Of a stretch of DNA of 33,382 nucleotides, positions 1 to 33,382 are shown one piece after another. The DNA lies in NCBI GenBank assembly GCA_030528355.1, contig JAUMZA010000009.1, positions 1 to 33,382 on the forward strand, in the 5' to 3' direction. The notes under the pieces were generated by a model. That model searched no databases and had not been told where the DNA came from. It worked only from the letters and a program-made list of their open reading frames with translations. The stretch is from Candidatus Saccharimonadota bacterium (GTDB taxonomy: Bacteria; Patescibacteriota; Saccharimonadia; Saccharimonadales; Saccharimonadaceae). The translations under genes and the position numbers were made by a program. Each line of letters begins with the position of its first letter. Positions within the stretch are counted from its first letter, which is position 1.

Positions 1-26
1 ATCGATGTGTATAGTTGCACACTGAT

Positions 27-1253
27 ATGAAATCTAGCATTTATAGTACGCAATTATTTTCTCGTGCTCGAGTCGCCATATTTGCCGGCTTGGTGGCGTG
101 TGTGGCAGGGCTTGTTGCCACTATGCAAGCGGTATCTGCAGCCGATACTTCGCCAAAGGGTGACGTGCAGCGGGTTGTTACCGTGTTCGACCAAGGCAAG
201 CGTCGTGCATTAATTACTAAAACAACTACTGTAAAAGAGGCTCTAGATAGTGCGGGTATTGTAGTATTTGACGGTGATAAGGTTGAGCCGGGACTTGATG
301 AAAAATTTACAACGAATGAATTTACGGTGAATATTTACCGTGCTTCGCCAGTCGTGATTGTTGATGGTATGCGACGTGAACGCATCATGTCGATCCATAC
401 CGAGCCACGTGATATCGTAAAATACGCCGGCCTAACCGTGCGACAAGAGGACAAGTTGACCCTCGAGCAGTCTACTGATGTGGTGGATGATGGTATTGGC
501 ATGCGATTGGTGATTGCCCGTGCTCAGCCAATTACGCTGGTATTGTATGGTAAGCAGCAGCTTGTATATACCCAGGCTACAACCGTAGCGGAGCTATTAC
601 AAGAAAAGCAAGTTATGCTTGCACACAATGATACACTATCGGTAACTGCAGAAACTCGTATCATTCCTGGCATGACGGTAGAGGTGTGGCGTAATGGTGT
701 GCAGACTATTACCGAAGAGCAAGAAATTCCTTTCACTACCAAAAAGATTAAGAACACCGCAAAAGACGGCTCGTATAAAGAAGTTAAAACCAAGGGTAAG
801 CCTGGCAAAAAAACAGTTACCTTCGAGGTGAATATGCAAAACGGCCAAGAAATTTCTCGTAAAGAAATACATGCTGTTGTAGTAGAGGAGCCGGTTGAAC
901 AGGTAGAAGAGGTTGGAGTGCAGCCGGGCAACCCGCTTACGAAATCCAAGGGGGCACATAATTTTGTTGATTCGAACGGCGTGTCGCACCGAGAAACATA
1001 CTACGACCTGCCAATGAATGTAGTAATGCGAGCCTGTGGGGCGGGCGGCCACTACACCGTGCGGGCAGACGGAGCCAAGATTGATAAAGATGGCTATGTG
1101 ATTATTGCTGCTCATTTAGGAAACTATCCACGTTGTTCGGTCGTAGAGACAAGTATGGGGCCTGGCAAGGTGTATGATACGGGTGGTTTTGCGGCTCGCC
1201 ATCCGCACGGTTTTGACTTGGCGACAGACTGGACAAACGGGGACGGTAGATAG
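27..1253 (+). CDS. YabE-like cell-wall protein (DUF348-G5-3D)
   Basis: Predicted secreted cell-wall remodelling protein of 408 aa. It begins with a basic start and a hydrophobic segment (about residues 14-38) ending in VSA before AD, a plausible signal-peptidase site. DUF348-like repeats follow (about 45-215), then a G5-like domain (about 220-285) with the usual K/T/G-rich strands, and a C-terminal 3D-like domain (about 320-408) with DTGG and FDLATDW, whose aspartates define that family. In Bacillus YabE and Rpf-type proteins this architecture belongs to exported muralytic enzymes. I chose ATG 27; a TTG at 15 directly follows an in-frame TAG and is less likely. The next gene, rsmA, starts at the base after the stop. 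Whether the 3D-like domain is catalytic is inferred. Domain identity is fairly secure. Confidence 0.8.
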   Translation: MKSSIYSTQLFSRARVAIFAGLVACVAGLVATMQAVSAADTSPKGDVQRVVTVFDQGKRRALITKTTTVKEALDSAGIVVFDGDKVEPGLDEKFTTNEFTVNIYRASPVVIVDGMRRERIMSIHTEPRDIVKYAGLTVRQEDKLTLEQSTDVVDDGIGMRLVIARAQPITLVLYGKQQLVYTQATTVAELLQEKQVMLAHNDTLSVTAETRIIPGMTVEVWRNGVQTITEEQEIPFTTKKIKNTAKDGSYKEVKTKGKPGKKTVTFEVNMQNGQEISRKEIHAVVVEEPVEQVEEVGVQPGNPLTKSKGAHNFVDSNGVSHRETYYDLPMNVVMRACGAGGHYTVRADGAKIDKDGYVIIAAHLGNYPRCSVVETSMGPGKVYDTGGFAARHPHGFDLATDWTNGDGR

Positions 1254-2033
1254 ATGGCTTTGCAAAATAAAAAGCATCTTGGGCAGCATTGGCTACACGA
1301 CCGTTTTATACTTGACCATATTGCTGATTGTGCTGAAGTGTGTGGCGATGATGTAGTGCTAGAAGTTGGCCCGGGGCTTGGCACTCTTACGTCTATATTA
1401 TTGCGTCGAGCCGAAAAGGTGGTGGCGGTTGAGTTTGATCAAGAGCTGGCGCGAAAGTTGTCAGGCCAGTTTCCGGGCAAGGATTTGCAGGTAATTCAGC
1501 AGGATATTTTACAGTTTGATACTCGGCTCTTGCCGGCCAGTTACAAGGTGGTGGCAAATGTGCCATATTACATTACGAGTAAGATTATTCAAAAATTTAT
1601 GACTGATGAGAACCGCCCAAGTATGGTGGTGTTGCTGATTCAAAAAGAAGTGGCCGAACGTGCCGCCGCAAAGCCGGGTGAGATGAGCGTATTAGCAGTG
1701 AGTGCGCAGCTATATGCTGATGTGTCGTTGGGTGATGTCGTACCGGCTGAATATTTTACGCCGCCGCCGAAAGTTGACTCGCAGGTGCTGATTTTACGCA
1801 CCAAAACACCACAGCTGCCAGCTAGCGTGAGCGAAAAGCAGTTCTTTCGGGTGGTGAAGGCTGGTTTTAGTGCCAAGCGCAAAAAGTTACGTTCAAGCTT
1901 GAGTGGTGGCTTGGCGATAGAAAAATCAGCAGCCGAGACCTTATTGCGGCAAGCCGGTATCTCGCCTGATGCTCGTGCTGAAGATATAAGTATGGACGAA
2001 TGGCGAGCATTAGCCGCAGCGGTATATGCGTAA
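1254..2033 (+). CDS. rsmA: 16S rRNA dimethyladenosine transferase RsmA/KsgA
   Basis: Cytoplasmic SAM-dependent enzyme that dimethylates two adjacent adenosines near the 3' end of 16S rRNA during small-subunit maturation. At 259 aa it has the usual family length. Visible are the N-terminal KKHLGQHWL (6-14), typical of KsgA, the SAM-binding GPGLGTLT (39-46), the acidic VEFD (59-62), the catalytic-loop motif NVPYY (102-106), and the C-terminal KAGFSAKRKKLRSSL block that contacts rRNA. The ATG directly abuts the stop of the YabE-like gene, so the two are probably co-transcribed. The metG promoter lies just downstream. Nothing is truncated. Confidence 0.97.
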   Translation: MALQNKKHLGQHWLHDRFILDHIADCAEVCGDDVVLEVGPGLGTLTSILLRRAEKVVAVEFDQELARKLSGQFPGKDLQVIQQDILQFDTRLLPASYKVVANVPYYITSKIIQKFMTDENRPSMVVLLIQKEVAERAAAKPGEMSVLAVSAQLYADVSLGDVVPAEYFTPPPKVDSQVLILRTKTPQLPASVSEKQFFRVVKAGFSAKRKKLRSSLSGGLAIEKSAAETLLRQAGISPDARAEDISMDEWRALAAAVYA

Positions 2034-2062
2034 CATCCCTGTTTTCTTTCATTTGGCAGATT

Positions 2063-2071
2063 TGCTATAAT
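2063..2071 (+). promoter_or_regulatory. Extended -10 promoter of metG
   Basis: TGCTATAAT, with the hexamer at 2066-2071 and only 8 nt before the metG ATG at 2080. No clear -35 is visible at 17 nt upstream. Transcription should begin at or within a few bases of the start codon, giving a leaderless mRNA. Confidence 0.75.
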
Positions 2072-2079
2072 GAAACACA

Positions 2080-3558
2080 ATGGAGAAAAAACTATATATC
2101 ACAACTGCAATTCCGTATGCCAATGCTAAACCGCACATTGGCAATGCGCTTGATTATCTTTTGGCGGATATCTGGGCACGATATCAGCGACAGCTAGGTA
2201 ACACGGTGCGTTTTCAGGCCGGTACCGACGAACATGGCACAAAAATCGCTGCGAAAGCTCAAGAGGCTGGCATGGATCCAAAATCATATGTAGATATGAC
2301 GCATGCCAACTTTAAGTATCTTATGCAGCGGGTTGGAGCGGAGTATACCGATTTTGTCCGCACGACCGATCCGCATCATCAGCAAACCGTGCAGTATATT
2401 TGGCAAAAAATCTCGCCGTATATCTACAAAGGCACCTACGAAGGTTGGTATTCGGTGGGTGAAGAGGCCTTTGTGAGTGATAAAGTCGCGGCGGCCAATA
2501 ATGGCATTTCGCCGGATCATGGGGTGCCATACGAACGCTTGAGCGAAGAGAATTACTACTTTAAGATTACCGAATTTATCCCACGTATTCGTGAAGCGAT
2601 TGAAACTGATGCAATGAAGATTGTGCCAGTTTCTCGCAAAAAAGAAGTACTTAATTTACTAGATGATGTAGAAGATGTCAGCGTGTCACGGCCACGCAAA
2701 AATCTAGGCTGGGGCATTAGTGTGCCGGGTGACGAAAGTCAGGTGATGTATGTATGGATTGACGCTTTGTCAAACTACCTCACAGCTATTGGTTATCCAG
2801 CACAGCCAGATTGGCAGGCGTTTTGGCCGGCCAGTGTGCAGGTGATCGGTAAGGATATCTTACGGTTTCATGCTATTATTTGGCCAGCAATTTTAATGGC
2901 ACTCGACTTGCCGCTACCGCAAACACTATTGGTGCATGGGCATATTAGTGCGGATGGTAAAAAGATGAGCAAGACGGTTGGTAATGTGGTTGATCCAAAT
3001 GAGATTATCGAGCAGTACGGTCTTGATGCGTTCCGTTATTATTTTAGTCGTCATATTCCAACGCAAGATGATGGCGACTTTACCTGGGAGCGTTTTGAAA
3101 CGGCGTACAATAGCGAACTAGGCAATGACTTTGGCAATCTTGTGCAGCGAGTAGCAAAAATGACCCTGCGATACCAAGCTGGTGTAGTTGGCGATTTGCA
3201 TCAAGGCGAACATGACATCCAACTGTATCGAGAGGCGATGGAAGAGCTACGGTTCAATGATGCGTTTGATCAGATCTGGAACAAAATTCGCTCGATCAAC
3301 CAATATCTTGAGCATGTAAAACCATGGGAAGTTGCTAAAAATAAAGACGATCCAGAAGCGGCTGAACATTTAAGCGATATTTTGCAAATTGCGGTTGGCG
3401 GTATTTTGCAGGTGGCTGATTTATTGGTGCCATTTTTGCCAGACACCGCCCAAAAAATTCATGCAATGTTTGAAAGCGGTGTAGTGCAAGATACTGGCCC
3501 GCTATTTCCAAAAGTTTATATTCACACTCCCGATCCACGCACATCGCAGGTAAAATAA
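2080..3558 (+). CDS. metG: Methionyl-tRNA synthetase (short, zinc-free type)
   Basis: Class I aminoacyl-tRNA synthetase charging tRNA-Met, 492 aa. The HIGH-type motif is PHIGN (18-22) and the KMSKS-type motif is KMSKT (295-299). The connective region reads GWYSVGEEAFV (122-132), where zinc-binding forms have cysteines, so this is the zinc-free type, as in Bacillus MetS. It ends soon after the anticodon-binding helical domain and has no C-terminal OB-fold tRNA-binding domain, which larger MetRS carry. The start follows the -10 by 8 nt and has no Shine-Dalgarno sequence. tatD begins 1 nt after the stop, suggesting one transcript. Confidence 0.97.
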   Translation: MEKKLYITTAIPYANAKPHIGNALDYLLADIWARYQRQLGNTVRFQAGTDEHGTKIAAKAQEAGMDPKSYVDMTHANFKYLMQRVGAEYTDFVRTTDPHHQQTVQYIWQKISPYIYKGTYEGWYSVGEEAFVSDKVAAANNGISPDHGVPYERLSEENYYFKITEFIPRIREAIETDAMKIVPVSRKKEVLNLLDDVEDVSVSRPRKNLGWGISVPGDESQVMYVWIDALSNYLTAIGYPAQPDWQAFWPASVQVIGKDILRFHAIIWPAILMALDLPLPQTLLVHGHISADGKKMSKTVGNVVDPNEIIEQYGLDAFRYYFSRHIPTQDDGDFTWERFETAYNSELGNDFGNLVQRVAKMTLRYQAGVVGDLHQGEHDIQLYREAMEELRFNDAFDQIWNKIRSINQYLEHVKPWEVAKNKDDPEAAEHLSDILQIAVGGILQVADLLVPFLPDTAQKIHAMFESGVVQDTGPLFPKVYIHTPDPRTSQVK

Positions 3559-3559
3559 C

Positions 3560-4312
3560 ATGCTGGTCGATACACACTGTCATATTCACGAGCCAGAGTA
3601 TCCGCAGCCGCTTGATGAAACAATTGCTCGAGCCCATGCTGCTGGTGTAACAAAAATGATTTGCGTGGGGACAAGTGTGCGAAGCTCCCGGCAGGCAATG
3701 GAGGCAGCTGAGCAGCACGATAGCTTGTTTGCGGCAATTGGAGTGCATCCACACGATGCGAAGGATGGCGTATCGGAAATTGCTCAGCTGGCTAAACTGG
3801 CTATGCAAAAGGTGGTAGCTGTGGGCGAGATTGGGCTTGATTATCATTACAATAACAGCCCTGCGGATGTGCAGATTGCGGCACTTGAGGAGCAGCTCCA
3901 GGTTGCTCGTGACTACAATTTGCCTGTTATCTTTCATGTGCGGTCAGCGTTTAATGAGTTTTGGCCGGTGTTTGCAAATTTTAGCGGCACAAGGGGGGTG
4001 CTGCATAGTTTTACTGATTCGGCTGTTCATCTACAAAAAGCATTACAGCATGATTTATATATTGGGGTGAACGGAATTAGCACCTTTACAAAAGATACCG
4101 CCCAGCAGGAGATGTTTCTGCAGATTCCATTTGAACGGCTGCTACTTGAAACTGATGCGCCCTTCTTGACACCCTCGCCATTTCGTGGTAAAATGAATGA
4201 GCCGAGTATGGTTCGTGAGGTAGCGAAACAGTATGCGACACGGCGTGATGTGTCGTTGACTGAACTGGCAGCCTGGACGACCCGCAATGCGGAAGCATTG
4301 TTCGGCATTTAG
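3560..4312 (+). CDS. tatD: TatD family metal-dependent DNase
   Basis: TIM-barrel metallohydrolase of 250 aa, the usual length. TatD proteins act as 3'-5' DNases or deoxyribonucleases in repair and turnover. Metal-ligand motifs are visible: DTHCHIH (4-10), GVHPHD (61-66), GEIGLDYHY (89-97), the HVR histidine region (126-128), LHSF (148-151) and ETDAPFLTP (197-205). It lies 1 nt behind metG, as in many bacteria. The exact substrate cannot be read from the sequence. Confidence 0.95.
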   Translation: MLVDTHCHIHEPEYPQPLDETIARAHAAGVTKMICVGTSVRSSRQAMEAAEQHDSLFAAIGVHPHDAKDGVSEIAQLAKLAMQKVVAVGEIGLDYHYNNSPADVQIAALEEQLQVARDYNLPVIFHVRSAFNEFWPVFANFSGTRGVLHSFTDSAVHLQKALQHDLYIGVNGISTFTKDTAQQEMFLQIPFERLLLETDAPFLTPSPFRGKMNEPSMVREVAKQYATRRDVSLTELAAWTTRNAEALFGI

Positions 4313-4346
4313 TCGATACTAACGATAATGTGTGGAGTTGTGTAGT

Positions 4347-4589
4347 ATGTATGACACTGGTAATGAATATAGGCAATTTTCATACGAACCTGCCGCTGCG
4401 TCGTATGAGGGGTACTATAATGATAACGAGGCGCCGCTGTTGCATACATTTGAACAGTCGGCAGCTATGCCACAGTACGAGCAGCCGCTAGCTCAAGAGC
4501 TGTGTCCAGAGTCTCAAACTGTGTTAGCGATTGGGGCTAATTTAGATTTTTACCGCCAGCAAATGCTGGAGATGCAGGAGTCAGCTTAA
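4347..4589 (+). CDS. Small acidic protein of unknown function
   Basis: I do not recognise this 80-aa protein. It is rich in Tyr, Glu, Gln and Ala, has no transmembrane segment or signal peptide, and looks low-complexity or disordered for about its first 55 residues; a short hydrophobic stretch (TVLAIGANL) and a probable helix (FYRQQMLEMQE) follow. I prefer ATG 4347, with GGAG at 4334-4337 about 9 nt upstream, over GTG 4332. A weak -10-like GATAAT lies at 4323-4328. Its stop codon directly abuts the ATG of the next unknown gene, so the two are likely translated together. Confidence 0.6.
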   Translation: MYDTGNEYRQFSYEPAAASYEGYYNDNEAPLLHTFEQSAAMPQYEQPLAQELCPESQTVLAIGANLDFYRQQMLEMQESA

Positions 4590-5051
4590 ATGCCGCAGCT
4601 GTTTCAAAAGGCATTGCAATTAATTATTGGCACCGAACCGCTCACTGCGGATTCGTCTTATTATCCTGTGCCCGAAAAAACAGCTAAACCTAAAAAGCGG
4701 CCGCTTAAAAAACTTACCGAACGAGAACTGATTCAGCTTGAAAGTGAAATTGGTGCAACCGTTTTTGGCCAATTACCAAAAGGATGTCGTCGTGAATTCT
4801 TCAACCTCGATCAATCTACTTGGATTTGGTACGAAGAGTCGGTTGATGGTATGACGCATCAGCGAAAATCAACAACTATTCGCTACGAGGTGCATGAAAA
4901 CGGCATCTTAAAGGTACAAGAAGGTGCTCGTTATAATTTTTTGGAAGGCCAGGAGCTGCAAAACTTCTTAATGGCTGTGCAACTGTATTACGAACAGGTT
5001 TGTCGTGATATCTACCGTGTGCACGCACCGTCTGTTGGTGTTCAGGCGTAA
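4590..5051 (+). CDS. Conserved-looking hypothetical protein
   Basis: Unrecognised soluble protein of 153 aa. Residues 1-45 include a Lys/Pro-rich linker (EKTAKPKKRPLKK). The remainder looks like a compact alpha/beta domain with GATVFGQLPKGCRREFFNL, STWIWYEE, RYEVHENGILKVQEG and a final aromatic helix (FLMAVQLYYEQVCRDIY). No signal peptide or membrane segment is visible. It starts at the base after the preceding stop. The dense pattern of aromatic and charged residues suggests a real folded protein, probably lineage-specific, but I assign no function. Confidence 0.7.
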   Translation: MPQLFQKALQLIIGTEPLTADSSYYPVPEKTAKPKKRPLKKLTERELIQLESEIGATVFGQLPKGCRREFFNLDQSTWIWYEESVDGMTHQRKSTTIRYEVHENGILKVQEGARYNFLEGQELQNFLMAVQLYYEQVCRDIYRVHAPSVGVQA

Positions 5052-5063
5052 TCACGATATACT
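5035..5063 (+). promoter_or_regulatory. Promoter of the cysteine desulfurase operon
   Basis: TTGGTG (5035-5040), 17 nt, TATACT (5058-5063). The hexamer is 8 nt before ATG 5072 with no Shine-Dalgarno sequence between, so a leaderless transcript is expected. The -35 lies inside the end of the preceding gene. Confidence 0.65.
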
Positions 5064-5071
5064 AGAAAGAT

Positions 5072-6229
5072 ATGAGCAACGTGTGCTATTTTGATTACGC
5101 TGCAGCAACTCCGCTTGATGAGCGAGTGTTGTTGGCGATGCAGCCGTATTTGAGCGAGCAATTCTATAACCCGTCAAGCCCGTATGCACCGGCGGTGGCG
5201 GTGCGACGTGCCTATGAAGCAGCTAAGCAGGCAATTGCACGCACGATTGGAGCACACGGTGATGAATTGGTAATGACAGCTGGTGCGACAGAATCAATTA
5301 ACCTGGCAATGCAAAGCATTGGCGGCCATATAATTTGCCCTGCAACCGAACACGAAAGTGTGCGACATGCGGTAATGGCGGGTGAGTATACAATTGTTGC
5401 AGTTGGAGCTGATGGCCGGGTTGATCCTGCGGTAATTGCTCGGGCGGTTACGCCACATACACGGCTGGTGAGTGCTGCGTTGGCAAATCACGAAATTGGT
5501 ACAATTCAGCCAATTGCTGATATTGCCGCAGTGCTACAGACCATTCGACAGCAGCGACAATCACAAGGCGATACAACGCCCCTGTTGCTGCACTGTGATG
5601 CGTCGCAGGGCTGTGGCTTGATTGATGTGCATGTGGCACGGCTTGGGGTTGACTTATTGACTCTTAATGCTGCGAAAGTGTATGGCCCGAAGCAGGTTGG
5701 GTTGTTATGGGTGAAGCCTGGGGTGAAGGTGCGGCCGCAGGTACACGGTGGTGGGCAGGAGCTAGGTTTGCGTAGCGGTACCGAAAATGTGGCTGGTGTG
5801 ATTGGCTTTGCGGAAGCTATGCGGCTTGCCGAAAAAAAGCGTAAAGGTGAAGTTGTAAGACTACGTTCACTGCGCGATGCCATGGAGCAAGCTTTGACTG
5901 ACGCTTTGCCGATGGCGATAGTATCTGGTAGTCGTAAACATCGTTTAGCGAATTTTTTACATATTTCATTTCCAAAAATTGATGCAGAGCGTTTGATCTT
6001 TATGCTTGAAACCAAGGGTGTGCTGGTGGCGACAGGTAGTGCATGTGCGGCAGCGAAGGGCACCGGTTCGGCGGTGCTGGCAGCAATTGGCATGGAGCCG
6101 GAGGTGGCAAGCGGCAGCCTTCGGATTACACTGGGCCGCCCCACAACCAAGGCACAGTGTGATATGGCGGTAGCGGAAATTATTGCTGCAGTGCAGGCGG
6201 AGTATGCACGCATGGGGGTTGCTATATGA
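5072..6229 (+). CDS. Cysteine desulfurase, NifS/IscS family
   Basis: PLP enzyme that removes sulfur from cysteine as a protein persulfide, 385 aa, class V aminotransferase fold. Visible are YFDYAAATP (6-14), the GATES cofactor loop (71-75), NHEIGTIQP (139-147), HCDASQ (174-179), the PLP lysine in AAKVYGPK (Lys202) and the persulfide cysteine in GSACAA (Cys325). The residue before the PLP lysine is Ala, where IscS and SufS proteins normally have His, and GPKQVG replaces the usual GPKGxG. The gene overlaps ydcF by ATGA and is two genes from mnmA, so the likely role is sulfur supply for tRNA 2-thiouridine. IscS and NifS types cannot be separated by eye. Confidence 0.93.
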   Translation: MSNVCYFDYAAATPLDERVLLAMQPYLSEQFYNPSSPYAPAVAVRRAYEAAKQAIARTIGAHGDELVMTAGATESINLAMQSIGGHIICPATEHESVRHAVMAGEYTIVAVGADGRVDPAVIARAVTPHTRLVSAALANHEIGTIQPIADIAAVLQTIRQQRQSQGDTTPLLLHCDASQGCGLIDVHVARLGVDLLTLNAAKVYGPKQVGLLWVKPGVKVRPQVHGGGQELGLRSGTENVAGVIGFAEAMRLAEKKRKGEVVRLRSLRDAMEQALTDALPMAIVSGSRKHRLANFLHISFPKIDAERLIFMLETKGVLVATGSACAAAKGTGSAVLAAIGMEPEVASGSLRITLGRPTTKAQCDMAVAEIIAAVQAEYARMGVAI

Positions 6230-6837
6230 TTCGTACACTAACGGCAATAGTACTCTTGGTGATAACAATCGGCTTGATTGGAGTGTATCTAGCACCAGAT
6301 GATTTGCAGCGGTGCGGCACTACGCCCGATGCAACGGCTGAGCTTGGGGTGTGTCGAAAGGCTGATGCGATTGTGGCGGTGAGCGGTGGCGATACTGATG
6401 CTCGCACGCAAGAAGCGATTGAGCTGTATCATCGTGGTTGGGCAAGCACAGTGGTGTTTTCGGGTGCGGCCGCCGATACATCTGGCCCGAGCAATGCCGA
6501 AGCTATGCGTCGCTATGCAATTGCTCGTGGTGTGCCAGAGTCTGCTATTTTGGTGGAGGGATCATCAAAAACTACCCGTGAGAATGCCCAGTTATCCCGT
6601 GAGCTGTTTGTAAAAAATAAACTTACACGAGTGATTTTGGTCACCTCGGCCTACCATCAACGACGGGCTAGCATAGAGTTTCGGGCGGTAGCGGGCGATG
6701 CGGTAACGGTCATTAATCACCCGGTTGCAAAAGATCGTCAATGGTCGTATTGGTGGTGGGCAACACCAAGTGGCTGGTGGCTCGCAATGAGCGAAATCGG
6801 CAAAATTTTACTGGTGTATATAGGAGCGTCCCGATGA
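6226..6837 (+). CDS. YdcF/SanA-like DUF218 membrane protein
   Basis: 203-aa protein with one N-terminal transmembrane segment (about residues 5-23) and an outward-facing DUF218 domain. Typical motifs are ADAIVAVSGGD (46-56), SSKTTRENAQ and VTSAYHQRRA. The C-terminus is tryptophan-rich (SYWWW, GWWLA). Family members (SanA, ElyC, YdcF) are linked to envelope integrity and polyprenyl-carrier metabolism, but the reaction is uncertain. ATGA overlaps join it to the gene before (6226-6229) and after (6834-6837), so it is translationally coupled between a desulfurase and mnmA although no shared pathway is obvious. Confidence 0.85.
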   Translation: MIRTLTAIVLLVITIGLIGVYLAPDDLQRCGTTPDATAELGVCRKADAIVAVSGGDTDARTQEAIELYHRGWASTVVFSGAAADTSGPSNAEAMRRYAIARGVPESAILVEGSSKTTRENAQLSRELFVKNKLTRVILVTSAYHQRRASIEFRAVAGDAVTVINHPVAKDRQWSYWWWATPSGWWLAMSEIGKILLVYIGASR

Positions 6838-7859
6838 CACGGGTATTTGTTGGCATGAGTGGCGGGGTTGATAGTAGCCTGACAGCTGCATTATTGTGTG
6901 AGCAGGGTTACCAGGTAACTGGTGTGTATATGAAAAATTGGAGCCAAGACTTACCTGGCATGAAGTGTCCGTGGGCAGAAGATCTTGCGGATGCTAAGCG
7001 AGTTGCGGTGCAGCTGGGCATTGATTTGAAAGTGTATGATTTTGAAACATCGTACCGTGAAAAAGTCGTGCAGTATATGATTGATGCCTACCAGCAGGGT
7101 TATACGCCAAACCCTGATATTATGTGCAACCAAGAGGTGAAGTTCAAGTTATTTTTAGATGCGGCCTTGGCTGATGGTGCCGATATGATTGCCACCGGAC
7201 ACTACGCTGCCACTAAAGACGGTCAGCTATTGCGTGCCAAGGATGATAATAAAGATCAAACTTACTTTTTGTACCGAGTAACTGAGCATGCACTGCGGCA
7301 TACTTTGCTGCCACTTGGCAACTATACCAAGCCTGAGGTTCGTGCAATGGCAAGCGAGCGGGGTTTGTATACCGCAGGCAAAAAAGATAGCCAGGGGATT
7401 TGTTTTGTTGGCAAGGTGGGGATTCGTGAATTTTTAGGGCAGTACATTACTACGCAGCCAGGGAATATTATCGATATTCGTACAAAAAAAGTATTAGGAC
7501 AGCATGATGGAGCGATTTTTTATACACTTGGACAGCGTCACGGGTTGCAGTTGGGTGGCGGCCTGCCGTACTATGTTGTAGGTAAAAGTATGGAGCGTAA
7601 CGAAGTGTACGTATCAACCGATCTTAATAACGAAGCAATGTGGCGTAAAACGATTGCAATTGGGGCCGTTCACTGGATTAACCATCCGCCAGCTGATGGC
7701 ACCTACTTTGCACGTATCCGGCATCGGGCACCGCTTACCGAGGTGCTATTACAGGGCGATACACTCACCTTCATCGAACCGCAGCGGGCAGCTGCAGCAG
7801 GGCAATCAGTAGTGTTGTATGAGGATCTTCGCTGTATTGGCGGGGGTGTTATTATATAG
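6834..7859 (+). CDS. mnmA: tRNA-specific 2-thiouridylase MnmA
   Basis: Installs sulfur on U34 of tRNAs for Lys, Glu and Gln. 341 aa. The ATP-pyrophosphatase P-loop is SGGVDSS (9-15); the two catalytic cysteines are Cys98 in PDIMCNQEVKF and Cys190 in SQGICFVG; the DQTYFLY motif and C-terminal beta-barrels are present. ATG 6834 is chosen because TAGGAG at 6821-6826 sits 7 nt upstream and the start overlaps the ydcF stop; an upstream extension of the frame to 6741 would run deep into ydcF. Sulfur probably comes from the desulfurase two genes upstream, possibly directly, since no TusA-E relay gene is seen here. Confidence 0.97.
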   Translation: MTRVFVGMSGGVDSSLTAALLCEQGYQVTGVYMKNWSQDLPGMKCPWAEDLADAKRVAVQLGIDLKVYDFETSYREKVVQYMIDAYQQGYTPNPDIMCNQEVKFKLFLDAALADGADMIATGHYAATKDGQLLRAKDDNKDQTYFLYRVTEHALRHTLLPLGNYTKPEVRAMASERGLYTAGKKDSQGICFVGKVGIREFLGQYITTQPGNIIDIRTKKVLGQHDGAIFYTLGQRHGLQLGGGLPYYVVGKSMERNEVYVSTDLNNEAMWRKTIAIGAVHWINHPPADGTYFARIRHRAPLTEVLLQGDTLTFIEPQRAAAAGQSVVLYEDLRCIGGGVII

Positions 7860-7870
7860 CACAAGATTGC

Positions 7871-7900
7871 TTGCAGAGTGTGAGTAAAGTTTGCTACACT
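7871..7900 (+). promoter_or_regulatory. Promoter of the SulP gene
   Basis: TTGCAG (7871-7876), 18 nt, then TACACT (7895-7900) preceded by TGC. The expected start point near 7907 gives a leader of about 35 nt, unlike the leaderless promoters elsewhere. Only a weak purine stretch (GGTAAAGAG) precedes the ATG. Confidence 0.6.
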
Positions 7901-7941
7901 GGTACCACTATAGGAAGTAATAAACAAATACGGTAAAGAGT

Positions 7942-10005
7942 ATGAAGCAACTGGCGACACGTGTATTTATCCCCAGCTTTGCAGGCTACAAGCGAAGCTA
8001 TCTTAAGAAAGATTTTATTGCTGCATTGGTGGTAACGGCCATTGCTATACCAGAAAGTCTTGGGTTTGCAGCTATCGTTGGCTTGCCAATTCAAACCGGG
8101 TTGTATTGTGCCTTGCTCGCACCGATTGTGTTTGCGGTGCTTACGTCATCGCGCCATTTGGTGATTGGGGCTGACTCGGCGACTGCCGCATTGGTAGCTA
8201 GTGGTGCGGCAACTATCGCAGCGGCTGGTTCGGCAGAATACCCGGCAGCAATTGCACTACTTGGGGTGCTAACCGGTGCAATGCTGATTGCTATGAGCGT
8301 CTTGCGGCTTGGTTTTTTGGCAGATCTTATTTCAAAGCCAGTGCTGGTTGGTTTTTTAGCAGGGGTTGGTGCGCAGTTGATTATTGGCAAGCTACCAGAG
8401 ATGATTGGCATTGAAGCTCATGGCGGATTGCTCGCAAAACTTGCGACACTTGCTACGCAACTCGGCACGATTCACTGGCCAACTGTAGCGCTGGCGTGTG
8501 GTATTTTTGCTATCGTTATTTTGGCGGGCAGGCGAAAATTGCCAGGGGCATTAATTGGTTTGGTGGTGGCGATTATTATTACTAAACTAGGTAATCTCGA
8601 GCAGTATGGCATTGCAACAGTTGGTGAATTACCAGCAGGGTTGCCGCAGCTCATCATGCCAGACCTCTCAATTCCTCACATGATTACATTGTCGCTTTCG
8701 GCAGCCGCCATTGCAGTGGTGATTTTAGCACAAAGCTTGGCGACAATTCGGAGTTTTGCTGATAAATACGACGAGCCGGTGCGCGACAATAAAGATTTAA
8801 TGGCCTTGGGTTTTGCGAATATTATATCTGCACTTACACAGGGGTTTGCCGTGAATGGTAGCCCGCCACGCACTTCCGCTGGTGAAATCGCTGGCGGCCG
8901 GTCGCAGATGATTAATATTTTTATGGCGTTGCTGATTGGACTGCTATTATTGTTTGCGACTGATATCTTAAAGCTGGTGCCACACGCTGCCTTGGCAGCT
9001 ATTGTGTGTTCGATTGGGTTGCATTTGGTAAAAATTAATCAACTAAAAGATATTTGGAATACGCATAAAATTGAATTTGCGATTGCCATGGTCGCCTTGG
9101 TGGCGGTGGCAGTATTTGGAGTACAAAAGGGTATCATATTAGCGGTGTTATGTGCCTTGATTGAGCGACTTCGCCGTGAATATCGCCCGCATGACGGCGT
9201 TTTGCTGCGTGATCAAGAAATCTCGGACTGGGCGGCCGATCGTATTCGGGGCAGCCATCGCCACATTACGCAGCCGGAGGGTGTGTTGGTGTATCGATTT
9301 GATGCCGATTTGTTCTTTGAAAACGCTAGTTACTTCAGTCGTCGCATTAAGCAGGCGATTGATGGGGCGAAGCAGCCGGTGCGAGTAGTGATTGTTGATG
9401 TTGGCGCGATGGGTGATATCGACTATACTGGGGCGGCCGCATTACGTAAGGTGGTTGAGCAGTTGGCGGTTGACGAAGTACGATTCGGACTTGCACATGT
9501 GGCACCAGGTTTGCGTAAAATGTTGGATATCTACGGCGTGTCTGGCTTGATTGGCGATGAGAATATGTACCCAAGTTTGCGCGAGGCAGTGCGGTCACAG
9601 CCGGGCGTGCGTCGTTCTACTATCGATATGGTGCGTCGCTTAAACCTGCCGGCTCGTAGCTATGTTGTCATTGGTGGTGGTGTGCTAGAGGCGCTCGGTT
9701 TGCGTGATACGATGGATGTTGATTTGGTGGTTGATAAAGCCACCTACAAACGGTTCCACGAGCAAGGCTGGAAGGAGTATGTACATGATGATGGTAAGCG
9801 AATTTTATCACATCGAGGCTACAAGTTAATGACTTCATATATGGGGCGAGATGTGCATCGTCTCCTCAAGCATTCGTTCGTCAAGGATAGCGTACGCTTT
9901 ATCGGGTTGGATGATCTTGTAAAAAGTAAAGAGCAGTTTGCTCGCACAAAAGATATCGAAGACATTAAGCTGATTCGTCGCTACCAGTCTCAGCAAAAAA
10001 AGTAA
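7942..10005 (+). CDS. SulP anion transporter with STAS and extra nucleotidyltransferase-like domain
   Basis: 687-aa membrane protein. Residues 1-410 form the SulP/SLC26 core, with the family signature around AIPESLGFAAIVGLP and about ten to twelve hydrophobic segments; relatives carry sulfate, bicarbonate or other anions. Residues about 440-555 are a STAS domain with the IDYTGAAAL loop. Residues about 572-687 are extra: IGGGVLEALGLRDTMDVDL resembles the GG/GS...DxD core of nucleotidyltransferase folds of the MNT/AbiEii type, and DDLVKSKEQFARTKDIEDI resembles their C-terminal helix motif. The usual GS serine is replaced by Gly, so activity is uncertain; it may only bind a nucleotide and gate the transporter. 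Reading frame and composition are continuous, so I see no sign of a recent join. The substrate is not readable from the sequence. Confidence 0.9.
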   Translation: MKQLATRVFIPSFAGYKRSYLKKDFIAALVVTAIAIPESLGFAAIVGLPIQTGLYCALLAPIVFAVLTSSRHLVIGADSATAALVASGAATIAAAGSAEYPAAIALLGVLTGAMLIAMSVLRLGFLADLISKPVLVGFLAGVGAQLIIGKLPEMIGIEAHGGLLAKLATLATQLGTIHWPTVALACGIFAIVILAGRRKLPGALIGLVVAIIITKLGNLEQYGIATVGELPAGLPQLIMPDLSIPHMITLSLSAAAIAVVILAQSLATIRSFADKYDEPVRDNKDLMALGFANIISALTQGFAVNGSPPRTSAGEIAGGRSQMINIFMALLIGLLLLFATDILKLVPHAALAAIVCSIGLHLVKINQLKDIWNTHKIEFAIAMVALVAVAVFGVQKGIILAVLCALIERLRREYRPHDGVLLRDQEISDWAADRIRGSHRHITQPEGVLVYRFDADLFFENASYFSRRIKQAIDGAKQPVRVVIVDVGAMGDIDYTGAAALRKVVEQLAVDEVRFGLAHVAPGLRKMLDIYGVSGLIGDENMYPSLREAVRSQPGVRRSTIDMVRRLNLPARSYVVIGGGVLEALGLRDTMDVDLVVDKATYKRFHEQGWKEYVHDDGKRILSHRGYKLMTSYMGRDVHRLLKHSFVKDSVRFIGLDDLVKSKEQFARTKDIEDIKLIRRYQSQQKK

Positions 10006-10010
10006 TTTTC

Positions 10011-10019
10011 TGCTATAAT
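10011..10019 (+). promoter_or_regulatory. Extended -10 promoter of alaS
   Basis: TGCTATAAT with the hexamer at 10014-10019, exactly 8 nt before ATG 10028, and squeezed into the 22 nt after the SulP stop. No -35 is recognisable. Leaderless start expected. Confidence 0.75.
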
Positions 10020-10027
10020 TACCAGAT

Positions 10028-11905
10028 ATGAACACCCAAGACATCCGTAACGCATATCTACAGTTTTTTAAAGATCGCCAGCACGAAATTATTGAGCGCG
10101 CCCCGCTCGTGCTCCACAACGACCCAACCACGCTGTTTACCGGCAGCGGCATGCAGCCGTTATTGCCATACCTGCTTGGTCAGGATCATCCGGCTGGCAC
10201 CAAGTTGGTGGATAGTCAGACCTGTTTGCGTGCCCAAGATATCGAGGATGTGGGTGATAATCGCCACACGACCTTTTTTGAAATGCTGGGCAACTGGAGC
10301 ATGGGTGAATACTTTAAGCGCCAGCAAATTGAATGGTTCTTTGAGTTTTTGACGGATGTGGTTGGGCTTGATCCGCATAAAATTTATGTGAGCTGCTTTA
10401 TTGGTGATGAAACGCACAGCATCCCACGTGATGATGAAGCTGCCCAGATTTGGCAAGATGTGTTCGCAAAAAAAGGTATTGATGCCAAGATTGTAGAGCT
10501 TAATACGGCTGAAAATGGCGATAAGCTTGGTATGCAGGGCGGTCGGATCTTCTTTTATAACGACAAAGAAAACTGGTGGAGCCGTGGCGGCGGCATTGAA
10601 AGCACGCCGATTGGTGACCCATGTGGCCCAGATAGCGAAGTCTTTTATGATTTTGGTGAGCAGCATCATGATCCATCATTTGGCGAAGCACACCCAGCCA
10701 GCGATAGCGGCCGCTTTATGGAGATTGGCAACCAGGTGTTTATGCAATATCGTCGCCTTGAAGATGGTAGTTTTGAACCACTCGCCCGCAAGAACGTTGA
10801 CTTTGGCGGTGGCTTAGAGCGTATTGCGGCTGCTAAGCTTGATAGTCCCGATGTCTTTAAGATTAGCTTGCTGGCGCCAATTATCGAAAAGCTCGAGACT
10901 TTGAGTGGCAAAAACTACGAAAGTAACACCGCAAGTATGCGTGTGATTGCCGACCACCTGCGTGCGGCGACCTTTTTGGCGGTTGATGGCTGCGTGCCGG
11001 CCAATAAAGAACAGGGCTATGTCATGCGCCGCTTACTGCGCCGAGCAATTCGTTTTGCGCTTGATCTTGGCATTGAGCAAAACTTCTTTAACGAAATTGT
11101 GCCAGTAATTGCCGATATGTACGCCAGCGACTACCCAGAAGTTGCCGCCAAGCGCGATGAAGTGATTGCGGTGCTCGCTAAAGAAGAAAAAGTCTTCCGT
11201 CAAACCTTGCGAAAGGGCTTAAAGCAACTTGAAAAATTTGCTCAGGATGGCCTGACTGGCGCTGAGCTCTTTATGCTGTACGACACCTACGGCTTCCCGG
11301 TTGAGCTTTCAACCGAAGAGGTCTTTAAGCAAGATATTGCCCTTTCAAAAAACTGGCGCAAAGAGTTTAACGAACACATGGCCGAGCAGCGTCGCCGTTC
11401 GCAAACTGCCGCCAAGGGTACGTTTAAGGGCGGTTTGGGCGGCTCGAGCCCGATTCATCTAAAGTACCACACGGCGACACACCTGATGTACGCAGCGCTG
11501 CGCCAGGTGGTGGGCGAACATGTGACGCAGCATGGCAGTAATATCACCGAAGAGCGTCTGCGATTTGATTTCAATAACGATGGCAAGGTTCCTCGTGAAC
11601 AGCTTGACGAAATTGAAGCCTTGGTAAATGGCTGGATTGAGGCCGATTTGCCAGTCAGCTTCACCGAATATCCAACCGAACAAGCCTTTGCGATGGGCGC
11701 GATTGGGGCGTTTGGCGATAAATATGGCGATACGGTCAAGGTTTACCAAGTTGGCGCCGATGATAACCGAGTGAGCTTTGAAATTTGTGGTGGTCCGCAT
11801 GTTGAGCATACCGGCCAATTGGGCGAGGATGGTAAGCGTTTTAAGATTAAAAAAGAAGAGTCTTCAAGCGCAGGTATTCGTCGCATAAAAGCCGTTTTGC
11901 AGTAG
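10028..11905 (+). CDS. alaS: Alanyl-tRNA synthetase lacking the C-Ala domain
   Basis: Class II synthetase charging tRNA-Ala, 625 aa against about 875 in E. coli. The catalytic core (about 1-250) has FTGSGMQPLLPYL, DSQTCLRAQDIEDVG and the GGGIESTPIGDPCGP region; a tRNA-recognition domain follows. The editing domain carries its metal/active-site set: His481 and His485 in HTATH, Cys587 and His591 in CGGPH. The protein ends at ESSSAGIRRIKAVLQ, directly after editing, so the coiled-coil and C-Ala (DHHA1) part is absent. The stop is followed by non-coding sequence and a promoter, so this is a natural short form and not a frameshift. Confidence 0.96.
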   Translation: MNTQDIRNAYLQFFKDRQHEIIERAPLVLHNDPTTLFTGSGMQPLLPYLLGQDHPAGTKLVDSQTCLRAQDIEDVGDNRHTTFFEMLGNWSMGEYFKRQQIEWFFEFLTDVVGLDPHKIYVSCFIGDETHSIPRDDEAAQIWQDVFAKKGIDAKIVELNTAENGDKLGMQGGRIFFYNDKENWWSRGGGIESTPIGDPCGPDSEVFYDFGEQHHDPSFGEAHPASDSGRFMEIGNQVFMQYRRLEDGSFEPLARKNVDFGGGLERIAAAKLDSPDVFKISLLAPIIEKLETLSGKNYESNTASMRVIADHLRAATFLAVDGCVPANKEQGYVMRRLLRRAIRFALDLGIEQNFFNEIVPVIADMYASDYPEVAAKRDEVIAVLAKEEKVFRQTLRKGLKQLEKFAQDGLTGAELFMLYDTYGFPVELSTEEVFKQDIALSKNWRKEFNEHMAEQRRRSQTAAKGTFKGGLGGSSPIHLKYHTATHLMYAALRQVVGEHVTQHGSNITEERLRFDFNNDGKVPREQLDEIEALVNGWIEADLPVSFTEYPTEQAFAMGAIGAFGDKYGDTVKVYQVGADDNRVSFEICGGPHVEHTGQLGEDGKRFKIKKEESSSAGIRRIKAVLQ

Positions 11906-11943
11906 GGGGTGATGCCTGCACGGGCCCTTGCAATTATTTTTGT

Positions 11944-11973
11944 TTGCAATCGCTTGCTATTGTGCGATATAAT
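11944..11973 (+). promoter_or_regulatory. Promoter of the ftsA-like gene
   Basis: TTGCAA (11944-11949), 18 nt, TATAAT (11968-11973), then 11 nt to ATG 11985. There is no Shine-Dalgarno sequence in the AT-rich gap, so translation starts on a leader of a few nucleotides at most. Confidence 0.7.
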
Positions 11974-11984
11974 ATATTATACTT

Positions 11985-13250
11985 ATGGTTTTTGATAAGC
12001 TCCGCAAACGTGCAAACGACTCAATTGACCGCAATTATATTGTGGCACTCGATATTGGTACGGAATTTGTAAAGGCGATGATTGCCAAGCTTGATGGCGA
12101 AGAGCTTCAGGTGGTCGGGGTTGGCCGCGCCCGTCAGGATGTGGGCGATATGCATTCTGGTGCCATTGCCGATATTGGCGGCGTGGTGCGAAATTGTGAA
12201 GAGGCACTTGCCGAAGCTGAAGATCAGGCGGGTTTACAGGCACGCCGTGTGGTAATTGGTGTAGCGGGCGAACTCGTAAAGGGTACGACCAATACCATTC
12301 GCTACCGTCGTCCGCAGCCGACTCGTCCACTTGATGAAACTGAGATGGAATTTATTATCGAAAAGGTGCAGGAGCGTGCCCAGGAAAGAGCGCAGAAGCA
12401 GATCGGGCTCGAAACTGGCAACCCGGATGTAGAAATTAAGCTCGTCAATAGTGCCTTGGTAGGTATTCATATCGATGGTTACAAGGTGTCAAATCCGCTT
12501 GGGTTTCAGGGGAAGGACGTTGCCGTGCAAATTTATACGGCGTTTGCACCGATGCTGCACATTGGGGCGTTGGAGCGAGTGGCGGATGAACTTGCACTTG
12601 AGCTAGTAGCTGTGGCTGCTGAACCATTTGCGGTGAGTCGTAGCGTGCTTGGTAATGATGCCAGCAGTAATTTTACGGCTATTTTGGCTGATGTAGGTGG
12701 CGGCACAACTGATATTGCCGTGGTGAATGATGGTGGCGTCGAAGGTACTAAAATGTTTGGCATTGGTGGCCGTAGTTTTACTCGTACGATTGCCAATGAT
12801 CTTGATCTCACGTATGATGCTGCCGAAAAGGTAAAGGTAAATCTTGCGAGCGACCAGCTCAAGCCGGCCGTCAAAAAGCGGGTTGAGGCTGCAGTTGATA
12901 AAACATTAGATGTCTGGCTGCAGGGGGTAGAGCTAGCATTAAGTGAATTTGATTCAGTCGATCATCTGCCAAATAAAATTTTATTGTGTGGCGGCGGCGC
13001 CAGTCTTACGCAGCTGGTTGATGCCCTATCGGAGCGTGAATGGTATAAAGAGCTGCCCTTCACCCGTAAGCCAACCGTTCATCATATTAAACCTGGCGAG
13101 GTGATTGGAGTGGTAGATACCACCGGACACATTACCGACCATACTTTTATTACTGCTATGGGGCTGCTGCGGGTTGGATATGATACAATAGTAGGAGCAA
13201 GCGAAAGCGATAATATAAAAGAAAAACTAAACAGAATATTGCGAATTTAA
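11985..13250 (+). CDS. FtsA-like actin-fold ATPase
   Basis: 421-aa cytoplasmic protein of the FtsA/PilM actin-like family. ALDIGTEFVKAM (21-32) is the phosphate-1 motif, DVGGGTTDIAV (236-246) phosphate-2, and LLCGGGAS (333-340) the adenosine motif. Between them lies an SHS2-like insert (about 100-200), which in FtsA binds other divisome proteins. FtsA ties FtsZ to the membrane; PilM does the analogous job in type IV pili. No C-terminal amphipathic helix is as clear as in E. coli FtsA, though the tail (NIKEKLNRILRI) could serve. No ftsZ or pil genes are nearby. The gene is 1 nt upstream of a single-pass membrane protein that may be its partner. FtsA versus PilM identity is unsettled. Confidence 0.85.
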   Translation: MVFDKLRKRANDSIDRNYIVALDIGTEFVKAMIAKLDGEELQVVGVGRARQDVGDMHSGAIADIGGVVRNCEEALAEAEDQAGLQARRVVIGVAGELVKGTTNTIRYRRPQPTRPLDETEMEFIIEKVQERAQERAQKQIGLETGNPDVEIKLVNSALVGIHIDGYKVSNPLGFQGKDVAVQIYTAFAPMLHIGALERVADELALELVAVAAEPFAVSRSVLGNDASSNFTAILADVGGGTTDIAVVNDGGVEGTKMFGIGGRSFTRTIANDLDLTYDAAEKVKVNLASDQLKPAVKKRVEAAVDKTLDVWLQGVELALSEFDSVDHLPNKILLCGGGASLTQLVDALSEREWYKELPFTRKPTVHHIKPGEVIGVVDTTGHITDHTFITAMGLLRVGYDTIVGASESDNIKEKLNRILRI

Positions 13251-13251
13251 T

Positions 13252-14892
13252 ATGAACAAAGAAGTACTCTATATCGATGTTGATGACGACATAACTGCCA
13301 TTATCAGCAAGGTAAAGGCGGCCGAAGCAAAAGTAGTTGCGTTGGTGCCACCAAAACGAATTGGTGTATTGCAAAGTGCAGTGAATTTGCGTATTTTGCA
13401 GCGAGTTGCAAAGGTTGCCAAAAAGCATGTGGTGCTGATTACAAACGATACTGCACTCATGATGCTTGCGGCTGGAGCAAATATTCCAGTAGCAAAAAAT
13501 CTACAATCCAAGCCAGAGGTACTTGAAGTGCCAGCCCTGCGAGTCGATGGCGAAGATGACATCATTGACGGTGCTAGTCTTTCGGTGGGTGAACATATTG
13601 ATGCCGATACCAAGCAGCAGCGAGCCAGTGAGGCGGCAGCTGTGGCAGCAATTAGTGCTGACGAGGCCAAGAAGGATGCGTCGGCTGCAGCTGAGGCAAA
13701 GAAGTCTGCCAAAAAAACACCAAAGGTGCCAAATTTTAATCATTTTCGCAAAAAATTGTTTATTGCAGGTGGTGTGCTGATTGCATTGGTGGCGTTTTTG
13801 ATATGGGCGACCAAATATGCACCACGAGCAACTGTGGTGGTGTCGGCAAAAACGAGCACAGAGTCGGTTTCTACGTCAGTTGGTTTGCTGCAATCGGGTG
13901 CAACTAGTGCCGAGAAGGGCGTGATTCGTTCAGTTGTTGCAACCGATAAAAAAGACACCACTATTGAATTTGCAGCCACTGGCAAGCGAGAGGAGGGCGA
14001 GAAAGCTTCGGGTACGATGACAATCAGTAGCACTACGCCGGTGTCGGTAAAAATTCCGATTGGTACCGGCTTTAGTAATGGCAACTGTACGTTTACAACC
14101 ACTAGTGCAGCTGAAGTACCAGGCGTATCACCCGGCTGGAACGGGAGTGGCTTTAGTGTGGTGCCTGGTAAGGTGAATGTTGCAGTCAGGGCAACGCAAA
14201 TTGGTGATGAATGTAACCTCAGTCCACGCAGTTATGAGCCAACAATTGAAAAGGTGGCTGCAACTGGTTCTGCGATGCAGGGTGGCTCGAAGCGACAAGT
14301 CACTTTTGTGACACAAGCCGACGTACAAAAAGCCTCTGAGCAGATTGCACAGGCCAGTGCCGATGAACGCAAGGCTGCACTACAGAAAAAATTAGGCAAG
14401 GGCGTACAGGCAATCGATAGTAGTTTTGCCGCCTCGGAAGGCACAACCACTTCAACCCCAGAGGTTAATAAAGAGGCTCCCGATGGCAAGGCGAAGCTCG
14501 TAGCGTCGGTAACCTACTCGATGACCGGTATTGCCCATAACGAACTCCATACCTTCCTTGAGCAAGCTCTGCTACAAAAACTATCAAAAGAGACGAGCCG
14601 CCGTGTGTACGAAACTGGTGCAAAAGATGCAGCAATTAGTGAGTTTAAGCAAGAAGGTGGTAATGTCACTGCCCGTATTACCGCCAAAGGACAGGTTGGG
14701 CCAAAGGTGTCGGATGATGATATCAAGCGACGCACCAAGGGTAAGCGGTTTGGCGACATCCAGTCTGACCTTAAGTCTATTCAGGGTGTGAATGGAGTTG
14801 ATATTAAGTTCTCGCCATTTTGGGTAAACACTGTGCCAAACGATGAGTCTCGCATTACCGTACAGTTTAATCTACAAAAGAATGGGCAATAG
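13252..14892 (+). CDS. Single-pass membrane protein with baseplate-J-like domain
   Basis: 546 aa. An N-terminal cytoplasmic alpha/beta region (about 1-85) has VVALVPPKR and VVLITNDTALMMLA; an Ala/Lys-rich linker (about 110-160) follows, then one transmembrane segment (about 169-188) and a long outside part. In that part, EKASGTMTISS, VKIPIGTGF, CTFTT and the GKVNVAVRATQIG stretch match the general pattern of baseplate-J/gp47-like beta domains, which I recall from membrane proteins of Patescibacteria. No phage genes are near, so it is not a tailocin piece. Placed 1 nt after the FtsA-like gene, it is a candidate link between that ATPase and the cell surface. Function is unknown; the domain match is by eye. 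Confidence 0.75.
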   Translation: MNKEVLYIDVDDDITAIISKVKAAEAKVVALVPPKRIGVLQSAVNLRILQRVAKVAKKHVVLITNDTALMMLAAGANIPVAKNLQSKPEVLEVPALRVDGEDDIIDGASLSVGEHIDADTKQQRASEAAAVAAISADEAKKDASAAAEAKKSAKKTPKVPNFNHFRKKLFIAGGVLIALVAFLIWATKYAPRATVVVSAKTSTESVSTSVGLLQSGATSAEKGVIRSVVATDKKDTTIEFAATGKREEGEKASGTMTISSTTPVSVKIPIGTGFSNGNCTFTTTSAAEVPGVSPGWNGSGFSVVPGKVNVAVRATQIGDECNLSPRSYEPTIEKVAATGSAMQGGSKRQVTFVTQADVQKASEQIAQASADERKAALQKKLGKGVQAIDSSFAASEGTTTSTPEVNKEAPDGKAKLVASVTYSMTGIAHNELHTFLEQALLQKLSKETSRRVYETGAKDAAISEFKQEGGNVTARITAKGQVGPKVSDDDIKRRTKGKRFGDIQSDLKSIQGVNGVDIKFSPFWVNTVPNDESRITVQFNLQKNGQ

Positions 14893-14897
14893 CGATT

Positions 14898-15302
14898 GTG
14901 GCAAAACGATTGTTATGCCTGGATGTAGGGGAGCGACGGATTGGCGTGGCCGTTGCCGATGTGGCCATTAAAATCGCCCTGCCATTAACCACTATTGAAG
15001 TCGATGGGAATGAAATTGCGGAAATTGCAAAGTTGTATCTTATGGAAAAGGCAGATACAATTATAGTTGGCTACCCGCGCAATCAGCAGGGCGAGCCAAC
15101 GCAGCAAACGGATTTTGTAGAGGAGTTTGTTGTGCCGCTTCGTGAATTTGCCACGATAGTGTTTCAGGATGAATCGCTCACAAGCGTGCAGGCCGAGCAG
15201 CGTTTACAGCAGCGTCGCGCCCCATACACCAAGGGTGATATTGATGCTGAAGCTGCTGCGATTATTTTACAAGATTATATGGAGAGTGAATATGGATATT
15301 AA
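14898..15302 (+). CDS. ruvX: RuvX/YqgF putative pre-16S rRNA nuclease
   Basis: 134-aa RNase H-fold protein, normal length. Motifs: CLDVGERRIGVA (7-18), IIVGYPRNQQGEPT, DESLTSVQAE, and KGDIDAEAAAIILQDYM with the last acidic active-site residues. YqgF processes the 5' end of 16S rRNA and has been linked to Holliday-junction resolution. The start is GTG 14898, 5 nt after the preceding stop; no ATG is available. It overlaps mltG by 11 nt. The ruvX-mltG pair is also close in Bacillus (yrrK...yrrL). Confidence 0.93.
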   Translation: MAKRLLCLDVGERRIGVAVADVAIKIALPLTTIEVDGNEIAEIAKLYLMEKADTIIVGYPRNQQGEPTQQTDFVEEFVVPLREFATIVFQDESLTSVQAEQRLQQRRAPYTKGDIDAEAAAIILQDYMESEYGY

Positions 15303-16380
15303 CACCTTGCCGCCGATGTCTGATCAAACTTTGTCATTACAGAAAAAACCTAAGCGTGCCCGCTATTGGCTGATTGGTCTGGGTGTGTTATTGGTGGTGC
15401 TATTGTTGAGTATTGGCGGTGCCTGGTGGTGGTATCAATCGCAGTTGCAGCCAATTGTACCGGGCTCAAATGAGGCAGTGCAGATAGAAGTTAAGGAGGG
15501 GGCGACAGTAACAACTGTCACGAGTCAGCTTGAGTCTCGTGGCTTGATTAAGAGTGCACTTGCTCTACAGCTGCATCATCGCCTGCAAGGCACAAACGGC
15601 GTGCGGACGGGCGTCTATACGTTCACGAAGGGGCAGTCTCCGGCCGAAATGCTTGCGACGCTCGAAAAGGGTGCTACCGAGGAGGTTCGTATTACATTTA
15701 AGCCAGGTGAAACTGTGCTTGATGCTCGTAAAGTGTTACGGGCGGCTGGGTATTCCGATGCAATGATTGATAAGGCCTTTCAGCTGCAATACGAGAAATA
15801 TCCGATGATGCAAGGTCGTCCAGCTACTGCAAGTATTGAAGGATTTATTCTTGGCGAAACCTATAGCTACATGAAAAACTATACAGTGGAGGATATCCTA
15901 GCACAGCCATTTGCCTTATTGCAAAAATATATCGTCAACGAAAAACTAGAAGAAGCATTTAAGGCACAGGGTCTAACGTTATATCAAGGTATTACACTGG
16001 CATCAATTATCCAAAAAGAGGTTTCCAAGCCTGAAGACATGGCTTTGGTGTCAAGTGTATTTCATAATCGCCTAAAAAAGAATATGCAGCTTGGCTCTGA
16101 TGTAACTGCTGCTTACGGGGTGCAGTTGCAGGGTCGTAAAACGAGTGTTGTTGAGGCGGTTGGTATCGATACACCATACAACACCCGTATGCATACTGGG
16201 TTGCCGCCAACACCAATCGCATCACCTGGTTTGCGGGCATTGCGAGCAGCAGCTAATCCCGCACAATCAGAGTACCTATACTTTGTTGCAGGTGATGATG
16301 GGAAAACCTACTTTGCCACTACTAACGAAGAACACGAGCGTAATACAAAAGCCCACTGCGATAAGCTCTGTAAGCTTTAG
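15292..16380 (+). CDS. mltG: Endolytic murein transglycosylase MltG
   Basis: 362-aa membrane-anchored enzyme that cuts nascent glycan strands and terminates peptidoglycan elongation. A basic cytoplasmic segment precedes one transmembrane helix (about residues 24-47). A LysM-like region and the YceG catalytic domain follow, with SIEGFILGETYSY, the catalytic glutamate in ASIIQKE, the VFHNRL motif and the TGLPPTPIASPG loop. I chose ATG 15292 because GGAG at 15281-15284 is 7 nt upstream; the frame is open to 15169 but that stretch lies inside ruvX. Confidence 0.95.
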   Translation: MDINTLPPMSDQTLSLQKKPKRARYWLIGLGVLLVVLLLSIGGAWWWYQSQLQPIVPGSNEAVQIEVKEGATVTTVTSQLESRGLIKSALALQLHHRLQGTNGVRTGVYTFTKGQSPAEMLATLEKGATEEVRITFKPGETVLDARKVLRAAGYSDAMIDKAFQLQYEKYPMMQGRPATASIEGFILGETYSYMKNYTVEDILAQPFALLQKYIVNEKLEEAFKAQGLTLYQGITLASIIQKEVSKPEDMALVSSVFHNRLKKNMQLGSDVTAAYGVQLQGRKTSVVEAVGIDTPYNTRMHTGLPPTPIASPGLRALRAAANPAQSEYLYFVAGDDGKTYFATTNEEHERNTKAHCDKLCKL

Positions 16381-16397
16381 TAATGGCATAAAATTTA

Positions 16398-16426
16398 TTG
16401 ACTTTTTTGTCAACGCTTGCTATACT
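16398..16426 (+). promoter_or_regulatory. Strong consensus promoter for the LysM/CHAP leader
   Basis: TTGACT (16398-16403), exactly 17 nt, TATACT (16421-16426), with TGC immediately before the -10. This is the best canonical -35/-10 pair in the window. The expected start point is about 16433. Confidence 0.85.
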
Positions 16427-16432
16427 AAGTAT

Positions 16433-16658
16433 TAGCACATTTGTGTGTGAGGATTTGGTGGGGCTGCCATATGGCAGGGAAATCGCTTACCACGCAAATG
16501 CGCCTGCCAGAACTGTCGTACGGGCACAGCATTTTGCTCACGTATTCAATCAATATTAATTAATAACTATTTGGTCGACGTGTGCCCCGTTCTTGTGCGA
16601 GAAGAAAGACAAAGTACGGTAGAGGTGGCGGTAGTAATATCGTCACAGGAGAAGGATA
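16433..16658 (+). promoter_or_regulatory. Structured 5' leader of the LysM/CHAP gene
   Basis: About 225 nt between a strong promoter and the Shine-Dalgarno/AUU start. Pairings visible by eye: CTGCC/GGCAG around ATAT (16464-16477, a perfect 14-nt palindrome), GTGG/CCAC around it (16458-16461 with 16490-16493), GTGAG/CTCAC (16447-16451 with 16537-16541), and GGGCACA/TGTGCCC (16522-16528 with 16581-16587). The last two cross, so they form a pseudoknot or alternative states. A 30-codon frame (ATG 16471 to TAA 16561-16563) also lies here. It does not match any riboswitch consensus I could recall, including c-di-AMP ydaO, which often precedes wall hydrolases. The region holds no other gene. Confidence 0.45.
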
Positions 16659-16661
16659 ATT
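16647..16661 (+). promoter_or_regulatory. Shine-Dalgarno and AUU start of the LysM/CHAP gene
   Basis: AGGAG at 16647-16651 within AGGAGAAGG is followed after 7 nt by ATT (16659-16661) in the LysM/CHAP frame. That frame closes at TAA 16635-16637 and offers no ATG or GTG before the membrane helix. The only standard alternative, TTG 16728, has no ribosome site. Confidence 0.6.
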
Positions 16662-17837
16662 ACAACTCAATCACCGAACGTAAGTTCGAAAAAACGAGTC
16701 ATTCGACGACTTGGCCGCACTGCATTTTTGCGTCAACGTGCTGCGAAGCGAACATTTAAAGAAATTATTACACCGTTTGCATTATATGCTGCGGTATTTG
16801 CAGTCATCATTTCTGCAATCGCTGTCAACTACCGGGCTCCTCAGCAGGCAGATGAAGTGGCACATAGTAGTGCACTGGCTGCGGTTGAAGCTAATGCTCC
16901 TGTGGTGATTGACGACATGGCAATTGATCGCAAATTAGCAACTGATATTGCCGCCGACTTTGCATTGCAAACGAATATGCCAATTGCGCCAAATGTGTCA
17001 AACCTTTCAATTTCACTTTCAAAGGAAGAAGAGATTGCCCAGACTGATGAGCGAGTTATTTCAAAGCCGCAGATCGTCCAGCCAACGGCTGATGCTCGTA
17101 CGATTCTTAGCTATAAGGCAAAAACTGGTGATACTGTACAGTCGGTTGCCGAACAATTCGGTGTGTCTGTCCAGACTATCAAATGGGCTAATAATCTGAC
17201 TTCTGATGCCCTAGAGGATGGTCGTGAACTGGCGATTCCACCGGTTGATGGCGTGGTGTACACCACCAAGGAAGGCGACACACCGCAGTCAATCGCTGAA
17301 CGTTACAAAGGTTCTGTTGAGCGTATCATTGCCTTTAATGACCTAGAGGTTGATGGCATTCGCCCGGGTGCTCGTATTGTGATTCCAAATGGCGAGCTGC
17401 CAGAAGATCAACGCCCTGGGTATGTTGCACCTCGTTCACGTAATGCTCGCAACACTGGTGGTTACGATGCTGGTGCGGTGTCTGGTGCCTATGCTTCACG
17501 CATGCGTGCATCAGCTGGTAATGCCTATGCTTTCGGTAACTGTACCTGGTATGCCTTTGAACGCCGCAAGCAGTTAGGTCGACCAATTGGTAGCTTCTGG
17601 GGTAATGGTGCAAACTGGGCACACAGTGGTGCTGCGGCTGGGTTTGCGGTTAATAAAACACCTGCACCGGGTGCGATTATGCAGAACGGTGGTGGCTATG
17701 GACACGTTGCAATCGTGGAGACAGTTCATCCAGACGGCTCAATCACGGTGAGCGAAATGAACTACGCCGGCTTTAATGTGGTTTCAAACCGTACAGTGCC
17801 AGCGAACCAAATTGGACGCTACAACTTTATCCATTAA
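16659..17837 (+). CDS. LysM-LysM-CHAP peptidoglycan hydrolase (probable AUU start)
   Basis: Membrane-anchored wall hydrolase, 392 aa if read from ATT 16659 (369 aa from TTG 16728). The extra N-terminus is coherent: a strongly basic segment (KKR, RR, RLGR, RQR, KR) directly before a transmembrane helix (about 36-58), as the positive-inside rule predicts. A disordered stretch follows, then LysM1 (about 150-195), LysM2 (about 199-245), a Gly/Arg/Ala linker, and a C-terminal CHAP domain with catalytic Cys295 in FGNCTWYA, His349 in YGHVAIVE and the EMNYAG motif. CHAP domains are amidases or endopeptidases acting on stem peptides. A strong promoter and a long structured leader suggest post-transcriptional control. 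The product is secure; the start codon is the uncertain part. Confidence 0.85.
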   Translation: MTTQSPNVSSKKRVIRRLGRTAFLRQRAAKRTFKEIITPFALYAAVFAVIISAIAVNYRAPQQADEVAHSSALAAVEANAPVVIDDMAIDRKLATDIAADFALQTNMPIAPNVSNLSISLSKEEEIAQTDERVISKPQIVQPTADARTILSYKAKTGDTVQSVAEQFGVSVQTIKWANNLTSDALEDGRELAIPPVDGVVYTTKEGDTPQSIAERYKGSVERIIAFNDLEVDGIRPGARIVIPNGELPEDQRPGYVAPRSRNARNTGGYDAGAVSGAYASRMRASAGNAYAFGNCTWYAFERRKQLGRPIGSFWGNGANWAHSGAAAGFAVNKTPAPGAIMQNGGGYGHVAIVETVHPDGSITVSEMNYAGFNVVSNRTVPANQIGRYNFIH

Positions 17838-17863
17838 AATAAAATTACAGATTTCGCAAGTCG

Positions 17864-19196
<1,333 letters not shown>

Positions 19197-19214
19197 CACG
19201 AGAGGGGGTCAAAG

Positions 19215-20630
19215 GTGGCACAAACATTCTTTTTTTACGACCTAGAAACGAGCGGGCTGAACGCACGTGAAGATCGTATTATGCAGTTTGCGGGTATTCG
19301 CACCGATAGTGATTTTAATCAAATTGGCGAGCCGTACAATTTGCTAGTGGCCTTGAATGATGACACCCTGCCCAGTCCGGGTGCCTTGATGGTAACCGGC
19401 ATTACGCCACAACAAACCATCACCGATGGCTACACCGAAGCACAATTCGCACAGCTTTTTATTAATGAAATTTGCACGCCAGACACCATTTTGCTGGGCT
19501 ATAATAACGTGCGGTTTGATGATGAATTTATGCGTGCCTTGCTGTGGCGAAATTTTTATGATCCGTATGAATGGAGTTATAAAGATGGGCGTTCACGCTG
19601 GGATATGCTTGATGTGGTGCGGTTGACTCGTGCATTGCGGTCAGAGGGGATTGAGTGGCCAACGGTTGATGGTGTGGCGGTCAATAAATTGGAATTATTA
19701 AGCCAGGCAAACGGCCTACTGCACGAAAAGGCGCACGATGCACTGAGTGATGTGGAGGCGTTAATTGCCGTGACGAAGCTTATTGCTACCAAGCAGCCAC
19801 AACTGTTTCAGTACTTACTAAAACTACGCCATAAAAAAGAGGTGCAGCAGTTAGTAGATATTGCACGCCCTAAGCCATTTGTGTACGCAAGCGGTCGTTA
19901 TGCGGCGGAATATAATAAAACTACTGTGGCATATCCGCTGGCTGAGGCAGATTTTGGTAATGTGTTTGTGTATGATTTGCGGCACAATCCAGCTGAGTGG
20001 GTGAAGAAAACCGAAGCCGAGTTGCAAGCAATTTTACAAACACCGTGGGAGCAGCGTGATGAATCGTATCAGGCGTTGCCGGTTAAGAAGCTGCAGTATA
20101 ATCGCACGCCAGCAGTAGCGCCACTTGGCGTGCTTGAACAGCAAGATGGCTGGCAAAAAATTGGCCTAGATTTACCAACAATTGAAGCACACAAGGCGGT
20201 GCTGGCGGCACACCCTGAATTTGCCAACACAGTTGCCAAGGTACTGCTGCAAAAGCCAGATTACGCACCGCTGCCAGATGCCGAGGCAAAATTATATGAC
20301 GGCTTTGTGAGTGATCGTGATAAACTGCGCGCCGAGGCAGTACGCAATGCAACCGAAAAAGAACTAGCCACACACCAGCCGAAGTTTGATGACGCACGTT
20401 TGGTGGAGCTATTTCCTCGTTACAAGGCACGCAATTTTCCGCAGCAACTTACGGACGATGAGCGCGCAAATTACGAAGCCTACCGCACCGCTCGTTTGCA
20501 GCGGCAGTTGCCAGGTTTTATGAAAGACTTGAGTGTGCAGGCCGCCAAGCCCGAGCTCACCAATCATCAGCAGTATGTGCTGCAAGAGCTGCAGCTCTGG
20601 CTTGAGTCAATCATGCCAGCGGCCGAATAG
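19215..20630 (+). CDS. sbcB: Exodeoxyribonuclease I (SbcB family)
   Basis: 471-aa DEDDh 3'-5' exonuclease specific for single-stranded DNA, used in recombination and mismatch repair. Residues visible: Asp9 and Glu11 in YDLETSG, Asp102 in NNVRFDDEF, His174 and Asp179 in HDALSDVEA. The SH3-like and C-terminal helical parts follow, with RYKARNFPQQLTDDE near the end, as in E. coli SbcB (475 aa). The start is GTG 19215 with AGAGGGGG at 19201-19208, 6 nt upstream. It probably shares the obg transcript. Confidence 0.94.
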   Translation: MAQTFFFYDLETSGLNAREDRIMQFAGIRTDSDFNQIGEPYNLLVALNDDTLPSPGALMVTGITPQQTITDGYTEAQFAQLFINEICTPDTILLGYNNVRFDDEFMRALLWRNFYDPYEWSYKDGRSRWDMLDVVRLTRALRSEGIEWPTVDGVAVNKLELLSQANGLLHEKAHDALSDVEALIAVTKLIATKQPQLFQYLLKLRHKKEVQQLVDIARPKPFVYASGRYAAEYNKTTVAYPLAEADFGNVFVYDLRHNPAEWVKKTEAELQAILQTPWEQRDESYQALPVKKLQYNRTPAVAPLGVLEQQDGWQKIGLDLPTIEAHKAVLAAHPEFANTVAKVLLQKPDYAPLPDAEAKLYDGFVSDRDKLRAEAVRNATEKELATHQPKFDDARLVELFPRYKARNFPQQLTDDERANYEAYRTARLQRQLPGFMKDLSVQAAKPELTNHQQYVLQELQLWLESIMPAAE

Positions 20631-20670
20631 CTAGGCCATAGCTCTTGCTGTCGCACCACTCGGCAAAAAA

Positions 20671-20679
20671 TGGTATACT
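20671..20679 (+). promoter_or_regulatory. Extended -10 promoter of uvrA
   Basis: TGGTATACT with the hexamer at 20674-20679, 9 nt before ATG 20689 and no Shine-Dalgarno sequence between. A short inverted repeat (AGCTA/TAGCT) lies just after the exonuclease stop. No LexA-type box is evident. Confidence 0.7.
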
Positions 20680-20688
20680 AAATAAGAT

Positions 20689-23505
20689 ATGCCAGAGGTG
20701 ATAAAAGTTGTTGGTGCGAAAGAGCACAATCTAAAAAATATTAGTGTTGAAATTCCGCGTGATAAGCTGGTGGTGATTACCGGCCTCAGTGGCAGCGGTA
20801 AATCTAGCCTTGCGTTCGATACGATTTACGCCGAAGGTCAGCGTCGCTACGTAGAAAGCCTTAGTAGCTACGCACGTCAGTTTCTTGGCATTATGGATAA
20901 GCCAGACGTTGAAAGTATTGATGGTCTAAGCCCGGCAATTAGTATCGATCAAAAATCAACCAGTCGCAACCCGCGCAGTACGGTGGCAACGGTGACAGAA
21001 ATTTACGATTACCTGCGCCTGCTGTTTGCTCGAATTGGTGTGCCGCACGATCCAATCACCGGCCGTGAAGTCACTCGTCGCACCAAAGATGATATCATCG
21101 ATGAAATTATGCAAATTGAGCCTGGCACACGCTTAATGCTGCTGGCACCAATCGCCAAAGATAAAAAAGGTGAGTTCGCCCATGTGCCAGAACAGTATCG
21201 ACGGGCGGGGTTTGCTCGTGCTCGGGTTGATGGTATTGTCTATGCACTGGATGAGTTTCCGGAGCTAAAGAAGAATGAGCGTCACAGTATTGAAATTGTG
21301 GTTGACCGTTTGGTGATGGCGGCTGATATGCGCGGCCGTGTGGCACAAAGTGTCGAGCAAGCCTTGGATGTTGGCGGTGGCTTTGTGGGTGTGCTGTATG
21401 CAGATTCGGGCGAGGTGCAGCTGCTGAGCCAGCGTTATGCTTCGCTAGATAATCCAGATATCGAAATTCCCGAACTTGAGCCGCGCCTATTTAGTTACAA
21501 CACGCCACAAGGTGCCTGCCCAACATGTACCGGGCTAGGTAGCCGGCTCGAGATTGACCCAGACTTGGTATTTAATGGCAATCTTACCATTGCCGAAGGG
21601 GCAATTCGTCCATATAATCGGGTGAACGTTGATAATTTTTACATGAAGAAAATGGCTGCCGTGGCCGAAGCGCATGGTTTTGGATTGCGGACGCCAGTGC
21701 GTGAACTTTCGAGCGAGGTGCAGCAAAAAATTCTTTACGGTACGGGTACGCAAAAATACCGCATCGAGCTTGGTACTGGCCGCCACTACGATACAACGTA
21801 TGAAGGGGTGATTCCAAACCTTGAACGCCGCTGGAAAGAAACCGACAGTGAATTTATGCGTAAGGATATCGAACGCTTTATGCGTGAACGCAAGTGTACC
21901 ACGTGTAAGGGTGCTCGCCTTAAGCCGGTGGTATTGGCAGTGACGGTGCATGGCTATAATATTATGGATGTTTGTAGCTTGGGGATTGATGATGCAATTG
22001 CGTTTTTTGACTCGCTCGAGCTTACCGAAAAAGAACAAAAAATCGCTCACCTCATTTTGAAGGAAATCAAAGCCCGACTTACCTTTATGAGTAACGTTGG
22101 CCTTAATTATCTTGAGCTTGGCCGCGCGGCTAACACTCTAAGTGGTGGCGAAGCCCAGCGCATTCGCCTAGCGACGCAAATCGGCAGCGGCTTGCAGGGT
22201 GTGTTGTATGTGCTTGATGAGCCATCAATTGGGCTGCATCAGCGTGATAACGACCGCTTGATTGCGACGTTGAAACATCTGCGTGATTTAGGCAACACTG
22301 TGCTGGTGGTCGAGCATGACGAAGATACGATTCGTGCGGCTGACTTTTTGCTTGATATCGGCCCGGGTGCGGGCGTGCACGGTGGGCAGGTAGTGGCAGC
22401 TGGTGCTCCGGCCGAGGTCGCAAAAAATCCAGATAGTATTACGGGCAAATATTTAAGCGGTGCCGAAAAAATCCCCGTGCCAACCACTCGCCGTACGCCG
22501 CAAAAAGATCGCCAGCTCACTATCAAGGGTGCACGCGAAAATAATCTTAAAAATATTAATGTGCAGATTCCGCTGGGTGTCATGACGGTAGTGAGTGGTG
22601 TGAGCGGTAGTGGTAAATCAACGCTTGTCAACGATATTTTGGCCAAAGAATTATCAGCTCGCTTGCACCGTTCGACTGCCGTGCCAGGTACGCACGATGC
22701 GATTGAAGGTATCGAGCAGCTCGATAAAGTAATTGTGATTGACCAATCGCCAATTGGCCGCACGCCACGCTCGAATCCGGCAACCTACACAGGGATTTTT
22801 ACGCCGATTCGTGAGCTATTTGCGAGCACGCCAGAAGCGAACGTGCGGGGCTATAAAGCTGGGCGTTTTAGTTTTAATGTGAAGGGCGGTCGTTGCGAAA
22901 ATTGTCAGGGCGACGGCGTGATTAAAATCGAAATGCACTTTTTGCCTGATGTGTATGTGACCTGTGATGTTTGCGATGGTAAGCGGTATAATCGTGAAGC
23001 GCTCGAAATTAAATACAAAGACCGCACCATTAGCGATGTGCTTAACATGACGGTCGATACCGCCGCTGAGTTTTTTGAAAATGTGCCAGCCGTGCAACGT
23101 AAGCTGCAAACATTGGTTGATGTTGGCCTGGGCTACATTACACTCGGGCAGCCAGCCACAACCTTTAGCGGTGGTGAAGCGCAGCGTATTAAGCTTGCAA
23201 CCGAGCTTTCAAAGCGATCAACCGGCAAAACTATGTATATTTTAGATGAGCCAACCACTGGCCTCCATAGCGCCGACGTAAAGCGGTTGCTAGGTATTTT
23301 GCATCAGCTGGTTGAAGGTGGCAATAGTATGGTGATTATTGAACATAATCTTGATGTGATTAAAAGTGCTGACTGGATTATTGATATGGGGCCAGAAGGT
23401 GGTGCGGGTGGTGGCATAATGGTAGCACACGGCACGCCAGAGCAGATTGCCTTAGTAAAACAATCGGCTACGGGTACATATCTACGCCCATTGTTAAAGG
23501 TATAA
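20689..23505 (+). CDS. uvrA: Excinuclease ABC subunit A
   Basis: Damage-recognition ATPase of nucleotide excision repair, 938 aa, full length. It has two ABC modules: Walker [10 protein letters not shown] (32-40) and GVSGSGKST in the second half; signatures [12 protein letters not shown] and [12 protein letters not shown]; Walker B stretches VLDEPS and ILDEPT. Zinc-module cysteines are present: CPTC and CTTCKG in the first half, CENCQGDG and [10 protein letters not shown] in the second. The gene stands alone and faces dedA convergently. uvrB and uvrC are not in the window. Confidence 0.98.
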
Positions 23506-23536
23506 AAATCACCGCACAATTAATCAGTGCGGCGAT
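23504..23536 (-). terminator. Intrinsic terminator of dedA
   Basis: On the - strand a 10-bp stem (23536-23527 with 23517-23508), loop 9 nt, is followed by TTTTT. One pair is G-U on this strand but A-C in the + strand RNA, and there is no T-run on the + side, so it should stop dedA transcripts better than uvrA transcripts. The T-run overlaps the uvrA stop codon. Confidence 0.75.
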
Positions 23537-23552
23537 AGTGTTGCAGGGTATA

Positions 23553-24221
23553 TTATTTCCGACGTTTCGGAGCTTTTTCTAGAAGCACAATCAGCTGGCG
23601 GCGAGTGCCTTCCCAGATTGCACGACGCTTTTGTTTAGAGGAAAGCATATGTAGGATAATCGGCAGGACGGATGCAATCACAATCACTACTGCGATAATT
23701 TCTATATTAACGCCCATATCTTGCAACTGTTTGCCGATGTAAAAACCAGCATAAGTAAAGATAGCTGTCCACAAGGCCCCGCCAATCACGTTAAACACAA
23801 AGAAGGTTTTGTAGTGCATTTTGCTTACACCGGCAACAATTGGTGTAAAGGTGCGAACGACTGGCACAAAGCGGGCTAAGACAATGGCCTTGGCACCGTG
23901 TTTTTCGAAGAAAGCTTCGGCCTGAAGAAGGTATTTTTTCTTAAAGAAGCGAGAGTTTTCGCGGTCAAATAATTTACGGCCAATCTTATGACCAAAACTA
24001 TACCCTACATTATCGCCTAGTACGGCAGCGGTAAATAGTGCTGCGACAAAAAGGTGAATATTCCATGCAAACGTGCCTTGTTGCACCAAAAATCCTGACA
24101 AAAACAAAAGACTGTCGCCGGGTAAAAAGAAGCCGACCAACAATCCTGATTCGGCAAACACCACAGCCAGCACGGCAAGCGGACCAAGGTGGGTAATAAA
24201 TTCAGCTAGTGCATGCATCAT
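23553..24221 (-). CDS. DedA family membrane protein
   Basis: 222-aa polytopic protein of the DedA/VTT family; relatives act in undecaprenyl-phosphate or phospholipid flipping and membrane homeostasis. Family motifs: FAESGLLVGFFLPGDSLLF near the N-terminus, the GDNVGYSFGHKIG loop, and the arginine-bearing RFVPVVRTFTPIVAG. About four to five hydrophobic segments, then a very basic C-terminus (KAPKRRK). I place the start at ATG 24221, since an upstream in-frame ATG (24242) precedes the -10 TATAAT. ATG 24218 is equally possible. Its partners are unknown. Confidence 0.92.
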   Translation of the reverse strand: MMHALAEFITHLGPLAVLAVVFAESGLLVGFFLPGDSLLFLSGFLVQQGTFAWNIHLFVAALFTAAVLGDNVGYSFGHKIGRKLFDRENSRFFKKKYLLQAEAFFEKHGAKAIVLARFVPVVRTFTPIVAGVSKMHYKTFFVFNVIGGALWTAIFTYAGFYIGKQLQDMGVNIEIIAVVIVIASVLPIILHMLSSKQKRRAIWEGTRRQLIVLLEKAPKRRK

Positions 24222-24230
24222 AATATACGT

Positions 24231-24239
24231 ATTATAGCA
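24231..24239 (-). promoter_or_regulatory. Extended -10 promoter of dedA
   Basis: TGCTATAAT read on the - strand, hexamer 24236-24231, 9 nt before ATG 24221 (12 nt before ATG 24218). No ribosome site lies between. Leaderless start expected. Confidence 0.7.
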
Positions 24240-24272
24240 CATCAGGGGTGTGCAGTAGAGTGATATTCGTTA

Positions 24273-24281
24273 TGCTATACT
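24273..24281 (+). promoter_or_regulatory. Extended -10 promoter of rplY
   Basis: TGCTATACT with the hexamer at 24276-24281. The start codon is 48 nt further on, giving a leader of about 40 nt ending in AAAGGAGAG (24319-24327). This highly expressed ribosomal gene thus uses a conventional leader. Confidence 0.65.
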
Positions 24282-24329
24282 AGAAGTACGGGTTATTTCC
24301 GAACAAGTATCCTAAACGAAAGGAGAGAT

Positions 24330-25040
24330 ATGGGAAATAAAATCGAACTTACGGTTGATGCACGTACGCTGCGTGGCAAAAAAGTTGCTCAGCTACGCAA
24401 GCAATCAATTGTGCCGGCAGTTGTATATGGCGCGGGCATGGAACCAGCGGTAGTGCAGGTAGACCACAATGCAATTGACAAGGTCTATCGTCAAGCTGGT
24501 AGGCATACGCCGCTACATTTAAAAGTTGGCGGTAAAAAGCGTATTGCGTTGATTAAGGCGATCGAGCGTGATGTATTGACACATGCCATTAATCACGTAT
24601 CCTTCCATGCCGTGAAGGCTAACGAGCCAGTGGTGGCGGATGTGCCGATTCGACTGGTGGGTGAGGGTGAAAGCCCTGCTGAGCGTGCGGGACTGATTGT
24701 CTTACAGGCACTTGAGCAACTACAAGTGAAGGCATTGCCAATGGATCTGCCAGATGCACTTGAGGTGTCAATTGAGTCGCTTGAAACCGCTGACGATAAG
24801 TTAACGGTAGCAGATATTGTTGTGCCAGATGGTGTAGAGATTGTTGATAATGATGATGGCCGAGAGGGTACGGCTGATGATGACCAAAGTGTTATGGATT
24901 TGGTGATTGCCAATGTGTACGAGCCGAGTGCACTACAAGCTGCCAATGATGCTGCGGGCGGTGATGCTGAAACAGCTGATGCTGATGCGGTTGAAGCTGA
25001 AAACGGCGACGATACCGAAAAAGAAGAAAAAGCCGAATAG
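24330..25040 (+). CDS. rplY: Ribosomal protein bL25, CTC (long) form
   Basis: Binds 5S rRNA in the large subunit; the long form is related to general stress protein CTC. 236 aa. The N-terminal 5S-binding domain (about 1-90) has RTLRGKKVAQLRKQ and IVPAVVYGAG; the C-terminal TL5 beta domain (about 95-190) contains PVVADVPIRLVGEGESP. It ends in a low-complexity Asp/Glu/Ala tail (about 205-236). A strong AGGAG site lies 4-5 nt before the ATG, and the stop codon is buried in a terminator loop. Confidence 0.95.
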   Translation: MGNKIELTVDARTLRGKKVAQLRKQSIVPAVVYGAGMEPAVVQVDHNAIDKVYRQAGRHTPLHLKVGGKKRIALIKAIERDVLTHAINHVSFHAVKANEPVVADVPIRLVGEGESPAERAGLIVLQALEQLQVKALPMDLPDALEVSIESLETADDKLTVADIVVPDGVEIVDNDDGREGTADDDQSVMDLVIANVYEPSALQAANDAAGGDAETADADAVEAENGDDTEKEEKAE

Positions 25041-25052
25041 TTACGGCTTTTT
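25028..25052 (+). terminator. rplY terminator 1 (overlaps stop codon)
   Basis: AAAAGCCG (25028-25035), 8-nt loop containing the TAG stop, CGGCTTTT (25044-25051), one more T. The A-run makes it bidirectional in principle. Confidence 0.7.
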
Positions 25053-25057
25053 AGAGC

Positions 25058-25089
25058 AAAAGAGCGTCCGATGTGGGGCGCTCTTTTTT
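25058..25089. terminator. Terminator 2, bidirectional
   Basis: AAAAGAGCG (25058-25066), 12-nt loop, CGCTCTTTT (25079-25087) within a six-T run. The symmetric A and T tracts let it serve both rplY on + and the ABC exporter arriving on -. Confidence 0.85.
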
Positions 25090-25146
25090 GTCTTTACTAC
25101 GATAGATAAAGGGTGGCTGTGTCGAGATTAACAATGCGGCTGTATG

Positions 25147-26943
25147 CTACTCTTCGATAAACCCACCGCTTTGATGCTGCCACAGTTTGGCGTATGTGCC
25201 ATTTTGGGCAAGCAGTTCATCGTGGCTGCCATCTTCAATAATCTTACCTTGCTGCATTACAACAATGCGATCAAGCTTGGCAATGGTAGAGAGGCGATGG
25301 GCTACAACAATTGAAGTTCGGCCTTTCATGAGTGCTGTAAGCGATTTCTGGATAAGTGTTTCACTTTCGCTATCAAGTGCTGAGGTTGCTTCGTCTAGGA
25401 TTAAAATCGGTGCGTCTTTTAAAATAGCACGGGCGATAGCGATACGCTGCCGTTGCCCGCCACTTAATTTCACGCCACGTTCACCCACGATTGTGTCAAA
25501 GCCGTCGGCCAGGTCTGTAATAAAGCCAAGCGCACCAGCTTTTTTTGCTGCAATACGGACTTCTTCGTCGGTAGCGTTTGGCTTACCATACGCAATATTT
25601 TCCCGCACGCTGCGATGAAATAAAATCGGCTCTTGCGGTACGTAGGCAATCGATTGTCGCAAACTTGCCTGCGTAACCTCGGCGATATGTTGCCCATCAA
25701 TGGTAATTGCACCTTTTTCAATATCAGCAAACCGCAGCAATAATTTGGTTAACGTTGTCTTGCCCGAGCCACTGGCCCCAACGAGCCCAACTTTTTCACC
25801 GGACTGAATAGTCAATGAAAAATCCTTAAACAAAGTCGCCCCGTTGCCTTCATCGTGGGTGTAGGTGATGCGATTAATAGCAATTGAGCCGCTTGTAAGC
25901 TTCAGCTGTGCGGCATGGGTATTAATAAGGTGGGTCGGCGTAGCTAGGATTTCTGTCATGGCTTGAGCATCGCCAATGATATGATTATAGCTGCGCATAA
26001 TGCTGTTCATATTAAGTAATTCACGGGCGATGGTGGTGGTATACGTAGCAATCAGGTAGATGGCGGCTACCGAAATTAGGTGCTGCTGGGCCGCAATGAT
26101 TGCGAGTACAATGGCAGCAATTTTAATTAAGGTAGTGATACTTGAATAGACGGTACTGATCCGTAAAAATCCACCCATCACTCCCAATGAGGCTGTCCGC
26201 CAAGCGGCGGTGCTTTGTGAAAATATACGTTGTTCACTTTGTTCTGCACCAGCAGATTTTACCGCCAAAATATTCCCAAGAGCGTCGGTTAGATGGCCGT
26301 TCATCGCATTGCTTGCATCGGCTTCTTTTTTGTTGAGGTTTGCCATTGGGCGTGAGCCAAAAAACACGACAAGAGCAAATACGATCGATAAAATAGTGAG
26401 CAGCAGGGCGTATTGCCATAGCAAAGTGAAGAGAATGGCAATCGAAGTAATCATCGAAATTAGTAGCGGCAAAATTGACCACAATACCGTATCCCAAAAC
26501 CGTTCAATTGCCCCGGATAATTTATTGGTTTGACTGACTAGCGAGCCGCTCATGCGAGAAGCGTGGAAAAAGAGTGTTTCTTCGGTAAGTTTTTTGAAGG
26601 CTTGCTGGTAGATATCTCGCTGCATAGCCGTTTCGAATCTCCACGCAAGATAGATTGCAATCCGCCAGCCTACTACATCAGACCAAATCTGCACAGCTGC
26701 ATACATCCCAATCAGCTGCCAGATTTCGGTGTTATTTTGCAATTGCCCATGCTGCACGATTTCGAGCAATCGAGCGATCAAAAGCGGCCCAATAATGCCA
26801 CCAACTACTGTGAGCGTAATGACAATAATTGAGCCAATGATAGGCCATTTATAGGGTTTCGATATAGTGAAAAAAAGTTTTGCAATCTGTGATACTTGCA
26901 CGGATTTTGCTGTGGCATTGCTCATGCGATAGGGTTCCTCCAT
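25147..26943 (-). CDS. ABC exporter, fused membrane and ATPase half-transporter
   Basis: 598-aa type IV ABC exporter (lipid, peptide or drug type). The transmembrane domain (about 25-320) has six hydrophobic segments; the ATPase (about 345-598) has Walker A GASGSGKTT, Q-loop PQEP, signature LSGGQRQRIAIARA, Walker B ILDEATSALD and switch AHRLST. It probably works as a homodimer, since no partner half is nearby. The substrate is unknown; there is no peptidase domain. Two starts compete: ATG 26943, 6 nt after a -10, and ATG 26925, preceded by GGAGG 11 nt upstream. A TTG at 26946 is also in frame. Downstream is a bidirectional terminator. Confidence 0.94.
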   Translation of the reverse strand: MEEPYRMSNATAKSVQVSQIAKLFFTISKPYKWPIIGSIIVITLTVVGGIIGPLLIARLLEIVQHGQLQNNTEIWQLIGMYAAVQIWSDVVGWRIAIYLAWRFETAMQRDIYQQAFKKLTEETLFFHASRMSGSLVSQTNKLSGAIERFWDTVLWSILPLLISMITSIAILFTLLWQYALLLTILSIVFALVVFFGSRPMANLNKKEADASNAMNGHLTDALGNILAVKSAGAEQSEQRIFSQSTAAWRTASLGVMGGFLRISTVYSSITTLIKIAAIVLAIIAAQQHLISVAAIYLIATYTTTIARELLNMNSIMRSYNHIIGDAQAMTEILATPTHLINTHAAQLKLTSGSIAINRITYTHDEGNGATLFKDFSLTIQSGEKVGLVGASGSGKTTLTKLLLRFADIEKGAITIDGQHIAEVTQASLRQSIAYVPQEPILFHRSVRENIAYGKPNATDEEVRIAAKKAGALGFITDLADGFDTIVGERGVKLSGGQRQRIAIARAILKDAPILILDEATSALDSESETLIQKSLTALMKGRTSIVVAHRLSTIAKLDRIVVMQQGKIIEDGSHDELLAQNGTYAKLWQHQSGGFIEE

Positions 26944-26949
26944 CAAATC

Positions 26950-26955
26950 ATTATA
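26950..26955 (-). promoter_or_regulatory. Proximal -10 of the ABC exporter
   Basis: TATAAT on the - strand, 6 nt before ATG 26943, the same geometry as the leaderless promoters elsewhere. No TGN precedes it and no -35 is clear. Confidence 0.45.
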
Positions 26956-26977
26956 TTATTTTTGTGTTCCATTGCTG

Positions 26978-26992
26978 CTTCGTCGGGCGAAG
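26978..26992. repeat. Inverted repeat CTTCG/CGAAG
   Basis: A 5-bp stem with a 5-nt loop (TCGGG) in the divergent ABC exporter-trhO region. It would lie in the exporter leader if transcription starts at the distal promoter. There is no T-run beside it. Confidence 0.4.
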
Positions 26993-27004
26993 TAGATAGA
27001 GAAG

Positions 27005-27021
27005 TGTATCAAACCGATACA
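27005..27021. repeat. Inverted repeat TGTATC/GATACA
   Basis: A perfect 6-bp inverted repeat with a 5-nt spacer (AAACC), 3 nt from a 16-bp palindrome. It is a candidate repressor site or leader hairpin for the ABC exporter. Confidence 0.45.
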
Positions 27022-27024
27022 AAA

Positions 27025-27040
27025 TATACTACGTAGTATA
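27025..27040. repeat. Perfect 16-bp palindrome
   Basis: TATACTACGTAGTATA. The half on the - strand forms part of an extended -10, so a dimeric regulator bound here would block the distal exporter promoter. Self-complementarity of a -10 also produces a TATACT on the + strand. Confidence 0.6.
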
Positions 27041-27043
27041 GCA
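27035..27043 (-). promoter_or_regulatory. Distal extended -10 of the ABC exporter
   Basis: TGCTATACT read on the - strand, about 90 nt upstream of the exporter start and half inside the 16-bp palindrome. It would give a leader that contains the other two inverted repeats. Confidence 0.5.
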
Positions 27044-27089
27044 CATTGATGCAGGGGTGTGTAGTGGATTAGCTACTAGTCTGGGCGGG

Positions 27090-27098
27090 TGGTATAAT
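27090..27098 (+). promoter_or_regulatory. Extended -10 promoter of trhO
   Basis: TGGTATAAT with the hexamer at 27093-27098, 7 nt before ATG 27106 and no Shine-Dalgarno sequence. A second TATACT directly abuts the ATG. Leaderless start expected. Confidence 0.7.
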
Positions 27099-27105
27099 AT
27101 ATACT

Positions 27106-28023
27106 ATGCAAAAGATTTTACTTTACTACAAATTCACCCCAGTCAAAGATCCCGAAGCAGTCAAGCTTTGGCAAAAAGTGCTGTGCGACAGCTTAAATCT
27201 GCGTGGGCGAATTTTAGTGACGCGCCATGGCCTAAACGGCACGGTTGGTGGCGATGTTGAGGATCTTAAAAAATACATCAAAGAAACCAAAAAATTCCCT
27301 GGTTTTAAAGATATTGTATGGAAGTGGAGCGATGGTACACGTGATGATTTTCCACGTATGAGCGTCAAGCATCGCCGCGAATTAGTAGGCTTTAAGAATA
27401 GTGATGATGAATTTGATGTTGACGAGCACGGCGTGATTGATGGTGGCGTGCACCTTTCGCCAAAGCAAGTGCACGAGATGGTCGAAAAGTACGGCGACGA
27501 TGTAGTATTTTTTGATGGTCGCAACGCTCACGAAGCCAAGATTGGTAAGTTTAAAAATGCGGTCGTGCCAGATACTCGCACCAGCCGTGATTTTATTGCC
27601 GAGCTCGAAAGCGACAAGTACGATGATATCAAGCATAAAAAGGTGATTAGCTACTGCACTGGTGGTATTCGCTGTGAAGTGATTAGCGCTATGATGAAAA
27701 AGCGTGGCTTTACCGATGTGTATCAGATTGATGGCGGTATTGTAAAATATGGCGAAAAGTACGGTGATGATGGTCTATGGGAAGGTGCATTGCGCGTGTT
27801 TGATAAACGTATGACGATGAACTTTAGTGATCACGCTAAAACAATTGGCGAATGTACGCACTGTCACGGTAAAACCAGTAATTTCGAAAACTGTGCCGAA
27901 GTGAGTTGTAATGATTTGGTGCTGATTTGTGAAACCTGTAAGCAAAACCCAGATTTGCTGTTCCATACCGATGCCTGCCGCACCACACATGCAGCTAAAA
28001 TTGGAGCGACTACATCGGCGTAG
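27106..28023 (+). CDS. trhO: tRNA uridine(34) hydroxylase TrhO (rhodanese family, YceA)
   Basis: Oxygen-dependent hydroxylase making 5-hydroxyuridine at tRNA position 34. 305 aa. The N-terminal acylphosphatase-like domain has GRILVTRHGLNGTVGG; a rhodanese domain follows with active-site Cys184 in YCTGGIRCE; the C-terminus is cysteine-rich (CTHCHG, CAEVSC, CETC, DAC), as in UPF0176 proteins, and may bind zinc. It is a second wobble-uridine enzyme in the window besides MnmA. It faces away from the ABC exporter across 160 nt rich in inverted repeats. Confidence 0.93.
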   Translation: MQKILLYYKFTPVKDPEAVKLWQKVLCDSLNLRGRILVTRHGLNGTVGGDVEDLKKYIKETKKFPGFKDIVWKWSDGTRDDFPRMSVKHRRELVGFKNSDDEFDVDEHGVIDGGVHLSPKQVHEMVEKYGDDVVFFDGRNAHEAKIGKFKNAVVPDTRTSRDFIAELESDKYDDIKHKKVISYCTGGIRCEVISAMMKKRGFTDVYQIDGGIVKYGEKYGDDGLWEGALRVFDKRMTMNFSDHAKTIGECTHCHGKTSNFENCAEVSCNDLVLICETCKQNPDLLFHTDACRTTHAAKIGATTSA

Positions 28024-28061
28024 TAGTTGGCTTGCATGATTGCAAAAAATCGCCAGTACGG

Positions 28062-28067
28062 TATACT
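28062..28067 (+). promoter_or_regulatory. -10 of the pgl-like gene
   Basis: TATACT 16 nt before ATG 28084, with AAGGAG at 28074-28079. The expected start point is at or next to the ribosome site, so the leader is only about 10 nt. Confidence 0.6.
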
Positions 28068-28083
28068 ACAAAAAAGGAGTAGT

Positions 28084-28743
28084 ATGAATCTTGTAACCGA
28101 ACATGATGATACAATAATTGTACAATATCTTGCCACCGTCATTCACGAACAGCTTGAACTTGGCGAAACGGTGCTGTGGCTGGTGCCTGGTGGTTCGGCG
28201 ATGGGGGTTGCCACGGAAGTGTTGCGTAAGCTCGAGGATACTGATACCTCGGGCTTATGTATTACTCTGACAGACGAACGCTACGGCGAGCCTGGCCATG
28301 CCGATGAAAATTGGACACAATTAATGAAGCTGGGCTTTGCGGTTGAATCAATCAACGCTTACCGAGTGCTGCGTGGTGAAACTGCTGAAGTGACTGCGGC
28401 TGATTTTAGTAATAAGTTAGCACAGCTTATGACAACCTATTCATATAAAATTGGCTTATTTGGCATTGGGGTTGATGGACATACGGCGGGCATCTTGCCA
28501 CACTCTCCGGCGGTGCATAGCGAAGTGCTGGCGATGTATTACGAAGGTGTAGACTTTGGCCGGGTAACGGTTACCCCAAAAGCGATTGCACTGCTAGATG
28601 AGGTGGTGGTGTATGCGCATGGGGCAGCTAAACATACGCAAATCGGACGCTTGCTTCATAGTGATACATCAATCGAATCGCAGCCAGCTCAGGCACTGAA
28701 GTTAGCTGCTAAGGGTTTGGTCTTTTCGGAGTTCGCTGGGTAG
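28084..28743 (+). CDS. pgl: 6-phosphogluconolactonase-like sugar phosphate protein
   Basis: 219 aa, NagB/RpiA/Pgl fold. Motifs: VPGGSAMGVATEVL (phosphate loop), TLTDERYG and the signature GIGVDGHTAGILPHS, which favours 6-phosphogluconolactonase (pentose phosphate pathway) over glucosamine-6-phosphate deaminase. ATG 28084 is chosen because AAGGAG lies 4 nt upstream and the -10 16 nt upstream; an in-frame upstream ATG at 28036 lies before the promoter. No other pentose phosphate genes are near, so the substrate is inferred. Confidence 0.85.
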   Translation: MNLVTEHDDTIIVQYLATVIHEQLELGETVLWLVPGGSAMGVATEVLRKLEDTDTSGLCITLTDERYGEPGHADENWTQLMKLGFAVESINAYRVLRGETAEVTAADFSNKLAQLMTTYSYKIGLFGIGVDGHTAGILPHSPAVHSEVLAMYYEGVDFGRVTVTPKAIALLDEVVVYAHGAAKHTQIGRLLHSDTSIESQPAQALKLAAKGLVFSEFAG

Positions 28744-28793
28744 GCTGGCTGTAGTGAGCTATGAATAGTGCCTTGGTGTAAGTAAAGAGGCTA

Positions 28794-29279
28794 TCAGTCG
28801 CTAGTGCCAGTGTGTGATACTGCGTCACTAAACTGCGAAATTGCTTCGTAATTGATGGTAGATTTACTATCAGTATGACCAAGTAGTCTCATCATAGCCT
28901 TTTCGGCAATGGTGAGCTGATTTATATCAATGGCACCGCCAAAATTAACAGCCTGTGTTGCATGTTGGTACAGGGCTGGGGTAAAGGCAGTTTGGATTTG
29001 CTTATTAATAACTGCAGACTTTGGATTGATGCAGCAAATAAATAGATGTAAGGGCTGTTGCAGTAGTTCTTTGCTGTATTTTTTACAATAAGATTGCATT
29101 GCGGGCAAGCTTGTGCCACCATAGATAGCCGTGCCAAGAACAACACGGTCGTAACCTTGTGGACTAGGGGCAGATTCAGCCGGCTGCACATCTGTTGTGC
29201 CTGGCAGGGCTGCGGCAATATGATCAGCACAGGTTTTTGTGGATGAATATTTGCTTGCATAAATGAGAAGAGTCTTCAT
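28794..29279 (-). CDS. Flavodoxin-domain protein (HemG-like)
   Basis: 161-aa cytoplasmic flavodoxin fold. The FMN phosphate loop is LLIYASKYSSTKTCA near the start, and TAIYGGTSLPAM is the second loop. The C-terminal NFGGAIDINQL and EKAMMRLLG pattern resembles HemG-type menaquinone-dependent protoporphyrinogen oxidases and related flavodoxin-5 proteins. No haem genes are nearby, so electron transfer or quinone reduction is as likely as haem synthesis. ATG 29279 follows the -10 by 6 nt. It is divergent from the thioredoxin gene with 68 nt between them. Confidence 0.83.
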   Translation of the reverse strand: MKTLLIYASKYSSTKTCADHIAAALPGTTDVQPAESAPSPQGYDRVVLGTAIYGGTSLPAMQSYCKKYSKELLQQPLHLFICCINPKSAVINKQIQTAFTPALYQHATQAVNFGGAIDINQLTIAEKAMMRLLGHTDSKSTINYEAISQFSDAVSHTGTSD

Positions 29280-29285
29280 ACTATT

Positions 29286-29291
29286 AGTATA
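29286..29291 (-). promoter_or_regulatory. -10 of the flavodoxin gene
   Basis: TATACT on the - strand, 6 nt before ATG 29279, with TGCGA just upstream. Leaderless start expected. Confidence 0.65.
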
Positions 29292-29332
29292 TCGCATACT
29301 GGCACAGAACCTAGCCCTACAAGAGGTTGATT

Positions 29333-29341
29333 TGCTATACT
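29333..29341 (+). promoter_or_regulatory. Extended -10 promoter of the thioredoxin-ccdA unit
   Basis: TGCTATACT with the hexamer at 29336-29341, 6 nt before ATG 29348. There is no Shine-Dalgarno sequence and no clear -35. Confidence 0.7.
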
Positions 29342-29347
29342 GGATAT

Positions 29348-29878
29348 ATGAAGAAATCATATGTCATCATCATTGCAGTTATTGTCATAGGTGTAGTGGC
29401 GGCAGCCGCCTATACAGTTGTGCGTCAGCCGACGGCTCCGACCATGCCATCAGCAGGGGACACTAAGCCGCAACGTTCAACCCCAGCCTCGCAGTCGCAA
29501 AGTACAACTCCGCAGCAGGCTGCTCCAGCGGCAACCCCTCAACAACAAGCTGCGATGCCGGCTGGTTTTTATGGTGATTATAGCAACGAACGAGCTGTGA
29601 ATCGCACATACGATAAAACCATTTTATTTTTCCACGCACCATGGTGTAGCGAGTGCCGGGCATTTGAAAAAGCAATTCAAGCTAGTACGGTACCAGCTGG
29701 GGTACAGATTTTAAAGGTCGACTACGATTCACGCCAAGATTTGCGTCAAAAATATGGTGTGCGTATTCAAAGTACCTTTGTTGAGCTTGATGATGACGAT
29801 GATCAGGATAACGACCACGATGTGTGGGTTGGCTATGGCAAAGATAAGTCAATCGATGCGATTTTAAGGAATTTGTAA
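29348..29878 (+). CDS. Membrane-anchored thioredoxin-like protein
   Basis: 176 aa. An N-terminal transmembrane anchor (about 4-25) is followed by a Pro/Gln/Ser/Thr-rich linker (about 28-72) and a thioredoxin domain facing outside, with the redox pair Cys100-Cys103 in HAPWCSECRAF. The cis-proline loop position reads QSTFVELD, so serine stands where thioredoxins have proline. It is followed by an unusual aspartate-rich stretch DDDDDQDNDHD (about 148-158). The ccdA-like gene starts at the base after the stop, so it probably receives electrons from that membrane protein. Substrates are unknown; exported disulfide proteins or wall enzymes are possible. Confidence 0.88.
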   Translation: MKKSYVIIIAVIVIGVVAAAAYTVVRQPTAPTMPSAGDTKPQRSTPASQSQSTTPQQAAPAATPQQQAAMPAGFYGDYSNERAVNRTYDKTILFFHAPWCSECRAFEKAIQASTVPAGVQILKVDYDSRQDLRQKYGVRIQSTFVELDDDDDQDNDHDVWVGYGKDKSIDAILRNL

Positions 29879-30595
29879 GTGGGGTTATTGATCGCATCGC
29901 TACTGGCGGGCGTATTTTCGGTGCTAGCACCATGTGTGTTGCCGCTGCTACCGGTGATGATCGCCCCGAGTACACAGAAGGAAAAGCGTAGCGTCTGGTG
30001 GCTGCTAGCGGGACTAGGCCTCTCCATTATCATCTTTAGTATTTTGCTCAAATCAACCACGGCACTGCTTAGTGTGCCAGCGCAGGTGTGGTCGGTAGTG
30101 AGCGGGGTGATTATTATCTTGTTTGGTATCACTTTGGTAGCGCCGCAAGTGTGGGAATGGCTGATGCTGAAGACGGGCTTGGCGCTGGCGGTGCAAAAGC
30201 AGTCAGTGGGCACATCGGCGAAACGTGGTCGTCTGGGCGATATGTTGTTCGGTGCTAGTCTTGGCCCGATTTTTAGCGTCTGCAGCCCAACCTACGCACT
30301 CATTGTGGCAGTACTGCTGCCAGCCGATCCGCTGCAGGGTATGCTGTATCTATTAGCGTATGTGATTGGGTTGCTTGGTATGTTGGCACTGGTGGCAGTA
30401 CTCGGTCGCCGCGTGGTGCGGGTGCTGGGCTGGGGGTTGAATCCGCACGGGCTGTTTCGCCGGGTGCTGGGCGTGGTGTTAATTATACTTGGTATTTTAG
30501 TGGTGACAGGGCTTGATAAAACTATTAGCAGTTGGCTAGTGAGCCAGGGCTGGTTCGACTGGCAGGTGCAGTTAGAAAGTTGGCTGGCGGGGTAA
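29879..30595 (+). CDS. CcdA/DsbD-type transmembrane thiol transporter
   Basis: 238-aa polytopic membrane protein with about six hydrophobic segments. Two cysteines in the expected places, Cys19 in VLAPCVLPLLP and Cys135 in GPIFSVCSPTYA, fit the DsbD transmembrane family that passes reducing equivalents from cytoplasmic thioredoxin to the outside. The start is GTG 29879 with AAGGA (29866-29870) 8 nt upstream. Directly coupled to the membrane thioredoxin. No cytochrome c maturation genes are present, so general thiol reduction is more likely than cytochrome assembly. Confidence 0.88.
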   Translation: MGLLIASLLAGVFSVLAPCVLPLLPVMIAPSTQKEKRSVWWLLAGLGLSIIIFSILLKSTTALLSVPAQVWSVVSGVIIILFGITLVAPQVWEWLMLKTGLALAVQKQSVGTSAKRGRLGDMLFGASLGPIFSVCSPTYALIVAVLLPADPLQGMLYLLAYVIGLLGMLALVAVLGRRVVRVLGWGLNPHGLFRRVLGVVLIILGILVVTGLDKTISSWLVSQGWFDWQVQLESWLAG

Positions 30596-30616
30596 GTTTA
30601 AAATTTTGGAGGAAGC

Positions 30617-31612
30617 ATGAAAGACACGCATTTTTTGCGACATCCAGCAATCCACGACGGGACACTGCTTGTTCAGCAGGGAGATACAGTATGTATTGAT
30701 GAGTCAAAGGGCGAAATGACGAGCGACTCGCTCTTTGCTATTGCGAGTATCTCAAAGTTATATACTTACGCGCTGGTGTTTCGACTCATTGACGAGGGGA
30801 AGTTGAGGTATGACGCTCGGCTCACTGAATTGCTACCCCAGGCTGTCACTGATATTTTGCCGCGGGCTGATATGGTGACAATTCGCTACCTTGTTGATCA
30901 AAATTCTGGCTTTCCAAACTACGAAACCGATCGTCAGCCAAATGGCAGTGTGCTGATGGATGAGATTTTGCACAGCGATCGGCGGGTGGAATTCCACGAG
31001 TCGCTAGAGATTTTGTCACAGCTGCCGGCTAGGTCGCAACTTGGCGGTGAGAAGGCCTATTATGCCGATATCAATGCTATGTTGCTCGGAAAGATTGCTG
31101 AAGCGGTGACGGGAAAGAATGCCGAGCAGCTACTTAGCGACTATATTTGCCAGCCGCTTGGATTGAGCCACACGCATTGGGCGCATGGGGATGAGGTGAT
31201 AGCGCCAATACATAATGGCAAGACGGTAGTTTCGTGTTCGGACTATCTTTCGAGCCAAGTGTATCAGGGCGGTATTGTCGCCACAAATCGGGAGTTGATG
31301 CGGTTTACGCGGGCGTTTTTCGGTGGTGAACTATTTGCAAAATCACATATCACGCAGCCAGTCTTTCGACCAATTCAATTTCGACCGTTGCGTTACGGTA
31401 GTGGCATGATGCAGTTGAAAATTGCAGCACCAGTCGCTCTGTTTTTTGGCGGTATCCGCGAGCTGCGCGGCCATAGCGGTATTACCGGAAGCTTTGCATT
31501 CTATGCGCCAGATGTCGACGCTCTTGTGACGGGAACGGTAAATCAGCTGAGGTATCGACCATATCCGATGTTACTGGGCGCACTCAAGCACTGCCGCCTG
31601 CATGATTCATAG
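30617..31612 (+). CDS. Beta-lactamase-fold serine hydrolase
   Basis: 331-aa protein of the class C beta-lactamase/penicillin-binding fold. The nucleophile motif is SISK (Ser44, Lys47). The second motif region KAYYADIN has Asp where YxN enzymes have Asn. GHSGITGS near the C-terminus matches the third (HxG) motif. There is no signal peptide or transmembrane anchor, so it is probably cytoplasmic and more likely an esterase or peptidase than a resistance enzyme. It has one of the best ribosome sites in the window, GGAGGA at 30608-30613, 3 nt before ATG. Confidence 0.88.
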   Translation: MKDTHFLRHPAIHDGTLLVQQGDTVCIDESKGEMTSDSLFAIASISKLYTYALVFRLIDEGKLRYDARLTELLPQAVTDILPRADMVTIRYLVDQNSGFPNYETDRQPNGSVLMDEILHSDRRVEFHESLEILSQLPARSQLGGEKAYYADINAMLLGKIAEAVTGKNAEQLLSDYICQPLGLSHTHWAHGDEVIAPIHNGKTVVSCSDYLSSQVYQGGIVATNRELMRFTRAFFGGELFAKSHITQPVFRPIQFRPLRYGSGMMQLKIAAPVALFFGGIRELRGHSGITGSFAFYAPDVDALVTGTVNQLRYRPYPMLLGALKHCRLHDS

Positions 31613-31618
31613 TATACT
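31613..31618 (+). promoter_or_regulatory. -10 of the tspO-msrB-msrA unit
   Basis: TATACT 16 nt before ATG 31635, with AGGAGG at 31625-31630. It overlaps the end of the serine hydrolase gene. The geometry equals that of the pgl promoter. Confidence 0.6.
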
Positions 31619-31634
31619 AGAGATAGGAGGGTCT

Positions 31635-32480
31635 ATGTGGCTACAAAAATTATTTTCCAAAAAAGTAAAAGAACAGCGCGGGCTGAAATGGGCCGTGGCG
31701 GGTGCGGTGGTGGCGACTATTGCGGTGAATGCCTATGCTAACATCGCGCGGCTAGGCGGTGCAAACATGGGCGAGGTTTCGGCCAGCTATCCGAATTTGT
31801 TTACACCAACCGGCCTGACGTTTAGCATTTGGAGCGTGATTTATGTGTTGTTGCTGGCGTATGCGGTCTATCAATTTACGGCCGTGCGTAAGAAGGCTGG
31901 CTCAAAGCTGGATGAAGGCTTGTTTACGGCGATCAATCCATGGCTGCTCGCGTCGTGCGTGGCAAATATTGGCTGGATGTTTGCCTGGCATTTTCGGGCG
32001 ATTTGGCTCTCGATGGTGTGCATGGTGGTGCTGCTCGTGAGTTTGGTGATGGTGGCGCGCAGGCTGTATGCGGCGTTCACCAAGCCAACGACGTGGCAGG
32101 ATTATCTGTGGGTGCGGCTGCCAATTATGGTGTATGTTGGGTGGATTAGCGTGGCGACAATCGCCAATAGTTTTGCACTAGCGGTGTCGCTGGGCTGGAA
32201 TGGCATGGGTGCGGACGCGGGCAATTGGCTGGCGTTTGCGTTGATCGGCGGTGCCTTGATCGGCCTGGTGGCGATGTGGTGGCAGCGTGACGCAGCGTAC
32301 GGTGCGGTGTTTGTATGGGCTTACGGCGGCATTTTAGTAAAGCACTTATCAGAGAATGGCCACAACGGAGCCTATCCGTCCGCAATTGCACTGCTGTGTG
32401 TGTTGGTTGCTGTGTTGGCGATGTCCTCACTCTATATAGGTGTGCAGCAATGGCATCTTGATGGAGGTCAGCATAAATAA
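31635..32480 (+). CDS. TspO/MBR-related tryptophan-rich sensory protein
   Basis: 281-aa polytopic membrane protein with about seven hydrophobic segments and many tryptophans. [17 protein letters not shown] matches the first TspO signature seen in the longer bacterial TspO-like proteins. TspO proteins bind porphyrins and have been linked to oxidative stress responses, but their role is debated. ATG 31635 is chosen for AGGAGG 4 nt upstream; the frame extends to 31602 inside the previous gene. It is the first gene of a unit with msrB and msrA, which supports a redox or stress role. Confidence 0.8.
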
Positions 32481-32482
32481 AT

Positions 32483-32863
32483 ATGCCACCACTTTCACCG
32501 GAAGAGGCTAGAGTTATCATTGATAAGGGCACCGAGCTGCCATTTTCTGGTGTGTTGCTGAACGAGGAGCGGGCGGGTGTATATGTTTGCCGGCAGTGCG
32601 GTGTGCCGCTGTATCGCTCGACTGACAAGTTCGCCTCGATGTGCGGCTGGCCAAGTTTTGATGATGAAATTGATGGGGCGGTGAAGCGTTCACTAGATGA
32701 TGATGGCGTGCGACTTGAAATTACCTGTGCGGTCTGCGGTGGACATCTTGGCCATGTGTTTGAGGGCGAAGGATTAACGCCAAAAAATATTCGCCACTGT
32801 GTCAATTCGGTATCGCTCCATTTTGTGCCAGATGAAGCCCAGAAAGATGCAGCCGATGCGTAG
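32483..32863 (+). CDS. msrB: Peptide methionine-R-sulfoxide reductase
   Basis: 126-aa cytoplasmic enzyme reducing the R-epimer of methionine sulfoxide in proteins. Zinc ligands Cys36, Cys39, Cys82 and Cys85 (CRQC and CAVC) are present; the catalytic cysteine is Cys106 in RHCVNSVSL and the resolving cysteine is Cys54 in SMCGWPSF. It starts 2 nt after the tspO-like stop; the nearest GGAGGT (32463-32468) is 14 nt away, so translation may depend on coupling. It overlaps msrA. Confidence 0.96.
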
Positions 32864-33382
32864 TATCGTGCTGGGTGGCGGCTGCTTTTGGGGTGTGGAA
32901 GAGTTAATGCGCATGCGTCCTGGTGTTATTGATACGGAAGTGGGTTATGCAGGTGGCAAAAATGCCAATCCAACGTATGAATTTCATCCCGGCCACGCCG
33001 AAGTAGTAAAGATCGACTACGATGAAACGGTAACTGGCCTTGATGAGTTGCTGGGCTACTTCTTCCGGATTCACGACCCAACTACCAAGCACCGTCAAGG
33101 CAATGACATTGGTAGCAGCTATCGCTCAATTATTTTTTACGCCAACGATAATGAGCGTCAGGCGATCGAGGCGGTAATTTCACAAGTGGAATCCTCTGGC
33201 CAATGGCAGAACCCAATCGTGACTGAAGCAGAGCCACTCACTGTTTTTTACCCGGCTGAGGAGTATCATCAGGATTATTTGCAAAAACACCCTGACGGCT
33301 ACACCTGTCATTTCGAGCGTCCAGTTGTCAAACAGGCCTTCAAACATTCAATTTCTTGCAAATCATCTTCAAAAGCAAAACA
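32856..33382 (+). CDS. msrA: Peptide methionine-S-sulfoxide reductase, partial at window end
   Basis: Open frame running off the window with 175 complete codons. It has the catalytic cysteine (Cys10) in [47 protein letters not shown] and [10 protein letters not shown], all typical of MsrA, which reduces the S-epimer. ATG 32856 gives the usual N-terminus; ATG 32847, three codons earlier, is the alternative. It overlaps msrB by 8 nt, so the two are coupled. The C-terminal end, where resolving cysteines often lie, is only partly visible. Confidence 0.95.

Follow-up and report, generated by a model that had tools for sequence, protein, structure and literature searches.

Can a transporter of the SulP/SLC26 family carry a nucleotidyltransferase (NTase) domain behind its STAS domain, and what would such a domain do there? 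The question is raised by a gene in a stretch of 33,382 nucleotides (contig JAUMZA010000009.1, here called the window), which belongs to a genome of 0.84 Mb in 21 contigs whose relatives are Saccharibacteria. The gene and its domains are laid out as follows:

7942..10005, + strand: SulP-STAS-NTase fusion gene, one continuous ATG frame of 687 aa
8002..9096, + strand: SulP/SLC26 transmembrane core, residues 21-385 (Pfam Sulfate_transp, E 6.6e-80; match of the model to BicA)
9265..9588, + strand: STAS domain, residues 442-549 (Pfam STAS, E 5.5e-16)
9607..10002, + strand: predicted C-terminal NTase-fold domain of ~132 aa, residues 556-687 (AlphaFold2 and VIA-align)

The two Pfam features of SulP/SLC26 membership, a Sulfate_transp domain and a C-terminal STAS domain, are both present. 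In an AlphaFold2 model of the whole 687-aa protein (pLDDT 90.6, pTM 0.77) the first 558 residues match SLC26/SulP structures, and the transporter model superposes on the transmembrane domain of BicA (Z 50, rmsd 2.2, 379 residues). By profile and model, the transmembrane core and STAS domain resemble those of BicA, DauA, SLC26Dg and the eukaryotic SLC26 proteins; the window protein differs in the NTase-fold domain after STAS, a region where Pfam finds nothing above cut-off. No anion can be assigned to the protein, because its scores against the NCBIfam BicA and DauA models fall far under the cut-off. A preliminary description, made from the sequence, had proposed an NTase-like module from about residue 572 in a continuous frame of unchanged codon use. 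The two segments it quoted are indeed in the frame, VVIGGGVLEALGLRDTMDVDLVV at about residues 574-597 and DDLVKSKEQFARTKDIED at about residues 657-674; the frame is a single one, and GC3 is 0.470 in the tail and 0.474 in the core. Only the boundary moves: the module begins near residue 556 (base 9607).

We modelled the tail from an alignment of the tails of 17 fused homologues (A7), which gave a mean pLDDT of 90.9 and a pTM of 0.82 in AlphaFold2. Comparison with solved structures by VIA-align returned nucleotidyltransferases throughout the top matches: TM1012 (2ewr) ranks first with Z 12.1, rmsd 2.7 and 125 residues aligned, followed by MenT1 (Z 10.8), MenT3/TglT (Z 9.7), ANT(2'')-Ia (Z 9.1) and LnuA (Z 8.6). 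The sole Foldseek match below 1e-3 is again TM1012 (4hx0, E 5e-4). The proposed module after STAS therefore finds its best matches among solved NTases at Z 8-12, and the model and structure search rule out a fold unrelated to nucleotidyltransferases. At the level of prediction, the identity of the tail as a real NTase-fold domain is settled.

Searches with profiles of NTase families, which the preliminary description had suggested, give a mixed picture, weak for the window protein and consistent over its relatives. The window protein matches DUF2204 (E 0.002, 18.3 bits against a gathering cut-off of 20.3) and DUF6036 (E 0.013, 15.7 against 23.6 bits) with scores under the Pfam gathering cut-offs, so it is not assigned to either family. 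Among 34 relatives, DUF6036 is matched in 12 (best 2.5e-5), DUF2204 in 8, NTP_transf_5 in 5, NTP_transf_2 in 2 and PolyA_pol in 1. Pfam AbiEii is absent from the families matched by these 34 relatives, and neither the window protein nor the tail matches it up to E 10. Sequence search of the PDB with the tail or the 34-row profile gave no meaningful match, structure comparison alone being informative here. PADLOC returned no match, and PHROGs returned phrog_12854 (E 1e-8), a family of unknown function; despite this match, no related copy of the tail occurs in the plasmid, phage and viral contig collections, so a phage origin is not traceable.

To place the fusion among other transporters, we surveyed genomes at several taxonomic depths. 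Of 393 genomes sampled from the order, 15 encode a close SulP (E below 1e-140), with the tail in the same frame in 14 of them. A family sample of 394 genomes contributed additional fusions, and a phylum sample of 380 genomes yielded no fusion to a SulP-length frame besides the window's own. A single-protein query found no match in genome contigs, whereas a query built from the 14-row alignment of fused proteins (A1) did: in 84,980 species genomes, 16 of its matches cover the full length (several lie on contigs found before), after which there is a sharp break. For the other 64 among the 80 nearest SulPs, many being Actinomycetota proteins, the match stops at about residue 552-566 and the protein continues for 4-46 aa, which bears out in 64 of 64 non-fused cases the expectation that usual SulPs end after STAS. 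Altogether we count 20 distinct fusions with the same domain at the same position, a conservation far beyond chance. The survey of Saccharibacterial SulPs called for at the outset thus speaks against a one-off join. That an assembly or binning artefact has united two genes is of negligible probability: most members are metagenome bins, but the same junction recurs in 20 distinct fusions. These come from many projects and include the single-cell genome TM7 HOT 348 SAG (TM7 oral taxon 348; L052), which rules out an assembly join, and some lie on single-contig assemblies of ~1 Mb (e.g. G151 and G159). One fused copy (L055) lies on a contig binned as Levyibacteriota and is sister to a Saccharibacterial copy, a placement that reflects either horizontal transfer or mis-binning.

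In the tree of SulP cores, 19 fused proteins and the tail-less protein of genome G386 form one clade (SH-aLRT 99; 100/100 in the careful tree), and the 19 fused tails form one clade in the tree of tails (99). L055 and L060 pair together in both trees. Because the fused proteins form one clade in both, the most likely history is a single fusion event followed by vertical inheritance with the transporter. G386 (L044:1495-3138) is the sole close SulP without a tail and stops right after STAS. It is nested within the fused clade, and its lack of a tail is therefore a secondary loss; tail presence on the core tree requires two changes, which we interpret as a single gain and a single later loss. 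Tail and core are under purifying selection of about equal strength: over eight pairs, pN is 0.15-0.31 in the tail and 0.14-0.29 in the core, in a comparison of raw pN/pS, with tail pS (0.72-0.94) near saturation and dS saturated. The sister clade of the fused-clade core consists of Actinomycetota SulPs of the Terrabacter/Humibacillus type (L066-L073). These are the nearest core relatives outside the fused clade, about 50% identical in the closest; by contrast with the fused proteins they stop after STAS, 8-30 aa past the match. Actinomycetota host many Saccharibacteria, and the topology suggests that the Saccharibacterial transporter core may have been acquired from hosts.

Relatives of the tail domain are also found outside transporters. 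Stand-alone copies, mostly with the full catalytic set, are spread across Patescibacteria; about 40 of the 380 genomes in the phylum sample carry shorter copies, with few exceptions in frames of 75-310 aa. The small Patescibacterial NTases, stand-alone or N-terminally fused (L014-L030, L130-L147, L152-L192), represent the same domain by sequence (identity 29-39%, profile E values reaching about 1e-29) and have motifs I-IV. They differ from the tail in usually retaining GS, DxD and an Asp or Glu in motif 2a and in having no transporter attached. In four Saccharibacterial cases (L014:685-1881, L016:1036-1890, L023:841-1944 and L025:387-1358) the NTase domain is fused N-terminally to other enzymes, the partners being a methyltransferase, a NUDIX protein, an HD protein and a YbaK-like aminoacyl-tRNA editing domain; the active-site motifs of these copies are mostly intact. 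The domain thus behaves like a reusable module. A divergent copy is embedded in very long frames in L139 (1478 aa, a non-SulP protein), L149 (1107 aa) and L148 (520 aa). Five stand-alone copies (L028, L029, L153, L157 and L160) contain an in-frame stop inside the matched region, possibly because the genes are decaying or because the matches overrun the gene end.

AbiEii/DUF1814 proteins are characterized by motif I (hG[GS]), motif II (DhD preceded by Arg), motif III (Lys) and motif IV (+DxxD) (PMC3985639). We located the corresponding positions in the window protein and counted their residues in the 20 distinct fused copies and in 51 other copies of the domain:

9664..9681, + strand: motif I (hG[GS]), residues 575-580; G578 in 19/20 and G579 in 20/20 fused copies
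9703..9729, + strand: motif II (R..DhDh), residues 588-596, RDTMDVDLV; R588 and D594 in 20/20, D592 in 15/20 fused copies
9796..9798, + strand: Lys619, in 20/20 fused versus 4/51 other copies
9817..9834, + strand: strand of motif 2a, residues 626-631 (GYKLMT region), with K628 in place of the catalytic acid
9907..9945, + strand: motif III region, residues 656-668; K663 and R668 in 20/20 fused copies
9949..9963, + strand: motif IV (+DxxD), residues 670-674, KDIED; D671 and D674 in 20/20, Lys670 in 19/20 fused copies

The window copy itself retains the GG of motif I, R588, DxD, K663 and +DxxD. The pattern hG[GS]x9-13DhD of the pol beta-type NTase superfamily is present as GGx12DVD, with a spacing of 12 inside the range of 9-13, as are the motif III Lys (K663) and the motif IV +DxxD (K670-D671-x-x-D674) of AbiEii/MenT proteins (definitions from PMC3985639). 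Six residues, R588, D594, K663, R668, D671 and D674, are each found in 20/20 of the fused set. The third carboxylate of the superfamily, h[DE]h in motif 2a, is missing, with K628 in its place in the window copy: an acidic residue at positions 627-629 occurs in 0/20 fused versus 49/51 other copies. This is the universal loss, and the preliminary description had missed it, reporting instead an absent GS serine and a retained DxD. The serine is absent from motif I as stated, but reading this as a loss does not hold: GG is no lesion because AbiEii also has GG, and its G50A mutant retains toxicity (PMC3985639). Retention of DxD is true of the window copy but not of the fused set, where the first Asp (D592) remains in 15/20 copies, versus 50/51 other copies, and is replaced by A, S, N, T or E in the other five, a loss requiring four changes on the core tree. 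In one fused copy (L053) the first Gly of motif I, an essential residue, is replaced by Cys. The complete set of motifs I, II and 2a is found in 0/20 fused versus 44/51 other copies (Fisher P 4e-12, a descriptive value only, as it ignores relatedness). Along with these losses, Met630 is fusion-specific (20/20 versus 2/51 other copies) and W610 is invariant among fused copies.

Mutant data from relatives indicate what these positions do. In AbiEii, G49A, R63A, D67A, D67E, D69A, K173A, R180A and D192A abolish toxicity, the mutants of motif III included; mutants in motifs I, II and IV bind GTP poorly, and D192A in motif IV cuts GTP binding (PMC3985639). The motif 2a acid of MenT3 is E146, and E146Q is only attenuated, most of the toxicity being kept (PMC7205606). 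We favour reading the combination of a kept fold and nucleotide-side motifs, decayed metal-side acids and new invariant residues as the probable trace of selection for ligand binding or regulation and not for catalysis.

The surroundings of the gene were compared among the fusions, the immediate neighbours being:

6741..7859, + strand: upstream MnmA-like tRNA thiouridylase ORF, named by sequence recognition; its start is probably later than 6741
10028..11905, + strand: downstream alanyl-tRNA synthetase-like ORF, named by sequence recognition

The MnmA-like gene also adjoins the fusion in L050 and L052 and lies one gene further off in L051, and the synthetase-like gene is shared by L050, L051 and L052. 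Neighbouring genes vary between sub-clades, and the comparison found no partner gene conserved beside all fusions. There is likewise no antitoxin gene adjoining the fusion, the neighbours being of tRNA-modification and aminoacyl-tRNA synthetase types. Two further ORFs of the window, 4590-5051 (153 aa; conserved in L050, L051 and L052) and 13252-14892 (546 aa; in L051 and L052), have no Pfam match and keep their order in relatives.

What, then, might the tail do? About evenly balanced, in our judgement, is the prospect that it is a catalytically degenerate NTase domain that would bind a nucleotide and regulate the transporter, as its motif pattern suggests. A nucleotide or nucleotide-like ligand would dock in the old active-site cleft; binding would shift the seating of the STAS/tail assembly beneath the transport domain, and anion flux might be raised or lowered according to the nucleotide state of the cell. 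The fold, the descent and the motif losses are established computationally; ligand binding and its coupling to transport we infer. Nucleotide binding with gating of transport was the first option of the preliminary description, and it fits the kept motifs III and IV. Since K619 and M630 are newly fixed, a specific new job can be argued. A precedent for a gating role may lie in SLC26A9, whose C-terminal helices past STAS reportedly obstruct the ion path at its entrance (PMC11214054). The more specific version, a captured and catalytically dead AbiEii/MenT-type NTase serving as an intracellular nucleotide sensor that would gate anion transport in host-dependent Saccharibacteria, we hold tentatively, as falling somewhat short of probable. 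Against a sensor stand the dependence of AbiEii GTP binding on motifs I, II and IV, such that the loss of D592 in some copies may have weakened nucleotide binding too, and the G386 lineage, which does without the tail.

The principal competitor to nucleotide-dependent regulation, though itself unlikely, is that the tail has lost nucleotide binding and serves in protein binding or structure, as a dimer contact, scaffold or docking site for a partner. The catalytic decay of the fused tails agrees with it, as do the invariant W610, K619 and M630 outside the binding motifs, and some cleft residues could be kept for folding. As no partner gene is conserved beside all fusions, any partner would be either a protein acting in trans or the transporter to which the tail belongs. 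Such a role nevertheless leaves unexplained why motifs III and IV, R588 and D594 have stayed invariant and yet D592 and motif 2a have decayed. It is far less probable still that the tail is a dispensable, functionless leftover of a chance fusion: G386 has dropped the tail and retains the transporter, but this is a single loss on the tree, and 20 diverged fusions have kept the tail under constraint about equal to that of the transporter.

We also consider it improbable that the tail has remained catalytically active, transferring a nucleotide onto STAS or another partner and so switching the transporter; modification of STAS was the second option of the preliminary description, and the less likely one. 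The retained motifs of the window copy (motif I GG, R588, DxD, K663 and +DxxD) would permit such activity, and T496 of the STAS domain, invariant in the 14-row fused alignment, lies near the phosphorylation site of SpoIIAA-type STAS proteins. With DxD intact, the window copy may have weak catalysis, by analogy with MenT3, whose E146Q mutant keeps most of its toxicity (PMC7205606). Across the fused set the evidence runs the other way: the motif 2a acid is missing from 20/20 copies, the first Asp is lost in 5/20 through four changes, including to Ala, Ser, Asn and Thr, where the equivalent AbiEii mutants D67A and D67E are inactive (PMC3985639), and L053 lacks the first, essential Gly of motif I.

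Each component domain is of a known kind. SulP transporters fused to carbonic anhydrase, rhodanese or other domains exist, and they share with the present case the principle of an accessory soluble domain; the accessory domain differs. With the AbiEii/MenT (DUF1814) toxins and TM1012 the tail shares the fold (Z 9.7-12.1) and motifs III and IV (+DxxD) (PMC3985639), and it differs in having no Pfam AbiEii match, no adjacent antitoxin and no motif 2a acid, and in being joined to a transporter. The preliminary description knew of no SulP with such a module, and our literature search, which lay largely outside subscription papers, likewise found none. The SulP-NTase combination, which our searches found in a single clade only (plus the L055 label), appears to be undescribed. 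It would represent an NTase fold that was joined to STAS once and retained through the depth of the clade while its catalytic centre was partly removed. As a matter of speculation, the tail might reflect the dependence of Saccharibacteria on host nucleotides. The fusion offers a testable case of possible nucleotide control over an SLC26-type transporter, and of an AbiEii/MenT-type NTase that may have been turned into a regulatory domain.
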